Below are positions 1 to 64,000 of a stretch of 64,000 nucleotides of DNA, in pieces; the stretch's first letter is position 1, and each line of letters begins with the position of its first letter. The notes beneath the pieces are model-generated. The model was not told the origin of the DNA. It searched no databases and saw only the letters and a program-made list of their open reading frames with translations. The stretch lies in assembly GCF_032716425.1 (NCBI RefSeq), contig NZ_CP090419.1, positions 917,001 through 981,000 of the forward strand, given 5' to 3'. A program made the position numbers and the translations under genes. The DNA is from Pseudoalteromonas sp. N1230-9 (GTDB lineage: Bacteria; Pseudomonadota; Gammaproteobacteria; Enterobacterales; Alteromonadaceae).

Positions 1-582
1 GATGCACATGACCATGAGCATCACGATACGGGTGGCAACACGGTTTTCGGTTTTTGGTTGTACTTAATGACCGACTGCTTATTGTTTGCTTCTTTCTTTG
101 CAACCTATGCCGTACTGTTTATGAACACAGCCGGTGGCGTGTCTGGCAAAGATATTTTTGAACTTGATTTTGTTGCGGTTGAAACCGCGGCACTCCTACT
201 TAGTAGTATTACCTTTGGTTTTGCGATGATCTCTGCGCATTCGCAGAAGAAGGCCGCTACGTTAACTTGGTTGCTGGTTACCTTTGCCTTTGGTGCCGTA
301 TTTATTGGTATGGAAGTGTATGAATTCCATCACCTAATTGCGCACGGTAATGGCCCACAACAAAGTGCCTTTTTAACCTCGTTTTTCTCTTTAGTGGGCT
401 TACATGGTCTGCATGTGACGGCAGGTTTAATTTGGATGACAATCATGATGATCGAAGTTTTACGTCGTGGTTTAAACCCGCAAACAGTGACACGCCTAAG
501 TTGTTTAAGCCTGTTTTGGCATTTCTTAGATGTGGTGTGGATCTGTGTATTTACCGTTGTTTATTTAATGGGAGCAATGTAA
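1..582 (+). CDS. cyoC: cytochrome o ubiquinol oxidase subunit III (5' end cut by window)
   Basis: Subunit III of the proton-pumping cytochrome bo3 quinol oxidase in the inner membrane. The reading frame is open from base 1, so the true start lies upstream; roughly 10 N-terminal residues are missing by comparison with the ~204-aa E. coli protein. The His-rich N-terminus, the [10 protein letters not shown] segment, the YEFHHLI motif and the C-terminal [21 protein letters not shown]-type end are all typical of CyoC. About five hydrophobic segments are visible. The stop overlaps the cyoD start by one base (TAATG), indicating translational coupling within cyoABCDE. Confidence 0.96.
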
Positions 583-941
583 TGAGTCACAGTGAATCAC
601 ATGTCATTAATAATCTAGAAGTACACGCACATAACGCGCAATCACATGGCAGTATCAAAGACTATTTAGTTGGCTTTGTGTTGTCGGTGATTTTAACGGC
701 TATTCCATTTTGGGCTGTAATCAGTGGGTCGTTTTCAAAACCAGCCACCGTATGGTGCATTGTGACGATGGCGGTTGTGCAAATTTGGGTGCATTTAAAG
801 TACTTCTTGCATTTAAGTTTTAAAACTGAAGACGGCAAGGCCAGCTCATTGTCATTTATCTTCAGCGCTATCATTATCGTAATGGTGGTTGGTTTGTCGG
901 TGTGGATCATCTACGAATCGAACGCCATGATGATGTACTAA
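582..941 (+). CDS. cyoD: cytochrome o ubiquinol oxidase subunit IV
   Basis: Small fourth subunit of cytochrome bo3 oxidase, thought to help assembly of the Cu-B site in subunit I. The start was set at the ATG overlapping the cyoC stop, giving 119 aa; a longer open frame upstream lies inside cyoC and is not used. Three transmembrane segments are visible (roughly residues 26-46, 56-76 and 89-110), with the conserved HLKYFLHL stretch between the second and third. The hydrophilic N-terminus is His/Ser-rich. It sits between cyoC and cyoE in normal operon order. Confidence 0.95.
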   Translation: MSHSESHVINNLEVHAHNAQSHGSIKDYLVGFVLSVILTAIPFWAVISGSFSKPATVWCIVTMAVVQIWVHLKYFLHLSFKTEDGKASSLSFIFSAIIIVMVVGLSVWIIYESNAMMMY

Positions 942-971
942 TAACAATTACTTTGTAATTGATTAAAGAGT

Positions 972-1046
972 TTACGAAAGGAGCTGGTTAGTTTGAGGTT
1001 GTGTCTCCAGTTCTTACAGTCTGTTACTAGCTAGTTTCTTTCGTAA
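972..1046 (+). repeat. 20-bp inverted repeat between cyoD and cyoE
   Basis: Bases 972-991 can pair with 1027-1046. Sixteen positions are Watson-Crick and the remaining four are G-U or U-G wobbles on the + strand RNA, giving an uninterrupted 20-bp stem around a 35-base loop. No T-run follows, so it does not look like an intrinsic terminator. It occupies the gap between cyoD and cyoE and could be an RNA processing or stability element that adjusts cyoE output relative to cyoABCD. Confidence 0.6.
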
Positions 1047-1083
1047 TTTTGCGTTTGTGCGAAATATTAGAGGAGTCGAGGAA

Positions 1084-1968
1084 GTGTTTCGACGTTATTT
1101 AAATGTCACTAAACCTGGCATTATCATGGGCAACTTAATCTCCGTCGCGGGAGGATTCTTGCTAGCCTCTCGTGGTGATGTTGACCCATGGTTAATGATC
1201 GCGACCTTGCTAGGGTTATCTTTAGTCGTAGCATCTGGATGCGCAATCAATAATGTCATTGATCGTGATATTGATGTTGCTATGGCGCGCACTCGCAAAC
1301 GCGTCACAGTCACTGGCGAAATGTCAGCAAAGGCGGCTATGACACATGGCATCGTGCTTGGTGTTTTTGGTTTCTCATTATTAGCAGTGTATACCAACGT
1401 AGTGGCACTCTTATTTGCTACGTTTGGTTACGTCATTTATGTTGGTGTATACAGCTTATATATGAAACGTCGTTCTGTGTACGGCACCTTTGTAGGAAGC
1501 TTATCGGGCGCAGTTCCACCTGTGGTGGGCTATTGTGCGGTAACTGGGCAGTTTGATGCTGGTGCTGTGATTTTATTGGTAATGTTCAGTTTATGGCAAA
1601 TGCCTCATTCATATGCAATTGCAATCTTTCGTTATAACGACTACCAAGCGGCCAGAATTCCTGTGCTACCTGTAGCGCAAGGGATTGAGAAGGCAAAGCA
1701 TCACATTGTTTTATATATCGCCGTGTATGCGTTGGTTGTGATGTTATTAACCATTAGTGGTTATACAGGTTTAGCTTTTATGGCTGTGGCTTGTACAACG
1801 AGTTTTTGGTGGTTGCTAATGGCGCTTCGTGGCTATCGTCGCAATATTGATGTAAGCGGCTGGGCGCGCCAAGTGTTTGCTTTTTCGATAGTAAATATTA
1901 CGGTTTTGAGTATAGCGATGGCTTTAGATTACCATTCGGTAGCTCCACAGCTACTTGTTTTAACTTAG
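1084..1968 (+). CDS. cyoE: protoheme IX farnesyltransferase (heme O synthase)
   Basis: Transfers a farnesyl group to protoheme IX to make heme O, the high-spin cofactor of the bo3 oxidase encoded upstream. I chose the GTG at 1084 because AGAGGAG lies about 8 bases upstream and the resulting N-terminus ([16 protein letters not shown]) matches CyoE; a GTG at 1057 is a longer alternative. Length is 294 aa, usual for the family. The prenyl-binding motif NNVIDRDID is at about residues 56-64, and the second conserved region ([15 protein letters not shown]) follows later. Multiple membrane segments are present. A strong terminator follows. Confidence 0.96.
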
Positions 1969-2004
1969 AAAAAAGTTGCTAACATATCCCAATGTTACAG
2001 TAGC

Positions 2005-2038
2005 AAAGGCCCGGTTTTTTCTCCACCGGGCCTTTTTT
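2005..2038 (+). terminator. intrinsic terminator of the cyo operon
   Basis: GGCCCGG (2008-2014) pairs with CCGGGCC (2026-2032), followed by six T. The preceding A-run makes it potentially bidirectional, which would also serve the convergent gene ending at 2041. Confidence 0.93.
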
Positions 2039-2040
2039 CG

Positions 2041-3891
2041 TTATTGTTTTTGTAACAATTTTAATGCTTGAAAGCCACTTCCTTTAGTCTCTCCATTCAT
2101 TCTATAAAAGTATGAGTAATTGTATAAAGTACTGTTATTGTATTCCCCTAGGTACTCAAGACTTCTAAAAAACACACCGCCATCTTCTGTCGCTTCAGAC
2201 TCACTTATACATGACTCATATGAAGAAGCGGATGGACAAGAGAAGTTGTGGATCACAAGTATTCGATTATTTTTGATTGTCCAAAAATTGTCTGTTTCTA
2301 ACTCTGTATTGAGCTCTGGTAAGTCTCCAGTTGTTGAGCTAGAAAATAGTGAGCGTTCATCCTCTGTAAAAGCAAAAAAACTTTTACTATCAGAGTTTGA
2401 TAAGCTTGGGTCGATATATAAACCTATAACATCTTCATACTTAATTGTATTGGAGCTGTTAACTTCACTGAACAGTGAGCCTTGATAGAAGCCTTGATTA
2501 TTTTGAGCTAAAAAAATATCACCATTAGCTTTTTGGAAAAACTTGGCTGAGTAATTGTTATTATCATAACTATAACTCAATTTTTCACCGTCATTGTTGA
2601 TGGTTAAAACGGTTTCTATTTTTTCAGCTTGATGAGGAAAATAAGAGGTAACAGAAAACTCTGTCTGAGTATTTACCTTAAAGACTGGATTTGCCCTCAA
2701 AGTGCCATCTTCAGTTTCAAACTCTGATGAGAGTAACCGTCCAGTATATATACTTCCTGAGTTAAGGTCAGGAACTGATATAGGCGCTATCTTTTCTTGT
2801 ATTATTAAGTTGGTTTGGTTGCTTAAAGCTTTGTCCAATCCTCGAAAGTCTTCAGTATTGAATGTACCAAGATCGGTTAATAGAGCTGCGCTGTGTGATT
2901 GCTCTGCAAAGAAAAATTTATCATCCGAGTAAAGTATGTCAATTGCATTTATAGTCACAGCTAATTCTAGAGCTTCATATAGCCCCGTTTTCATGTTATG
3001 GAAATTAACTTGGAAAAGCTGTGAGTTGCTATCAGCAGTTATTTGATTATTAGATAGCTTGCCAGTAACTTTTACAGATCTAGAAAAGCTACCATTTCCA
3101 GTATCAACTTTTAAATCGCTGTATAAGTGACTATCGCTATCAACTACGCTAATATTTTCAGAAGGGTAGCTTCCTTCATCAGTTAAGTAACTAGGTGTTA
3201 CTGCGGCTAAATCTTGTACGTGTAGGTTTAGAACGTGTTCTTCAGTTTCGTTTTTGAAGTGTACACGCAGACTTTCATTATCGGACGCAACAACGGTAAG
3301 ATCTGAAATATTACAGTAAGAATAGCACACTCCGCTGTCATATCGCGTTAGTGCTATATCACCTTCGCTGCTTACTTGGTAATCAAAGCTTGTTAGTTCA
3401 TTATTTAATATGTGGGCGCCAGCATTATTTTGACCGAATATAAACTTAGTCTTTTCATCACTTGTAGACCAAATGCCAGCAAGCTCACTTGAGGTAAGTT
3501 TTATTTTTTGCCACTTACTAGGATCGTCGTTGATTGTGATAGTTAATTGATAATCCTTACTAGCGTGGCCGTCAGATAGTGTTGCCTGAAATGTGTATTC
3601 ACCAATATCAAAAAAATCTGGTTCAACTTTTAATGTGGCCTCTGTGCCATTAGTGGTTAATGTTAACCATTCAGGTTGATTTGCAATGGCTAGTGTGAGT
3701 GTATCATTATCATCATCTTTCATATCTAGTGTGAATGATGCTGATGACATTGCTTTAGTTTCTAGGGTGAGTTGACCTATTAAAGAAGGGGGATTATTTG
3801 TAGCTTCTTGCTGTTGCGTTGAATCATCAGAAGAACCACCTCCACAGCCTGCTAAGACAAGTGAAAGGGTAGTTATTAATAATTTTTTCAT
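2041..3891 (-). CDS. large lipoprotein with N-terminal Ig/cadherin-like domain
   Basis: Predicted lipoprotein of 616 aa. The start was placed at 3891, where AAGGAAG precedes the ATG; an upstream alternative adds eight residues. The signal sequence ends in the lipobox LAGC (Cys16), followed by a Gly/Ser/Asp/Gln-rich linker. Residues about 40-125 resemble the putative-Ig/cadherin-like repeats found in surface proteins (NPP start, DxDxDxLT, GEYTFQATLSDG, LTITIND). The remaining ~490 residues are Ser/Asn/Asp-rich beta-type sequence that I do not recognise. It lies convergent to cyoE. Function is unknown; a surface or periplasmic binding role is only inference. Confidence 0.8.
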   Translation of the reverse strand: MKKLLITTLSLVLAGCGGGSSDDSTQQQEATNNPPSLIGQLTLETKAMSSASFTLDMKDDDNDTLTLAIANQPEWLTLTTNGTEATLKVEPDFFDIGEYTFQATLSDGHASKDYQLTITINDDPSKWQKIKLTSSELAGIWSTSDEKTKFIFGQNNAGAHILNNELTSFDYQVSSEGDIALTRYDSGVCYSYCNISDLTVVASDNESLRVHFKNETEEHVLNLHVQDLAAVTPSYLTDEGSYPSENISVVDSDSHLYSDLKVDTGNGSFSRSVKVTGKLSNNQITADSNSQLFQVNFHNMKTGLYEALELAVTINAIDILYSDDKFFFAEQSHSAALLTDLGTFNTEDFRGLDKALSNQTNLIIQEKIAPISVPDLNSGSIYTGRLLSSEFETEDGTLRANPVFKVNTQTEFSVTSYFPHQAEKIETVLTINNDGEKLSYSYDNNNYSAKFFQKANGDIFLAQNNQGFYQGSLFSEVNSSNTIKYEDVIGLYIDPSLSNSDSKSFFAFTEDERSLFSSSTTGDLPELNTELETDNFWTIKNNRILVIHNFSCPSASSYESCISESEATEDGGVFFRSLEYLGEYNNSTLYNYSYFYRMNGETKGSGFQALKLLQKQ

Positions 3892-4008
3892 ATTTACTTC
3901 CTTTTTTGTAAGCAAGTAGTCTAATCGTTTTCTGAAAATTCATCAATAAAATTAATGTGTTAAATGGTTGTGGTGACTGGTGGTAATCTCTTGTATGTTT
4001 ATTTAATG

Positions 4009-4917
4009 TTAGAACTGAGCAGCTTGCTCTACTACTATGCCATGGCGAGCGGCAAGACGACGGTGATCTTTGTCATAGCCACCACCAATTACCGTTGCGA
4101 CAGGTATATTGCGCTCTAGGCAACGCTTAAGGACTAAATGATCGCGTTGCTCTATCCCTTTCCAGCTTATATCAAGTTTTCCTAATCCATCCTCTTGCCA
4201 TACATCAACACCTGCATCATAAAACACTAAATCTGGGTTAAGGGTGTTTAATAAATAACTCAGCGTATCGTCAACAACGCCTAAGTATTCACTATCCGCC
4301 ACATTGGGTGCTAATCCTATGTCTAAATCGCTGGCTGATTTGCGAAACGGAAAATTCTTTTCGCAGTGGATAGAGCAGGTATAGGCATAGGGCTGATGCG
4401 CAAGCATTGCTGCGGTACCATCACCTTGGTGAACGTCTAAATCAAAAATAAGTATATTGGTGACTTCTCCACTTTTTATCAGGGTTTCGCTGGTAAACGC
4501 CAAGTCGTTTACCATGCAGTAGCCGGATCCAAAATCAGTATGAGCATGGTGGGTGCCTCCTGCTAGATGGCATGCTATACCATGCTTCAAGGCAAGACGC
4601 GCCGTTTGCAAGGTGCCAAGTGGGGCGGTAAAAGTACGCGCCATGAGTTGCTCAGACCAAGGCAGGCCGATACGGCGCATTGCTTTTTCGTCAAGGCGGT
4701 TATGCCAAAGGTCATAAATATAATTATCGCAATGTACTAGTTCGAGTGGTTCTGGCGTGCCTAACTTTGGTTGGACTAAATTACTATTAATAAGACCAAG
4801 GCTTTTTACATGTTCATATAAGTATGCAAATTTGCTCATTACAAAGCGATGCTTCGGATCGAAGTTAAATGAGTAATTAGGATGATAGACGATAGGTAAG
4901 TGTGGATTTAAATTCAT
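4009..4917 (-). CDS. histone deacetylase family protein (acetoin utilisation / acetylpolyamine amidohydrolase-like)
   Basis: Zinc-dependent deacetylase of the arginase/deacetylase fold, 302 aa from the ATG at 4917 (a GTG four codons upstream is possible). The active-site signature is visible: His123-His124 in GGTHHAH, zinc ligands Asp161 and His163 in DLDVHQGDG, a third candidate ligand Asp238 in DAGVDVW, and the catalytic Tyr281 in GGGYD. The natural substrate cannot be read from sequence; bacterial members act on acetylated lysines, polyamines or similar amides. It shares the minus strand with the PilZ and thioredoxin genes but with gaps of 35-55 bases, so co-transcription is possible. Confidence 0.9.
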   Translation of the reverse strand: MNLNPHLPIVYHPNYSFNFDPKHRFVMSKFAYLYEHVKSLGLINSNLVQPKLGTPEPLELVHCDNYIYDLWHNRLDEKAMRRIGLPWSEQLMARTFTAPLGTLQTARLALKHGIACHLAGGTHHAHTDFGSGYCMVNDLAFTSETLIKSGEVTNILIFDLDVHQGDGTAAMLAHQPYAYTCSIHCEKNFPFRKSASDLDIGLAPNVADSEYLGVVDDTLSYLLNTLNPDLVFYDAGVDVWQEDGLGKLDISWKGIEQRDHLVLKRCLERNIPVATVIGGGYDKDHRRLAARHGIVVEQAAQF

Positions 4918-4970
4918 TGAACACAGCACAGCCAGTTTTTAACTATGGTAATAAAGTTACCTTTAATAGT

Positions 4971-5336
4971 CTATTCGGATGTATGTATCAGCATAGTTAG
5001 CTCTCGGTGTAATAGGTCATCGTCTCCTAGGTTTAGCTCTACTAACCGCTTTAAGTGAGTAATGCTATCAATATCGATATGGACACAGTGTAAGCCTAAA
5101 TGAAACGGCTCAATATGCCTGATTTCAACAGACATATTAATAGTGACTTGGCTTTCTGGCAGCGAGAAAGTAAGTTCTGCCAGCGCATTTTTATCAGCCA
5201 AGAGCTTATCAGGAAGGCTTACCAGTGCCCCATTTAAAGATATATCGAGTAATTCACAATTGTATGTGTGTTCATTCATAACCAATGTTGCTGGTGTAGA
5301 AAACAAGATACGCGAATACTTACGGCGATTTTTCAT
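4971..5336 (-). CDS. PilZ domain protein (stand-alone)
   Basis: A 121-aa single-domain PilZ protein, a likely cyclic-di-GMP receptor. Both parts of the binding signature are present: RxxxR at Arg5-Arg9 (RRKYSR) and DxSxxG at Asp31-Gly36 (DISLNG). No signal peptide or membrane segment is seen, so it should be cytoplasmic. What it controls is not evident from its neighbours, a deacetylase-family gene downstream and a TlpA-like gene upstream on the same strand. It is unrelated in detail to the second PilZ gene within the flagellar cluster at 32983. Confidence 0.88.
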   Translation of the reverse strand: MKNRRKYSRILFSTPATLVMNEHTYNCELLDISLNGALVSLPDKLLADKNALAELTFSLPESQVTINMSVEIRHIEPFHLGLHCVHIDIDSITHLKRLVELNLGDDDLLHRELTMLIHTSE

Positions 5337-5371
5337 AATAACCCTTAGCGATGCTTAAGCTTAGAGTATAG

Positions 5372-5863
5372 TCAATCACTCACGAGTTTGGCGGCATTGT
5401 CATGAAGTTTTTTATCGTCAGGGTCTGATGTGGTGGTTAGCCAAATAACTTGGCCTTGTTTATTGATAAAAAGCGTTGTGGGTGTTCCTTTTACGCCAAG
5501 TTGTTGCGCAATCAGATCTGCCTTTATTGCTGTTTTAAAATGATGCCCTCTGTTTATTAAAGATTGTTGAGGTGTTGCATCATCGTCTTCACGAAAGCTA
5601 ACACCTATCACGCGAAGGCCGTGACGTTTATATTTTTGATGAATTTTCTCAAGCCCAGGTTGAAGCTTTTTACAGTATGGGCACCACGTTGCCCAAAAGT
5701 GAAGAATATAAGGCGTGCAAAGTAATTCAGCCGTTTTAAGCTGGCTTCCATCAGCCATTTCAAGCGTTAGAGGAGGAAGTGGTATGGGGTTTTCAAGTTC
5801 AGATGCAGAGGTGCTATTTATAAAGCATGAGAACAGTAGAATAAGTGCTAGCAGGTGTTTCAT
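5372..5863 (-). CDS. TlpA/ResA-like periplasmic thioredoxin
   Basis: 163-aa exported thioredoxin-fold protein. The signal peptide covers about residues 1-20 (ends STSA-SE). The redox motif CPYC is at residues 61-64 inside FWATWCPYC, and the cis-proline region is GVKGTPTTLFI. The layout is that of TlpA/ResA/DsbE-type disulfide reductases working in the periplasm; the CPYC dipeptide is shared with glutaredoxins. No cytochrome c maturation genes are adjacent, so the target protein is unknown. Some extra Cys residues lie in the signal peptide and at residue 49. Confidence 0.88.
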   Translation of the reverse strand: MKHLLALILLFSCFINSTSASELENPIPLPPLTLEMADGSQLKTAELLCTPYILHFWATWCPYCKKLQPGLEKIHQKYKRHGLRVIGVSFREDDDATPQQSLINRGHHFKTAIKADLIAQQLGVKGTPTTLFINKQGQVIWLTTTSDPDDKKLHDNAAKLVSD

Positions 5864-5930
5864 GAGATTAGTTCTTTTTTAAAGTTGGTACTTTAATAAG
5901 AACTAAATGCAAACCTTTTTCTTTCAAAAT

Positions 5931-5954
5931 AAAAAGCCCTGCGTGTGCAGGGCT
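5931..5954 (-). terminator. intrinsic terminator of ettA
   Basis: AGCCCTGC (5935-5942) and GCAGGGCT (5947-5954) form a perfect 8-bp stem with a 4-base loop. Read on the minus strand it is followed by a T-run, so it terminates ettA transcription. Confidence 0.9.
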
Positions 5955-5979
5955 CTGATAATGATAGCTTAAGTATCAA

Positions 5980-7653
5980 TTAACCTATTTTTTTGTATTT
6001 AATACGCTTAGGTTGTGCTGCTTCGGCGCCTAAGGTTTTCTTCAACCACTCTTCGTATTCTGTGTAGTTACCATCGAAGAAGTTAATTTGGCCTTCGTCA
6101 CGGTAATCAAGAATATGTGTAGCAATACGGTCAAGGAACCAACGGTCATGCGAGATACACATTACACAGCCAGGGAACTCTAAAATAGCGTTCTCAAGTG
6201 CACGTAGTGTTTCAACGTCTAGGTCATTGGTTGGCTCATCCAGTAGTAATACGTTACCACCTGCTTTTAATAGCTTAGCTAGGTGTAAACGGTTGCGCTC
6301 ACCACCTGATAAGTCTTTAACGAATTTTTGTTGGTCGTTACCTTTGAAGTTAAAGCGGCCAACATAGGCACGGCTTGGGAATTCAAAGTTACCAATTTTC
6401 AATACGTCTTGACCGTTAGAGATTTCTTGGAAAACCGTGTTGCTCTCGTCCATGTCGCCACGGAACTGATCAACCGTTGCAAGCTCAACTGTGTCACCAA
6501 CAATGATCTCACCGCTATCTGGCGTTTCTTCACCACTTAGCATTTTGAATAGCGTTGATTTACCCGCACCATTGGCACCGATAATACCTACGATAGCGCC
6601 TTTCGGCATTGCAAAGTTTAGGTCATCGATTAATACGCGATCGCCAAAGCTCTTCTTCAGGCCTTTCACTTCGATAACTTGGTCACCTAAGCGTGGACCC
6701 GGTGGAATGAATAGTTCATTCGTTTCGTTACGCTTTTGGTAATCGTTTTGCTGAAGCTCAGAGAACTGTGCCATACGTGCTTTAGACTTAGCCTGACGGC
6801 CTTTCGGGTTTGAACGAACCCATTCAAGTTCTTGTGCGATTGATTTTTGACGTGCTTTTTCAGATTTCTGTTCTTGTTGTAAACGTAAATCTTTTTGCTC
6901 AAGCCACGATGAGTAGTTACCTTCCCAAGGAATACCTTCACCACGGTCAAGTTCTAAAATCCAACCAGCTACGTTATCTAAGAAGTAACGGTCGTGGGTT
7001 ACAGCAACCACGGTACCTTCGTAGTCGTGTAAGAAGCGCTCTAACCAAGCAACTGACTCAGCGTCTAAGTGGTTGGTCGGTTCGTCAAGAATAAGCATAT
7101 CTGGTTTTTCAAGTAGTAAACGACAGATCGCAACACGGCGACGCTCACCACCCGAAAGGTGTTCAATTTTTGCATCCCAAGGTGGTAGGCGTAATGCATC
7201 AGCTGCACGCTCTAACACGTTGTCGATATTGTGACCATCGTGTGCTTGGATGATAGCTTCAAGTTCACCTTGCTCTTTCGCAAGTGCATCGAAGTCAGCA
7301 CCGTCCATTGCATACTCGTTGTATACTTCATCTAGGCGATTTAATGCATTTTTAACTTCGCTTACTGCTTCTTCAACTGTTTCGCGAACTGTTTTGTTCT
7401 CGTCTAGCACTGGCTCTTGCGGTAAGTAACCGATTTTAGTGCCTGGTTGAGGGCGAGCTTCACCTTCAAAGTCTTGGTCAACACCAGCCATAATGCGAAG
7501 TAACGTTGATTTACCTGCACCGTTTAGACCTAGTACACCAATTTTTGCGCCTGGGAAAAAGTGTAAAGAAATATCTTTTAAGATAGTGCGCTTAGGTGGC
7601 ACAACCTTAGAAACTCGACTCATCGAGAATATAAACTTATCTGGTAACACCAT
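5980..7653 (-). CDS. ettA: energy-dependent translational throttle protein EttA (ABC-F)
   Basis: Soluble ABC-F ATPase that binds the ribosomal E site and gates the first elongation steps according to ATP/ADP ratio. 557 aa from the ATG at 7653 (a TTG five codons upstream is less likely), against about 555 in E. coli, with near-continuous similarity. Two ABC domains are visible: Walker A GLNGAGKST, signature LSGGE, DEPTNHLD in the first; GANGAGKST, LSGGE, DEPTNDLD in the second. Between them lies the charged linker (about residues 245-310) typical of the tRNA-interaction motif. The C-terminus RIKYKKIG matches the family. Monocistronic, with its own terminator. Confidence 0.97.
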   Translation of the reverse strand: MVLPDKFIFSMSRVSKVVPPKRTILKDISLHFFPGAKIGVLGLNGAGKSTLLRIMAGVDQDFEGEARPQPGTKIGYLPQEPVLDENKTVRETVEEAVSEVKNALNRLDEVYNEYAMDGADFDALAKEQGELEAIIQAHDGHNIDNVLERAADALRLPPWDAKIEHLSGGERRRVAICRLLLEKPDMLILDEPTNHLDAESVAWLERFLHDYEGTVVAVTHDRYFLDNVAGWILELDRGEGIPWEGNYSSWLEQKDLRLQQEQKSEKARQKSIAQELEWVRSNPKGRQAKSKARMAQFSELQQNDYQKRNETNELFIPPGPRLGDQVIEVKGLKKSFGDRVLIDDLNFAMPKGAIVGIIGANGAGKSTLFKMLSGEETPDSGEIIVGDTVELATVDQFRGDMDESNTVFQEISNGQDVLKIGNFEFPSRAYVGRFNFKGNDQQKFVKDLSGGERNRLHLAKLLKAGGNVLLLDEPTNDLDVETLRALENAILEFPGCVMCISHDRWFLDRIATHILDYRDEGQINFFDGNYTEYEEWLKKTLGAEAAQPKRIKYKKIG

Positions 7654-7818
7654 GAAAGGAGCCTTCAATTTATAATAAAAATTAACAGCAAGTATTGTAT
7701 ACCCAAACTACCTCAAAATACAGAATTCAGCGTTTATGATAGGCTTAATATCAAGGTGTTATTTACTCAAAGAGTCATACATTTTAATTAATGACCACTC
7801 AGAAATATTACTTCATTT

Positions 7819-7842
7819 GGACATCTAAACATCTAGAGGTTG
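7819..7842 (+). promoter_or_regulatory. MetJ operator (tandem met boxes) upstream of metA
   Basis: Two adjacent 8-mers, GGACATCT (7819-7826) and AAACATCT (7827-7834), resemble the MetJ consensus AGACGTCT in the characteristic head-to-tail arrangement; AGAGGTTG (7835-7842) is a poorer third box. They lie 58-81 bases before metA, as expected for SAM-MetJ repression of metA-metH. The metJ gene itself is not in the window. Confidence 0.65.
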
Positions 7843-7899
7843 AAATTTCTAACTATCCGTTCATAATTAGCAGTCAGATAAGTATGCTCGGAGCCAGCT

Positions 7900-8847
7900 A
7901 TGCCCATTACAGTAAAAGATGAATTGCCAGCCATTGCAAAATTACGCCAAGAAAACGTGTTTGTAATGCCAAAAAGTCGCGCGAAAACGCAAGAGATACG
8001 CCCAATGCGTTTGGCCATCTTAAACTTAATGCCAAACAAGGTTGAAACCGAAGTGCAGTTTATTCGCTTGTTAGCTAATTCACCGCTACAAGTTAATGTT
8101 GAGCTGTTGCGCTTAGATACTCACCGCACCAGTAGTAACTCTGAGCAGCACATGGATACGTTTTATCGCTATTTTTCAGAAGTGAAAGATAATAACTACG
8201 ATGCCATGATTATCACTGGGGCGCCGCTTGCTCATTTAGAGTATGACGAAGTTGCTTACTGGGACGAGCTAAAAGTTATTTTAGATTGGGCAGAGCAACA
8301 TGTTACGTCTACGCTGTTTTCGTGTTGGGCGGCCCATGCGGGTCTATATCATCACTATGGTCTTAAGCGCGAACTTAAACCAAATAAATTAAGCGGCGTA
8401 TTTACCCATAAAAGTTATTTTGACCATGCAGCACTCACTCGTGGCTTTGATGATACCTTTTTAGTGCCACACTCTCGCTATGGTCATATTGATATCGACA
8501 AGATCACTGCCTGCGATGATTTGGTGGTGTTAGCTGGATCTGAGCGAGTAGGCGCCTACTTAATTAAAAATAAATCGGGTAGCCAAGTGTATATTACTGG
8601 CCATCCAGAGTACGATGCCCATACCTTAAAAGGGGAGTATTTACGCGACCAAGAAAAATCAGCGGATGCGCCTAAGCCAGAAAACTACTTCCCTGACGAT
8701 AACCCAGACAACGAACCGTCGAAAACGTGGCAAAGTCATGCCTTTTTATTGTTTTCGAATTGGTTAAACTATTATGTGTACCAAACTACACCGTATGATA
8801 TTAACTTAGTTAGCCAAGATGTAAGGACTAACAACTATGCCGAGTAA
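7900..8847 (+). CDS. metA: homoserine O-acyltransferase (succinyltransferase) MetA
   Basis: First committed enzyme of methionine synthesis: acylates homoserine. 315 aa, the usual length, and colinear with E. coli MetA. The acyl-enzyme Cys142 is in LFSCWAAHA, and the His-Glu pair is in TGHPEYD. The residue that separates acyl-CoA preference (Gly111 in succinyl-CoA enzymes, Glu111 in acetyl-CoA enzymes) is Ala here, which suggests succinyl-CoA by size but is unusual. It overlaps the next gene by 11 bases, so metA and the methionine synthase genes form one operon under the MetJ boxes. Confidence 0.96.
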
Positions 8848-9904
8848 TGCAGTGAATAAACGCGAACAATTAACCGAGGCGCTAAAACAGCGAATTTTAA
8901 TCCTCGATGGCGCGATGGGCACCATGATCCAAGAACATAAATTAGAAGAACAGGATTATCGCGGTGAGCGCTTTAAAGACTGGCATGTACTTATTAAAGG
9001 CAATAACGATTTATTAAGCCTGACTCAGCCAAAAATCATTGCGGATATTCACCGTGCCTATTTAGAGGCGGGGGCTGATATCATCGAAACGAATACCTTT
9101 AATGCCACGACTATTTCGATGGAAGATTACGATATGGCGAGCCTTAGCCGCGAAATCAACCTCGAATCAGCGAAACTTGCACGCAGCGTGTGTGATGAGT
9201 TTGAAGCAAACGATCCTAGCAAACCGCGTTATGTAGCTGGTGTACTAGGACCAACATCAAAAACCTGCTCTATCTCTCCAGATGTAAACGACCCGGGTTA
9301 CCGTAATATCAACTTCGATAAGCTGGTGGCTGCGTATGTTGAGTCGACACTAGCACTGATGGAAGGTGGTGCTGACCTTATTTTAATAGAAACCATCTTT
9401 GATACCCTTAATGCAAAAGCGGCTTCGTTTGCCGTAGAAGAAGCATTCGAGCAAGCTGGTCGTAGTTTGCCTGTGATGATCTCAGGCACCATTACCGATG
9501 CCTCAGGCCGTACTTTATCAGGGCAAACCACAGAAGCATTTTATAACTCAATTCGCCATATTAAACCGCTATCAATTGGCCTTAACTGCGCCCTTGGCCC
9601 TGACTTACTGCGCCAATATGTTGAAGAGTTATCGCGCGTTTGTGAAACCTTTACCTCGGTGCACCCAAATGCAGGTTTGCCAAACGAGTTTGGCGAATAT
9701 GATTTAGAAGCTCCTGAAATGGCAAAAGAAATTATTGATTGGGGCAAGTCTGGCTTTATCAACATTGTAGGTGGTTGTTGTGGCACCACACCGGCTCATA
9801 TTAAGGCGTTTGCGAAAGGCCTTGAAGGTGTTAAACCTCGCCAATTACCTGAGCTTGAAGTGCGTATGCGCTTATCGGGCCTTGAAGCGTGTAACTTAAA
9901 CTAG
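8837..9904 (+). CDS. metH: methionine synthase, homocysteine-binding half (split metH, part 1)
   Basis: Equivalent to the N-terminal module of cobalamin-dependent methionine synthase: a zinc TIM barrel that binds and activates homocysteine. 355 aa. The start region carries [10 protein letters not shown]. Zinc ligands correspond to Cys251 (NCALG) and the Cys314-Cys315 pair (GGCCGTT). The protein ends at [10 protein letters not shown], exactly in the linker that joins this module to the folate module in one-piece MetH (about 1227 aa in E. coli). A TAG then stops translation; the next gene is in the same frame 9 bases later. It must work in trans with that partner. Confidence 0.93.
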
Positions 9905-9916
9905 GAAACCGACATG
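9901..9916 (+). promoter_or_regulatory. stop/Shine-Dalgarno junction splitting metH
   Basis: The TAG stop of the first half is directly followed by GAA, so the AGGAA within TAGGAA is a Shine-Dalgarno sequence 6 bases before the ATG of the second half. Both halves are in one frame, so a single codon both ends the first protein and helps start the second. Confidence 0.7.
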
Positions 9917-12544
9917 ACTGACCAAATTGCTGTATTTACTAACGTCGGTGAGCGTACCAATGTAACAGGCTCGGCTAAGTTTAAGCGCTTGATCATGGAA
10001 GAAGATTACGAGACCGCTCTCGATGTTGCCCGTGAACAAGTAGAAAATGGCGCGCAAGTAATTGATATCAACATGGATGAAGCCATGTTGGACTCGAAAG
10101 CGGCGATGGTAAAGTTTTTAAACTTAATTGCCTCAGAGCCAGATATCTCAAAAGTACCTATCATGGTCGACTCATCTAAATGGGACGTGATTGAAGCGGG
10201 CTTAAAATGTATTCAAGGTAAGGCCATTGTTAACTCAATTTCACTTAAAGAAGGTGAAGAGCCGTTCATCCGCCAAGCTAAGCTAATTAAACGCTTTGGT
10301 GCTGCTGCGGTGGTTATGGCGTTTGATGAAACCGGGCAAGCAGAAACTGCTGATCGTAAGTTCGAGATTTGTCAGCGTAGTTACAAAATACTCGTTGATG
10401 ATATTGGCTTTCCGCCAGAAGACATAATTTTTGACCCGAACATTTTTGCCGTCGCAACGGGCATTGAAGAGCACGATAACTACGCTGTTGAGTTTATCGA
10501 AGGTACGCGTCGAATTAAGCAAGGTTTACCGCATTGTAAAGTGTCGGGGGGGGTATCGAATGTGTCGTTTTCGTTCCGTGGTAATAACCCAGTACGTGAA
10601 GCTATTCACTCTGTGTTTTTATACCACGCGATTAAAGCGGGTATGGACATGGGCATTGTAAATGCGGGCCAATTAGCGGTTTACGACGATATTCCCGAAG
10701 AGCTGCGCAAAGCAGTGGAAGATGTGATCCTCAATACCGACCCAGGTGCTGGTGAGCGACTAGTTGAACTTGCACCAAAATACTCAGGTATGGCGCAAGC
10801 AGAGAAAGTTGAAGATTTAGAGTGGCGTACTTGGCCTGTTGAAAAGCGCCTTGAGCATGCTTTAGTTAAAGGCATTACTGAATACATCGATGAAGATACC
10901 GAAGAGTGCCGTAAGAGCAAAGCTAAGCCTATCGAAGTGATCGAAGGCCCGCTTATGGACGGCATGAACGTAGTAGGTGACTTATTCGGTGCGGGTAAAA
11001 TGTTCTTACCTCAGGTTGTTAAGTCAGCTCGTGTAATGAAGCGCGCTGTAGCCTATCTTGATCCTTTCATTGAAGCCGAAAAAGAAGAGGGTGCAACCAA
11101 TGGTAAAGTGGTTATGGCAACCGTTAAGGGTGACGTACACGACATTGGTAAGAATATCGTAGGCGTGGTACTGCAATGTAATAACTACGAGGTAATTGAC
11201 CTAGGTGTGATGGTGCCGGCAGAGAAAATTTTGCAAACCGCCATTGACGAAAAAGCCGACATTATTGGTTTATCAGGGCTTATTACCCCATCACTTGATG
11301 AAATGGTGCATGTTGCTAAAGAAATGACCCGTCGTGGTTTTGAATTACCGTTACTGATTGGCGGTGCAACAACTTCTAAAGCGCATACCGCGGTTAAAAT
11401 TGAGCCTCAGTATGATAAAGGTGTGGTTTATGTCAATAACGCCAGCCGCGCTGTTGGGGTGGTTTCTAACTTATTGTCGAAAGAGTTAAAACCAGCATTT
11501 TTAGAGAAAACCAAGGCTGAGTATGAAAAAGTACGTGAACAACAAGCGCGTAAAAAGCCACGCTCAAAACCAGTTACTTTACAGCGTGCTCGTGACAACG
11601 CAGTAAAATTGGATTGGGACAACTACACACCACCTGTGCCGAAAAAGCTGGGTGTGACTGAGTTTAAAAATGTTTCGATTGCGACGTTAAGACAGTACAT
11701 CGACTGGACACCTTATTTCATGACGTGGTCAATCGCTGGTAAGTATCCACGTATTCTTGAAGATGAAATTGTGGGTGAACAGGCTAAAAGCTTATTCGCA
11801 GATGCTAATGCAATGCTTGATGAGCTAGAGCAATCAGGTGCACTACAACCTCTAGGTGTCATTGGTTTATTCCCTGCAAACCGAGTAGGGGATGATATTG
11901 AGATTTACACCGATGAATCGCGTACAACGCTTTTAACTACATCGTGTCATTTACGTCAGCAAACTGAAAAAACCGAGTTTGCTAACTACTGTTTAGCTGA
12001 TTATATAGCGCCTAAAGGCACCCCAGATTACTTTGGTGCGTTTGCGGTTACCGGTGGTCTTGAAGAAGATGATCTTGCTGATGCCTTCGATGCTAAGCAA
12101 GATGATTACAATAAGATCATGGTTAAAGCCGTTGCTGACCGTTTAGCAGAAGCGTTTGCTGAATATTTGCATGAGCAAGTACGTAAAGAGTATTGGGGCT
12201 ATGCGGTCGATGAAAACCTTTCGAACGATGAACTCATTCGTGAAAACTACCAAGGTATTCGTCCAGCGCCAGGTTATCCTGCTTGTCCTGAGCATACAGA
12301 AAAGAAGAAAATCTGGCAGTTACTTGATACCGAACAACGTATCGGCATGAAGCTAACAAGTTCATACGCAATGTGGCCAGGGGCGGCGGTATCAGGTTGG
12401 TATTTCTCTCATCCTGAAGCTAAATACTACGCGGTGGCGCAAATTCAACAAGATCAGGTTGAAGATTACGCAAAGCGTACCAACATGACACTTGCCGAAG
12501 CTGAGCGTTGGTTGTCGCCAAATTTAGGCTACGAGCCAGAATAG
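9914..12544 (+). CDS. metH: methionine synthase, folate/cobalamin/reactivation half (split metH, part 2)
   Basis: Contains the remaining modules of B12-dependent methionine synthase in order: pterin-binding barrel ([15 protein letters not shown]-type start, from residue ~10), helical cap, cobalamin-binding domain with the axial ligand His409 in GDVHDIGKN, and the C-terminal SAM-dependent reactivation domain ending SPNLGYEPE. 876 aa; together with part 1 (355 aa) this sums to 1231, close to the one-piece E. coli enzyme, so nothing has been lost. The start ATG has an AGGAA ribosome site. It moves methyl from 5-methyl-THF to cob(I)alamin and then to homocysteine held by the partner protein. Followed by a terminator. 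Confidence 0.94.
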
Positions 12545-12549
12545 TAAAC

Positions 12550-12577
12550 AGCCGAGTATGCAAATACTCGGCTTTTT
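12550..12577 (+). terminator. intrinsic terminator of metA-metH
   Basis: AGCCGAGTAT (12550-12559) pairs with ATACTCGGCT (12564-12573) around GCAA, followed by a T-run. Confidence 0.93.
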
Positions 12578-12795
12578 TATTGTGCTTAGATTTGCATGAT
12601 AGAGTCTTAATTTGAGGGTGTGGTGCTAAAAGCCGATACTCTAAAGCGATACTTAATTGTGAATAAGGCTAAGTACCTAACTTTAACTTTCGTACTTTAA
12701 ATCTCATACGATGCATCAGGTTAATCCTTCTAACGGATGGGGTTAAACTTTGTAAAGCTTTTCCGTAACTTCATCTCGTTTAATCACTTTCGTTG

Positions 12796-13284
12796 TTATG
12801 AGTTATCTCTACTCTCCATTGATTCAAGCCATAAATTCATTCTTTCTTGTTCATCACACACCGCTTTTTCAAGGTATCGCTCAGAACCATCGAGAAAATA
12901 CTTGACGGTAACCTCATTTATTATCCAACGATTGTCTTCTTGATTAAACGAAATGTAGTAATCAAGAGGGACTCCGCTGGTATTGGTACCGCTTACTAAT
13001 AAACACCCATCTTTATCATCAATTGACTCTTTAGTATCAATTATTTTGGTAATTTCTGTGGGGAATTTTGCTAGAGGATCAACAAATGCTGTTTTATCAG
13101 TTATGGATCTTGCTTCCACTAAAGCCTCCCAGAGCTCTTTTTTTAGTAAAGTTTGCTCTCTAGGGGTGCCGTACAGGGATTTATATTTATTGAAGGAATC
13201 GAGCAAGTCATTATTATGCAAAGTATTATTACTTGAACTGCAGCCAAATAAAAAAGTGCTTAATATGAAAAGTAAATATCTCAT
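12796..13284 (-). CDS. small predicted lipoprotein of unknown function
   Basis: 162 aa with a short signal peptide ending in the lipobox LFGC (Cys15) followed by SSSNN, so it is probably membrane anchored. The mature part is mixed-charge with several Cys residues (CLLV, CDEQ) and a region DYYISFNQEDNRWIINEVTVKYF that resembles small NTF2-like or lipoprotein folds, but I do not recognise the family. It stands alone between the metH terminator and the flagellar cluster, with about 250 bases of non-coding sequence on its 3' side in which I see only the metH terminator and short AT-rich repeats. Confidence 0.7.
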   Translation of the reverse strand: MRYLLFILSTFLFGCSSSNNTLHNNDLLDSFNKYKSLYGTPREQTLLKKELWEALVEARSITDKTAFVDPLAKFPTEITKIIDTKESIDDKDGCLLVSGTNTSGVPLDYYISFNQEDNRWIINEVTVKYFLDGSERYLEKAVCDEQERMNLWLESMESRDNS

Positions 13285-13352
13285 TAAACTTAGGTGCGAA
13301 AATATTAATTTAACGTCATCTAATTCTAACTTATAAATCTAGATTAGCTTTA

Positions 13353-13393
13353 TTAAAATAGAAAGCACCACACCAATAAACTGATGTGATGCT
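13353..13393 (-). terminator. probable terminator of flgA-flgM-flgN (minus strand)
   Basis: 13364-13374 pairs with 13383-13393 as an 11-bp stem including two G-U pairs in the minus-strand RNA, with an 8-base loop, followed on the minus strand by TTTCTATTTT. Confidence 0.7.
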
Positions 13394-13409
13394 AGGGGAG
13401 GCATAAAAA

Positions 13410-13838
13410 TTAAAAAGGTGATTCAGGGTAAGCGGTTTTGCTTTGTGTGCCTGTTAGTCTGTGCAGTAACTGTTTTTGTCTGGCTAGTAATAAACCTGAG
13501 CGTTCGTTAAGTGCCTGACAGTGCTTTGATTTAATGACTAACTGCTGCATTAATGTTTGTGTTGTTTGTTTGATTTCTTTTGGCAACTTTTCAACTAACA
13601 TCATTAAGCCTTCTTTACCTTGTGCAAGCCCTAAACTTTGTAAATAGCTATCACGGCTTAGATGGTTTTTATCTAAAGACTGTAAAACAGCAGACATCTT
13701 GGCGTTGTGCTGTTGTAATGTTGTATCTCGCTCGCTTAGAAGCACATACTGCTGTTCAAGTGCACTAATAAGTGAATCAAGCTTGCGTACATCGTGTTGT
13801 AGGCTTTCAATAAACTGCTTAATGCTGTTTATGGTCAT
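13410..13838 (-). CDS. flgN: FlgN flagellar export chaperone (lateral system)
   Basis: Cytoplasmic chaperone for the hook-filament junction proteins FlgK and FlgL. 142 aa, almost entirely helical, with heptad-like Leu spacing over residues 10-60 and a helical second half (LPKEIKQTTQTLMQQLVIKSKHCQALNER region), matching the FlgN family in length and pattern. It overlaps the end of flgM by four bases (ATGA), so the two are translationally coupled. Assignment rests on this pattern plus location beside flgM and flgA, the same order as in Vibrio and Aeromonas lateral clusters. Confidence 0.85.
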   Translation of the reverse strand: MTINSIKQFIESLQHDVRKLDSLISALEQQYVLLSERDTTLQQHNAKMSAVLQSLDKNHLSRDSYLQSLGLAQGKEGLMMLVEKLPKEIKQTTQTLMQQLVIKSKHCQALNERSGLLLARQKQLLHRLTGTQSKTAYPESPF

Positions 13839-14137
13839 TTTTTATGAAACTCTAGTAGGGCATTGATTAATGTATCTTGGTCAAGTGACAGCTCACCATT
13901 AGCAATAGCGGCTTTTACTTTTGCTACTTTTTCAAGGTCAACATCAGGCTTTGACGCTAAGTCTTCAAAGGTATTATCGATTGTTTTACTAAGCGAACTA
14001 ATTTGCTCTGCGCTTGCTTGCTTGTTCGCCGCGGTGTGAGATTTTTTACTGATATCTTGACTGCCCGAATCAATAAAGTTGTTCACTTTTGCAGCTTGCT
14101 CAACATGACTACTGCTACCTTTGTTGTTTATGTTCAT
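13835..14137 (-). CDS. flgM: FlgM anti-sigma-28 factor (lateral system)
   Basis: Inhibits FliA (sigma-28) until it is exported through the finished hook. 100 aa from the ATG at 14137, which has GGGGA six bases upstream; a TTG two codons earlier is a weaker choice. The disordered, Ser/Asn/Lys-rich N-terminal half and a helical C-terminal half (VDLEKVAKVKAAIANGEL..., then ALLEFHKK) are typical. Its partner sigma factor is encoded at 30393. A possible sigma-28 promoter lies 48-73 bases upstream. Confidence 0.9.
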   Translation of the reverse strand: MNINNKGSSSHVEQAAKVNNFIDSGSQDISKKSHTAANKQASAEQISSLSKTIDNTFEDLASKPDVDLEKVAKVKAAIANGELSLDQDTLINALLEFHKK

Positions 14138-14184
14138 TATCAATCCCCAATTAATTTTCTACTAATTTTGTAAAGCGACCAAAT

Positions 14185-14210
14185 TTATCGATTTCTTAAA
14201 TTTATTTTTA
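14185..14210 (-). promoter_or_regulatory. possible sigma-28 promoter of flgM
   Basis: On the minus strand a TAAA -35 element (14207-14210) and ATCGATAA (14185-14192; consensus GCCGATAA) are separated by 14 bases, one short of the usual 15. The region is very AT-rich, so a chance match is possible, but the position (about 48 bases before flgM) and the logic of sigma-28 driving its own antagonist fit. Confidence 0.4.
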
Positions 14211-14213
14211 AAT

Positions 14214-14975
14214 TTATAAAAGTGTTGCTTTTACAACCCCTTTATCAATCACTTGGCCTTCAACAATTTTACCAGAACTGAGGTTTTTTACTTTGATCAT
14301 TTGGCCTCTAATTCCTTCCTCAAGTGCAATTGCTTTTACACTTGCAGTAAAGGAGCTTGTGCTGATGAGAAGTTTTATATGCTGCTCTTTATTGACTAAG
14401 TAGTTATTTTCGAGCTGTCTGCGAGTGACTAAATCGCCTTGCTTAATGTTTCTTTTAACTGTCATTCCAATCAATTCAGTTGTGCTCGTTTCCATACCGT
14501 AAACGTGTTTTGCAATGTTAATGGAGTCATAGTTTAGTAACTCATTGCTCAACACTTCGCCGCGTTGTAAGTCACGTTTAGCAACGACTAAATTGAGCCA
14601 CAGATCAACTTTTGCGGTGGCTCTAAATTGCCAAATGGGATCTGCACAGCTGACGGTCAGACGAATTCTACCTGCGGGAATGGAATTGGGTTTTACCCTG
14701 TTTATTGATAACTGATCACAGCTAAGCTCTTTTGCTGCAGCTGGAATGTATAACGCAATTTTTTTTTGCTGACCTTGCTTGTTTATGCTGCCCAAGTAAT
14801 GAGTTATTTCGTTATTTATATACCGTTTAATCTCTTTTTGAAAATTGCTTGCTAAGACATTAGCTGAAAATAATAAGGAAATAATTCCAAAAAAGAGGAA
14901 AAAAGCACCATTCCGTATCGGAAGTATTGCTTCCGCTTTTACGTGCCTTAGATTGAATTTTTTACAGTAACTCAT
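14214..14975 (-). CDS. flgA: FlgA P-ring assembly chaperone (lateral system)
   Basis: Periplasmic chaperone for FlgI P-ring assembly. 253 aa. The N-terminus has a basic stretch then a hydrophobic segment (about residues 25-42) ending NVLAS, a signal peptide with an unusually long n-region, so the real start might be further in. The central and C-terminal parts carry the SAF-type domain: LVVAKRDLQRGEVLSNELL, then MTVKRNIKQGDLVTRRQL and the final EGQVIDKGVVKATLL. Transcribed away from flgB, with a sigma-54-type promoter for flgB in the shared gap. Confidence 0.92.
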   Translation of the reverse strand: MSYCKKFNLRHVKAEAILPIRNGAFFLFFGIISLLFSANVLASNFQKEIKRYINNEITHYLGSINKQGQQKKIALYIPAAAKELSCDQLSINRVKPNSIPAGRIRLTVSCADPIWQFRATAKVDLWLNLVVAKRDLQRGEVLSNELLNYDSINIAKHVYGMETSTTELIGMTVKRNIKQGDLVTRRQLENNYLVNKEQHIKLLISTSSFTASVKAIALEEGIRGQMIKVKNLSSGKIVEGQVIDKGVVKATLL

Positions 14976-14997
14976 TGAAAAATATGTCTTATAAAAT

Positions 14998-15014
14998 TTG
15001 GCATAAAGGTTGTT
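14998..15014 (+). promoter_or_regulatory. sigma-54-type promoter for flgB-L
   Basis: TTGGCATAAAGGTTGTT contains TGGCA and TTGT with the GG and GT spaced as in the -24/-12 consensus (TGGCAC-N5-TTGC); only the final C is off. It lies about 66 bases before flgB, and the cluster encodes the sigma-54 activator LafK. Confidence 0.6.
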
Positions 15015-15079
15015 AATAGCCTTATACCGAATTCAAAATGTGCAAACGAGCATACAAGACGTAGTCAGTTGAGGCAACA

Positions 15080-15451
15080 ATGGCATTATTTGATAAAGCG
15101 TTAGGCGTACACCCATTTGCTATGCAGTTGAGAATAGACAGAGCTGAGGTTATCGCAAGTAACCTCGCAAATGTTGATACCCCAAATTTTAAAGCAAGAG
15201 ATGTGGATTACCAGCAAATTTTGGGCGATGTCGCAGCGAGTATGGAGCATAACAATGATGTAGGCTTTGCGGGAATTACTGCCAATGAGCTGATGTATCG
15301 TGTGCCGTATCAAGCATCCAGTGACGGTAATACCGTAGAGCTCAATGTCGAGCAGGCAAAATTCTCTAACAACAGTATGGATTTTCAGACCAGTATGACC
15401 TTTCTAAACATGAAAATCAGTGGCCTGCATAAAGTAATCAAAGGAAATTAA
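15080..15451 (+). CDS. flgB: FlgB proximal rod protein
   Basis: Part of the proximal rod of the basal body, exported by the flagellar type III system. 123 aa. The rod-family N-terminal signature is RAEVIASNLANVDTPNFKARD, and the C-terminal helix (FSNNSMDFQTSMTFLNMKISGLHKVIKGN) matches FlgB. First gene of the flgBCDEFGHIJKL operon, directly followed by flgC after two bases. Confidence 0.95.
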   Translation: MALFDKALGVHPFAMQLRIDRAEVIASNLANVDTPNFKARDVDYQQILGDVAASMEHNNDVGFAGITANELMYRVPYQASSDGNTVELNVEQAKFSNNSMDFQTSMTFLNMKISGLHKVIKGN

Positions 15452-15453
15452 TA

Positions 15454-15870
15454 ATGTCTTTTAATTCTATTTATGACATTAGTGGCAGTGCAATGCGTGC
15501 TCAAGTCATGCGCTTAGATACCATTGCTTCTAACCTTGCTAATGCTGACACGGCGGCGTCTACCGAAGAGGGCGCGTATAAGGCGCTTAAGCCGGTTTTT
15601 TCTGCCATGTATAAAGACTCTTTTGATCAGCAAAATGTGGCGGCTGCTGTCAATACCATGGGTGTGACAGAGTCTAATCGTACTGTTGAGCAACGTTATG
15701 AGCCTAACAACCCACTTGCCAATGATGATGGCTACGTCTTTTATTCAAACGTCAATGTACTTGAAGAAATGGCAGACATGATGTCAGCAAGTCGTAGTTA
15801 TCAAACATCCGTTGATGTTATGTCGCGTGTTAACAGCATGCAGCAAAGCATTCTTAAATTAGGACAGTAG
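15454..15870 (+). CDS. flgC: FlgC proximal rod protein
   Basis: Proximal rod subunit, 138 aa. N-terminal rod/hook motif MRLDTIASNLANADTAAST, the conserved NVNVLEEMADMMSASRSYQTSVDVM region and a C-terminal helix ending MQQSILKLGQ are all family-typical. Tight spacing with flgB and flgD shows operon membership. Confidence 0.95.
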   Translation: MSFNSIYDISGSAMRAQVMRLDTIASNLANADTAASTEEGAYKALKPVFSAMYKDSFDQQNVAAAVNTMGVTESNRTVEQRYEPNNPLANDDGYVFYSNVNVLEEMADMMSASRSYQTSVDVMSRVNSMQQSILKLGQ

Positions 15871-15874
15871 CACC

Positions 15875-16531
15875 ATGGATATCGCAAATACCACACAAAG
15901 CAATAACAATGCTGCCAATGTAAGCTCAAGTATTTCAGGGAATGTTAACTCGGCAGAAGAAATGTCGACCATGTTTTTAGAGTTGCTGGTGGCACAGATC
16001 AGTAATCAGAATCCGTTACAACCTATGGACGGAACCGAATACGTTAGCCAACTAGCTGAATTCTCAAATGTTGAATCATTGCAAAGTATAAAAAATAACA
16101 CCAGCGCGAGTTTAGATAACAGTAGCAGCATGTTAGTCCTTGAAGCGACTAACTTAGTTGGTGAAACAGTGACAGTGCCAGCGGATGTGGTTGCTTTAGA
16201 AAAAGAGGGCAAAGTGTCGGGTCTTGTTAACTTATCAACACCTGCTGATTCAGTCACTGTGCAACTTTATGACAGTAATGGCCAGTTAGTTGAAGAAAAA
16301 CAGTTGGCATACAGTGGTGTGGGTTCTTTGAATTTCGAATTTGATGAACAAGATGCGGGTGGCTATTCGATTAATGCTTTTTCGACAACCAATGGTGTTT
16401 CACAACGCCTGACACCTTGGCTAAATGGTGAAGTAGAGCGCGTCTCTGTGGGTAGCAGCAGCGACGATATTTTATTGCAAGTTGATGGCTTAGGTAATTT
16501 TGCCTTAACCGATATTAATCAAGTTGCCTAG
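15875..16531 (+). CDS. flgD: FlgD hook-cap (hook scaffolding) protein
   Basis: Temporary cap on which hook subunits polymerise; absent from the mature organelle. 218 aa. The N-terminal export/cap segment contains FLELLVAQISNQNPLQPMDGTEYVSQLAEFSNVE, the strongest FlgD signature. The later part (residues ~90-200) is beta-rich (FlgD Ig-like and Tudor-like regions). Located between rod and hook genes as in other clusters. Confidence 0.95.
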   Translation: MDIANTTQSNNNAANVSSSISGNVNSAEEMSTMFLELLVAQISNQNPLQPMDGTEYVSQLAEFSNVESLQSIKNNTSASLDNSSSMLVLEATNLVGETVTVPADVVALEKEGKVSGLVNLSTPADSVTVQLYDSNGQLVEEKQLAYSGVGSLNFEFDEQDAGGYSINAFSTTNGVSQRLTPWLNGEVERVSVGSSSDDILLQVDGLGNFALTDINQVA

Positions 16532-16548
16532 ACTAAAGAGGAATAATT

Positions 16549-17910
16549 ATGTCTATGTTTAATATAGGTTTAAGCGGCCTTAAAAGCACTCAAACAGGGT
16601 TAGAAGTAACAAGTAATAATATCGCTAACTCATCAACTTCTGGTTATAAAACCGGTAATACAGAATTTGCCGCAGTTTATAATGGTGGTAGTCGTGGTGG
16701 TGTACGTGTTTCAGATATCAAAGAAGACTTTGTAACTGGTGGTGATATTGTTAGAACAGGTAACGCACTTGATATTGCAATTGATGGTCAAGGTTTCTTT
16801 GCTATCTCTGAAGGTAATCGTATTGCTTATACGCAAGCAGGGCAATTTACCCTAGATAACGAGCTTAATATTGTCAATGCAAACGGGGCAAAGCTGCAAG
16901 GTTATGGCGTGAGTGATGCTGATGCGGCTGGCGAAGCTGAGATCATCCCAGGTGTGTTAACGGACCTTAAAGTACAAGGTGCGAACATTCCAGCTGTCGC
17001 AACTGATGCAATTGATTTTCATGGCAACTTAAGCTCTGCCAGCGACATTATTTCTTATCCTGTAGCACCGAATAATTTTGATCCTACCGATGGCACACAG
17101 TATAACTTTTCACAGTTAACAGAAGTATTCGATTCGCAAGGTAACAGCCATGTATTGACTCAATACTTCAATCATACAGCTGATAACCAATGGCAAGTAA
17201 TGTACTTTATGGATGGTTCACCACTACCAGCAAGTGCACTGGGTACCCCCGCAGGGGCTGTGACTGATACTCAGGATGTTGTTGTAGATGGCAATGTTGT
17301 CACAGCAGGTGTTGTTAATATTACCTTTGATGCCGATGGGCAAATGCAACCGCTTGATCCAGGCTTTACGCCTCCTGCGCCGCCAGCACAAGAAGATGAC
17401 AACGTTCTTGACCCTTATAGTCAACGTGAAATTACCATGGCTTTCCCTGTCGGGGGCGGTGCTGCGCCAATGTCTTTAACGCTGGATATGGCAAAAACAA
17501 CGCAGTTTGGTACTAATTTTAATATTCTTGAAAATGATGCCAGTGGCTATTCAGCAGGTACTTTCTCAGGTTTATCAGTTGAAGAAGATGGCAAAATTTT
17601 CGCCACATTCACTAACGGAGAATCTAAGCTTCAAGGGCAGGTTGTACTTGCTTCGTTTGCAAACACAAATGGTTTAGAAGCGGGTGATAATACGGTTTGG
17701 TATGAAACCCGTGACTCTGGTGGTGCCTCATACAGTGAGCCAGATAGTGGCACAGTTGGCGGATTAATCGCAGGTGCGTATGTTGGCTCTAATGTTGATA
17801 TCAGTGAGCAGTTAGTCGGCTTAATGTCGTTCCAACAGAACTACCAAGCAAATGCGAAAACCATCAGTAGTGCTGATGAAATGATGCAAATTTTATTTAG
17901 TAATACTTAA
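16549..17910 (+). CDS. flgE: FlgE flagellar hook protein
   Basis: Hook structural subunit, 453 aa, somewhat longer than the ~402-aa E. coli protein, the extra length being in the exposed central domain (a Pro/Ala-rich stretch PGFTPPAPPAQEDDN around residue 275). The N-terminus has LEVTSNNIANSSTSGYK and the C-terminus has LVGLMSFQQNYQANAKTISSADEMMQILF, the two conserved rod/hook family ends that build the coiled-coil core. SD GAGGAA precedes the start. Confidence 0.96.
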   Translation: MSMFNIGLSGLKSTQTGLEVTSNNIANSSTSGYKTGNTEFAAVYNGGSRGGVRVSDIKEDFVTGGDIVRTGNALDIAIDGQGFFAISEGNRIAYTQAGQFTLDNELNIVNANGAKLQGYGVSDADAAGEAEIIPGVLTDLKVQGANIPAVATDAIDFHGNLSSASDIISYPVAPNNFDPTDGTQYNFSQLTEVFDSQGNSHVLTQYFNHTADNQWQVMYFMDGSPLPASALGTPAGAVTDTQDVVVDGNVVTAGVVNITFDADGQMQPLDPGFTPPAPPAQEDDNVLDPYSQREITMAFPVGGGAAPMSLTLDMAKTTQFGTNFNILENDASGYSAGTFSGLSVEEDGKIFATFTNGESKLQGQVVLASFANTNGLEAGDNTVWYETRDSGGASYSEPDSGTVGGLIAGAYVGSNVDISEQLVGLMSFQQNYQANAKTISSADEMMQILFSNT

Positions 17911-17921
17911 GGTTTCATCTT

Positions 17922-18662
17922 ATGGAAAAGTTAATTTATACCGCTGTCTCAGGGGCTGAACTAAACAATACAGCCTTAAAAGTAACAGCCAATAACTTAG
18001 CCAATGTAAGCACCGCAGGTTTTAAAGCTGATTTAGAGCAAGCGCAATCAATGCAAGTTACAGGCAGTGGGTTTCGCACTCGTTATCACGCACAAATGTT
18101 GCCAGTCACTACCGATTTATCAGCGGGTCCTATGATGGACACTGGCAGAAAACTGGATGTTGCTCTTAGCGATGGTGGTTTTTTAGAAGTGATTGATGAC
18201 AATGGCGAACCTGCTTATACGCGCTCTGGCAACCTTGAAATTGATGCCGATGGTTTCTTAACCGTAAACAATCGCCGTGTGCAAAGCAATATCGGTGATA
18301 TTCAGTTAGGGGATTTTGCAGAGTTAGAAATTGCTCCTGACGGTATCATTAATGTGGTTCCGCTCGGTGGTGGTGTTATCGCTGAAGAAGCACAAATTAA
18401 ACTTGCTAGTACCGGTGATGAAGGTGCGGTGATGGTTAAAGGGCGTGATGGTTTATTTCGTGCTGAGAACCTTGAGCCGCTAGACATGGATGAAGCTATT
18501 CGTTTGCGTACAGGTGTACTGGAAGGGTCGAATGTGAATGCGGTTCAAGAAATGATTAAAACAATGAATATCAGCCGCCAATTTGAAATGAATATCAACA
18601 TGATGAAAGCAGCTGATGAACTGGCAAACAGTGGTAATAAGCTGGTTAGCGGTCGCGGTTAG
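17922..18662 (+). CDS. flgF: FlgF proximal rod protein
   Basis: Rod subunit, 246 aa. Family ends are present: ALKVTANNLANVSTAGFKAD near the N-terminus and VQEMIKTMNISRQFEMNINMMKAADELANSGNKLVSGRG at the C-terminus. It precedes flgG, its closest paralogue, as in all flg operons. Confidence 0.95.
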   Translation: MEKLIYTAVSGAELNNTALKVTANNLANVSTAGFKADLEQAQSMQVTGSGFRTRYHAQMLPVTTDLSAGPMMDTGRKLDVALSDGGFLEVIDDNGEPAYTRSGNLEIDADGFLTVNNRRVQSNIGDIQLGDFAELEIAPDGIINVVPLGGGVIAEEAQIKLASTGDEGAVMVKGRDGLFRAENLEPLDMDEAIRLRTGVLEGSNVNAVQEMIKTMNISRQFEMNINMMKAADELANSGNKLVSGRG

Positions 18663-18677
18663 GATGTGGAGTGAATA

Positions 18678-19463
18678 ATGAATTCAGCATTATGGGTAAG
18701 TAAAACAGGGTTAGCAGCGCAAGACTTGCGTATGACCACAATTTCAAACAACTTAGCGAATGTGAGCACGGCTGGTTTCAAAAAAGACCGTGCCGTATTT
18801 GAAGACCTATTCTACCAAGTACAGAAGCAACCAGGCGCACAAGCAGATGACTTGAATCAGTTACCGTCGGGTATTCAGGTGGGAACTGGGGTGCGTATTA
18901 ATGGTACGCAAAAGCAATTTACTGAAGGAAGCTTTGAGACAAGCAGCAATCAATTAGATGTTGCGATTGCAGGGCAAGGCTTTTTTCAAATTGAAAGCCC
19001 AGATGGTGAGCTACTTTACACGCGCAATGGTCAATTCCAATTAAATTCAGAGTCTTTATTGGTAAATGGTAACGGCTTACCGCTTGCGCAAAATATCGCC
19101 CTACCAGAGGGGACAACTAAAGTCACCATCGGTCGCGATGGTACAGTGAGTGCAGTTGTTGATAATGGCGTTGAGCCAATTGAATTGGGTCAGTTATTAA
19201 CGGTTAATTTTGCAAACCCTGCTGGCCTAGAGAGCTTAGGTGGTAATCTTTACCGTGAAACAGCAGCCTCAGGTGAAGCCATTGAAGGTGTGCCAGGTGA
19301 AGAAGCATTTGGTGAATTACAGCAATTTACCATTGAAGGTTCGAACGTCAGTGTTGTTGATGAAATGGTAAGTATGATTGCGGTACAGCGCGCGTACGAA
19401 ATGAACGCTAAGGTCGTATCTGCAGCTGACGAAATGTTGCGTTTCATTAATCAGAATGTGTGA
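18678..19463 (+). CDS. flgG: FlgG distal rod protein
   Basis: Distal rod subunit (drive shaft), 261 aa, the standard length. N-terminal MNSALWVSKTGLAAQDLRM and TISNNLANVSTAGFKKDR, and the C-terminal NVSVVDEMVSMIAVQRAYEMNAKVVSAADEMLRFINQ are near-identical to the family consensus. Confidence 0.97.
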   Translation: MNSALWVSKTGLAAQDLRMTTISNNLANVSTAGFKKDRAVFEDLFYQVQKQPGAQADDLNQLPSGIQVGTGVRINGTQKQFTEGSFETSSNQLDVAIAGQGFFQIESPDGELLYTRNGQFQLNSESLLVNGNGLPLAQNIALPEGTTKVTIGRDGTVSAVVDNGVEPIELGQLLTVNFANPAGLESLGGNLYRETAASGEAIEGVPGEEAFGELQQFTIEGSNVSVVDEMVSMIAVQRAYEMNAKVVSAADEMLRFINQNV

Positions 19464-19468
19464 TTGCT

Positions 19469-20188
19469 ATGATTAAGTTAAGTGCTACTGTTTTATTGGT
19501 TATGCTGCTAGCAGGGTGTAGCAGTACCGATCATGAACAATATGTGCAATGTAAAGTTGTTCATGGTGAACCCAAGTGCCCGATTCAAAAACAATCCAGA
19601 GCACGCGAAGACTATGAAGTCGCTAAAGATGCGTATCAAGTAGGCTTAAATTATGAAAACGGTAGCCTTTACAGTGACAACTATATGTTTTCTCTGTATT
19701 CCGATAAACGTGCTTATCGAGTGGGTGACATTTTAACGGTTGTTTTAAATGAGCGCACACAGTCGAGCAAAAGTGCTGATAGTAACTTAGAAAAAAATAC
19801 TGATGTTGATGTGTCGGTGCCTTTAGCGGGTAACTTGAATGTCGCTGATTTTAATTTAGGAATAGGTTCAAGCACTGAATTTGATGGTGGTAGTAGCGCA
19901 AGTCAGCAAAACTTTTTAAGCGGTGCAATTACAGTGCGCGTTATTCATGTGCTTTCAAATGGCACATTAGTGATTAAAGGACGCAAACAGATTCAGCTAA
20001 ATCAAGGTGATGAATACATTGAAATGGAAGGCCTCGTTCGCCCAGATGATATTGACGTAGCTAACCGCATTTCATCATTAAGAGTTGCCGAAGCACAAAT
20101 TAGCTATACAGGTAGCGGCACACTAGCCGATGCATCAAGCCCAGGTTGGTTTACTTCTTTATTTAGCCGTTATTTAAACCCATTTTAG
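19469..20188 (+). CDS. flgH: FlgH L-ring lipoprotein
   Basis: Outer-membrane L-ring subunit, 239 aa from the ATG at 19469; a GTG three codons earlier is an alternative. The signal peptide ends in the lipobox LAGC (about residue 16-17). The conserved middle DNYMFSLYSDKRAYRVGDILTVVLNE and the LSNGTLVIKGRKQIQLNQGDEYIEMEGLVRPDDI segment identify FlgH. An insertion rich in Cys/Lys (QCKVVHGEPKCPIQKQ) follows the lipobox and is not typical of the shorter E. coli protein. Confidence 0.93.
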   Translation: MIKLSATVLLVMLLAGCSSTDHEQYVQCKVVHGEPKCPIQKQSRAREDYEVAKDAYQVGLNYENGSLYSDNYMFSLYSDKRAYRVGDILTVVLNERTQSSKSADSNLEKNTDVDVSVPLAGNLNVADFNLGIGSSTEFDGGSSASQQNFLSGAITVRVIHVLSNGTLVIKGRKQIQLNQGDEYIEMEGLVRPDDIDVANRISSLRVAEAQISYTGSGTLADASSPGWFTSLFSRYLNPF

Positions 20189-20197
20189 AGCGTAGAT

Positions 20198-21307
20198 ATG
20201 AAACAGATACTTTTACTATTGCTTGTTCTTAGTAGTTGCTTTACGCCAGTGCAAGCAGAGCCGTCTTCACGCCAGCTTCTTGAGCTGGTTGATGTATTAG
20301 GAGTAAGAGACAATCAGCTTGTAGGCTACGGCTTAGTGGTTGGTCTAGCTGGCTCTGGCGATAAGGCACAAGTAAAGTTTTCTGCGCAATCTTTGAATAA
20401 TATGCTTAAACAGTTCGGCGTCACAATGGATGAAAGCCGTCTGCCTAAATCGAAGAATATCGCAGCGGTTGCTGTGCATGCAACACTTCCTCCTATGGCC
20501 AACCCTGGCCAAGCAATTGATGTAACGGTTAACTCTTTAGGGGACGCCAAAAGCCTTCATGGGGGGAGTTTAATGCTTACTCCTTTAAAGGGCATTGATG
20601 GCAAAGTATATGCACTGGCGCAAGGTAACCTTGTTGTAGGTGGTACGAATGCCAGTGGCCGTAATGGTTCATCTGTCACAGTAAACGTCCCCACGTCGGG
20701 GATTATTCCTGACGGTGCGATCATTGAACGTAACACGGCTGATATGTTCAAGTTGCAACCTGATGTAATTTTGAATTTAAAAGAACCCAATTACCAAACC
20801 GCTCGAAACATTGTTAAAGCGATCAATAAAGTTTTTGGGCCATCGGTTGCAAGTGCTGAAAACTGGGGGCGTTTAAAAGTCAGTGCGCCAATCGACCCTG
20901 ATAGCCGCAACACTTTCATGTCAATGCTTCAAGACATTCGTGTAGAACAAGGCTCTAAACAGCCACGTGTTATTTTTAATAGTCGTACTGGTACGGTCGT
21001 GATGAACGAGTTGGTAAAAGTGAACCAAGCTGCGGTAAGTCATGGCAACTTGACCATTACGATAACTGAAATGGAAGGGGCTTCACAGCCTAACGCATTT
21101 TCGAATGGCAGAACGATGCCATTGCAATCGAGTAATATCGATGTGCAGGAGCAACACAATGGTATGTTACTGATGCCGACAGGGACTTCGCTGGATGAAA
21201 TTGTAAAAGCAATTAATGCGCTTGGTGCTACACCGAGTGAGTTAATGTCAATTCTAATTGCGCTTGATAAGGCTGGCGCCTTAGAAGCTGAACTACTCGT
21301 GATTTAA
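20198..21307 (+). CDS. flgI: FlgI P-ring protein
   Basis: Periplasmic P-ring subunit, 369 aa. Sec signal peptide at residues 1-20 (ends VQAEPSS). Family hallmarks: LVDVLGVRDNQLVGYGLVVGLAGSGDK directly after it, the KSKNIAAVAVHATLPP region, and the C-terminal LDEIVKAINALGATPSELMSILIALDKAGALEAELLVI. Assembly should depend on FlgA encoded at 14214. Confidence 0.96.
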   Translation: MKQILLLLLVLSSCFTPVQAEPSSRQLLELVDVLGVRDNQLVGYGLVVGLAGSGDKAQVKFSAQSLNNMLKQFGVTMDESRLPKSKNIAAVAVHATLPPMANPGQAIDVTVNSLGDAKSLHGGSLMLTPLKGIDGKVYALAQGNLVVGGTNASGRNGSSVTVNVPTSGIIPDGAIIERNTADMFKLQPDVILNLKEPNYQTARNIVKAINKVFGPSVASAENWGRLKVSAPIDPDSRNTFMSMLQDIRVEQGSKQPRVIFNSRTGTVVMNELVKVNQAAVSHGNLTITITEMEGASQPNAFSNGRTMPLQSSNIDVQEQHNGMLLMPTGTSLDEIVKAINALGATPSELMSILIALDKAGALEAELLVI

Positions 21308-21322
21308 TAAGGGGTCAATACA

Positions 21323-21799
21323 GTGACTATTGAGTTAACCAAGCCGGATTTTAATACCTTACAATCGCTTGCTATCGATCCTGGTCAAGTTCAGCAGCTT
21401 ATAGCTAATAATACGCAAGAGGAAGGAATTCAAAAGGCTGCGGAGCAATTTGAAGCTATTTTCTTGCAGTTGGTTTTGAAAAACATGCATGCTGCAACCG
21501 AGGCCGTGTCATCACAAAATGGCTTTTTTGCAAGCAAAGAGCAACAGCAATTTCGTGATATGTATGATGCCCAAACAGCTCAGGAGCTAGCTGCAAATAA
21601 CCAGTTAGGTTTAGCTGAGGCAATCGTTCGTCAATTTAGAGAAAAGTTTACACCGGTTGAAAATAAATTTAAGGAAATGGCACAAGTTGTCGCTGAACAT
21701 AGTAAAGAGGTGAATGAAGTTGAGGCAGCGCCTGCGCCTGTTGAGCGTTTAAGTGGCCCTGCATTCGCTCAATCACTTAATATTATTCCGATTAGGTAA
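21323..21799 (+). CDS. flgJ: FlgJ rod cap protein, single-domain (no glucosaminidase)
   Basis: Rod-capping scaffold, 158 aa from a GTG start preceded by AAGGGG. The rod-binding domain is complete (QKAAEQFEAIFLQLVLKNMHAATE, FRDMYDAQTAQELA, GLAEAIVRQF). Two-domain FlgJ proteins (about 313 aa in E. coli) carry a C-terminal beta-N-acetylglucosaminidase to cut through peptidoglycan; here only a short Glu/Pro-rich tail follows. The cell must supply the lytic enzyme from another gene. Confidence 0.92.
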   Translation: MTIELTKPDFNTLQSLAIDPGQVQQLIANNTQEEGIQKAAEQFEAIFLQLVLKNMHAATEAVSSQNGFFASKEQQQFRDMYDAQTAQELAANNQLGLAEAIVRQFREKFTPVENKFKEMAQVVAEHSKEVNEVEAAPAPVERLSGPAFAQSLNIIPIR

Positions 21800-21804
21800 T
21801 TGCT

Positions 21805-23139
21805 ATGTCAATGATAAGTAACGCCATGAGTGGCTTAAATGCGGCTAATGTCGCTATGACGGTTGCAGGTCAAAATGTTGCAAATGCAGCGGTTGATGGC
21901 TACTCACGTCAAGCTGCAAGTTTTGCTACGAGCAACTCGCCGTTAGGCGGTGTTTATGTTAATTCAGTCGATCGTATTGTCGATGCATTTTTAAATGATG
22001 ATATTTGGCGCACGCAGTCTGACTTGTCTTATTATCAAAGCAAGCAAACATATTTAGGTTATGTAGAAGAAATTGTTGGTACAGACTCGTTAAATTTTAA
22101 TGATGCTGTTGGGCAGATAACAAATGCCTTTAATGCTGCGGCAAGTAGTCCTGATTCAAACGCATATAGACAGCAAATTATTTCTTCATCTGAAGGGTTG
22201 ATACAAGACTTAGCACAAATGAATGGTGCGCTTTCGGCACAAATAGATAAATTGAGCCTAGAGATGACGAACTTAGCAAGTAACACTAGTTCAACAGCTC
22301 AACAGATCGCGGACGTGAATCAGAACATAGTGCAAGCTATAGCAAAGAAGCAGCCTACCGCAGAACTCAAAGACAAGCGCGAACAATTAATAACAGAACT
22401 ATCATCGCAAATAGGTATTGCCATCACTGAACGTGATGATGGTAGCCTTGATATTAGCACTCTAAGTGGCGCGCCTTTAGTTATTGGTACTTCTGCTGCA
22501 ACAGTGTCAGTTGCGGGAACTGAGGTTAGCACGTCATTAAAGGGGCAATCATTTACACTTAATGACCAAGTCGGTGGTAAGTTTGGTGGCTTAATTAGTG
22601 CCGACTTGCAAGTTATTCAACCAACACTTGAAAAACTAAGTGATTTGGTCAAAGACTTTGCCGATGATGTGAATACTGCTTTATCTGAAGGGTTTGACTT
22701 AAATGGTGATGCTGGTATTCCTTTATTTACTTACAACGTTGCAAACCCTCTATCGTCAATCGAAATTAATCCTGCAATTACCCCAGAAAAAATAGCGTTA
22801 ATAGGGGGGGAGTTTGATGCTGGAGGAAATTGGGTTGCAGCAGGCGGGCGTGGCGATAACGCCAATGTCGCCAATATTATTGCGGCTATTCAAAGTAATG
22901 ATGATGACTTCTCTGTGTTGGTTGGGGATTTGGGGATTGCAAGTAAACAAAATCAAAACAGTGCGACAACCTCGGAAGTGTTAAATAGCAATGCGGTACT
23001 TGCTCGAGATAGCCGAAGCGGCGTAAACCTAGATGAAGAAGCTGCTAATTTGCTGCATTTTCAGCAAATGTACAGCGCGAATGCCAAAGTGATTACTACG
23101 GCTGATCAAGTATTCAATACTTTACTAACCATGTTTTAG
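21805..23139 (+). CDS. flgK: FlgK hook-associated protein 1
   Basis: Hook-filament junction protein, 444 aa, shorter than the ~547-aa E. coli homologue because of a reduced central domain. N-terminus MSGLNAANVAMTVAGQNVANAAVDGYSRQ and C-terminus SGVNLDEEAANLLHFQQMYSANAKVITTADQVFNTLL carry the shared hook/rod/HAP ends. Client of FlgN. Confidence 0.95.
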   Translation: MSMISNAMSGLNAANVAMTVAGQNVANAAVDGYSRQAASFATSNSPLGGVYVNSVDRIVDAFLNDDIWRTQSDLSYYQSKQTYLGYVEEIVGTDSLNFNDAVGQITNAFNAAASSPDSNAYRQQIISSSEGLIQDLAQMNGALSAQIDKLSLEMTNLASNTSSTAQQIADVNQNIVQAIAKKQPTAELKDKREQLITELSSQIGIAITERDDGSLDISTLSGAPLVIGTSAATVSVAGTEVSTSLKGQSFTLNDQVGGKFGGLISADLQVIQPTLEKLSDLVKDFADDVNTALSEGFDLNGDAGIPLFTYNVANPLSSIEINPAITPEKIALIGGEFDAGGNWVAAGGRGDNANVANIIAAIQSNDDDFSVLVGDLGIASKQNQNSATTSEVLNSNAVLARDSRSGVNLDEEAANLLHFQQMYSANAKVITTADQVFNTLLTMF

Positions 23140-23148
23140 GAGTGAGTC

Positions 23149-24048
23149 ATGCGTATTAGTAGTCACCAATTTCATCTTAATTCAATTAAAAATATCCAGC
23201 ATAACACTGCAGAATTTAATAAAGCATCAGTTCAATTGTCGACCAATGAGCGTATTTCGAAACCATCGGATGACCCTTTAGGTGCCGTTATGTTGCTAAA
23301 GCTTGAAAGTGAAATCGAGTCTTTATCGCAATATCAAAGCAACATGGATGCAGTCAATTACGCTTTAGGCCAGCAAGAAGTACAGCTAACAGGCATTGTA
23401 AATCAAAGCTACTCATTACAAGAGCTCATTACGACTGCGGCAGATGGTTCAATGGGCACTGAGCAATTAAAAGCACTTGGACAAGAAATGCGGGTGATTT
23501 TTCAAGGAATGCTCGATTTAATGAATGCTCAGGATGGCGAAGGGCGTTATTTATTTTCTGGTAGCGAAACCAATAGTAAGCCTTTTATTCTAGATGCCGC
23601 GGGAGATTACATTTATAACGGTGATGAACGTGTTCGCGAAGTGGCAGTGTCACCAGACTCTAGCGTATTAACAAATATTATTGGTAGTGATTTAGACCCT
23701 AATGCTGATTTTTTAAACGCCATGAAAGATTATTTGGATTTAATTGACAACCCACCTGCTGCAGGTGTTGGTAATGAGTCACGCACTATGATTAATAATT
23801 TATCTGATTACTTAGGTCATATTACCGGCGAAATAACAGTGATCGGTGGCACGATGGCATCAATGGATTCGTTGGCAACCAGCAACCAAGACATCAATAC
23901 GTTTACGACTAACCTGCGTGATGACATTAGTGCAGTTGACTACCCTGAAGCCTATATTCGCATGAACGAATCAATGGCTGCTTATGAGTCTTCGATGCAA
24001 GTGTATGCAAATGTTACACAGCTTTCATTGTTTTCATATATTAAGTAG
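23149..24048 (+). CDS. flgL: FlgL hook-associated protein 3
   Basis: Second hook-filament junction protein, 299 aa. N-terminal RISSHQFHLNSIKNIQHNTAEFNKASVQLSTNERISKPSDDPLGAV matches the flagellin/FlgL N-terminal helix region; the C-terminal RMNESMAAYESSMQVYANVTQLSLFSYIK is the FlgL-type end. Last standard gene of the flg operon, followed after 24 bases by an unassigned gene. Confidence 0.94.
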   Translation: MRISSHQFHLNSIKNIQHNTAEFNKASVQLSTNERISKPSDDPLGAVMLLKLESEIESLSQYQSNMDAVNYALGQQEVQLTGIVNQSYSLQELITTAADGSMGTEQLKALGQEMRVIFQGMLDLMNAQDGEGRYLFSGSETNSKPFILDAAGDYIYNGDERVREVAVSPDSSVLTNIIGSDLDPNADFLNAMKDYLDLIDNPPAAGVGNESRTMINNLSDYLGHITGEITVIGGTMASMDSLATSNQDINTFTTNLRDDISAVDYPEAYIRMNESMAAYESSMQVYANVTQLSLFSYIK

Positions 24049-24072
24049 TTATTGTTTAAGGAATAATTAATC

Positions 24073-25101
24073 ATGCTTGTTCAAGGTAGCGAGAAGCCAA
24101 CGCAGATTGAATCAGTTAAGTCGAGCAAAGCATCTGTTGTTGAGCAGAAGAGCTCGGTGTCGGCTAGTGATGTAAAGCAATCAGCTAAAAATACAGCTCC
24201 TGAACAAGGCCAAGTTGCCGTATTATCTCGATGGGCTAAAAAGGGGCAGTTGAGCCAAGCGATGGCGCAAGTTGAACATCGTGAAATGACGATAAAACAG
24301 TTATATTCAGGTCTAGAAAAGCTCGCGCAACAGTTAAAATCAATGCCTAGTAGTGCACCGGTTTCTGCTTTACAAAGCCACAGTATGACGCAGCAAATTA
24401 CTCAGCTGCAGCAACAAGCAAGCGCACAAAGTTCAGGTCTAAATTCGCAACTTAAAGTGCAGCAGCCAAATGCTCAAGTTGTGCGTCAGTTAAATAGTAA
24501 AGTCGATTTGATATCACAGCGTCCGCACGATGAAAGTATTCATTTGCTGCTAGGACGAAGCGGTAAAGCCGTACATTTACAGCTACCGGCTAATCAAAGT
24601 GAAGCTGAAAACTTAAATACAATTGCTGAAGCATTCGCCAAGCAGCAAATAAATGTTGAGGTTAACCGCGATAACCGTTTGTTGTTCACTACATCTCCTG
24701 AGTACAGTGATACACTTAAAGAAAGTTGGGTCATTACCGGCCAGGGAGTAAGGGTTGCAGCGGGTAATCCTATTTCACTCCAACTTTCAGAGCTCGCCAG
24801 TCCGCTTGATCAACTAGAAGAGTCGGTAAAAAAACAGCAAGATGTCAGCGCACATTTAGATTTTATAAATCGTGCTCAGCGTCAGCTAAAGGCTAATTTA
24901 TTACAAATCCAAGCCCAGCACCGTGAGCTTACAGCCCAATTACAGCAAATAGAAAAAAGTGCAGATGTCTCTGGTGAGCAAATGACGCAACTTAGCCAAT
25001 CATTAAAATCAAAAATGCTTACGCCAAATGTTGATAATATTGCTGTGATAACAGCACAAGCAAACATGACCCGTAGTATGGTGAAATACGCTTTAGCTTA
25101 A
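24073..25101 (+). CDS. unassigned flagellar-cluster protein between flgL and flagellin (lafW position)
   Basis: 342 aa, no signal peptide or membrane segment. The N-terminal 60 residues are Ser/Lys-rich and low complexity, then Gln-rich coiled-coil stretches (about residues 80-150), a mixed alpha/beta middle (LLLGRSGKAVHLQLP... about 155-240), another coiled coil (245-310), and a C-terminal end TAQANMTRSMVKYALA that recalls the terminal helix of flagellins and hook-associated proteins. In Aeromonas and E. coli Flag-2 lateral clusters a putative hook-associated gene (lafW) sits at this place, so a secreted axial or regulatory role is plausible. I cannot confirm homology. A terminator follows. 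Confidence 0.7.
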   Translation: MLVQGSEKPTQIESVKSSKASVVEQKSSVSASDVKQSAKNTAPEQGQVAVLSRWAKKGQLSQAMAQVEHREMTIKQLYSGLEKLAQQLKSMPSSAPVSALQSHSMTQQITQLQQQASAQSSGLNSQLKVQQPNAQVVRQLNSKVDLISQRPHDESIHLLLGRSGKAVHLQLPANQSEAENLNTIAEAFAKQQINVEVNRDNRLLFTTSPEYSDTLKESWVITGQGVRVAAGNPISLQLSELASPLDQLEESVKKQQDVSAHLDFINRAQRQLKANLLQIQAQHRELTAQLQQIEKSADVSGEQMTQLSQSLKSKMLTPNVDNIAVITAQANMTRSMVKYALA

Positions 25102-25127
25102 AAGATAAATTAGTTTTTAAATTCGTA

Positions 25128-25159
25128 CAGCGTGCCTTGAAGCACGCTGTTGCGTTTTT
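25128..25159 (+). terminator. probable terminator of the flg operon
   Basis: CAGCGTGC (25128-25135) pairs with GCACGCTG (25142-25149) around a 6-base loop, followed by TTGCGTTTTT. It separates the flg operon from the flagellin gene. Confidence 0.75.
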
Positions 25160-25289
25160 AATAACAGGCGGTTTTGAACAGATTTAAAAATAAATGAAAA
25201 AAATAGAAAAAAAATTTTAGTTTTCACAGTAGGTGGTCGCTCTTAATAAATGAAAGTTAAATAAATAGAATTCACAGGAGAATTTAAAA

Positions 25290-26129
25290 ATGGCTTTATC
25301 AATTCAATCAAACATGGCGTCACTTTCTATTCAAAACCAACTTAACCGTAGCAACAACGATCTTTCTGTTGCACTTGAGCGTTTAGGTTCTGGTTTTAAA
25401 ATTAACTCTGCAAAAGATGATGCTGCAGGTCTGCAAATCGCGACACGTCTTAATGCACAGGTTCGTGGTCAAGAAGCAGGTCTTTATAACGGTAACAATG
25501 CAATGTCTATGATGCAAACAGCTGAAGGCGCGTTTGAAGAAATGACAAATATTGCATACCGTATGAAAGAACTTGCAACGCAAGGTGCAAGTGACACAAA
25601 TGGTGCCGGTGAGTGGACAGCACAAAGTGCAGAGTACACAGCTCTTGCAGCAGAGCTAACTAACATCATGGATAACACGTCGTTTGGTGACGGTACAACA
25701 CTACTTGATGCAGCTGGTAAATTCGGTGCTGGTCAAGTTGATTTCCAAGTAGGTGCAAGTGCAGCAGAAACACTAAGTGTGGATATCTCAGCTGAGCTTG
25801 GCAACGTAACTACTGCAATTGGTAGCGCAGCAGCGTTTACTGATGTAGCAACAGCTCAAGCTCAAATCGCATTTGTTGACACTATCATTGATGAAATTGG
25901 TACAGCTCGTTCTGGTTTAGGTGCAACAATGAACCGCCTTGAGCACACAATGAACAACGTTACAAACATGAAAGAGAACACGCAAGCTTCTGCGGGTCAA
26001 TTAATGGATGCTGATTTTGCACAAGAAACGTCAAATATGACTAAGCAACAGCTACTTATGAACTCTGGTATTTCAGTACTAAGTACAGCAAACAGCACAA
26101 CACAAATGATTGGTTCACTACTACGTTAA
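25290..26129 (+). CDS. lafA: lateral flagellin
   Basis: Filament subunit, 279 aa, matching the short lateral flagellins of Vibrio and Aeromonas (about 280 aa) rather than the longer polar ones. The N-terminal D0/D1 region (SNMASLSIQNQLNRSNNDLSVALERLGSGFKINSAKDDAAGLQIA) and the C-terminal D1/D0 region (LMDADFAQETSNMTKQQLLMNSGISVLSTANSTTQMIGSLLR) are canonical; the variable centre is only about 80 residues, Ala/Thr-rich. Single flagellin gene in this cluster, with a strong AGGAG ribosome site, a 130-base leader and its own terminator, as expected for a highly expressed transcript. Confidence 0.95.
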   Translation: MALSIQSNMASLSIQNQLNRSNNDLSVALERLGSGFKINSAKDDAAGLQIATRLNAQVRGQEAGLYNGNNAMSMMQTAEGAFEEMTNIAYRMKELATQGASDTNGAGEWTAQSAEYTALAAELTNIMDNTSFGDGTTLLDAAGKFGAGQVDFQVGASAAETLSVDISAELGNVTTAIGSAAAFTDVATAQAQIAFVDTIIDEIGTARSGLGATMNRLEHTMNNVTNMKENTQASAGQLMDADFAQETSNMTKQQLLMNSGISVLSTANSTTQMIGSLLR

Positions 26130-26144
26130 TCTAATCATTATAAT

Positions 26145-26171
26145 AAGCACCGCCAATTAAGCGGTGCTTTT
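26145..26171 (+). terminator. intrinsic terminator of the flagellin gene
   Basis: AAGCACCGC (26145-26153) and GCGGTGCTT (26161-26169) form a 9-bp stem with a 7-base loop, ending in TTTT. Confidence 0.9.
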
Positions 26172-26173
26172 CA

Positions 26174-26210
26174 ATAACGAAAGCATTTTTTTGTAAAGTG
26201 CTTTCGTTAT
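26174..26210 (+). repeat. 12-bp inverted repeat in the fliD leader
   Basis: ATAACGAAAGCA (26174-26185) is the perfect reverse complement of TGCTTTCGTTAT (26199-26210), with a 13-base T-rich loop. It starts three bases after the flagellin terminator and ends 20 bases before fliD. It has no following T-run on the + strand, so it may be an RNA stability/processing stem or an operator. Confidence 0.7.
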
Positions 26211-26229
26211 CGTTAATTGGAGAGCCAAT

Positions 26230-27522
26230 ATGACATCAGCGCTTAGCATCGATCCCGCTAATTTAGCGAGTCAATACACGCAAATTGAGCGACAAGCAAA
26301 AGATCAGATTTTATCTACGCAATATGCAAAATATAATAATCAAATTAAAGCATTTACTCAGCTTAAGAATGATTTATCAGATTTTTTTGATGCATTAGAA
26401 GATTACCAAGACCCTGATACAGGTTTGCTTACTAATACAGCGTCTGTGAGTAGCGAAACAAATATGAATGTGACAGCCTCAGCTGATGCAGTCAGCGGTG
26501 ACTACGATATTTTTGTTGAGCAGTTAGCACAAGCACACCAGATAGCATTAAGTTTTGATCCAAGCCAACCCTTATCGACCGATGGCGAATTGGCTGTTAG
26601 CCTTGGCACGGATAGCTTCTCTGTTGACCTAGCAAGTTTGCCTGCGGGGGCAACGCTTACTGACTTGGCCAGTGCAATCAACAATCATGCTGACAATAGT
26701 GGCGTAAAAGCGACGTTGATGCGCTCAGGGAGTGAAACATTTTTAGTGCTGACCAGTGAAGAGTCTGGTGCTGCAAATACTGTATCAACAACATTTACAG
26801 CCGGTGCAGATGCAAATGGTGCAAATATTAGTAATGCGATTGCATCACAGCAGGAATTAACCAGTGCGCAAGATGCTATTGTAAAGCTAGGTGCAAACTC
26901 AAATATTACGGTGACCTCAACCAGTAACCAACTAGATAATGTTATTGATGGTGTGAGCATTAACCTTACTCAAGCCCAGCAGGCTGGAGAGACACCCATT
27001 AAAGTGTCTGTCGCACAAGATAATGAGAAAAGCGTTGAGAATATTCAGCAATTTGTTGATAAATTCAATACATTATTAAGCTCAATAAACGATAACGATG
27101 CGTTAAAAAGAGATGTTATGGCATCAGGAATAGGGCGTTCATTGCGTAATGACTTTCAAGGTGAATTTGCAGGGAAAACCTTATTTTCCATTGGTATTGA
27201 ATTTGACCGTTATGGCAAGCTATCTATTGATAAAGGTAAGTTAGAAGATGCAATTGCCACACAACCAGAGCAACTAACACACATGTTAACAGGTGCTGAT
27301 GGTTTGATGGCAAAACTCGAGCAGCGTGTTGAGCCATACACAAAAAGCTATGGCTTAATTAATGATAAGAAAAACACTCTGCAAGCGAGTCTAAATCTAG
27401 TGACGGATAAACAACAGCGCCATGAATATTCTATGGAGCAGGTTTATAACCGCTACTTATCACAATTTACGCAAATGCAAATAACGATTTCTAAATTAGA
27501 GTCATCAATGGGACAATTTTAA
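26230..27522 (+). CDS. fliD: FliD filament cap protein (lateral)
   Basis: Filament cap (HAP2), 430 aa. The N-terminus (DPANLASQYTQIERQAKDQILSTQYAKYNNQIKAFTQLKNDLSDF) and the flagellin-hook IN-type segment (NSNITVTSTSNQLDNVIDGVSINLTQAQQAGETPIKVSVAQD) are diagnostic, and the C-terminus is a long helix (MEQVYNRYLSQFTQMQITISKLESSMGQF). Followed closely by fliS. Called lafB in some lateral systems. Confidence 0.94.
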   Translation: MTSALSIDPANLASQYTQIERQAKDQILSTQYAKYNNQIKAFTQLKNDLSDFFDALEDYQDPDTGLLTNTASVSSETNMNVTASADAVSGDYDIFVEQLAQAHQIALSFDPSQPLSTDGELAVSLGTDSFSVDLASLPAGATLTDLASAINNHADNSGVKATLMRSGSETFLVLTSEESGAANTVSTTFTAGADANGANISNAIASQQELTSAQDAIVKLGANSNITVTSTSNQLDNVIDGVSINLTQAQQAGETPIKVSVAQDNEKSVENIQQFVDKFNTLLSSINDNDALKRDVMASGIGRSLRNDFQGEFAGKTLFSIGIEFDRYGKLSIDKGKLEDAIATQPEQLTHMLTGADGLMAKLEQRVEPYTKSYGLINDKKNTLQASLNLVTDKQQRHEYSMEQVYNRYLSQFTQMQITISKLESSMGQF

Positions 27523-27533
27523 GGGTATTAATT

Positions 27534-27926
27534 ATGTATGATTTAAATGATGGCTTTTCAGCTTATAAAAATACTTCAGTAGAAAGCCGTGCGGCTGGCG
27601 CTGATATTCATAAGTTAGTTTTAATGTTATTCGATGGGTTTTTAGATGAACTTGAGCGTGTAGCTGGTCATATACAGCAAAAGCGTTTTGATAAAAAAGC
27701 TCAGGGCATTGAAAAGATGATGCGTATTCTTGGCGGTTTAGATGCCTCTTTAGATACAGAAAAAGGCGGCGAAGTCGTTGTTAATATGCAGCAGCTTTAT
27801 GAGTACTGTGGTGGTGCTTTAATGACTGCAAGTCTTCAAAATGATTTATCTGCATTGTCATCTGTACGTGAAGTTATGCAAAACCTACAGCAGGGCTGGG
27901 CAGGATTAGGCTCTCAAGCTGCTTAA
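27534..27926 (+). CDS. fliS: FliS flagellin export chaperone (lateral)
   Basis: Flagellin-specific chaperone, 130 aa. Conserved features are the N-terminal AYKNTSVESRAAGADIHKLVLMLFDGFLDELERV helix region and KRFDKKAQGIEKMMRILGGLDASLDTEKGGEVVVNMQQLYEYC. Sits 11 bases after fliD. A terminator follows, ending a fliD-fliS unit. Confidence 0.94.
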   Translation: MYDLNDGFSAYKNTSVESRAAGADIHKLVLMLFDGFLDELERVAGHIQQKRFDKKAQGIEKMMRILGGLDASLDTEKGGEVVVNMQQLYEYCGGALMTASLQNDLSALSSVREVMQNLQQGWAGLGSQAA

Positions 27927-27966
27927 TCACACCTTATTTATAAGTAATGTTATTTGTTCTGAATCC

Positions 27967-27995
27967 AAAGCCAGCATTTTTAGCTGGCTTTTTTT
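27967..27995 (+). terminator. intrinsic terminator of fliD-fliS
   Basis: AAAGCCAGC (27967-27975) pairs with GCTGGCTTT (27983-27991) around 7 bases, with an extended T-run. Confidence 0.92.
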
Positions 27996-28055
27996 GTAAC
28001 TTAGCATTCTCAACAAACGCTTAAGTTCCTCTTTACTTCCTATCTTTCCGATAAG

Positions 28056-28072
28056 CGGAAATTAAACTTCCG
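28056..28072 (+). promoter_or_regulatory. palindrome CGGAA-N7-TTCCG upstream of a sigma-54 promoter
   Basis: CGGAA (28056-28060) and TTCCG (28068-28072) form an inverted repeat centred about 60 bases upstream of the -24 element at 28124. The location suits an enhancer site for a sigma-54 activator such as LafK, but this is inference from position and symmetry only. Confidence 0.35.
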
Positions 28073-28123
28073 TTCAGCATGTTGTAAATTAATTTTTTCT
28101 TTATATATCAATGTTTTGTGTTT

Positions 28124-28138
28124 TGGAATGCTTTTTGC
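28124..28138 (+). promoter_or_regulatory. sigma-54-type promoter upstream of the fliT-like/fliK/fliL/fliA operon
   Basis: TGGAATGCTTTTTGC matches the -24/-12 consensus TGGCACG-N4-TTGC at GG and TTGC with exact spacing. It lies 59 bases before the first gene of a run with no internal terminator to flhA. Confidence 0.65.
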
Positions 28139-28196
28139 TCGTTAAGCTGGTGTTAATGCAGCTCTGAATTGTTTACGGCTGCTCGCTTTAATTGAA

Positions 28197-28514
28197 ATGA
28201 TCATGATGAATAAACAGCAAACAGACCAGAAAATTCAAACCCTATTGCAAGCTATGGCGAAAGCGATAGAAGAGCAGCAGTGGCAACATATTCGTCATTT
28301 TGATCAGCAATTAATGCAGATCCTTAATGAGGCGAAGTTAGCACCTTGGTATCCAAGTTGGCAGTCTAGAGTGCGTGAGTTGAAAGGTGAATATTCACAC
28401 TTTCTAGCATTAATTAATGCGCAAAAAAACGAATTACAAACACGTATGCAGCAACATCAAAAAGATCGTGACGGCATTATTGCATACAAACAATTTACTG
28501 ATGGTGCGCGTTAA
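28197..28514 (+). CDS. FliT-like flagellar protein (lafD position)
   Basis: 105 aa, helical, rich in Gln and charged residues, no membrane segment. Similar in size and character to FliT-type export chaperones and occupying the place after fliS where lateral clusters have fliT/lafD. Start is uncertain among ATG codons at 28197, 28203 and 28206, none with a strong ribosome site. Its stop overlaps the fliK start by one base. Function as chaperone for the cap protein is inferred from place, not from a recognised motif. Confidence 0.65.
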   Translation: MIMMNKQQTDQKIQTLLQAMAKAIEEQQWQHIRHFDQQLMQILNEAKLAPWYPSWQSRVRELKGEYSHFLALINAQKNELQTRMQQHQKDRDGIIAYKQFTDGAR

Positions 28515-29929
28515 TGAAAGAATTAATCATACACCCACATGTTTCAGGGAATAGAGCCGGTGCTGAAAAGGTGCAAGCAAACTTTACTGACCCTGAAACA
28601 AGCCAATTCGATTTAACCGACCATGAAGAACACGCACAATCTACTAGTGAGCTTCGCTCTGAGCTTGAGCAAGTAGAGACAGAAAAGCCATTTGAGCTAC
28701 CGTCTCAATGGCGCTCAGGTGTATATACACAGTTTAAAGCTGAAAATGAGTCAAGCATGTTAGCGTCAGGTATATCTGCATTATCTGAAACATCGCTACA
28801 ACAAGGTGCTGAAGCAACAGAACAAGAACAAATCAATATGGACCAAGTTGATTCAGCCCTGCCTATTCAACCCGCTTCTCAGGGAGTTACAGAACCACAA
28901 GCTTTAGGCTCGCTTCCTGTGCAGAATAGCCTTACTTCAGCTATGCAGGCTGCTGCTGAAAATGAAGCTATATCAGAAAAAATACGTGTGAATGAGCAAA
29001 GTCCTACTACACAGGGTGAACTAGCCTCGAAAACCTTGCTTGATGGTTTATCTACTCAGTCGATAGCAAATGCTACAGAGCAAGAGCAGTTACAAGTAAC
29101 GAGTGCTTCGTACGCTAAAGAGTTACTACAGCCTAGCCCTAATGGTGCTCAAGCTATACCGGCAGCTAATCAATTATTAAACAATGAAACTGTTGAGTTA
29201 ACTAAAAAGCAAGCACCTTTATTTAATGCATCAAGTTTGAATACGGCTATTGTATCGCCGAGCAAAGAATACCCACTTAGCAGCCAGCAACCGCAAATGC
29301 CCCCTGTGGCTGAGTTGGAAACGTTGCGCTCAAGTGAAACTAAAGTAGGACCGGCTTTAACGCTGGAAACAAGCCCAACACAGCCCAGTAAGGTCAAGAC
29401 AGCGCTTGAGCAGCCCAATTTTGCGATGACAGAATTAAGTCGCTCATTTTCTTTTTCTTCTGCTGCCAGTTCAGAGCAAGCCACACAGATGCAGCAGTGG
29501 CGAACTGAGTCGTTATCGACAAATAGTAGTGAATGGGGCCAACGCTTACTGAATGTGCTGCATGACAAGGTGCAGTTGCAAATAGGCCAACAGGTTCAAC
29601 GCGCGCAAATCCGTCTTGATCCTCCCCAGTTAGGCAGTATTGACATAAGTATTAGTGTTGAGGGAGAAAAAACCACAGTACACATTGTTGCGAGTAATCC
29701 ACAAATACGTGAAGCCATGCAACAAACGCTTGAGCAACTTCGCCAATCACTCACTAATGCTGAGCAAAGTACTGTTGATGTTGATATTAGCGATAAACAT
29801 CAGCAGCACAAACAAACACACGAATTTACACAAGAGCAAGATATTGCAGCTAATCAGTTAAATGATTTGCCTACCTCCGTTGAGCCTAGGCAAGCGCAGC
29901 AACAAGATTGGTTGAATAGACTGATATAG
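28514..29929 (+). CDS. fliK: FliK hook-length control protein (lateral, LafE-type)
   Basis: Molecular ruler and export-specificity switch, 471 aa. The first ~340 residues are low-complexity (Gln, Ser, Glu, Thr-rich), as usual for the ruler part. The C-terminal Flg_hook domain is clear: LQIGQQVQRAQIRLDPPQLGSIDISISVEGEKTTVHIVASNPQIREAMQQTLEQLRQSL, about residues 350-410, followed by a Gln/His-rich tail. It should interact with FlhB encoded at 36423. Confidence 0.93.
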   Translation: MKELIIHPHVSGNRAGAEKVQANFTDPETSQFDLTDHEEHAQSTSELRSELEQVETEKPFELPSQWRSGVYTQFKAENESSMLASGISALSETSLQQGAEATEQEQINMDQVDSALPIQPASQGVTEPQALGSLPVQNSLTSAMQAAAENEAISEKIRVNEQSPTTQGELASKTLLDGLSTQSIANATEQEQLQVTSASYAKELLQPSPNGAQAIPAANQLLNNETVELTKKQAPLFNASSLNTAIVSPSKEYPLSSQQPQMPPVAELETLRSSETKVGPALTLETSPTQPSKVKTALEQPNFAMTELSRSFSFSSAASSEQATQMQQWRTESLSTNSSEWGQRLLNVLHDKVQLQIGQQVQRAQIRLDPPQLGSIDISISVEGEKTTVHIVASNPQIREAMQQTLEQLRQSLTNAEQSTVDVDISDKHQQHKQTHEFTQEQDIAANQLNDLPTSVEPRQAQQQDWLNRLI

Positions 29930-29945
29930 AAATGGGAGTGGAACT

Positions 29946-30383
29946 TTGAAAAAAATACAATTAGCAGTACTTGCTGTCGGATTATTAGCACTTGGTTTTT
30001 TTGGTGCAAGCTATTTTCAAGAATCAAAAGCAGAGCAAGCCCCGGTGGCCTCCGTTGATAAACCAGACGTTAAATATATGGCAATGGATCGCTTTATTAT
30101 CAGTGTTGCTGACGATGAATATGCTCGTTATTTAGTGCTCGATTTGAGCCTTGGTTTTGCACCCACCTTACAAAATGAAACAGATGCAGAAACCTTTATG
30201 CCAGTACTACGCAATGTGCTTGTAAAAAACTTTGCGAATATGGAGCACGCTACTGTGCGAAGCACATTTACCGATGTAGAGAAAGTTCAAACAGACCTAC
30301 TTAGTCAGTTTAATAAAGTGTTGGCTAATAAGTCATCGCTTGAATTGGCTGATGTATTAATAACCAATGTTTTCATTCAGTAG
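29946..30383 (+). CDS. fliL: FliL flagellar basal-body-associated protein (lateral, LafF-type)
   Basis: Inner-membrane protein that rings the stator units and supports torque under load, 145 aa. Probable TTG start with GGGAGTGG upstream. One N-terminal transmembrane segment (about residues 6-25), then a periplasmic domain with YARYLVLDLSLGF and the C-terminal ADVLITNVFIQ that typify FliL. Located next to fliA and motAB. Confidence 0.9.
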   Translation: MKKIQLAVLAVGLLALGFFGASYFQESKAEQAPVASVDKPDVKYMAMDRFIISVADDEYARYLVLDLSLGFAPTLQNETDAETFMPVLRNVLVKNFANMEHATVRSTFTDVEKVQTDLLSQFNKVLANKSSLELADVLITNVFIQ

Positions 30384-30392
30384 AGAACGCGT

Positions 30393-31115
30393 ATGTTAGT
30401 TGAACAACAATGGCCATCTTCGGATGAGCAGCAAGCAGGTTTAATGAGTACACATACCGAGGGTGAACTACTCGAACGGTATGCATACTTAGTGAAGCGT
30501 GCAGCTTCCCACATGCGAACGCAATTGGGTGTTGTTGTCGACATGGACGATATTCAGCAAATAGGTTTAGTGGCACTGCTTTCGTCAATTCGTCGTTATG
30601 GTCGAAATGTCGACGAACAATTTTCGGCATTTGCTTTTAAGCGTATTCGTGGCGCGATGCTAGATGAGTTTCGTCGAATAGATTGGCGAGGACGACAACT
30701 AAGACAACAGTCACATCAATTGCGTGATGCTTCGCGCAAGTTATTGAAGCAACTAGGTAGAGAGCCCAGTGATAGTGAGTTGTGCCAAGCATTGGATATT
30801 GATTTAGAGCAACTGTTGAAACTGCATTATGCAAGTCAAGCTGAAGCAATTGATAGCCTTGAAGCATTGCTCGGTCACGATGACTCGTTTACTGATGCAG
30901 GCAGCCAGTTATCACATACAGAAACAGCGTTAATGCTACAAAAAGCACTCGCCAGCCTACCAGAAAGAAACAAGTTGTTACTGCATCTTTACTACAGCCA
31001 TGAAATGAACATGAAAGAAATAGCCCTTGCCCTTGATTTAACCGAAGCACGGGTCTGCCAACTACATAAATTGGCAATAGAATCTTTAACAAGAAAACTT
31101 CAACAAAGTGAATAA
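30393..31115 (+). CDS. fliA: FliA sigma-28 factor (lateral, LafS-type)
   Basis: Flagellar sigma factor for late genes, 240 aa. Region 2 is at about residues 30-95 (LLERYAYLVKRAASHM, DMDDIQQIGLVALLSSIRRYG, FSAFAFKRIRGAMLDEFRRIDW), region 3 at 110-150 (REPSDSELCQAL) and region 4 at 185-235 (ALASLPERNKLLLHLYYSHEMNMKEIALALDLTEARVCQLHKLAIESL). Partner of FlgM at 13835. It lies inside a run that appears to start at the sigma-54 promoter at 28124, so sigma-54/LafK should control it. Confidence 0.95.
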   Translation: MLVEQQWPSSDEQQAGLMSTHTEGELLERYAYLVKRAASHMRTQLGVVVDMDDIQQIGLVALLSSIRRYGRNVDEQFSAFAFKRIRGAMLDEFRRIDWRGRQLRQQSHQLRDASRKLLKQLGREPSDSELCQALDIDLEQLLKLHYASQAEAIDSLEALLGHDDSFTDAGSQLSHTETALMLQKALASLPERNKLLLHLYYSHEMNMKEIALALDLTEARVCQLHKLAIESLTRKLQQSE

Positions 31116-31133
31116 CCAACCGGGAAAACAATT

Positions 31134-31997
31134 ATGCAAAGAATATTAGGTTTAGTCGTTGTGCTGGCCGCCGTACTAGGTGGCTTTGCTATTGCTGGTG
31201 GTAACTTAGCGAGTATGTGGCAGCCTGCAGAGTTTGTAATCATTTTTGGTGCGGGCTTGGGGGCGCTTATTGTTGGTAATTCACGCCATGTTTTAACTGA
31301 AATGTTAAGTCAGTTGAAATATCAATTCTTTGACAATAAAAATCAAAATAACAAAGACTTGTATCATGACTTGCTCATGGTGGTATACACCTTACTTGAA
31401 CTGGCTCGCCTAAAAGGAATTAAAGAGTTAGATGACCATGTAGAAAACCCTGATACCAGCTCAATTTTTTTAGCCTACCCACAGGTAACAGCCTTCCCTG
31501 AGTTAGTAACATTTATTTGTGACAACCTTCGTCTATACAGTATGGGGAAAATTAGCCCACATGATTTTGATGCTATGTTAGAGCAAGAGATCTTTTCAAT
31601 TGAAGAGCAAAAAATGAAGCCGTCAAATGCATTAGGCGATATTGCCGAAGCAATGCCTGGCTTCGGTATTCTAGCAGCGGTAGGTGGCATTATTATCACG
31701 ATGCAGCACTTAGATGGCCCTTTGAGCGAAATAGGCTATCACGTTGCAGCAGCACTGGTGGGAACTTTTGTTGGTATTTTTGGTTGCTATTGCCTGTTGG
31801 CACCTTTGTCATCGGCTATGCAGCAGTATGTAAAGAAACAAATGACTATGCTTGAGTGTGTTCGAGCTATGTTAGTAGCCCACGCAAAAGGCCATGTAGC
31901 TATTGTGGCGACTGACTCTGGTCGAAAACTGATAACACAAGAAAGTAAACCTTCTTTTACCACGATGGAACAGTGGATCAATAACCGAGCAGCTTAA
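31134..31997 (+). CDS. motA: MotA stator protein (lateral, LafT-type)
   Basis: Stator channel subunit, 287 aa, with four membrane segments: two at the N-terminus (about 4-24 and 32-50) and two near 165-215 (PGFGILAAVGGIIITM and AAALVGTFVGIFGCYCLLAPL). The cytoplasmic loop between holds the torque-generating charged surface. The sequence follows the proton-type MotA more than the sodium-type PomA, consistent with proton-driven lateral motors in Vibrio; ion use is inference. Adjacent to motB with no gap. Confidence 0.94.
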   Translation: MQRILGLVVVLAAVLGGFAIAGGNLASMWQPAEFVIIFGAGLGALIVGNSRHVLTEMLSQLKYQFFDNKNQNNKDLYHDLLMVVYTLLELARLKGIKELDDHVENPDTSSIFLAYPQVTAFPELVTFICDNLRLYSMGKISPHDFDAMLEQEIFSIEEQKMKPSNALGDIAEAMPGFGILAAVGGIIITMQHLDGPLSEIGYHVAAALVGTFVGIFGCYCLLAPLSSAMQQYVKKQMTMLECVRAMLVAHAKGHVAIVATDSGRKLITQESKPSFTTMEQWINNRAA

Positions 31998-32990
31998 ATG
32001 AATAATTCTAACCCAGTAATTATTAAACGTGGTCGCCGCTCAGCAAAGAGTGGAAAACACAGTGGTGCTTGGAAAGTAGCCTTTGCTGATTTCACATTAG
32101 CGATGATGGCGTTCTTCATGGTGCTATGGATCATGGCTATTACCAATGAGCAAGAGCGAAAAGATATTGCTCATTATATGCGTACACATTCAATCTTTGA
32201 TGGTAGTCCCGCATTATTTGAACCAGGCAATAGCCCTTTTCCTGTCGACTTAGGGGGATCTCCTTCTGTTGTTGACCATAAAGCATCAAATCGCTTGCCA
32301 CCTGATAATCCTCGCCCAGGCATGAGTGAATATTTAAAAGTACCTAAAGGCGATCATGCGCCTTTAGCGGGTAAAGGCGATAAGCTTAATTCAGTGATAG
32401 ACAGTGAATTTGCAGCATCGAGTGAGCTGAGTTTATTGCTAAGTAGTTTTCAAGATTTAGCCAAAGAAGAGCTATTACAGAACAATCTGCACGTTGAAAA
32501 AGTCAGTTCTGGGCTCAGAGTGATTATTCAAGATGATAAAAATCATCAAATGTTTGCGCGTTCAGAGCAAACGATGTCGCCATTTTTTGAAGATTTATTT
32601 TTACACTTAGGTGGCCTGTTCAGAAGTATTGAAAACAAAATCATTATTTCGGGTCACAGTGATGCCAGTGCATTCAAAGGAACTCAGTCGAATAACTGGG
32701 ACTTATCAGGTGCACGTGCATTTCAAGCAAGAAAAATCATGGCCGCAGGTGGGATGCCAACAAACCAAGTTATGCAAGTTAATGCTTTTTCTTCTAATAG
32801 ACCGATTAATCAAAAAGATAGATTTGCGAGTGAAAATAGACGTGTCGAAATCCTGATTCTGACCAAAAAGGCAGAATCAGAGTTAGAGGCGTTATTCGCT
32901 GAGGATAACATCAATAACCCTGTTAAAAAGGCCGCCAGTGCTGCAACAGCAAATCAGCCCGTATTACGCTCTCAGGAGTTATATGAATAA
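31998..32990 (+). CDS. motB: MotB stator protein (lateral, LafU-type)
   Basis: Peptidoglycan-anchored stator subunit, 330 aa. The single transmembrane helix (about 27-50) starts with WKVAFADFTLAMMAFFMVLW; Asp31 is the ion-carrying aspartate. The plug/linker region follows, then the OmpA-like peptidoglycan-binding domain (IIISGHSDASAFKG..., NWDLSGARAFQARKIMAAGG, FASENRRVEILI). It ends over the start of the PilZ gene by 8 bases. Confidence 0.95.
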   Translation: MNNSNPVIIKRGRRSAKSGKHSGAWKVAFADFTLAMMAFFMVLWIMAITNEQERKDIAHYMRTHSIFDGSPALFEPGNSPFPVDLGGSPSVVDHKASNRLPPDNPRPGMSEYLKVPKGDHAPLAGKGDKLNSVIDSEFAASSELSLLLSSFQDLAKEELLQNNLHVEKVSSGLRVIIQDDKNHQMFARSEQTMSPFFEDLFLHLGGLFRSIENKIIISGHSDASAFKGTQSNNWDLSGARAFQARKIMAAGGMPTNQVMQVNAFSSNRPINQKDRFASENRRVEILILTKKAESELEALFAEDNINNPVKKAASAATANQPVLRSQELYE

Positions 32991-33372
32991 GTCAGAAGAG
33001 TCGAAACGAACTCACCCTCGCTGGCCTCTTTGTGAGCAAGATACTCAACTTCCTGCGGCAATGCAGCAAGGTGGCATTGCCGTGAAGCTGCATCATTCAT
33101 GGTTGTTTAACTACTTTATATGCCGTGCTGTGGTTAAAGATATTAGCGTAGGTGGGGCTGGAATGTTGGTGCCTAATGAGCATAAGTTACCGGGCAAGGT
33201 CCGTGTAGCATTTAATGATAGTAATACTTTTATTGGCACAATTCGTTATACGCACCCCGTTACAGAGAAATTGAACTTTGTTGGTATTGAATGGCAAAAG
33301 AAAGATGAATTAAGGCGTATAGAGTTAGTTGCTGAGTTACAAAAGCAGGCTAATTACACAACGACTTTATAG
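32983..33372 (+). CDS. PilZ domain protein inside the lateral flagellar operon
   Basis: 129 aa from the ATG at 32983, which has AGGAGTT upstream; a longer frame upstream overlaps motB and is not used. It carries a c-di-GMP-binding signature: RTHPR (RxxxR, residues ~9-13) and DISVGGAG (DxSxxG) about 50 residues later. It lies between the stator genes and fliM, overlapping motB, and so is likely made in fixed ratio with them. By analogy with YcgR/MotI-type proteins it may act on the stator or switch when c-di-GMP is high; that role is inference. It lacks the N-terminal YcgR domain. Confidence 0.82.
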   Translation: MNKSEESKRTHPRWPLCEQDTQLPAAMQQGGIAVKLHHSWLFNYFICRAVVKDISVGGAGMLVPNEHKLPGKVRVAFNDSNTFIGTIRYTHPVTEKLNFVGIEWQKKDELRRIELVAELQKQANYTTTL

Positions 33373-33399
33373 CCACACTTTTGGATATTGGAAAATTTT

Positions 33400-34284
33400 A
33401 TGAAGCAATTTGTTAAGCCAAAAATAAAGCTCTTCAAGGCTGAACAAGGTAAAGAGTTTAGGCCGTATGCGATCACGCAGCAACAACGTCAATACGAAAT
33501 TGCCCATCAGCGAGCGGGTGAGTTTAGTTTGCATAAAGCCATCGAATTTGAGTTAGGACAGCTATTTAATGATAGTCAGTTTGCCGTTGATATTAACTTA
33601 TGTTCACACAGCACCTTGCAAAGCTGGCTGGCTGAAGCGAAACGCGTTTTCTTTAAAAGTGCTGTTTTTGAGCCAATAGACGCTGATGCTTATATCGCAT
33701 TGGATTACACAAGTGCTCACAGAATGGCTGATTTATGCCTCGGTGGTGATTTAAGCCAAGCTAATAAGGCTGTAGCAGAAGAGCCGCCAGCAGAATTAAC
33801 GCGCACAGAAAGCCGCATTTGTGCACGGTTATTACAAAAACAAGTTCAAGGTATTCAAGAGCTTATTTTTAAAGAGCGGGCATGCTTACTCGCTGAACCA
33901 TGTAGCACTAACAACTTACCGAGCGCGGTCAATTACCTTGCATTTAAAGTACGGTTGATTCTTGATAACGATGTGATCAGCTGGTTCATTTGGTTACCAG
34001 TGGCTTTCTTTAGTAAACCGCAGAATGAGCATGACGAACAACAAACACACTTATTAAGTATGGAAAAAAGCAGCCAATTTTTAGTGAAAGGACATGTTGA
34101 AATGGCGCGCAAAAAAGTCACGTTAAGGCAGCTAAAAGCGGCATTAAATGGTGAGGTATTGCCTATTCAACTTAGTGAGCCTGCTTCTTTCAAGTTAGGT
34201 AATAAAACCTTCTTTACAGGTCAAATTGTACAACAAGATGCCAGTTTGACTTTCCAAATTACAGATAACACAAATAAAGAGTAA
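33400..34284 (+). CDS. fliM: FliM motor switch protein (lateral), lacking the CheY-binding peptide
   Basis: Middle C-ring component, 294 aa from the ATG at 33400 (a TTG four codons upstream is possible). The N-terminus is MKQFVKPKIKLFKAEQGK, with no LSQxEIDALL-type peptide that binds CheY-P in chemotactic FliM proteins. The middle CheC-like domain is recognisable but divergent, and the GGxG centre is weak (LCLGGDLSQ). The C-terminal SpoA domain (VEMARKKVTLRQLKAALNGEVLPIQLSEPASFKLGNKTFFTGQIVQQDASLTFQI) matches FliM/FliN. Adjacent to fliN. Confidence 0.88.
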   Translation: MKQFVKPKIKLFKAEQGKEFRPYAITQQQRQYEIAHQRAGEFSLHKAIEFELGQLFNDSQFAVDINLCSHSTLQSWLAEAKRVFFKSAVFEPIDADAYIALDYTSAHRMADLCLGGDLSQANKAVAEEPPAELTRTESRICARLLQKQVQGIQELIFKERACLLAEPCSTNNLPSAVNYLAFKVRLILDNDVISWFIWLPVAFFSKPQNEHDEQQTHLLSMEKSSQFLVKGHVEMARKKVTLRQLKAALNGEVLPIQLSEPASFKLGNKTFFTGQIVQQDASLTFQITDNTNKE

Positions 34285-34291
34285 ATGAATT

Positions 34292-34621
34292 ATGACTGAC
34301 AACCTTGATGATGCATTAGCAGGTTTAGATCTTGATGGCTTAGACGACTTAAGCGCTGAGCCAAGCAATGAGAATGATATGTCTGTATTTGCTGATGTGC
34401 CGTTAACTATTACGCTAGAAGTCGCGAGCACAGAATTAACGTTAGGTGAGTTATCACAAGCCAAACACGGCGATGTTTTACGCTTAGACAAAGCCGCAGG
34501 TGAGCCGATGGATGTGAAAGTGAACGGTGTATATTTTGCGAAAGCTGAAGTTGTACTGGTTGATGGCCAATATGGCATTAAGTTTATCAGCCAAGATGAG
34601 CAAGAAAAGGCGGATAGTTAA
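34292..34621 (+). CDS. fliN: FliN motor switch protein (lateral)
   Basis: C-ring component, 109 aa. After an acidic N-terminus (DNLDDALAGLDLDGLDDLSAEP), the SpoA domain follows: VPLTITLEVASTELTLGELSQAKHGDVLRLDKAAGEPMDVKVNGVYFAKAEVVLVDGQYGIKFI. Sits between fliM and fliP in the usual order. Confidence 0.95.
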   Translation: MTDNLDDALAGLDLDGLDDLSAEPSNENDMSVFADVPLTITLEVASTELTLGELSQAKHGDVLRLDKAAGEPMDVKVNGVYFAKAEVVLVDGQYGIKFISQDEQEKADS

Positions 34622-34624
34622 GTA

Positions 34625-35377
34625 ATGAATTTACGCAGTGCATTCAACGTCGGGTTTGGTTTACTTATCCTTCTTTTACCAACTTGGTTAAACGCGCAAG
34701 AATTAACATTGTTCTCGTTGCAAGACACAGAGCAAGGGCAAGACTATAACGTCAAGCTGCAAATTTTGTTAATGATGACAGTGTTGAGTTTAATACCAGC
34801 GTTGTTAATGGTACTGACCTCATTTACTCGGATCATTGTTGTGCTCGCGATTTTGCGCCAAGCAATGGGTCTACAGCAAAGCCCTCCAAATCGTGTCTTA
34901 ATTGGTATTGCATTGATGCTTACCATGCTTATTATGCGTCCGGTTTGGCAAGATATATATCAAAATGCGTATAAGCCTTTTCAGGCAGAAGAGATGGGAT
35001 TAGAGCAAGCACTTGCTCGAGCTGAACAGCCTCTACGTGCATTTATGCTTAAGCAAACACGTGAAAGCGAGCTACATCAAGTGCTTTTAATTGCTAATGA
35101 GCCCACCAACTTAAAAGCGGATGAAATTCCATTTGAAGTGCTTATGCCTGCTTTTGTGCTTAGTGAGCTGACAACCGCTTTTCAAATCGGTTTTATGCTA
35201 TTTATTCCCTTCTTGATTATTGATTTAGTGGTTGCCAGCGTATTGATGTCGATGGGTATGATGATGCTATCCCCTTTGATTATCAGCTTACCATTTAAGC
35301 TGATGGTGTTCGTACTCGCTGATGGTTGGTCAATGGTGGCAGGAACGCTGGCTGCGACATTCGGAGGGCCAATATGA
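34625..35377 (+). CDS. fliP: FliP flagellar export gate protein
   Basis: Core of the export gate (FliP5-FliQ4-FliR1), 250 aa, with a cleavable signal peptide (ends NAQEL). Conserved motifs: LLMMTVLSLIPALLMVLTSFTRIIVVLAILRQAMGLQQSPPNRVLIG and the C-terminal AFVLSELTTAFQIGFMLFIPFLIIDLVVASVLMSMGMMMLSP. ATGA overlap with fliQ. Confidence 0.97.
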   Translation: MNLRSAFNVGFGLLILLLPTWLNAQELTLFSLQDTEQGQDYNVKLQILLMMTVLSLIPALLMVLTSFTRIIVVLAILRQAMGLQQSPPNRVLIGIALMLTMLIMRPVWQDIYQNAYKPFQAEEMGLEQALARAEQPLRAFMLKQTRESELHQVLLIANEPTNLKADEIPFEVLMPAFVLSELTTAFQIGFMLFIPFLIIDLVVASVLMSMGMMMLSPLIISLPFKLMVFVLADGWSMVAGTLAATFGGPI

Positions 35378-35643
35378 GTCCTGAGATGGCCACGCAACTG
35401 ATTGCCGATGCAGTCTATACCATTATAGAGATGATTTTGGTACTGATAGTACCAGGGCTTATCTTGGGTATTGTGGTGGCAGTTATACAAGGCGCCACCT
35501 CTATTCAAGAGCAAACGTTAACCTTTCTACCTCGTATGTTGCTAACACTGTTAATGGTGGTGTTTGCAGGGCATTGGTTAGTACGCACCTTATTGACGTG
35601 GTTTGAAGATCTTAAGTTTATGATCCCAGGGGTTTTTGGTTGA
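35374..35643 (+). CDS. fliQ: FliQ flagellar export gate protein
   Basis: Small gate subunit, 89 aa with two membrane segments. The start is the ATG overlapping the fliP stop (ATGA); a longer frame upstream lies within fliP. Conserved LILGIVVAVIQGATSIQEQTLTFLPRM is the FliQ signature. Its stop overlaps the fliR start. Confidence 0.95.
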   Translation: MSPEMATQLIADAVYTIIEMILVLIVPGLILGIVVAVIQGATSIQEQTLTFLPRMLLTLLMVVFAGHWLVRTLLTWFEDLKFMIPGVFG

Positions 35644-36422
35644 ACTCCTTAATTGCTTTAACCAGTAACGACATTGTTAGCTGGATGGGTACCATGTGGT
35701 GGCCATTTGTTCGGTTTTCGGCTTTGCTGTGGGCAATGCCAGTATTTGAAAACCCTGCAGTGACTCCACGCGCGCGAATCGCTGTAGCTATGATGTTGGC
35801 CTTTTTAGTGGCAGGGCAATTACCACTCGCGCCAGCCGTTGATATTTTTTCGTTAGATGCGGTCGTGCTGACTGTTGAGCAGATCATTTTTGGTGTCTTA
35901 ATGGGGCTTGCCTTGCGGTTGTTGTTTGAAGTGATGTCTCTGGTTGGTCTTGTGTTGTCGATGCAAATGGGTTTATCGATGGCTTTGGTAATGGACCCAG
36001 GCAGTGGTAACCAAGTTGCATTGTTAGGGCAGTTATTCTGGATAATGGCTGCGCTTTTGTTTTTTGCCGCTGACGGTCATTTAATTACTTTGCACGTCAT
36101 GGTCGAGAGTTTTACTGTTTGGCCTATTGGCAGCAGTATTTATAACTTAGACATTATGGCTGTCGTTAATTTATTTGCTTGGTTATTAGCCTCTACTTTA
36201 CTGCTTGCACTACCTGGCGTGATTGCCATGATGTTAGTCAATCTAACGTTTGGTGTAGCAAGTCGCGCAGCTCCTTCTTTGAATATCTTTGTTTTAGGCT
36301 TTCCGATGGCCTTAATAATGGGTTTCTTTTGTGTATTTATGACGCTTAGTTACACAGGCAATGCATTTGCTAACCTGACCTACCATGTTTTAACCGTATT
36401 TAAAACGGCGATGAGAGGGTAA
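35640..36422 (+). CDS. fliR: FliR flagellar export gate protein
   Basis: Gate subunit, 260 aa, multiple membrane segments, with a TTG start overlapping the fliQ stop (TTGA). Motifs include WWPFVRFSALLWAMPVFENPAVTPRARIAVAMMLAF, the PGSGNQVALLGQLFWIMAALLFFAADGHL region, and NLTFGVASRAAPSLNIFVLGFPMALIMGFF, all FliR-typical. Confidence 0.95.
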   Translation: MNSLIALTSNDIVSWMGTMWWPFVRFSALLWAMPVFENPAVTPRARIAVAMMLAFLVAGQLPLAPAVDIFSLDAVVLTVEQIIFGVLMGLALRLLFEVMSLVGLVLSMQMGLSMALVMDPGSGNQVALLGQLFWIMAALLFFAADGHLITLHVMVESFTVWPIGSSIYNLDIMAVVNLFAWLLASTLLLALPGVIAMMLVNLTFGVASRAAPSLNIFVLGFPMALIMGFFCVFMTLSYTGNAFANLTYHVLTVFKTAMRG

Positions 36423-37553
36423 ATGTCAGATAACAGCGCACAAGAAAAAACAGAACAGCCCAGTGAAAAGCGCCTCAAAAAAGCACGTGAAGACGGCCAA
36501 GTAGCGCGTTCTAAAGAACTTAATACGGCTATTTTATTAATGGTGAGTGTGGCAGGGCTATTGTTTTTCGCTAATTTATTTTATGACCTATTTATTGGTT
36601 TGATGCGCACAAGTATGCAACTGGATCATAGTATTATCGATAATACGAAACTCATGCCAAATGCCATTGCTCAAGCAATACTCGATATGCTGGCAACTTT
36701 AGTGCCTTTTTTATTGCTCGCGTTCTGTGCTATGTGGATCACGGGTGTGTTACCTGGTGGGTTTATTTTCTCAAAAAAATTACTTGCACCTAAGTTAAGT
36801 AAGCTAAATCCTCTCTCGGGTTTAGGAAGAATGTTTGGTAAGCAAGTTTTGACTGAGCTGTTAAAGTCGATGATTAAAATTGCCTTGTTAGCTATTTGCT
36901 TATTCAGCTTTTTGACTCAGCTATGGCAACAGTTGGTAGCCTTACAAAATCAAGATTTGCTGGTGGCTCTTAATCAAGGTATTAGCTTGCTATTTTTAGC
37001 TATGATGATCACTGTAACTTTGCTGTTATTTGTGGCTGTGATTGATGTGCCTATTCAGCAAAAACAAATTCTAGATAAAATAAAAATGACCCATCAAGAA
37101 GTCAAGGAAGAGCGCAAATCATCCGATGGTAACCCCGAGATCAAAAGCAAAATTAAGCAAATTCAATATCAGCAAGCAAATAGGCGTATCGAAGAGCGGG
37201 TCCCCACAGCAGATGTAATTGTTACAAATCCAACACACTATGCGGTTGCGATTCGCTATAACGAAGAAAAAGCCAAAGCCCCTTATGTTGTCGCTAAAGG
37301 TATGGATGAAATGGCACTTAGGATCAGAACATTAGGGCGTCAGCACAATAAAGAAGTCATTGAGTTACCTGCTTTAGCGCGGGCTATCTACTTTTCGACA
37401 CGCATCGACCAAGAAGTACCTAATGGACTTTATAAAGCGGTTGCTTATGTACTTACTTATGTAATGCAGCTAAAGGCTTACAAGCAAGGGCGAGGTCAAG
37501 CGCCAGCGCCATTGCCTGAACTTGAAATTCCCAAAAATTTACAAAAACCATAA
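36423..37553 (+). CDS. flhB: FlhB export-switch protein
   Basis: Membrane protein that switches export specificity from rod/hook to filament substrates. 376 aa. N-terminal EKTEQPSEKRLKKAREDGQVARSKEL, four membrane segments, and the self-cleavage site NPTH within DVIVTNPTHYAVAIRYN. The C-terminal Pro-rich tail follows the FlhB-C domain. It starts directly after the fliR stop. Confidence 0.97.
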   Translation: MSDNSAQEKTEQPSEKRLKKAREDGQVARSKELNTAILLMVSVAGLLFFANLFYDLFIGLMRTSMQLDHSIIDNTKLMPNAIAQAILDMLATLVPFLLLAFCAMWITGVLPGGFIFSKKLLAPKLSKLNPLSGLGRMFGKQVLTELLKSMIKIALLAICLFSFLTQLWQQLVALQNQDLLVALNQGISLLFLAMMITVTLLLFVAVIDVPIQQKQILDKIKMTHQEVKEERKSSDGNPEIKSKIKQIQYQQANRRIEERVPTADVIVTNPTHYAVAIRYNEEKAKAPYVVAKGMDEMALRIRTLGRQHNKEVIELPALARAIYFSTRIDQEVPNGLYKAVAYVLTYVMQLKAYKQGRGQAPAPLPELEIPKNLQKP

Positions 37554-37562
37554 TGGTGGAGA

Positions 37563-39641
37563 ATGACTTTGAATTGGCGTAGTTTAACCCGACCTTACAC
37601 CGCTATACCGGTATTGCTGTTAGCTGTTTTATCTATGGTTATTTTGCCATTACCCGCATGGCTACTGGATACCTTATTCACCTTCAATATTGTACTTTCT
37701 GTGATCGTGTTATTGGTTGCTGTTTCAAGTTCAAAGCCGCTCGATTTTTCTGTTTTCCCAACCATTCTGTTGGTTGCAACCTTAATGCGTCTTACCCTAA
37801 ATATCGCATCGACGAGGGTTGTTTTGCTACATGGTCATGAAGGCTCTGATGTGGCAGGGCGAGTCATTCAAGCATTTGGTGAAGTGGTGATTGGTGGCAA
37901 CTATGTTGTCGGTATCGTCGTATTCATTATCCTAATGGTGATTAACTTTGTCGTAATCACCAAAGGTGGCGAGCGTATCTCTGAAGTTGCAGCACGTTTT
38001 ACTCTTGATGCAATGCCGGGCAAGCAAATGGCAATTGATGCTGACTTAAATGCGGGATTAATTGGCCCAGAACAAGCTAAAGAACGACGTGCCACCGTGG
38101 CACAAGAAGCTGATTTCTATGGTTCAATGGATGGTGCTTCTAAGTTTGTACGCGGTGATGCAGTAGCCGGTCTGATCATCTTAGTGATCAACTTACTGGG
38201 TGGTGTCAGTATCGGGGTATTTCAGCATGACTTAAGCATGGCTGAAGCATTTCAACGTTTCGCTCTTTTAACAATTGGTGACGGCTTAGTTGCGCAAGTC
38301 CCTTCATTACTGCTGGCTGTTGCTGCAGCAATTATTGTTACCAGAATGAACGATGAAGGTGACATGAGTGAAGCGGTGGGAAGCCAGTTACTTGCCTCAC
38401 CAAGAGTTATTCTAACCGCCGCCTTAGTCATGTTGGTGTTAGGTATTGTGCCAGGTATGCCAAGCCTTGCGTTTATTGGCTTTGCATTGCCTCTTTTGTA
38501 TGTTGCTTGGCGACTTTACAAAAAGACACCACAAGGGCAGTTAGAAGAAGCGCAAAGCATTACAGATACAATTGCCCAAGAACAAGCAGCTCTGAGCTGG
38601 CAAGATATTCCGCATGTCGATACTTTAAGCGTTGAGCTTGGTTTTCGTTTAGTTTATTTGGCCGATAAGGAAAAAGGCGAGGAACTAGCAAAAACAATAC
38701 GTGGTATGCGTAAGAGCTTATCTGAACAACTTGGTTTCTTGTTACCTGAAATCAGAGTTAAAGATAATCTAAATCTTAATCCTCAAGAATATAAAATCAA
38801 ACTAGCGGGAGTGGCCGTTGCGTCTGCTCAACTGAATGCCAAGCAGCTACTAGCTTTAAACACCGGCGATACTTACGGCCAGTTAGATGGTGAACTAACG
38901 ACAGATCCGGCTTATGGCTTGGAAGCGGTGTGGGTTGATGAGCAAAATAAAGCCAAGGCACTGAATATGGGTTATTCAGTTGTCGACTTAGCCACTGTGA
39001 TCGCAACGCATATGGGCAAAGTGATAAAAGAGCATTTAGATGAGCTGTTCAGTTATGAGGATATTCAAAACTTACACGAAAGATTAAAGGCTGTATCACC
39101 TAGTTTGGCTGATGCGCTTGAAAAGTCTTTACCAATTAACCTGCAACTAAAAGTGATGAGAATGCTACTTAAGGAGCATGTTGCGATTGGTGATATCGTG
39201 ACTATTGCAGGCACTTTAGTTGACAGTATTGAAGTCACAAAAGACCCGATTCTACTTGCTGCCGATGTACGCTGTGCACTAAAACGTGTGTTAGTAAAAC
39301 AAGTGATGGGCAGTCGTGACGAATTAGCTGCTTATAGCTTAGATGAAAAACTAGAGCAAACGATGCAGAGTTCGTTAGAGCAAGCAATGCAAGCAGGGAA
39401 GGTAGCATTGGATAGTTTTGCTGTAGACCCTAATTTACTTGGCCAGTTTCAACGAGCCATGCCTGTGATTGCTGATGAAATGAAATCTCAAGGTGTTAAC
39501 CCTGTGTTGATTGTTATTCCGCAGCTAAGACCGTTACTGGCGCGCTATGCGCGTTCATTTACGAAGGGAGGTTTATCTGTACTTTCTTATAACGAAGTGC
39601 CTGATAACATTAAAGTTAGTATTATCGGTTCCCTAGGATAG
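37563..39641 (+). CDS. flhA: FlhA export gate protein
   Basis: Large export gate component, 692 aa. The first ~330 residues hold about eight membrane segments with conserved FHIPEP-type blocks (FPTILLVATLMRLTLNIASTRVVLLHGHEGSDVAGRVI; RFTLDAMPGKQMAIDADLNAGLI; FYGSMDGASKFVRGDAVAGLIILVINLLGG). The C-terminal cytoplasmic ring domain follows. Last gene of the long run from 28197; a c-di-GMP riboswitch leader begins about 130 bases downstream. Confidence 0.97.
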   Translation: MTLNWRSLTRPYTAIPVLLLAVLSMVILPLPAWLLDTLFTFNIVLSVIVLLVAVSSSKPLDFSVFPTILLVATLMRLTLNIASTRVVLLHGHEGSDVAGRVIQAFGEVVIGGNYVVGIVVFIILMVINFVVITKGGERISEVAARFTLDAMPGKQMAIDADLNAGLIGPEQAKERRATVAQEADFYGSMDGASKFVRGDAVAGLIILVINLLGGVSIGVFQHDLSMAEAFQRFALLTIGDGLVAQVPSLLLAVAAAIIVTRMNDEGDMSEAVGSQLLASPRVILTAALVMLVLGIVPGMPSLAFIGFALPLLYVAWRLYKKTPQGQLEEAQSITDTIAQEQAALSWQDIPHVDTLSVELGFRLVYLADKEKGEELAKTIRGMRKSLSEQLGFLLPEIRVKDNLNLNPQEYKIKLAGVAVASAQLNAKQLLALNTGDTYGQLDGELTTDPAYGLEAVWVDEQNKAKALNMGYSVVDLATVIATHMGKVIKEHLDELFSYEDIQNLHERLKAVSPSLADALEKSLPINLQLKVMRMLLKEHVAIGDIVTIAGTLVDSIEVTKDPILLAADVRCALKRVLVKQVMGSRDELAAYSLDEKLEQTMQSSLEQAMQAGKVALDSFAVDPNLLGQFQRAMPVIADEMKSQGVNPVLIVIPQLRPLLARYARSFTKGGLSVLSYNEVPDNIKVSIIGSLG

Positions 39642-39682
39642 TATGAGGTGTATGAATTTAATATGAATAAATACCCATAATG

Positions 39683-39710
39683 TTGCTTTTTGGTTTTTTT
39701 TATCTATAAT
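39683..39710 (+). promoter_or_regulatory. candidate sigma-70 promoter of motY-lafK-fliEFGHIJ
   Basis: TTGCTT (39683-39688), a 16-base spacer and TATAAT (39705-39710). It would start transcription about 50 bases upstream of the riboswitch. A second TATAAT at 39741-39746 lies within an inverted repeat but has no good -35. Confidence 0.5.
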
Positions 39711-39731
39711 CATTAAGAATTAGGTACTTGT

Positions 39732-39754
39732 TAACTGTTTTATAATAACAGTTA
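39732..39754 (+). repeat. inverted repeat TAACTGTT-N7-AACAGTTA upstream of the riboswitch
   Basis: Perfect 8-bp arms (39732-39739 and 39747-39754) flank a TATAAT. It may be an operator overlapping a secondary -10, or a hairpin at the 5' end of the riboswitch transcript. Confidence 0.5.
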
Positions 39755-39768
39755 CTTAGTTGGAAACA

Positions 39769-39865
39769 CTAAGACAATTAAATGGCAAACTACGCCGAAA
39801 GGGTAGGACGCAAAGCTTCCAGTCTAAAACCGCAAGGTCATGATAGTGGGGTTACATTAACTTAG
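39769..39865 (+). promoter_or_regulatory. GEMM / cyclic-di-GMP-I riboswitch upstream of motY-lafK
   Basis: Matches the GEMM-I consensus through the whole core: GGCAAAC (39784-39790), P2 stem CTAC...GTAG capped by a GAAA tetraloop (39797-39800), the highly conserved GACGCAAAGC (39807-39816), TTCC, TCTAAAACC, a P3 hairpin with GCAA loop, then ATAG and GGGGTTAC (39848-39855). The closing P1 pairs CTAAG (39769-39773) with CTTAG (39861-39865), with further pairing inside. About 92 bases separate it from the motY ATG. The leader following P1 shows AGCGG...CCGCT enclosing a small GCCT-CTTC-AGGC hairpin but no clear T-run, so the readout (termination, translation or stability) is not obvious. In this family c-di-GMP binding decides expression of the downstream gene. 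Confidence 0.93.
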
Positions 39866-39957
39866 CGGCACGTCTATTCGCCTCTTCAGGCAATTTGTTC
39901 CGCTTATTATACACGTTAAAGCTCTTAATTGGGCTGTTTATGATAATTGGAATACGA

Positions 39958-40842
39958 ATGAATAACTCACATCAGCTTGTTAAGGCAACTTTTTTAATTG
40001 TTGTAGGCATTATAACTGCTTATGCACTGCCTGTGAAAGCTGAACGCGTAATTACCCAAAATTATGAGCAGGCAACATGGTATGTCAGTGGCGATGCTTT
40101 TTATTGCCAGCTTAGCCAGAAACTAGATAGTTATGCACAATTATCGATTATCAGCGAGCCTTCAGAGCCACAGCATCTGGATTTTAAGTGGCTGTTAACT
40201 GAGCGTGATATCACGGATGTACAGGTATTTGCTCGTACAGCAGATTGGCAAGATAAACGAGCGATTGCCCCTTCTATACAATTCTTTTCAGCCAATATTG
40301 AACAGCAACAGGTTACGTTTAACAAAGGTGTTGCACCTATTTTAAGCGCCATTAAGCAGGGCTACTGGTTAGATACAATCGTCGGGTTTGGTGATGAGCA
40401 GCTCAGACTGACTTTTCCTACAACTCATAGCGATAACGCGATTGATCAATATCAGCAATGCCGTGAAAAATTAGCACCTTTGTCTTGGCGACAAGCGAGA
40501 GATTATGAAATTAATTTTGACTCAGGAGAGCGTGTTGTTAAACGTGCCGCAGACCTGAGTTATTTAGAGAAACTAGTTCGTTATATTCAACTCGATCCTA
40601 AAGTTAAGAAAGTCATGATTGATGGACATACAGACAATGTAGGTTCTCCGCTTGCCAATCGTTTGTTATCGAAAGAAAGAGCAGATGATGTGGCATCCCG
40701 ACTTATCGAGTATGGGATCGATGCAAAGTTAATTGAAATCAGGGCTCACGGAGGACGCTATCCCGTGGCAAGCAATTCAGATTCGAACGGTCAGTCGTCA
40801 AATAGACGCGTCTTAATTCGTCTATTTCGTCAAAAAAGCTAA
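39958..40842 (+). CDS. motY: MotY-like flagellar motor protein (lateral)
   Basis: Periplasmic T-ring/stator-anchoring protein, 294 aa from the ATG at 39958, which gives a standard signal peptide (MNNSHQLVKATFLIVVGII...ending PVKA-ER). Longer TTG/ATG starts upstream (39895, 39940) would add a second hydrophobic stretch. The N-terminal MotY domain is followed by an OmpA-like peptidoglycan-binding domain (about residues 190-290: KVMIDGHTDNVGSPLANRLLSKERADDVASRLIEYGI, SSNRRVLIRL). First gene after the riboswitch, 15 bases before lafK, an order also seen in Vibrio lateral clusters. Confidence 0.9.
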   Translation: MNNSHQLVKATFLIVVGIITAYALPVKAERVITQNYEQATWYVSGDAFYCQLSQKLDSYAQLSIISEPSEPQHLDFKWLLTERDITDVQVFARTADWQDKRAIAPSIQFFSANIEQQQVTFNKGVAPILSAIKQGYWLDTIVGFGDEQLRLTFPTTHSDNAIDQYQQCREKLAPLSWRQARDYEINFDSGERVVKRAADLSYLEKLVRYIQLDPKVKKVMIDGHTDNVGSPLANRLLSKERADDVASRLIEYGIDAKLIEIRAHGGRYPVASNSDSNGQSSNRRVLIRLFRQKS

Positions 40843-40857
40843 GGTGTGAGAAGGAAT

Positions 40858-42168
40858 ATGGATCAGAAACATCTACTATGGCTTGCGCCAGAACAACCAT
40901 CACGTGAAATTGAATTGGCGATCAATGATGAGCAGTATCAACTTCTGTACACAGATTCGATCCCCGATGCTATTGGTTATTGTTTGAGTTATCAGCCTGA
41001 ACTGGTATTAATTGATGCTCAACAAGCACAAATGAACTTGGTTGACTTGGTAAAACTAGTTAAAAGAACTCATCAAGGTGGACAAATTATCACGCTTGTG
41101 GAATCGAACCAAGGTGAGCTTGCTTCACAGTCACTTAATAATGGTGCTGTCGACTTTTTACTTAAACCGTTTTTTGCTGATCAACTAAAACTAACCATCC
41201 GCAACGCTGATTCTATGAAGCATGGTGTGAGTGACTTAATTGCTGTGTCACTGAAATCACAGCAAGTGCTGAGACTTGCCAATCGTGCAGCACAAACATC
41301 TGCAAGCGTACTGATTATGGGTGAGTCGGGCACAGGTAAAGAAAAGTTAGCTAACTTCATTCATCAATCTTCTCCACGTGCAGATAAGCCATTTATTGCG
41401 GTTAACTGCGCAGCTATTCCAGAAAATATGCTGGAGTCTATGTTATTTGGTTATAACAAAGGTGCATTTACCGGTGCGGTAGCACAGCAAGCGGGTAAGT
41501 TTGAGCTTGCAAATGGTGGCACTATTTTACTGGATGAGATAACCGAACTGCCTTTAGAGCTGCAAGCCAAATTACTTCGTGTCCTACAGGAGCGAGAGGT
41601 TGAGCGATTAGGCAGTCATCAACGCATTAAACTCGACATTCGTGTGATTGCAGCATGCAATAAGCCGCTGCGTGAGCAAGTAGAGAAAGGCCTTTTTCGT
41701 GAAGACTTATTTTACCGCTTAGATGTATTGCCGTTAATGTGGCCAGCATTACGTGACCGAAGTGACGATATTTTACCATTAGCAAAGTATTTTATTGCTA
41801 AATACGGAGATGAGAAGTTTCACTTTAGTCAACAGGCAGAGCAGTTAATGTATAGCTATCACTGGCCAGGTAATGTTCGTGAGCTGGAAAATGTAGTGCA
41901 AAGGGCATTAGTGATGGCTCGCGGTGTTGAAATCCAAGCGGCAGATCTAAACCTACCCGAAAACGTTAAAGCACTAACGACAACCAGTGCGTCACAGTTA
42001 AAACATAGCAAGAAACAAGCTGAATTTGATTATATTTATGATTTACTTAGCCGTTTCAAAGGACACAGAACCCAAACCGCAGAGGCACTCGGTGTGAGTA
42101 CCCGAGCTCTTCGATACAAAATAGCCGCCATGCGTGAGTATGGCATGGATATAGACGCAATCGCTTAA
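40858..42168 (+). CDS. lafK: LafK sigma-54-dependent activator of lateral flagellar genes
   Basis: Master regulator, 436 aa from the ATG at 40858 (GAGAAGG upstream; a GTG four codons earlier is less likely). Residues 1-120 form a receiver-like domain in which Asp remains at LVLIDA but the usual N-terminal acidic pair is absent (LLWLAPEQ), so phosphorylation is doubtful. The AAA+ domain has Walker A GESGTGKE at 155-162, the sigma-54 contact loop GAFTGA at 202-207, LLDEITELP, and [10 protein letters not shown] Fis-type helix-turn-helix ([16 protein letters not shown]) ends the protein. It should act on the sigma-54 promoters at 14998 and 28124. Confidence 0.93.
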
Positions 42169-42184
42169 TTTAAGGAACAGAGTA

Positions 42185-42508
42185 ATGTCACCTATTGAAA
42201 GTCAACGCCTTCTGCTTGGAAAAATGACTGATATGCAGCAACTAGCTGCGGCAGAGACCATTGCGCCTGCAGCAAGTAAATACCAAGATGCAGCAATTAG
42301 TACTGAATTCAAAACAGTTGTTCGCGCGGTTAATGAGCAACAAAATATCTCATCGCAAATGATGCATGCGGTAGATACGGGGCAAACAGATGATGTTGTT
42401 GGGGCGATGGTCGCCAGTCAAAAAGCGAGCCTAAGCTTCTCAATGTTAATGGAAGTACGCAATAAACTACTTAATGGCATTGATGATGTCATGCGTATGT
42501 CACTGTAG
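42185..42508 (+). CDS. fliE: FliE MS-ring/rod junction protein
   Basis: Adapter between MS ring and rod, 107 aa. The C-terminal half carries the family signature TDDVVGAMVASQKASLSFSMLMEVRNKLLNGIDDVMRM. First structural gene downstream of lafK after 16 bases, and so probably controlled with it by the riboswitch. Confidence 0.94.
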   Translation: MSPIESQRLLLGKMTDMQQLAAAETIAPAASKYQDAAISTEFKTVVRAVNEQQNISSQMMHAVDTGQTDDVVGAMVASQKASLSFSMLMEVRNKLLNGIDDVMRMSL

Positions 42509-42516
42509 AGGTTGTT

Positions 42517-44244
42517 ATGAAAGGCGAATTAACTAAAGCTGTACCGCCGATGTCTGGGGAGACAAACCTACGTGAAAAAGTCGTAAACTTCTCAAATAAA
42601 ATAAACTTTTCAAATAAAAGCCATGATAGAAATGTCGCGACAATCGCTTTGTTAGCGACGTTAGTAGCGGCAACTATCGTTGTTATTTTGTGGACATCAG
42701 CAAAGAACTACGTGCCGCTCTATGGAAACCAAGAAAGTTACGATAAAGCCAATATTTTAGAAATATTGGATAAAGAACAAATTGTATTTCGCATTGATAA
42801 CGACACAGGCAACATTTTAGTTCCTCAAGAAAAACTAGCAGACGCACGGATCACTCTAGCGGCACGTGGTATTAAAGCTTCAATGCCTGAGGGCGTTGAT
42901 AACCTCAGTGCTAAAGTATCGATGGGCACAAGCCAGTTTATGGAATCGATGCAATATCAACATGCTTTGGAGGGAGAACTTGCCCGCACCATTATTAATA
43001 TGCAAGGTGTTCGCAATGCGCGAGTACATTTAGCAATACCAAAGCGTAGCTTATTTATAGGCAGGGAAGAGCAAAAATCAGCTGCATCTGTGATGGTTGA
43101 TTTAGCGCCAGGGCATGAACTAAAACCTGAACAAGTAGAAGCTATTATTTCACTCATCATTGGCTCAGTACCTGGTTTAAACCCGCGAGATGTATCAGTA
43201 GTCGATCAGCGCGGAAAGTTACTGTCGGGTGATTTATTTGATACCACTCCCGTTGGTAAAGAAAGTGATAAGAAGCTCGCTTTTATCGAAAAGGTCGAAC
43301 GTAACATAGAGCAACGCGCTGAAATTATGTTACTGCCTATTTTAGGTGAAGGAAATTTTCGAATTCAGGTTTCAACAGATGTTGATTTTAGCGTTGTTGA
43401 AGAAACACGTGAAGCGGTAGACCCACAAGGGGTGTTAAAGCAAGAATTGGTTAAATCAGATTCTCGACAAGACCAATTTGCCGGTGGTATTCCAGGTTCA
43501 CTGGCTAATCAACCTCCACTGCCAGATCAAGAAGGTGAAGAGGCTGAAAATGAGCGAGTATCTGAGCGCAGTGAAAGTAGCCGTGAATATGAAAATGGCC
43601 GCTCTGTTACCCATACTCGTTTTGAAGTTGGACGCTTAAGCTCAATGAGCGTATCTGTACTTGTTAATGAACAAGCCGCTGCCACAGCTGAAGGTTGGAG
43701 CCAAGAAGGCCTAAATTCTTTAGGCGAAATGGTTAAAACAGCTACCGGTTTTAATGAGCAGCGTGGCGATCAGTTCAATATCACCAGTTTTGCATTTGTT
43801 GAAGCAAAACCTTTTGTACCGTCTGACGGATTACAATGGTGGCAAATGCCTGAAATTCGAGAGTATGCTCGTTACATTTTCGGTACTTTTATTAGCTTAA
43901 TGCTTATTTTCTTTGCGGTAAGACCGCTGGTAAATCATTTGATTAAAGGCAAAACAACAGCTTCACCACCAAGCGAAAATGAGCAAGAAAAATTAGCTGC
44001 TGCTAAAAGCGATGCTTATGAAAGACAAAGTACACCTCTGGATGGCGCACTTGAGCGAGATAGCAAAAATGAACAGCCTGAGCAGGAAGGTGAAAATATT
44101 GCATTGCCTAAGATAGGCAGTGATTTTGAAGAGCAAATAGCACACATGCAGTTATTAGCAAGCCGAGAAACCGAGCGTGTAACCTCTGTGATTAAATATT
44201 GGGTAGAGCAAGGAGTTGAAGTTGAGTCAAGTAAATCAAGATAA
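42517..44244 (+). CDS. fliF: FliF MS-ring protein
   Basis: MS-ring subunit, 575 aa. Two membrane segments (about 45-65 and 448-470) flank the large periplasmic part with ring-building motifs (MQYQHALEGELARTIINMQGVRNARVHLAIPKRSLF; VEAIISLIIGSVPGLNPRDVSVVDQRGKLLS). The C-terminus (FEEQIAHMQLLASRETERVTSVIKYWVEQG) is the FliG-binding tail. It overlaps the start of fliG. Confidence 0.96.
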   Translation: MKGELTKAVPPMSGETNLREKVVNFSNKINFSNKSHDRNVATIALLATLVAATIVVILWTSAKNYVPLYGNQESYDKANILEILDKEQIVFRIDNDTGNILVPQEKLADARITLAARGIKASMPEGVDNLSAKVSMGTSQFMESMQYQHALEGELARTIINMQGVRNARVHLAIPKRSLFIGREEQKSAASVMVDLAPGHELKPEQVEAIISLIIGSVPGLNPRDVSVVDQRGKLLSGDLFDTTPVGKESDKKLAFIEKVERNIEQRAEIMLLPILGEGNFRIQVSTDVDFSVVEETREAVDPQGVLKQELVKSDSRQDQFAGGIPGSLANQPPLPDQEGEEAENERVSERSESSREYENGRSVTHTRFEVGRLSSMSVSVLVNEQAAATAEGWSQEGLNSLGEMVKTATGFNEQRGDQFNITSFAFVEAKPFVPSDGLQWWQMPEIREYARYIFGTFISLMLIFFAVRPLVNHLIKGKTTASPPSENEQEKLAAAKSDAYERQSTPLDGALERDSKNEQPEQEGENIALPKIGSDFEEQIAHMQLLASRETERVTSVIKYWVEQGVEVESSKSR

Positions 44245-45253
44245 TGTGACAATGTCAGCACCTGCTCGTGCGTCACTCGATAGAGCTGCTATTTTACTGC
44301 TCAGTATGGGCGAAGAAAATGCAGCAAGCGTGATCCGTAAACTCGGTCGCCGTGAGGTACAGGCAATCTCAGAGCGAATGGCCAGTATTTCTAACATTAC
44401 AAAAAATGATGTAGCTGACACGCTCACCAGTTTTTTCGATTGTTACCGTAACGAAAGTGGGGTTAATGGCGCATCAAGGCTGTATCTTGAAAGAGCACTT
44501 GATAAAGCCGTTGGACGTAAGCTCGCACGTGGCATGTTAGATGATATTTATGGTGGCGCGATGAGTGATGATCTGCGTCGTTTAGAGTGGATCCCACCTG
44601 AGCTAATTGTACGTTTCTTAGAGCATGAACATGTGCAAATGCAAGCGCTGTTTTTAGCGTTTTTACCCGCCGATCAAGCTGCTGCTGTCATTGCATTGTT
44701 TCCTGAAGCAAAGCACGAAGACCTGTTATACCGTATTGCCAGCTTACGAGAAGTCAGTGAGCATGTGATGGATGATATTCGATTAACCATTGAAGCTTGT
44801 ATTGAATTTGTTGGCAAGCAAGTCGGCTCTCAGGTAAATGGGGTTGATAAAGTTGCTGATATTATGAGTCGATATAACGGCAATAAAAGCCAAATTATTG
44901 AAGTTATTAAAAAGCATGATTTACAAGTGGCAGATGCAGTACAAGAGCGTATGTATGACTTTGCCAGTTTATTACTGCAAAGTGATGAGACCCTTTCTCA
45001 ATTAATGAACGATGTACCTGACGAGCTTTGGTTGATGGCATTAAAAGGTGCAGATGAAAAAATTGTTGCGCGCCTTTTGGGGGCATTACCAAAACGCTTA
45101 GCGCAAGTTTATCAACAGCAGTTAGAAGCAACAACATCACAGCCGGTGAGTAAAGTGGATGCTGCACGTCGTGAAATCATGAGCATTGTACGTGATATGA
45201 GCAAGCGAGAAGAAATCACTTATCAGCTATACGAAGAAGAGACCGCGGGTTAA
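44222..45253 (+). CDS. fliG: FliG motor switch protein (lateral)
   Basis: C-ring rotor protein that meets MotA. 343 aa from a TTG at 44222 with AGGAG six bases upstream, overlapping fliF by 23 bases; an ATG at 44252 has no ribosome site. N-terminal ARASLDRAAILLLSMGEENAASVIRKLGRREVQAISERMA, middle EHVQMQALFLAFLPADQAAAVIALFPEAKHEDLLYRIA with the EHPQ-like EHVQ motif, and the C-terminal torque helix region (DELWLMALKGADEKIVARLLGALPKRLAQVYQQQLE) are present. Confidence 0.94.
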   Translation: MSQVNQDNVTMSAPARASLDRAAILLLSMGEENAASVIRKLGRREVQAISERMASISNITKNDVADTLTSFFDCYRNESGVNGASRLYLERALDKAVGRKLARGMLDDIYGGAMSDDLRRLEWIPPELIVRFLEHEHVQMQALFLAFLPADQAAAVIALFPEAKHEDLLYRIASLREVSEHVMDDIRLTIEACIEFVGKQVGSQVNGVDKVADIMSRYNGNKSQIIEVIKKHDLQVADAVQERMYDFASLLLQSDETLSQLMNDVPDELWLMALKGADEKIVARLLGALPKRLAQVYQQQLEATTSQPVSKVDAARREIMSIVRDMSKREEITYQLYEEETAG

Positions 45254-45258
45254 GTGCT

Positions 45259-45891
45259 ATGCAAGCTTATCAGTTTCCAACATTAACAAAAGAACAGCAG
45301 CACCAGAGTGTTCAGCAGCGTATTGACGCAGCTGAACAGGCTGCTTGGCAAAAAGGCTTTGATGAGGGATTAAAGCAAGGTCAAGCGGCGCTACAAGCTG
45401 ATATAGAAAAGCGGGTCTCGCAGCAAGCTGAACTATTATTACAAGAGCGTGAACTAGAATTAAAGCAGCAAATGCTGGCACAATTCGATGTGCTAACACA
45501 GCAAACAAAGCAACAACTTAATCTGCTGTCTAATGAAGTACTAAAAGATCTTAGTGTGTTAGTTGCGAAGGTCGCGGAGCAGGTAATTGCCTGTGAGTTA
45601 ACTTTGCAGCCTAATTGCTTAATTGATTTAGTCGAACAGGCCCTCAATTTATTAGCAGGGCGAGATGATGTTAACGAAATTGTGTTTTCTAGCGCTGATG
45701 CGGCTCTTTTTGACGATTCAAGCTTTGATAAAATACCCCTAACAGTGAGTTTTGAACCTCAACTTGCAAGTGGCAGCGTAAAGCTTATTTCTAGTGAGCA
45801 AAGCCATAGCTTATCTCTTTCAGAGCGTTTAGATGCTGTACTTACTGATATAACGCCAGCCCTTCTTAACGGTCAAGTTATTCATGAGTAA
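45259..45891 (+). CDS. fliH: FliH export ATPase regulator
   Basis: Stator-like regulator of FliI, 210 aa. The N-terminal AAEQAAWQKGFDEGLKQGQAAL (FliH GxxxG-like repeat region) leads into a Gln/Glu-rich coiled coil (about residues 45-95) and a C-terminal domain. Its stop overlaps the fliI start by 8 bases. Confidence 0.9.
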   Translation: MQAYQFPTLTKEQQHQSVQQRIDAAEQAAWQKGFDEGLKQGQAALQADIEKRVSQQAELLLQERELELKQQMLAQFDVLTQQTKQQLNLLSNEVLKDLSVLVAKVAEQVIACELTLQPNCLIDLVEQALNLLAGRDDVNEIVFSSADAALFDDSSFDKIPLTVSFEPQLASGSVKLISSEQSHSLSLSERLDAVLTDITPALLNGQVIHE

Positions 45892-47239
45892 TACCGTGTT
45901 ATCTCATGTTCTTAGTACTGCGACAAAACAGCTGACAGCCCCGCCTTTAATTCAAAGTTACGGTCGTCTTGTAAGAGTCAATGGTATGACATTAACAGCT
46001 GTCGGCGGGCAGTTTTTAATGGCAAAAAAATACCAAGTCGAGAGCATTGATGGTACGTGGAATGATGCTCAAGTGATTGGTTTTGATGATACCAAAGCGT
46101 TCTTGATGCTACTAAATAAAGCAGATGGTTTATACGCTGGTGCGAGAGTCAGAGCTGTTGCTGATACACAAGCGATAAAGATTGATATGTCTTTACTCGG
46201 AAGAGTAATTGATGCACAAATGCAACCGATAGACGATTTAGGTAACTTAAGTCGTGTTGATTTAGGAGCTGATTGCGTTCTAAAAAAACAACCCTCTTTA
46301 AATCCGTTGCAGCGTAAAGGGGTGAGCGAACCCTTGGATGTGGGAGTCCGCTCAATAAACGGCCTTTTTACCGTTGGAAAAGGCCAGCGTTTAGGGCTTT
46401 TTGCAGGCTCAGGTGTCGGTAAAAGTAAGCTACTGGCCATGATGACTCGCTTTACCAGTGCAGACGTTGTAATTGTGTCTTTAGTTGGTGAGCGTGGCTG
46501 GGAAGTCAAAGAATTTATAGAGCAAAGTCTTGGCCCAGAAGGGCTCAAAAAGGCCATCGTAATTGCTTCCCCTGCTGATGATTCACCGCTTTTGCGAGCA
46601 AAAGCGGCGGAGTTAAGTCATCAATTGGCTGCTTTTTATCGCGACCAAGATTTAAATGTTCTGTTATTGATGGACTCTTTAACTCGCTATGCGCAAGCAC
46701 AGCGAGAAATAGGCCTTGCGGTTGGCGAGTTGCCTGTCGCTAAGGGGTATCCGCCATCGGTATTTAGTAAGCTGACTCAGTTAGTTGAAAGCTCTGGAAA
46801 CAGCGAAAAAAGTAAAGGCTCAATGACTGCCATCTACACGGTATTAGCAGAAGGGGACGACCAGCAAGATCCGATTGCGGACAATGCGCGGGCTATTTTA
46901 GATGGCCACATTGTATTGGACCGAACGCTTGCAGAAAAAGGTCATTATCCAGCTATTAATATTGGCGCATCTATAAGTCGTGTTATGCCTAACATTGTCT
47001 CCTCTGAGCAACTTGCCTTTTGTTATAAGCTTAAAAAGCTCTATAGTCGATACCTACAAGTGCATGAATTAATACCGCTTGGTGCCTACCAGGCAGGGAA
47101 AGATGCTGAATTGGATTTAGCTGTACACTTGTATCCACAAATAGAAGCATTCTTATGCCAATCATTAAATGAAAAAGCAGATTTTGCGACTACAAATCAA
47201 CAGCTTTCGCAGTTAATAGGAAAACATGATGCTAGATAA
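45884..47239 (+). CDS. fliI: FliI flagellar export ATPase
   Basis: Hexameric ATPase of the export apparatus, 451 aa. Walker A GSGVGKSK, Walker B LLLMDSLTRYAQAQREI, and the GELPVAKGYPPSVFSKLTQLVE segment are diagnostic of FliI and the F1-beta-like family. It overlaps fliH upstream and fliJ downstream. Confidence 0.96.
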   Translation: MSNTVLSHVLSTATKQLTAPPLIQSYGRLVRVNGMTLTAVGGQFLMAKKYQVESIDGTWNDAQVIGFDDTKAFLMLLNKADGLYAGARVRAVADTQAIKIDMSLLGRVIDAQMQPIDDLGNLSRVDLGADCVLKKQPSLNPLQRKGVSEPLDVGVRSINGLFTVGKGQRLGLFAGSGVGKSKLLAMMTRFTSADVVIVSLVGERGWEVKEFIEQSLGPEGLKKAIVIASPADDSPLLRAKAAELSHQLAAFYRDQDLNVLLLMDSLTRYAQAQREIGLAVGELPVAKGYPPSVFSKLTQLVESSGNSEKSKGSMTAIYTVLAEGDDQQDPIADNARAILDGHIVLDRTLAEKGHYPAINIGASISRVMPNIVSSEQLAFCYKLKKLYSRYLQVHELIPLGAYQAGKDAELDLAVHLYPQIEAFLCQSLNEKADFATTNQQLSQLIGKHDAR

Positions 47240-47639
47240 GTTTAAAGATATGCAGCAAGAAAAGCTTGATAACATGCTCTCTGAGCAGGCTGTTTTGAAA
47301 CAGCAAACCGAGGTAGAACAACAGCGATTAGCCCAATTAAAGCAATTTATCGACGATATGCAAACAAACAACCAGATGGGTAATGCAATTGGTTTGCAAA
47401 ATTTAGCAGGCATGAAACACATTCTACATGGGTTATCGCAGCAGCAGGCCGAACGAGTCACGCAACTACAAGGCGATCAATCACGTCAACAACATGCTTG
47501 CATCCAACAACTTTCATTTACGAAGGGGTTAGAGGGCGTCATTGCTAAAAAAGCACATCAGATCAAGCAAAAACAGGCTCGTCAGCATCAGAATCAACTT
47601 GATGAGTTAGTCGCGCATGCAGCCGTTCGTCGTAGTTAA
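47226..47639 (+). CDS. fliJ: FliJ export chaperone-escort protein
   Basis: Central stalk-like component of the FliI ring, 137 aa, almost wholly coiled coil and Gln/Lys-rich. The sequence itself is weakly conserved, so the call rests on size, helical pattern and location overlapping the end of fliI. Last gene of the flagellar cluster; a short hairpin (47647-47664) without a T-run follows. Confidence 0.85.
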   Translation: MMLDKFKDMQQEKLDNMLSEQAVLKQQTEVEQQRLAQLKQFIDDMQTNNQMGNAIGLQNLAGMKHILHGLSQQQAERVTQLQGDQSRQQHACIQQLSFTKGLEGVIAKKAHQIKQKQARQHQNQLDELVAHAAVRRS

Positions 47640-47646
47640 AATAACC

Positions 47647-47664
47647 AGCCCTATAAAGAGGGCT
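47647..47664 (+). terminator. possible weak terminator after fliJ
   Basis: AGCCCT (47647-47652) pairs with AGGGCT (47659-47664) around 6 bases. No T-run follows, so efficiency is doubtful. The rest of the 264-base gap to 47904 shows no other clear element. Confidence 0.35.
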
Positions 47665-47903
47665 AACCTCTCACTTGTCTGGCTCTCAGTTTTGATAGTG
47701 CTATAAGTAATTAATTTATAGAAACTTTGCTCCTGTTTAAGGTAAAAATAACCTAGCCTTAATGAACCAAAAGGTCGGTATTTTTAATACTTTATTCTTT
47801 TTGTTAGGCATTTAGCATGTGAAAAGCTGTATTACGCCTTCATTATTAGATATTTGTGTTAAAGTTATTTAGGAATAAGCAATAATAAACGCAAGGCAAA
47901 AGT

Positions 47904-48936
47904 GTGATCGATACAGTCAATGCAAGTCAGCAAGATAAAGCACGGTTTTTACGTGTATTTGCATTCATTGGGGCCGTTACCTCTTTTTTTATGTCTATTA
48001 CTAGTTACTTAGATGGCTACACCGTTCTTAGTACTATGCTAGTGGTTGCAGTGGGTGTATTTGTCAGTCCGTTTATTATTAAAAATCGTGACCATACAAT
48101 TGCTATTCTGATGCTTTACACCTTGTATGCGATTATGTGCTTTTTGATAGTGTCTGGCGGTAATCATGGTACAGGTCCTTTATGGTTATTTATTGCTTCG
48201 CCTGTGACCTTTTTTATTCGTGGCTTAAAGCGCGGAGCGATAGATTTAATCGTACTTGCTTGTGTGATTTCAACTCTCTTTTATTACACGGACAAATTGG
48301 GTTATTACAGTTATCCAAGTCATTACTTTCCTACACGAGTTATGCTGTGTTTCTCAATTTTATGCATTCTTGGTGCGTTCTATGAGTATTACCGAAATAA
48401 GTATAGTCGTGAGCTCATAGCGCAACTTAAAATAAACAAAAAGCTGGCCCGCCATGACCGATTTATCAAACCGACATTATGCGACGGAGTGTATGCAAAG
48501 TCGTTGCTTTGAAGAGGGGGCCGTGTTTCTTTTAATTGATGTTGATAACTTTAAACAAGTGAATGACACCTATGGTCACCAAGTGGGTGACGAAGTGCTT
48601 ATCTTTATTGCCGATATCTTTAAGAAAGTGTGTACCGATGAAGACATTAATTCACGTTGGGGTGGTGAAGAGTTTTTAATTGTAATCCCAAAAGGGCATG
48701 AACTTCGCGCACGAAACGTTGCTGATGAAATACACACACACCTAGCAAATAATACATTTAAAAGTGGTGAGCATTCCTTCAATGTGAGTTTAAGTATTGG
48801 TTTGTATCAGCGAACCCATATGGACAGTATTGATCAGTGCTTAAATATCGCTGATAAGCGATTATACAAAGCAAAATCTCAAGGTAAAAACCAAACAGTT
48901 GCTGAGCCAGATTTGGCCAAACACGAGCCAGCCTAA
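47904..48936 (+). pseudogene. membrane diguanylate cyclase disrupted by a frameshift
   Basis: Two overlapping frames make up one GGDEF protein. Bases 47904-48512 (GTG start) encode five to six membrane segments and the beginning of the linker helix, ending correctly at KLARHD before running off-frame to a stop. From 48454 another frame continues with TDLSNRHYATECM, the DVDNFKQVNDTYGHQVGDEVL block, the active site RWGGEEF and ADKRLYKAKSQGKN to 48936. The family normally reads RxDPxTxLxNR at the junction. A deletion of 8 bases between two ATGACC copies (original CAT GAC CCN ATG ACC GAT) would explain it. The GGDEF part has its own ATG at 48454 and might be made alone, but it lacks an obvious ribosome site. 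Confidence 0.85.
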
Positions 48937-49028
48937 TAAGCCCCGCCGACTCAATTATTTTTACTGATGCTACTTTTTATCACTAAGTTGTGTACTATGT
49001 GCTCATTATTTACAAGGGCATGTGAATA

Positions 49029-49103
49029 GTGAGTCAAGATAAGGAATATCATCAACATCTTCTTCGCGTTAAGTTCACAGCCTGTTTTGAGGCTCATTTT
49101 TAA
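49029..49103 (+). CDS. possible 24-codon leader ORF, copy 1
   Basis: GTG-started frame of 24 codons (begins MSQDKEYHQHLL) whose TAA overlaps the ATG of the 49103 gene (TAATG). The same frame and overlap recur in copy 2 at 49847, with one residue changed (Arg to Pro). It could couple translation of the downstream gene, or be the remnant of an older coding end. No convincing ribosome site is seen. Confidence 0.3.
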   Translation: MSQDKEYHQHLLRVKFTACFEAHF

Positions 49104-49645
49104 TGTCACTCTTAGAATCATTTAAGAAGTTGGGTAACTATTTTGGTGCATACAAGGTACACCTATGCCCCGAAGTTAAAGGCCAAGTGAGTGAAAATGG
49201 TGAACCTTTAATTAACGCAAAAATAGAAAGAAGGCTTCGTTTCTCTGATGGGAAATATGTAGAAGATTTTGCCTATACCGATGATAAAGGCGGCTTTTCT
49301 TTTCCAGAAGCCAATATGCGCTCTAATCAACCCGCAGTGCCATTTGCAGAAATTTTTACTTCTCAGTCACTTCTTTTAAAACATAAAAGTAAAGAGTACT
49401 GCTTATGGGGGGCAAGATTGTCAGGTTTTAGTTTTCGTGAAGAATATGCCAAGAAGCTAGGACGTTTAGTTGCAGATATTTCTAGTGATAAAGTACTTTT
49501 TAAATTTGAGAACACTAAGGGTGAAGATTATAAATTTGAAGCTGTAAGTATTGGGCGTTGGAATGAAGACTTCGAGATTATAGATTTAGATTCTTATTTT
49601 GATTTATCGGACATTGAATCTGATGATGAAGAGTGTCAGTTATAA
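49103..49645 (+). CDS. unknown protein, duplicated (paralogue A)
   Basis: 180 aa, no signal peptide or membrane segment. Residues about 22-75 look like a carboxypeptidase-regulatory/transthyretin-like beta fold: PEVKGQVSENGEPLINAKIERR, then TDDKGGFSFPEA. The C-terminal half holds a conserved EYAKKLGRLVADIS and YKFEAVSIGRWNEDFEIIDLDSYFD, ending in an acidic tail. It is about 90 percent identical to the next gene over the first 88 residues by eye, but only about half identical after that. I do not recognise a function; its repeated location ahead of a lipase suggests a partner or protective role. Confidence 0.75.
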   Translation: MSLLESFKKLGNYFGAYKVHLCPEVKGQVSENGEPLINAKIERRLRFSDGKYVEDFAYTDDKGGFSFPEANMRSNQPAVPFAEIFTSQSLLLKHKSKEYCLWGARLSGFSFREEYAKKLGRLVADISSDKVLFKFENTKGEDYKFEAVSIGRWNEDFEIIDLDSYFDLSDIESDDEECQL

Positions 49646-49846
49646 CACTTAAGCCTCATCATAGCGTTAACTTCTTTCCTTTAAATAACTCTCAATATCA
49701 ATTTTCAAGCAAGTTTTAAAAAGCAAAATACCTAAAGACTAATCTGCTTGGCATAGTTTTGCGGCACAATTATTTACAATGATACTATTCTTTTTTATCG
49801 CTCAGTTGTGTACTATGTGCTCATTATTTACAAGGGCATGTGAATA

Positions 49847-49921
49847 GTGAGTCAAGATAAGGAATATCATCAACATCTTCTTCCCGTTAAGTTCACAGCC
49901 TGTTTTGAGGCTCATTTTTAA
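49847..49921 (+). CDS. possible 24-codon leader ORF, copy 2
   Basis: Same GTG-started frame as at 49029, ending in a TAA that overlaps the ATG at 49921. Upstream sequence is almost identical between copies, so conservation alone does not prove coding. Confidence 0.3.
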   Translation: MSQDKEYHQHLLPVKFTACFEAHF

Positions 49922-50457
49922 TGTCACTCTTAGAATCATTTAAGAAGTTGGGTAACTATTTTGGTGCATACAAGGTACACCTATGCCCCGAAGTCAAAGG
50001 CCAAGTTAGTGAAAATGGCAAACCTTTAATTAACGCAAAAATAGAAAGGCTACTTTGTTTCTCTGACGGAAAATATGTAGAAAACTATGTATATACTGAT
50101 GACAAAGGCGGCTTTTCTTTTCCAGAAGCCAATATTCGCTCTAACCAACCAGCTGTGCCATTTGCAGAGCTTTTCACATCTCAAATTATAACGCTTATTT
50201 ATGAGGGCACTAAATATATTTTATGGACATCTAGGCTTTCAAATATTAAATATCGTCATGAATACGCTAAAAAATTAAGCTGTTTAAGAGCAGACTTATC
50301 AGATGAGGAGGTCTTTTTTCATTTTAAAAATAATCAAGTTCCGGGTTATAAATTTCGAGCTGCGAGTATAGCGCGTTGGGATGAAGACTTTGAAGTTATA
50401 GATGTAGATTCTTATCTTGGTATATCGGATATTGAAACGGATGACGAAGACCATTAA
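49921..50457 (+). CDS. unknown protein, duplicated (paralogue B)
   Basis: 178 aa, paralogue of the 49103 gene. It keeps the N-terminal MSLLESFKKLGNYFGAYKVHLCPEVKGQV and TDDKGGFSFPEA blocks and the C-terminal RWDEDFEVIDVDSYL with acidic tail, but the region from residue 89 to 150 has many replacements (e.g. IITLIYEGTKYILWTSRLS in place of SLLLKHKSKEYCLWGARLS). It is 21 bases from the lipase start and likely co-transcribed with it. Function unknown. Confidence 0.77.
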   Translation: MSLLESFKKLGNYFGAYKVHLCPEVKGQVSENGKPLINAKIERLLCFSDGKYVENYVYTDDKGGFSFPEANIRSNQPAVPFAELFTSQIITLIYEGTKYILWTSRLSNIKYRHEYAKKLSCLRADLSDEEVFFHFKNNQVPGYKFRAASIARWDEDFEVIDVDSYLGISDIETDDEDH

Positions 50458-50478
50458 TTAAATTATAAGGACATAAGT

Positions 50479-51621
50479 ATGAGAACACTAACCCCAGCTT
50501 TTGCTGCAAACTTTGCAGCACTTGCCTATGAAACTTTGGAAAAAGCACCCTTAGTGTATACAGACTATTATCGGCTATTAGAGAATAGCTTTTCATTTGA
50601 ATTAGAGCCTATAAAAGGTGTCAGTGGCTCTATTCTTGAACGCGTTTTTACTCATTCGACCAACTTTGGTTGCATTGCAAAAGGCAAAAAGGGACTGTTT
50701 GAAGGTGATTATGTCTTAGCACTACGCGGCACGGCAAAAATGCGAGATGTGATTACTGACCTTAATTGTGGTTTAAGTACCTGTAGTAATAGTCAGCCTG
50801 TGCATGCGGGGTTTAATCACACTTTTAACTCATTTAGAAAGCAGTTAGAACAATTTTTTAGTAAAAAAGCGAGCAAAAAGCTAAATATACATGTTGTGGG
50901 TCATAGCTTAGGCGGTGCTTTGGCTAATTTAGCTGCGAATTGGTTAAAAAATCACTTTGGTGCAAATGTGAAGCTTTATACTTTTGGTGCTCCACGAGTT
51001 GGTTATCATAGCTTTGCTATACAGACAGAAGCTGCAACAAATAACCATATTTACCGCTGTGTGCATGCCGCCGACCCCGTACCTTTAGTGCCAGTCTGGC
51101 CATTTATGCATACGGAGCAAGAATATATTTTAAATGGTGCTGCAACAATTACTCCAAAAGCCCATAGTATGACAGACCAGACGCCTGGCTACTTACATAC
51201 TGCGAGTAATTTTAAAAGTTATGCTGCAATCAATAAAGGTATGGAAAAACGGATTCAAGAAGAAGTTAGGCTTGATTATGATAAGCGATTAGAGTGCAGC
51301 CGTACTTCAAGATGGGCAAGAAAAATAGGCGCTGCATTAATCACATATTTACGTGATACAGGCAAGTTATATGCGATACAAAACCACTACACGAATACGC
51401 TTACCGTCTATGACCAAATTGCTAAAGCATTAACCGACAGTATCGATCTCTCTAAAAATTATACGAGTGATGTGAAGGGGATTTTAGGTTACATGCTGGC
51501 TTTTTGTGGCTATCCATTTAAAGCAATCTCGTTTACGTATGCATCCATCAGGCATATTTTAAAGTTAATGCTTAAAAATGTGTTTTCTCTTGCAGGCCAA
51601 GCAATAGCACTAACAAAATAA
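50479..51621 (+). CDS. class 3 lipase family protein
   Basis: 380-aa alpha/beta hydrolase. The nucleophile elbow is GHSLGG with Ser143, followed by candidate Asp199 (HAADPVPLVP) and His240 (PGYLH) to complete the triad. An AAGGA ribosome site precedes the ATG. There is no signal peptide, so it is not a normal Sec-secreted lipase. The C-terminal 60 residues are hydrophobic and helical (GILGYMLAFCGYPFKAISFTYASI...), possibly membrane-interacting. A cytoplasm-made lipase without signal, coupled to small duplicated partners, resembles lipase effectors delivered by type VI or related systems, but no secretion genes are present here. Followed by a strong terminator. Confidence 0.85.
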   Translation: MRTLTPAFAANFAALAYETLEKAPLVYTDYYRLLENSFSFELEPIKGVSGSILERVFTHSTNFGCIAKGKKGLFEGDYVLALRGTAKMRDVITDLNCGLSTCSNSQPVHAGFNHTFNSFRKQLEQFFSKKASKKLNIHVVGHSLGGALANLAANWLKNHFGANVKLYTFGAPRVGYHSFAIQTEAATNNHIYRCVHAADPVPLVPVWPFMHTEQEYILNGAATITPKAHSMTDQTPGYLHTASNFKSYAAINKGMEKRIQEEVRLDYDKRLECSRTSRWARKIGAALITYLRDTGKLYAIQNHYTNTLTVYDQIAKALTDSIDLSKNYTSDVKGILGYMLAFCGYPFKAISFTYASIRHILKLMLKNVFSLAGQAIALTK

Positions 51622-51623
51622 GT

Positions 51624-51650
51624 ACAAAAGCCGCCGATGGCGGCTTTTGT
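51624..51650. terminator. bidirectional terminator between the lipase gene and the csbD-like gene
   Basis: ACAAAAGCCGCC (51624-51635) and GGCGGCTTTTGT (51639-51650) form a perfect 12-bp stem with loop GAT; A-run and T-run on either side serve both convergent genes. Confidence 0.93.
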
Positions 51651-51662
51651 TAGGCTGCAAAA

Positions 51663-51860
51663 TTAATGGCTTTTCTCAAAGTCATTAACTTCACGCTCTG
51701 CTTCTTCTTTCGATTTGCCGTATTTTTGCTGGATTTTACCAACAAGCTCTGTACGGCTACCTTCGATTCTATCTAAATCATCATTGGTAAGGTCGCCCCA
51801 TTTACGTTGCACTTTACCTTTCAACTCTTTCCAATTGCCTTCTAAACGATCGCTGTTCAT
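51663..51860 (-). CDS. CsbD-like stress-associated small protein
   Basis: 65 aa from the ATG at 51860, which has AGGAG six bases upstream; the ATG one codon earlier is too close to the site. The sequence NSDRLEGNWKELKGKVQRKWGDLTNDDLDRIEG and LVGKIQQKYGKSKEEAEREV matches the CsbD family (YjbJ of E. coli). Such proteins are abundant under general stress; no biochemical role is established. Shares a terminator with the lipase gene. Confidence 0.93.
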   Translation of the reverse strand: MNSDRLEGNWKELKGKVQRKWGDLTNDDLDRIEGSRTELVGKIQQKYGKSKEEAEREVNDFEKSH

Positions 51861-52102
51861 CATTATCTCCTTACTTTTTTAAACATTCACTTTAATAAAA
51901 GCAATTGATATGCCATTCAATTAAACTTATTAAACTGTTGAAATTATTGCAAATAATCAGCCTTGTCTATAAGGCGTTTATTTTTTACTGCAATTTGTTC
52001 TTAGTTATTTATAAAACTCTGTAACTTTTTCTTGCAAGGGAGAGTCATTGTCGTCGACTGTTTTTTGTTACAATAGCTAAAAATAAAGTAAGAGAAAGAA
52101 AC

Positions 52103-54523
52103 GTGCTGCCCGTACAAGATATTTACCAATCATTGTTAACAACGATACAAAATAACCCTATGGCTTTGCTGCAAGCGCCACCAGGGGCAGGTAAATCAAC
52201 ATGGCTGCCATTAACGCTGATGCAAGCAGGCCACTTCAAGCGGATTGTTATGCTTGAACCTAGGCGTTTGGCTGCACGTAATATTGCTCAATACTTGGCG
52301 TCTTTACAAAATGAGGCCGTTGGTGAAAGTGTTGGTTTGCGCATTAGGGGTGAATCAAAAATTAGTAATGCAACCAAGCTGGAAATTGTGACAGAAGGGA
52401 TGCTGACACGGATGCTACAAAATGATCCTGAGTTAACCGGTGTCGATTTACTTATTTTTGATGAATTTCATGAGCGCTCGATTGCCGCAGACACTGCGCT
52501 CGCTTTTGCGCTTGAAACACAAGCAGCCCTTAGAGACGATTTAAAAATCTTACTCATGTCGGCCACCTTAGACGGTGAGCGGTACAGTGAGTTTTTTGAC
52601 TGTCCAATAATATCATCTGAAGGGCGAAGTTACCCAATTGATGAAATTTATGTTCCACTTAAAGATGAAAGCCGATGGTTAGAGGATATACCTACGGTTA
52701 TTAAGCAAGCACTCAATGAGCAAACTGGTAGTGCTTTGGTGTTTTTACCAGGTCAGCGAGAAATTTTACGTGTAAAACAGGCATTGAACGATCTTGCTGA
52801 TGATTGCGAAGTGTTTACTTTATTTGGTGAACAAAGCAAAGGAGAGCAACAAGCTGCTATAGCTCCTGCACAACAAGGTAAGCGAAAAGTCGTGCTGACA
52901 ACAAATGTAGCCGAAACTAGCTTAACGATTGAAGGGATCCGTATTGTTGTCGATAGCGGTAAGCGCCGTGCAGCCAGCTTTAACTTAAAAACTGGGGTAA
53001 CTGAACTTGTAACCCAAAGCATCTCTCGTTCCTCTGCGGTACAACGTGCAGGCCGTGCAGGGCGTTTAGAAGCAGGTGTGGTATATCGACTAGGTAGTAA
53101 GCAAACGTTTGAACGTCGTAACAGCCATGACGCCCCAGAAATCCTAACAAGTGATATTAGCCAACTACTGCTTGAAACTAAGCAGTGGGGCGCAGTTGTT
53201 ACTGAACTAAACCTTCTTGATGCACCAAGCCCACAGCAAATTAAACACGCAACAGCACTTTTAAAAATGCTTGAAGCGCTTGATGAAAATGAAAAACTAA
53301 CAAAGCTTGGTAGCCAAATGCTTAGTTTTGGGGCGGATATTCGTTTATCACATATGCTTATTAAGGCTAAGCAACTTCAAGCAAGTATGCCGGGAATTTA
53401 TGAACTCGCTGTATACTTAGTGGCGCTGCTTGAGAGTCGTGTGAGTATACCAGCTGATCTTAAGCTTGCACTTCACAGCATGCATACAAAGCCTCATCCA
53501 CTGTTTAAGCAACAATTAAACTATTGGCTATCACGTTTAAATTTGAAGGCAGTGCGTGAGCTAAATATGCAGCCCCTTGCTTTGCTGGTGGCTTTTGCAT
53601 TCCCAGATCGCTTAGCGAAAAAGCGTGGCAACGGCTATTTGCTCGCCAATGGTGCGGGGGCCGACTTAAGTGATGAGTTTTGGCATAACGATGACTATCT
53701 CGCTATTGCCAGTATGGGCGGCCACAAAGGGAGTCGAATATTTGCGGCAGTCGCATTTTTACCAAATGAACTTGAAGATCAGCTAGGGCATTTGTTTTCA
53801 GAGCAAACTCGCTGTGAATACGATGAAAAATCTGGACGTTTTATTCATCAAGAGGAACTAAAGCTAGGGGCAATTACAGTAGCAAGCCAGCCAAGTAAAC
53901 AGCCTCTTGATAAGGCCGAGCGCACTAAAGCATGGCTAAATTTGTTCAATAAAAAAGGTTTTTCACTATTTAATGAGCAAAGCGAAAGTGAGCAATTACT
54001 AATTAGAATGAGCTTAGCGAGTAAATTATTGCCGCAGTCATTTCCTGTTATTAGTAGTGACGAATTGACGACTAATAATCAGTGGCTTGCACCTTTCCTT
54101 GATGAGATAAAAAACGTAGAGCAATTAAAAAAGCTTAATTACAGTGAAGCTTTAAAAAATTGTTTTGATTGGCACCAGCAGAGTTTACTAAATGAGTTGT
54201 TGCCGCTGCGTTTAACCGTCCCCAGTGGCTCAAATGTGAGAATTACATACCAGCTGGATGGGCCAGCAAAGCTGAGTGTACGCATGCAAGAAGTTTACGG
54301 CATGACTAGCACACCCTTGCTTGCACAGGGCAAGTTACCTCTACTAATGGAGCTATTGTCGCCAGCAAGGCGGCCACTACAGCTCACTCAAGATTTAGAA
54401 AATTTCTGGCAAACTAGTTATAAAGAAGTACAGAAAGAGATGAAAGGTCGTTACCCCAAACATTTTTGGCCAGATAACCCTGCTTTAAGTCAGGCAACTA
54501 ACAAAGTAAAAAGCAAGATGTAA
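52103..54523 (+). CDS. hrpB: ATP-dependent RNA helicase HrpB
   Basis: DEAH-type helicase, 806 aa from a GTG start. Motif I is APPGAGKST, motif Ia MLEPRRLAARN, motif II DEFHER (Asp-Glu-Phe-His), motif III MSATLDG, and motif VI region SAVQRAGRAGR; the HA2 and HrpB C-terminal domains follow (KRGNGYLLANGAG; PARRPLQLTQDLENFWQTSYKEVQKEMKGRYPKHFWPDNP). The RNA substrate is not well known for this family. Monogenic with its own terminator. Confidence 0.96.
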   Translation: MLPVQDIYQSLLTTIQNNPMALLQAPPGAGKSTWLPLTLMQAGHFKRIVMLEPRRLAARNIAQYLASLQNEAVGESVGLRIRGESKISNATKLEIVTEGMLTRMLQNDPELTGVDLLIFDEFHERSIAADTALAFALETQAALRDDLKILLMSATLDGERYSEFFDCPIISSEGRSYPIDEIYVPLKDESRWLEDIPTVIKQALNEQTGSALVFLPGQREILRVKQALNDLADDCEVFTLFGEQSKGEQQAAIAPAQQGKRKVVLTTNVAETSLTIEGIRIVVDSGKRRAASFNLKTGVTELVTQSISRSSAVQRAGRAGRLEAGVVYRLGSKQTFERRNSHDAPEILTSDISQLLLETKQWGAVVTELNLLDAPSPQQIKHATALLKMLEALDENEKLTKLGSQMLSFGADIRLSHMLIKAKQLQASMPGIYELAVYLVALLESRVSIPADLKLALHSMHTKPHPLFKQQLNYWLSRLNLKAVRELNMQPLALLVAFAFPDRLAKKRGNGYLLANGAGADLSDEFWHNDDYLAIASMGGHKGSRIFAAVAFLPNELEDQLGHLFSEQTRCEYDEKSGRFIHQEELKLGAITVASQPSKQPLDKAERTKAWLNLFNKKGFSLFNEQSESEQLLIRMSLASKLLPQSFPVISSDELTTNNQWLAPFLDEIKNVEQLKKLNYSEALKNCFDWHQQSLLNELLPLRLTVPSGSNVRITYQLDGPAKLSVRMQEVYGMTSTPLLAQGKLPLLMELLSPARRPLQLTQDLENFWQTSYKEVQKEMKGRYPKHFWPDNPALSQATNKVKSKM

Positions 54524-54572
54524 TCTAACTCGCGCTATGTGTTAGTTCAGAGATACAGTGTAGTTATAAAGC

Positions 54573-54604
54573 AAAACCCCAGTAACTTAATTACTGGGGT
54601 TTTT
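54573..54604. terminator. bidirectional terminator between hrpB and mepM
   Basis: AAAACCCCAGTAA (54573-54585) is the reverse complement of TTACTGGGGTTTT (54591-54603), with a 5-base loop; serves both convergent genes. Confidence 0.93.
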
Positions 54605-54623
54605 AATTATTCAACTTTAGCGA

Positions 54624-55940
54624 TTACTTGTTAAGTGCCAGTTGTAGCTCACGATTGCGTTCAAGCTGCGCTAAGAAGTTGTCTGCAATTGGTTTAAACT
54701 TAGCTAACTCATCACGTGGTAGTGGCTCTGACTTAGGCAGTTTAACTGTTTTAGGGTTGCGGTGAACGCCATTTACTAAAAACTCATAATGTAAGTGAGG
54801 GCCTGTAACACGACCTGTTGCACCAACAGTACCAATCTTTTGACCTTGTTTTACTTTTTGACCTGTTTTAACGAGCTTTTTGTTCAAGTGTAAGTATTTA
54901 GTCACGTATTGAGTGCCGTGGCTAATAAATACATAGTTACCGTTATACTTACTGTAGCCAGCTTTAACCACTTTACCATTACCAGCAGAAACCACCGGTG
55001 TCCCCGTACGAGCAGCGTAGTCAATACCATTATGTGGCTTTACAGTCTTCGTTACTGGGTGTAAGCGACGTGGGTTGAAGCTTGAGCTTATATATTTAAA
55101 GTTAACAGGGGCACGCAAGAATGCTTTTTTCATACTACGGCCTTCAGGTGTGTAGAAGTTTCCATCAGTATGACGAATTGCAGAATAGCGTTCGCCTTGG
55201 TTGATAAATTCAGCGGCAATTATTTTGCCGTCGCCTATGTACTCGCCATCAACATAATGCGCTTCGTAAATAAGACCAAACTGGTCGCCTTTACGAATGT
55301 CGTTTGCAAAGTCAACATCCCAACCAAAGATGTCAGCAAAATTCATTATTTGGCGTTCACTTAACCCTGCGGCGATACCTGAGGTCCAAAAGCTATTGCT
55401 GATTTCGCCACCGGCTGACTTACTCAAGGTTTCGATTTCTTTACTATCGATTGCTGTGTCGTAGTTACCTTCATCATTTAAAGTAACGTACAGAGTATCT
55501 GTTTTTGAAATTACATAACGAAGCTGTGCGAGAGAACCGTCATCAGCTGTAGCAAAACTCAAAATTTCACCAGGGTGAATTTTGGTTAATTTACGCGTTT
55601 CGGCATTTGTGTTGATTAGTTTATGTAATGTTTGCGCTGAAAAGCCCGCGCGTTTGAAGATAAGTGCTAGATTATCGCCGTTACGTACTTGATGATCGAC
55701 AAGGTCGTATTCTGGTAATTTAGCAGCTGCTTGCTCTGAATTTAGTTCAGTTAGTTTTTCGTTATCATCAACTTTAACTTGTAATTCGTAGCGTTTGCCA
55801 ATTTCAAGTGCGTCGGCACTGTTATCCTTTGAAGCGGTGGCTTTTTCTGACGGTAATAATGCTAAGCCGATAATAGCAGAAACCAAACCGAGAATAAGCA
55901 GTTTGTGTTTTTTGGGGAGTTTATGCACTACGTGAACCAT
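54624..55940 (-). CDS. mepM: M23 family murein endopeptidase (MepM-like)
   Basis: Zinc metallopeptidase that cuts D-Ala-mDAP cross-links to allow peptidoglycan growth, 438 aa as in E. coli MepM. An N-terminal membrane anchor lies at about residues 13-30; an OapA/LysM-like region (DHQVRNGDNLALIFKRAGFSAQTL) at about 80-130; and the M23 domain at about 300-400 with HNGIDYA (HxxxD), and HLHYEF (HxH). Divergent from tyrS. Confidence 0.94.
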   Translation of the reverse strand: MVHVVHKLPKKHKLLILGLVSAIIGLALLPSEKATASKDNSADALEIGKRYELQVKVDDNEKLTELNSEQAAAKLPEYDLVDHQVRNGDNLALIFKRAGFSAQTLHKLINTNAETRKLTKIHPGEILSFATADDGSLAQLRYVISKTDTLYVTLNDEGNYDTAIDSKEIETLSKSAGGEISNSFWTSGIAAGLSERQIMNFADIFGWDVDFANDIRKGDQFGLIYEAHYVDGEYIGDGKIIAAEFINQGERYSAIRHTDGNFYTPEGRSMKKAFLRAPVNFKYISSSFNPRRLHPVTKTVKPHNGIDYAARTGTPVVSAGNGKVVKAGYSKYNGNYVFISHGTQYVTKYLHLNKKLVKTGQKVKQGQKIGTVGATGRVTGPHLHYEFLVNGVHRNPKTVKLPKSEPLPRDELAKFKPIADNFLAQLERNRELQLALNK

Positions 55941-56338
55941 AACGTGCCTTTTTCTGCTGTCAAGAAAATTAATTACTAATATTGCAGGATATACCTAAAA
56001 TAGAGCAAATACCAGTGTTTTGTAGATTTAAACTAGCGCTATTTTACGCTAGAATTGCTCAGCGTGTTAATCTTTTTTGGTTAAATTTGCAGCATATGTC
56101 TGATGTTAAGCTAAATATGCATTAGTTAACTAAAGTACCTTCATAAAAATGCAATAACGCGGTATAAAGAACAATCACGCGCGCTGCTCCACTAGGCTGA
56201 TGCTTAAAATACTTAAGTTGGCTTGCTCTTGGTGCAGTTTTTCTGGAGCTAACTTGCTAAATTTAATCATTTTTAGCTCTATTTTTAACCCTGATAGGCC
56301 ACCACGCCCGGTAAGCTGAATTTTTGGAGTAATACACA
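55941..56338. other. divergent intergenic region mepM-tyrS
   Basis: 398 bases with no convincing gene. It must hold promoters for both divergent genes. The only clear structure is an inverted repeat CTAGCG-N8-CGCTAG (56033-56038 and 56047-56052). No RNA gene or T-box-like leader is apparent before tyrS, which has GGAG about 9 bases before its GTG. Confidence 0.5.
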
Positions 56339-57538
56339 GTGGATTTACAAACCGCTCTAGCTGAGATAAAACGCGGTGCAGAAGAGATATTAATTGAAGA
56401 CGAATTAGTTGAAAAACTAAAGTCTGGTAAAAAGCTTAAAATTAAAGCGGGTTTCGATCCAACGGCGCCTGATCTGCATTTAGGTCATACGGTTTTAATT
56501 AATAAAATGAAAACCTTTCAAGACTTAGGTCATGAGGTTATTTTCCTTATTGGTGACTTTACCGGCATGATCGGTGACCCAACGGGTAAAAATGTGACGC
56601 GTAAGCCGTTAACTCGTGAAGATGTACTTGCTAATGCAGAAACATATAAAGAGCAAGTATTTAAGATTCTAGATCCTGCAAAAACAACTGTTGCATTTAA
56701 TTCTACTTGGATGGAAAACTTAGGTGCAGCAGGTATGATCAAACTGGCTGCGCGTCAAACAGTAGCACGTATGCTAGAACGTGATGACTTCAAAAAGCGT
56801 TATGCCGGTGGTCAATCAATTGCTATCCACGAATTTTTATACCCACTGGTACAAGGGTGGGATTCAGTTGCATTAGAAGCAGATGTTGAGCTTGGTGGTA
56901 CAGATCAACGTTTCAACCTACTAATGGGCCGAGAGCTACAAAAAGATGAAGGTCAAAAACCGCAAACAGTGTTAATGATGCCACTGCTTGAAGGTACTGA
57001 CGGCGTTCAGAAAATGTCTAAGTCATTAGGTAACTACATTGGTATTACTGATGAGCCTAATGATATGTTTGGTAAAGTGATGTCTATTAGCGATGAACTA
57101 ATGTGGCGCTACTATGACTTATTAAGTGCATTATCTATCGAAGAAATTGCAGCTCTTAAACAGCGTGTTGCTGACGGTGCAAACCCGCGCGACATTAAGA
57201 TTGAGCTTGCGAAAGAAATGATTGCACGTTTCCACAGTGAAGAAGCGGCAGAAGGTGCTCATCAAGATTTTATTAAGCGTTTCCAAAAAAATGCTTTACC
57301 CGATGAGATCCCAGAAGTAACAGTAACGATTGCTGAAGACACTGTATTTATCACTAATTTACTAAAAGAAGCTAATCTTGTTGCAAGTACGTCTGAGGCT
57401 ATGCGTATGATCAAACAAGGTGCTGTAAAAATAAATGGTGAAGAAAAAGTAACAGATACTAAGCTTGAAGTTGCTAAAGGCAGTACTGAAATTTACCAAG
57501 TAGGTAAACGTAAGTTTGCTAAAATCACCGTCGCTTAA
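56339..57538 (+). CDS. tyrS: tyrosyl-tRNA synthetase
   Basis: Class I aminoacyl-tRNA synthetase, 399 aa from a GTG start. The HIGH signature is HLGH in [19 protein letters not shown], the KMSKS loop is [11 protein letters not shown], and the C-terminal S4 RNA-binding domain ([24 protein letters not shown]) is present. The sequence is of the shorter TyrZ-like type rather than the 424-aa E. coli TyrS type. Followed by a terminator. Confidence 0.97.
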
Positions 57539-57560
57539 GCGTTAATTAGACGTATTATAA

Positions 57561-57585
57561 AAACCAGCCTCGGCTGGTTTTTTTT
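57561..57585 (+). terminator. intrinsic terminator of tyrS
   Basis: AACCAGCC and GGCTGGTT (57562-57569 and 57572-57579) form a stem followed by a long T-run. Confidence 0.93.
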
Positions 57586-57592
57586 GTATTTG

Positions 57593-58546
57593 TTAGGCAA
57601 AGGCCAGAAATGTGATTATCTCAATACAGATGATAAATAGTAGCCAAAATGCTTTAGCCTGATTTAGTCGCCTTATAAGAATAGGAATGTCATCTGCACA
57701 GGGTAATCGCTCCGTACCCACACGCATTTTGTTAAAGCGCACACCTTTGTATAAAGCAGGCCCCCCTAGTTGCACACCCAGTGATGCCGCACTTACGCTA
57801 AGTAGCCAGCCAGTATTGGTTTGGTAAAAATGGCGTCCATAATGTTTAATGTAATGCAGGCTTTGTTTACTCGCGTTTGTTGCTGCAAGTGTAATGGCAA
57901 GGAGTCGAATAGGTATCCATTCAAGTACAAATAACAGCTTAGCAATAGGTATTAAAAAAGGGCTGTTAGGTAATTGTTTTTCGCGCCATGCTTGGTGAAT
58001 AAGGGTTAATAAACGGTAAGTCAGGCATATTATTGCGCCGCCGACCAAGTAAAAAAAGATTACGGCAAAATACTGCCGTGCGCTTTGTAGCAGTAAAGAC
58101 TCCATACATGCTTTGCAAATCCCTGGGGCTGATAGACGAGATACATCTCGTGCAACTAAACCCGCGAGTAATTCTCTGGCAGCCGCTTTCTGATTTTTTT
58201 TAACTAAGCGCGCAATTCGAAGTGTCTTCTTTTCTTGTCCACGGCTATTGAGTAATAGGTAAAGAATTAGCCCGTTGAGCAGCTCAGGATAAAAGGCAAA
58301 CTCTAAAAATAGCATGACCAGTACTACAATCAGCAAAGTTGTAAGCATAAATGCAAGTATTGACGATAAATACTGATAGCTTCTTGGATTATGTTGATCG
58401 TAAAGGCGATCGCCAAGTGAAGAAAAAATAACACTCAGTAGTGTATTGGGGTGATACCAGCTTACTAAAGGGAAAAAGCGCTCAGCAAGGAGCGCTATAA
58501 AAAATACAATAATGTCCAAATGGGTTTGAACAAAACTTGCAATCAC
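57593..58546 (-). CDS. CbiB/CobD-family membrane protein, probably divergent
   Basis: 317-aa membrane protein with five to six hydrophobic segments. The part ARDVSRLSAPGICKACMESLLLQSARQYFAVIFFYLVGGAIICLTYRLLTLI is alignable with the central block of adenosylcobinamide-phosphate synthase (CbiB/CobD), which attaches aminopropanol to cobyric acid. However, the characteristic E-N-x-x-D-G stretch is replaced (ESLLLQSARQ), so the enzyme activity is doubtful. AmpE is another member of this superfamily. It ends one base before the mtnN stop on the same strand, so the two form an operon; no other cobalamin genes are near. Confidence 0.72.
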   Translation of the reverse strand: MIASFVQTHLDIIVFFIALLAERFFPLVSWYHPNTLLSVIFSSLGDRLYDQHNPRSYQYLSSILAFMLTTLLIVVLVMLFLEFAFYPELLNGLILYLLLNSRGQEKKTLRIARLVKKNQKAAARELLAGLVARDVSRLSAPGICKACMESLLLQSARQYFAVIFFYLVGGAIICLTYRLLTLIHQAWREKQLPNSPFLIPIAKLLFVLEWIPIRLLAITLAATNASKQSLHYIKHYGRHFYQTNTGWLLSVSAASLGVQLGGPALYKGVRFNKMRVGTERLPCADDIPILIRRLNQAKAFWLLFIICIEIITFLAFA

Positions 58547-58547
58547 C

Positions 58548-59255
58548 TTATAAACTCACCGACGTCAGTTTCTCTAGTAGAGCAACAACCATTTTAGATG
58601 AATTAATAGAGGCTGTTTCGATGTACTCTTCAAATGATTGTGGAGACTCTTTACCAGCAATATCAGACATAGAGCGGATAACCACAAAAGGAGTGTCTAG
58701 TGAGTGACAGGCTTGAGCAATTGCTGCGCCTTCCATTTCTACTGCAAGCATGGTTGGGAAGTCTGCACGTGCTTTATCGATTCGCACCGGATCACACATA
58801 AATGAATCGCCTGTGCAAATTAGACCAATCATGGTTTTTACATCGCTGATTTGGCTTACGCTTTGTTCAGCAGCTTCAATTAATTTAGGATGTGCAGCAA
58901 AACCTGCTGGCATTTGTGGTACTTGGCCAATTTCGTAACCAAAGGCTGTTACATCAACATCGTGGTGACGAACTTCAGATGAAATAACGACATCACCCAC
59001 GTTAAGAGAAGCCTCAAAGCCGCCAGCTGAACCTGTGTTAATCACACAATCTGGAGTGAAGTTGTCAATTAAAAGCGTAGTAGCAACTGCAGAAGCAACC
59101 TTACCAATGCCTGATTGAACAAGTGTTACAGTATGACCTGCTAACTCACCTGTATAAAATGTGAATCCAGCTTTTGTCATTACACTTGGGTTAACCATGG
59201 TTTCGCGTAAAATTTTTACTTCTGGCTCCATCGCGCCAATAATACCAACATGCAT
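58548..59255 (-). CDS. mtnN: 5'-methylthioadenosine/S-adenosylhomocysteine nucleosidase
   Basis: Cleaves MTA and SAH to adenine and the thioribose/ribosylhomocysteine products, recycling SAM by-products and feeding the methionine cycle. 235 aa. N-terminal [18 protein letters not shown], the NTGSAGG substrate loop, [10 protein letters not shown] (with the conserved Met-Glu) and the catalytic Asp in [11 protein letters not shown] are all present. Upstream of, and likely co-transcribed with, the CbiB-family gene. Confidence 0.96.
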
Positions 59256-59335
59256 AATATTTGTTTCCTTAGATTGAATAGGGTGATTATATACCCAACC
59301 TTAAGTAGTTACGAGAATTCAGCAAGTGTAAAAAC

Positions 59336-59362
59336 AAAAAAGCAGACTTAAAGTCTGCTTTT
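59336..59362 (-). terminator. intrinsic terminator of the DUF2726-type gene
   Basis: AGCAGACTT and AAGTCTGCT (59341-59349 and 59351-59359) form the stem; on the minus strand it ends in a long T-run. Confidence 0.88.
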
Positions 59363-59379
59363 GCCAAAATTATGACACC

Positions 59380-59973
59380 TTATATTTCTGCCAAGGCTGT
59401 TGAGTGAGCTTTTGCCTGAGAAGGTGACAACACGGCCGGTTTTGTTACGCGGTTGCGAGTTGGTCTTAGTGGCGCTGCGCTAGGTTTACCGAGTTTAAAC
59501 ATAATCGCATCACGCACTTCTTTAGGTTGGTAGCCCGCTTTTACTTTCATGCGGATATGTGGAATACCTGCTGCTTCAAGTGCACCACTTACAAACCAAT
59601 CACGCTGTGCTTTGTGTCCATCCTTGTTCGTGTTATTCACAAGGTCAACTGCGGCAACAATGGTGAGCTTATCTTTATCAATTAAGACATAGTCTAATTG
59701 CTTGTTTTTGGCTTTAGTAATTGCAGCACGTTTAGCTTTAGGCGAAAGCCCTTGTTTGCAGTCAATTAAGTCGATGAGTTTAACACGACTTACGATCTTA
59801 TATTGATCGCCTACTGCACGTTCAAGAAGGTTTAAAAACGCACTCTCTACTTGTGTAAATACACTTTGTTTACGAGTGAAAGGGTATGGGTTTCCGCCAT
59901 CATCTGTATACTTTGACGCAACAACAGAAGCCCCTACGACTAAAACTAAAATTGATAATAAAGCGAATTCCAT
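59380..59973 (-). CDS. DUF2726-type protein with N-terminal membrane anchor
   Basis: 197 aa from the ATG at 59973, which has GGAG seven bases upstream; a longer frame adds 15 residues. One membrane segment at the N-terminus (about residues 2-20), then a domain with FLNLLERAVGDQYKIVSRVKLIDLI and LDYVLIDKDKLTIVAAVDLVN, HKAQRDWFVSGALEAAGIPHIRMKV, the pattern of DUF2726, a restriction-endonuclease-like fold. The likely catalytic-looking positions cannot be assigned with confidence. Function unknown. Confidence 0.85.
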   Translation of the reverse strand: MEFALLSILVLVVGASVVASKYTDDGGNPYPFTRKQSVFTQVESAFLNLLERAVGDQYKIVSRVKLIDLIDCKQGLSPKAKRAAITKAKNKQLDYVLIDKDKLTIVAAVDLVNNTNKDGHKAQRDWFVSGALEAAGIPHIRMKVKAGYQPKEVRDAIMFKLGKPSAAPLRPTRNRVTKPAVLSPSQAKAHSTALAEI

Positions 59974-60050
59974 CTGGTAACTCCACAACAACAAATTGAC
60001 ACTGAATTGTATTAGCAATTTATGTGCCTAAGTTGTGAGGAGTTACTAAA

Positions 60051-60983
60051 TTAAGCGGTATATCCGTTAGCAACACCTTTTACCGCAATGGCAACGGCGT
60101 CGTGCGCATGCAAAGATTCATAGTGATTAATTTGCAACCAATAATCAGCGTAGCTTTGTGCCTCAAGCAGGGCTTTAATTTTGCGGGCAGCGTCTTCACA
60201 AAACATCAGGTTTTGACCATTTAAGCGAGCAAATTCTTGCTCATCTTCACGTTTTACGGCTGCTTGTACTGGGGTTTTCAGTTCGCTTTCAATGGCATCT
60301 ATTAAACCAACAACATCAAAGCTCTCAATGCTGTTATCAAGCTTCACTTTTACATTGGCAATCGAACGTTGTGAGTGTGGTGTTGCTACTATTCCCTCTG
60401 TGCTGCCAAGCCACTCATGGACAGCTTGTTTATCAAGTTGACTGTCAGTAAATTTTTCAGCAAAGGCATTTTGAATTAACTGACGAGCAAGTGCAGCAGA
60501 GCATGGGCAAGTTGATGAGTAAGTAACATCAACCATTAATTCAAAGCTTAAGGTGCCTTGGTTTATTTTTGCTATAAGATGAATAGGGTAGTTTTTCCAG
60601 CCTACTTTACCACTTAACAGTGATTTACGACGTAGCGGCAGTTCAAACTTAAACTCAATTTGTGCACGGTCGCTCAAATTATCATGGCTAGTAATAAAAG
60701 CATCGAGTGCTTGTGCTAATGTCTGCGGGTTAACGTGTTGCTCAGTCGATAAGGTATCAAGCGCCAAAAATAATCGCGACATATGGATGCCTTTGGCATC
60801 TTCTTTGTATAAGTTTACAAAAGCACGTGCCTTAGCAATCACATTTACAGGGGCAATATTGTGAGATTCAAAAATAAAAGGGAGCTCAATTTCACCCATG
60901 CCAACCCAGTCTAATTTACCAGTTTGTAAAGCAGGTGCTGTATCAGCAATGTCAGGCATTGTGGTTTGCATGGTTATACTCAT
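60051..60983 (-). CDS. folE2: GTP cyclohydrolase FolE2 (type IB)
   Basis: Makes dihydroneopterin triphosphate from GTP, the first step to folate and queuosine precursors. 310 aa from the ATG at 60983; a second ATG at 60971 is equally possible. Conserved blocks: GMGEIELPFIF, KGIHMSRLFLALDTL, SYSSTCPCSAALARQL (metal-site Cys region VTYSSTCPCS), and the C-terminal EDAARKIKALLEAQ, HYESLHAHDAVAIAVKG. FolE2 enzymes can work without zinc and are often switched on by zinc lack; no clear Zur box was seen upstream. Confidence 0.95.
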   Translation of the reverse strand: MSITMQTTMPDIADTAPALQTGKLDWVGMGEIELPFIFESHNIAPVNVIAKARAFVNLYKEDAKGIHMSRLFLALDTLSTEQHVNPQTLAQALDAFITSHDNLSDRAQIEFKFELPLRRKSLLSGKVGWKNYPIHLIAKINQGTLSFELMVDVTYSSTCPCSAALARQLIQNAFAEKFTDSQLDKQAVHEWLGSTEGIVATPHSQRSIANVKVKLDNSIESFDVVGLIDAIESELKTPVQAAVKREDEQEFARLNGQNLMFCEDAARKIKALLEAQSYADYWLQINHYESLHAHDAVAIAVKGVANGYTA

Positions 60984-61145
60984 TTCTTTGCAGTTATTAA
61001 AGCGCGGTAGTTTACATGAAAAAATATAAAAAATCGGCGTTGATGAAAAAATTCTGTGTTTATCGCACAATATGAATATTTCTAAAGGAATAGTGGTAAA
61101 ATTAACTATGCTGTTTTTTTTCAATTATGTGCCTAAGCTTTATCT

Positions 61146-63473
61146 ATGATTGATTCGTCTTTGAGTCCGTGGGCTCGCACACTCTCAAGCTTGATCTCCA
61201 AATATGGTGAGTTTAAAACTGCCGCAGTTTGTTATGCCTTATTGTTAGTCATGTCATTAATTCTGTCATGTATGTTTTATTATGTGGCAGTAGGTACAGT
61301 AACCTTGGTTGATGTTCTTGCAGTGATGTTTTTTACCGCAGTCGTATCGCCACTTTTAATTTCTGTATTATTAAACTCAATTCGTCAATTAGAAGCCTCT
61401 TACAGTTATTTGGATAGTGCAACTAAGCAAGAAAAGCTGTTAAACCAAACACTAAAAGACAATATCAGTCGCTTAAATGAAGAGATTGATGAACGTAAAA
61501 TGGCTTTTCATGCAAAGCACAGAGCAATTGAAGAGCTAAGGCGTGAAATCGCAGAACGTAAAAAAACACAGCAAGAGCTGGCACAGCAAGGGATGTTACT
61601 ACGCTCAATCGTCGACTCCTCTCCCGATTTATTTTATTACCGCGACAACAATGGTGTTTTTGCAGGCTGTAATAAAATGTTTGAACAAGTGATGGGTAAA
61701 AGTAGTGAAGAGTTAATAGGGAAGAGCGTTGAAGAAATCTACCCTAGTGATTACCTTCCTGAAGTGCTGTGTACAGATAAAAAGGTAGCACAAACTCACC
61801 AAGCACTTACCTTGGATGTTGAATACCCTGTGGATGGTGAAAAACGCTGGTTTGAGATGCGTAAGTTACCGTTTATCAATGAAAAGGGTGAGTACATTGG
61901 TTTGCTCGCTTTCGGCCGTGATATTACTAGCCGTAAAGAGGCTGCTCAAGCTCTTGAAGCGGCATATAAAGATAAAGGGAAATTTATTGCCACCTTAAGT
62001 CATGAGCTAAGAACTCCCTTAAACGGTATCGTTGGTTTAACCCGTATGTTACTTGATACTGAGCTCGATAAGCAGCAGCGTAGCTGGTGTAATACAGTTT
62101 TTTCTAGTGCTGAAACGCTTGGCAATATCTTTAATGATATTATTGACTTAGACAAAATTGATCGTGAGCAATTAGATATTGTCACGGATTCTGTGAATGT
62201 CGCTGACTTTATCAACGATGTAGTGAATTTTGCAGGCCTTATTGCTGAGCAAAAAGGGCTTGAGTTTAATATTAAACGTAAAGGCACGCTGGATGTTTAT
62301 GCGTCGCTCGACCCAACTCGCTTACGCCAGGTTGTTTGGAATTTAATTAATAATGCGGTGAAGTTTACTCAGCAAGGTCATGTTGAGCTTGAGTGCCGCC
62401 GTGAAAACCGCCCTGATGGTCCTTGGCTTGTTATGCGAGTCACTGATACTGGGCAAGGGATCCCACGAGAGCAACTACACCGTATTTTTGATATGTATTA
62501 TAAAGCACCAGATGTGAATGGTACCAATGCAATTGGCTCTGGCATTGGGCTAGCGGTAACGAAAGCACTTGTAACTGCAATGAAAGGCGAAATTCACGTG
62601 AGTAGTACAGAGGGCGAGGGAAGTGTATTTGTTGTGGAAATACCGCTTAAGCTTTGTATTGCACCGACAGAGAAAAGCTATGCTGTGCGTAGTTTAAATA
62701 TTTTATTGGTTGAGGATGTTCCTCTTAATGCTGAAATTGCCACTAACTTACTTGAGCAACGAGGGCATGAGGTTATTTGGGCGGAAACCGGTGAAGATGC
62801 ATTGTCGTTCGTTTATACCGAAGATGATTTAGATCTCGTATTACTTGATATGCAGTTACCAGACATTAATGGTGACGAAGTAGCTCGCCAAATCCGTGAG
62901 GATGAACATTTTGATGGCCTGCCTATAGTCGCGTTGACTGCAAACGTTCGTAGTGCTGAAGAAGAGCTTGCAGGGATTAACATTCAAGGGGCACTCGCTA
63001 AGCCTATCAACACCACTAAACTTGATAAAATGCTCGGTGAGCTATTTGATATTAAGCAGCAACAAAACTGTCAGCCTGAGCCAATTAAAGCCGTGACTAG
63101 AAAAGACTTATCGGGTATTCGCGTTGAGCTTCTCGATATAGAAACCATTGAGGACTTTGTTGGTTCAATGGGTTTAGTTATCTTTAATCGTAGCTGTGAG
63201 TTATTCAATAAGTTGAACCCGCAGTATCAAACAGAGCTTGCAGATGCTTTGGCATCAGATGATAGAGAAGAGTATAAGTCTGTTGCCCATAAACTAAAAG
63301 GTGCGGCTGGCTCTGTGGGCTTAAATGATGTGCAGTTACACGCGAAGAAGATGGAGCACGGCGCGCTTGAACAAAGTAGTGAAGAGTTACAACAGTGGCT
63401 GGATGTTTTAGCAGTTAAAATAAATGAAGGGCGTGACGCCCTCCAATCATTTTTACAACAGTTAGAAAGTTAA
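61146..63473 (+). CDS. arcB: aerobic respiration control sensor kinase ArcB
   Basis: Hybrid tripartite sensor kinase, 775 aa, colinear with E. coli ArcB (778 aa). Two N-terminal membrane helices (about 22-45 and 52-75), a coiled linker, a PAS domain (about 150-260), HisKA with His286 (ATLSHELRTPLNG), HATPase with NLINNAVKF and GSGIGLAV, a receiver with Asp568 (LLDMQLPDING) and an HPt domain with His715 (VAHKLKGAAGSVG). Equivalent to E. coli His292, Asp576 and His717. It responds to quinone redox state and phosphorylates ArcA, whose gene lies convergent next to it. Confidence 0.96.
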   Translation: MIDSSLSPWARTLSSLISKYGEFKTAAVCYALLLVMSLILSCMFYYVAVGTVTLVDVLAVMFFTAVVSPLLISVLLNSIRQLEASYSYLDSATKQEKLLNQTLKDNISRLNEEIDERKMAFHAKHRAIEELRREIAERKKTQQELAQQGMLLRSIVDSSPDLFYYRDNNGVFAGCNKMFEQVMGKSSEELIGKSVEEIYPSDYLPEVLCTDKKVAQTHQALTLDVEYPVDGEKRWFEMRKLPFINEKGEYIGLLAFGRDITSRKEAAQALEAAYKDKGKFIATLSHELRTPLNGIVGLTRMLLDTELDKQQRSWCNTVFSSAETLGNIFNDIIDLDKIDREQLDIVTDSVNVADFINDVVNFAGLIAEQKGLEFNIKRKGTLDVYASLDPTRLRQVVWNLINNAVKFTQQGHVELECRRENRPDGPWLVMRVTDTGQGIPREQLHRIFDMYYKAPDVNGTNAIGSGIGLAVTKALVTAMKGEIHVSSTEGEGSVFVVEIPLKLCIAPTEKSYAVRSLNILLVEDVPLNAEIATNLLEQRGHEVIWAETGEDALSFVYTEDDLDLVLLDMQLPDINGDEVARQIREDEHFDGLPIVALTANVRSAEEELAGINIQGALAKPINTTKLDKMLGELFDIKQQQNCQPEPIKAVTRKDLSGIRVELLDIETIEDFVGSMGLVIFNRSCELFNKLNPQYQTELADALASDDREEYKSVAHKLKGAAGSVGLNDVQLHAKKMEHGALEQSSEELQQWLDVLAVKINEGRDALQSFLQQLES

Positions 63474-63479
63474 TTCTAA

Positions 63480-64000
63480 TTAGCTGTCGATTTTACCAAT
63501 GAAGCGATAGCCTTCACCATGGATGGTGCTAATAAGCTCAGATGTGCTGTTATCGCTTTCAAAGTGTTTTCTGATACGACGAATAGTAACGTCTACAGTG
63601 CGGTCATTAGCACGCAGCTCACGACCTGTCATGTGCTTAATAAGTTGCTCACGGCTGAAGATACGACCAGGAGAGTCAAGCATTAGACGCAGTGCACGGT
63701 ATTCACCTTTAGGTAAACGTTTAGCATCACCACTTGGCGATGTTAAACAACGGCTGTTTTCATCAAGTTCCCAACCGTTAAATGTAATCACACCATTTGT
63801 TTCAAGGTTTGTTTCTTCACCACCAAGCGCTGTACGTGTAATAAGGTTACGCGCACGAATTGTTAATTCGCGAGGGTTGAATGGTTTTGTGATGTAATCA
63901 TCAGCACCAATCTCAAGACCTAAGATGCGGTCAACGTCGTTGTCACGACCTGTTAAGAAAATTAGACCAACGTTGCGTTTTTGGCGTAGCTCACGTGCTA
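63480..64000 (-). CDS. arcA: aerobic respiration response regulator ArcA (5' part beyond window)
   Basis: OmpR-family regulator. The frame is open to the window edge, so only about the last 173 residues are seen: the end of the receiver domain ([39 protein letters not shown]) and the full winged-helix domain ([14 protein letters not shown]..., [39 protein letters not shown]). It ends six bases from the convergent arcB. ArcA-P represses respiratory genes such as cyo in enterics, which links it to the operon at the start of this window. Confidence 0.95.

Follow-up and report, generated by a model that had tools for sequence, protein, structure and literature searches.

The window, by which we mean the whole 64-kb stretch of Pseudoalteromonas DNA analysed here, carries flagellar genes on both sides of a 316-base gap between the end of flhA and the start of a motY-like gene, and a riboswitch aptamer sits in this gap (Table 1). 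The gene order motY-lafK-fliEFGHIJ, which the earlier note had claimed for the downstream side, is borne out by domain matches for all of the genes, that of FliJ falling under the Pfam cut-off (24.8 vs 28.4). The lafK-like product has the receiver, sigma-54 activator and Fis domains of a LafK-type protein, its gene adjoins the lateral motY, and an activator role is predicted for it. No LafK model appeared among the 25 listed of 44 NCBIfam matches. Upstream, in domain scans that covered part of the open reading frames of the window, genes match flagellin, a FliD-like protein, FliS, FliL, a sigma factor, MotA, MotB, FlgM, FlgN and FlgA. The label "lateral" is putative and was chosen for the motY-lafK order and for the resemblance to lateral clusters elsewhere.

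Table 1. Features of the lateral motY leader and the adjoining genes; positions are those of the window.
Feature	Position	Strand	Basis or remark
flhA (upstream gene)	37563-39641	+	FHIPEP and FlhA models
Promoter-like pair: TTGCTT 39683-39688, 16-base spacer, TATAAT 39705-39710	39683-39710	+	9/9 genus leaders
P1, 5' strand CUAAG	39769-39773	+	alignment; pairs with CUUAG 39861-39865
c-di-GMP-I (GEMM-I) aptamer	39774-39859	+	RF01051, 70 bits
Inner P1, UUAA with UUAA	39778-39781 with 39857-39860	+	alignment
P1, 3' strand CUUAG	39861-39865	+	last two bases common to the alternative stem
Alternative stem, 5' strand AGCGG, excludes P1	39864-39868	+	pairs with 39900-39904
Alternative stem, 3' strand CCGCU	39900-39904	+	five core pairs in 13/13 rows
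Hairpin that would hide the motY ribosome site: UUCC 39898-39901 opposite GGAA 39949-39952, reaching into the start codon	39893-39959	+	predicted fold
motY-like gene (lateral)	39958-40842	+	MotY_N and OmpA domains
lafK-like gene	40858-42168	+	response regulator, sigma-54 activator, Fis HTH
fliE, fliF, fliG, fliH, fliI, fliJ	42185-47639	+	domain matches; fliI is a FliI-type ATPase

The promoter-like pair lies upstream of the aptamer. Its -35 element is poor and the pair is missing from the list of the consensus scan. It is kept in all nine leaders of the genus (9/9), as TTGCTT or TTTGCA, 16 bases, and TATAAT or TATAGT. Sigma-54-like sites were considered as proof of LafK targets and rejected, there being 51 in the window with up to two mismatches against 47 expected, which is no enrichment. 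Two such two-mismatch sites precede open reading frames (14999 before 15080 and 28124 before 28197), and chance gives an equal number.

Several other genes of the window deserve mention. A PilZ-like open reading frame (32938-33372, plus strand) follows motAB in the same place as filZ in Pseudoalteromonas SM9913, and scores 21.4 against a Pfam cut-off of 22.5. Behind fliJ there is a gene for a diguanylate cyclase with MASE and GGDEF domains (47904-48936, plus strand), which is split in two frames. The same gene is one open frame in two near relatives (L195 and L196); no open reading frame with a GGDEF-like motif was found in the stretches L197-L202. Further on are two neighbouring DUF6795 genes (49103-49645 and 49921-50457, plus strand) and then a class 3 lipase gene.

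The aptamer between flhA and motY

RF01051, the c-di-GMP-I (GEMM-I) aptamer, is the single Rfam match at the gathering threshold in the 64-kb window. The match covers the full model (1-87) at 70.0 bits, twice the gathering score of 35, with an E-value of 1.2e-11. The earlier note had assigned the element to this class from its letters and proposed this very search, and a score so far above threshold upholds the assignment. The core parts it had listed are all found: GGCAAAC at 39784, a GAAA-capped P2, GACGCAAAGC, a GCAA loop on P3, GGGGTTAC and a closing P1. The span it had given, 39769 to 39865, runs from one outer end of P1 to the other. We have no doubt about the class of the element and are close to certain that the aptamer is real.

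The closing helix P1 is present in the flanks of the Rfam match, formed by CUAAG with CUUAG and by UUAA with UUAA. It is nearly invariant among the aligned leaders and therefore draws no support from covariation; L040 and L041 lack the outermost pair. The ligand contacts and the interhelical pair were located by transferring the Vc1/Vc2 numbering, as given in passages of PMC4744006 for A47, C92 and the interhelical positions, onto the window sequence. The equivalents of the Vc2 contacts G20, A47 and C92 are G at 39784, A at 39812 and C at 39855, and the interhelical pair is C at 39809 with G at 39846. The equivalents of A47 and C92 are invariant in the 13 aligned leaders, and that of G20 is kept in 11/13.

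Distribution and descent of the element

The survey of other lateral-flagella genomes suggested in the earlier note finds the same placement many times over. A GEMM aptamer lies directly upstream of motY in 46 lateral motY loci belonging to four families. In the family of the window (f1), all 35 lateral loci found have the aptamer (35/35). They comprise 30 of 395 genomes with a lateral motY at an E-value of 1e-48 or better and five further genomes of the genus; the 30/30 aptamers of the larger group come from separate scans of 4, 3, 8 and 15 loci. Within the genus, LafK orthologues of at least 72% identity occur in 9/99 genomes, and 9/9 of these carry RF01051 at 1.07 to 1.09 kb before lafK. 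This match at lafK is the sole one reported genome-wide, under stricter filters, in G020, G032, G046, G049 and G082. Lateral genes occur in 4/11 genomes of family f2 and in 4/5 genomes of family f15, with the aptamer in 4/4 cases in each family.

Family f6 has the aptamer in 3 of the 37 lateral loci examined (3/34 in g23 and 0/3 in g45), and family f21 in none of five loci with lafK (0/5). From genome features we provisionally take f21 to be Vibrio-like and f6 to be Shewanella-like. On that assumption, the aptamer is absent from 5/5 Vibrio-like and 34/37 Shewanella-like loci examined. The g23 count of 34 joins 26 and 8 scanned loci. That group has 39 lateral motY matches, nine of them without a locus; of these nine, the scan took in one (G269, as L102). 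An order-wide MotY profile search of 394 genomes gave at least 30 lateral loci among the matches listed.

A degenerate GEMM element was looked for in these negative loci with relaxed Rfam scans (E up to 1), and none appeared in 18 loci or in a further 9. Among the 18 are L105, L107 and L110, which, like L111, are motY relatives without lafK and are left out of all counts. One text-pattern match to GEMM, in L161, was without Rfam support and was rejected as a chance match. No GEMM text pattern appeared where f2 and f15 genomes have a second motY (16 loci), nor in 28/28 stretches, at 21 loci, around LafK paralogues of the genus (about 45-48% identity).

Could the aptamer be a relic, or a chance resemblance, that has lost its switching? 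The fold downstream of it is not uniform between genera, which speaks for a relic. Against this stand the 70 bits, the conserved contact bases described above, and the persistence of the aptamer at 46 loci while MotY diverged to about 30% identity; among six other MotY proteins aligned, identity to that of the window is 27-50%. We therefore consider a relic very improbable.

The descent of the operon was followed in a LafK tree of 79 rows, made up of 44 with GEMM, 31 without, and 4 of an outgroup. L094, which has a GEMM element and is without lafK in its stretch, and L167 are in the count of 46 and outside the tree. The GEMM label changes once on this tree, which is the minimum; shuffles give 26 changes on average. 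The GEMM split has a support of 74/89, and 76% of bootstrap trees show it as a single split. The deeper branching order is tentative, and long branches meet between the two negative groups; the single change fits one gain or one loss alike. The three positive f6 loci nest inside the f1 clade, where they group with G607 and G574 at 100/97. The one-change fit and the nesting of the f6 positives inside the window's family together point to a joint transfer, and operon and switch have probably moved together.

Exclusive pairings and proposed output of the leader

Thirteen aligned leaders follow one layout. UAAG and UUAA, in the 5' strand of P1, are followed by the aptamer, CAUUAACUUAG and AGYGR; a spacer that contains local hairpins then leads to UUYYGCU and to a GGRR-type ribosome site. 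AGYGR and YYGCU form an alternative stem. Since the bases AG are common to P1 and to this stem, both helices cannot form together. With one outer pair included, the alternative stem is 92.2% paired over the 13 rows, as compared to 32 to 65% when it is slid; the outer pair fails in 6/12. One pair goes from G-C to A-U in five rows (AGUGA/UCGCU), and two others have G-U variants. The five exchange rows are one clade, so this covariation may be a single event. Outside the 13-row alignment, L183 and L185 also keep AGCGG and CCGCU.

The ribosome site of motY falls in a predicted hairpin with a z of -3.88, only 1/200 shuffles being as stable. The corresponding values in relatives are -4.64 in L035, -2.45 in L036, +0.66 in L039, and about -2.2 in L037, L038, L040 and L041, with L037, L038 and L040 being identical in this stretch. 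Over eight distinct rows, pairing in the helix around UUYC and GGAA amounts to 94.6%, and this Shine-Dalgarno helix does no better than shuffled columns, which reach it in 218/500 cases on pairing and 189/500 on covariation.

Our preferred reading, to which we give a probability of roughly 0.6, is that the c-di-GMP-I riboswitch in the 5' leader of motY-lafK-fliEFGHIJ is a translational OFF switch. On binding c-di-GMP, P1 would close and take CUUAG, and CCGCU would then lose its partner AGCGG. The freed UUCC would pair with the Shine-Dalgarno GGAA to give the long hairpin, which would leave motY untranslated and perhaps, by coupling, lafK behind it as well. At low c-di-GMP, the AGCGG/CCGCU stem would hold the anti-Shine-Dalgarno strand, and the site would stay open. 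In Vibrio parahaemolyticus, as the introduction of PMC10304486 states, LafK is an activator of lateral flagellar genes, and so the switch would hold back the organelle at high c-di-GMP. We infer that the ligand acts on the leader in the cell, that it does so in this sense, and that lafK serves as the gate of the whole organelle.

Folding with one helix or the other forced gives the contrast this model calls for in the window, where the Shine-Dalgarno is 9% unpaired with P1 and 76% unpaired with the alternative stem. The two forced folds are within 0.3 kcal/mol, as expected of a poised switch. The contrast is present in 8 of 16 leaders (the window, L034, L035, L036, L037, L038, L040 and L171), among which several are near-copies and L035 opens to 43% only. 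It is partial in L138 (1/16) and missing in 7/16 (L039, L041, L137, L172, L085, L183 and L185). A control with shuffled spacers covered 8 of the 16 leaders. Shuffles reached the contrast in 4/60 cases for the window and in 0/60 for each of L036, L037 and L171; the figures were 10/60 for L138, 13/60 for L039, 12/60 for L041 and 50/60 for L172. Since other genera have other downstream folds, we do not claim one mechanism for all 46 loci.

When the leader of the window is folded freely, neither P1 nor the alternative stem appears (mean pair probabilities of 0.01 and 0.02), and the Shine-Dalgarno is 9% unpaired without ligand. A switch at equilibrium would thus rest OFF, and the OFF model needs folding during transcription. 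A site hidden without ligand would suit an ON switch, in which c-di-GMP opens the hairpin and raises motY-lafK expression. High c-di-GMP generally opposes flagella, which counts against an ON switch. Moreover, when P1, the helix that the ligand should stabilise, is forced, the site is closed in the window, L034-L038, L040, L041 and L171. Both ON and OFF switches are known in the GEMM-I class, as passages of PMC9262584 state. On this evidence an ON switch in the window appears decidedly improbable.

A transcriptional output from the same aptamer is the other rival to a translational OFF switch. In that case ligand binding would leave the leader open to Rho, or to a weak intrinsic terminator at 39920-39935, and transcription of the operon would end ahead of motY. 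The window has one terminator-like stem, at that position, where 0.4 are expected in shuffles, and U-rich stretches after hairpins can be seen by eye in the leaders of some relatives (e.g., L085, g12 genus). The stem itself argues the other way, having 5 pairs, of which 3 are G-C, and a tail, GUUUAUGAUA, that lacks a run of U. The corresponding stem of L037 is made up of 3 pairs. The same bases also form the top of the ribosome-site hairpin. Being both weak and overlapping with that hairpin, the terminator is kept as a rival only, and we think a transcriptional output unlikely, less so than an ON switch.

Ligand identity and relation to known systems

The base before GCAAAC, position 20, helps to tell apart two ligands of the GEMM family. 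An A in this position is the mark of the cGAMP (GEMM-Ib) aptamers, and the window has G. So do the others among the 42/46 loci with G, while 4/46 lateral-operon aptamers have A (L085, L138, L183 and L185). According to passages of the respective papers, an A-to-G change of nucleotide 20 converts a cGAMP switch into one for c-di-GMP (PMC6456294), and in the Clostridioides difficile element Cd1 this nucleotide is said to contribute to selectivity without acting as a strict filter (PMC9262584). The G favours c-di-GMP, and this is the ligand to be expected in the window. The c-di-GMP-I-GGC model, RF03167, is the best Rfam match for 5/46 aptamers (L089, L092, L094, L173 and L189), whereas the window matches RF01051 instead.

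A broader reading would join the ligand to the descent of the operon. The switch would be the ancestral c-di-GMP checkpoint of one lateral-flagella lineage, acting at the motY ribosome site and passed on, or transferred between families, with the master operon. The Vibrio-like and most of the Shewanella-like lineages would have lost it or never acquired it and would use other controls, and the few members with A20 (4/46) would have drifted towards cGAMP. We offer this tentatively and think it unlikely.

GEMM-I aptamers bind their ligand in the low-nanomolar range or tighter. The passages available from the work on Pseudoalteromonas SM9913 (PMC10304486) place the rapid swarming period at a time when c-di-GMP stays under FilZ's Kd of 230 nM, report that c-di-GMP rose continuously during swarming, and describe FilZ as working in the absence of c-di-GMP. 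The timing of rapid swarming favours the OFF model, and the continuous rise counts against it. Given such tight binding, c-di-GMP at just under 230 nM in SM9913 might already fill the switch, which also speaks against the OFF model. The word riboswitch is absent from the main text of that paper.

A conserved RNA gate on the lateral activator operon would give a direct link to c-di-GMP, one that is testable in a single leader. The lateral organelle would be controllable apart from the polar flagellum, and a signalling element would travel with the machine it controls. Found in the same place in many relatives, the switch may thus act as an inherent brake on swarming over surfaces.

Control of lateral flagella by c-di-GMP has been described, in passages of PMC10304486 and PMC9061725, through the protein receptors FilZ, FlrA2 and MotL. 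The effect in S. putrefaciens is ascribed to the latter two (PMC9061725). Our guess is that such proteins take the place of the RNA switch in lineages that lack it.

The window shares with the riboswitches of RF01051 the full-length match, the P1-P2-P3 architecture, the GNRA loop and the contact bases. It differs from them in the downstream platform and in the operon, and its binding of c-di-GMP is predicted. Cd1, as described in passages of PMC9262584, is likewise a GEMM-I element upstream of a flagellar operon, and has the OFF sense that we propose for the window. However, Cd1 is described as a transcriptional switch, whereas we propose a translational output, before the gene of a lateral sigma-54 activator. 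Vc1 of Vibrio cholerae is of the same class and precedes gbpA, according to parts of PMC4744006; its target is an adhesin, as opposed to flagella for the element of the window. The only other RF01051 match of our genome (G000:C1:3566456-3566546, minus strand) precedes an open reading frame with a GbpA_2 domain (L003:5774-6349, minus strand), and in this it resembles Vc1.

Putative Shewanella GEMM elements at flgB and fliE are mentioned in PMC2659441, citing Weinberg 2007. They adjoin flagellar operons in a gammaproteobacterium; the passage names flgB and fliE, and not lafK or lateral flagella. With these and Cd1 on record, a GEMM element beside a flagellar operon is in itself nothing new. Eleven riboswitches were counted in an Aeromonas genome, their placement not being given in the portion of PMC2556355 that mentions them, and one of the 11 is possibly a lateral motY element. 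Searches of the open-licence PMC literature brought up no account of a riboswitch ahead of lafK or of a lateral motY. As far as that literature goes, what is new here is the fixed place of the element before the lateral lafK operon across several families, together with a concrete model of how it would switch.
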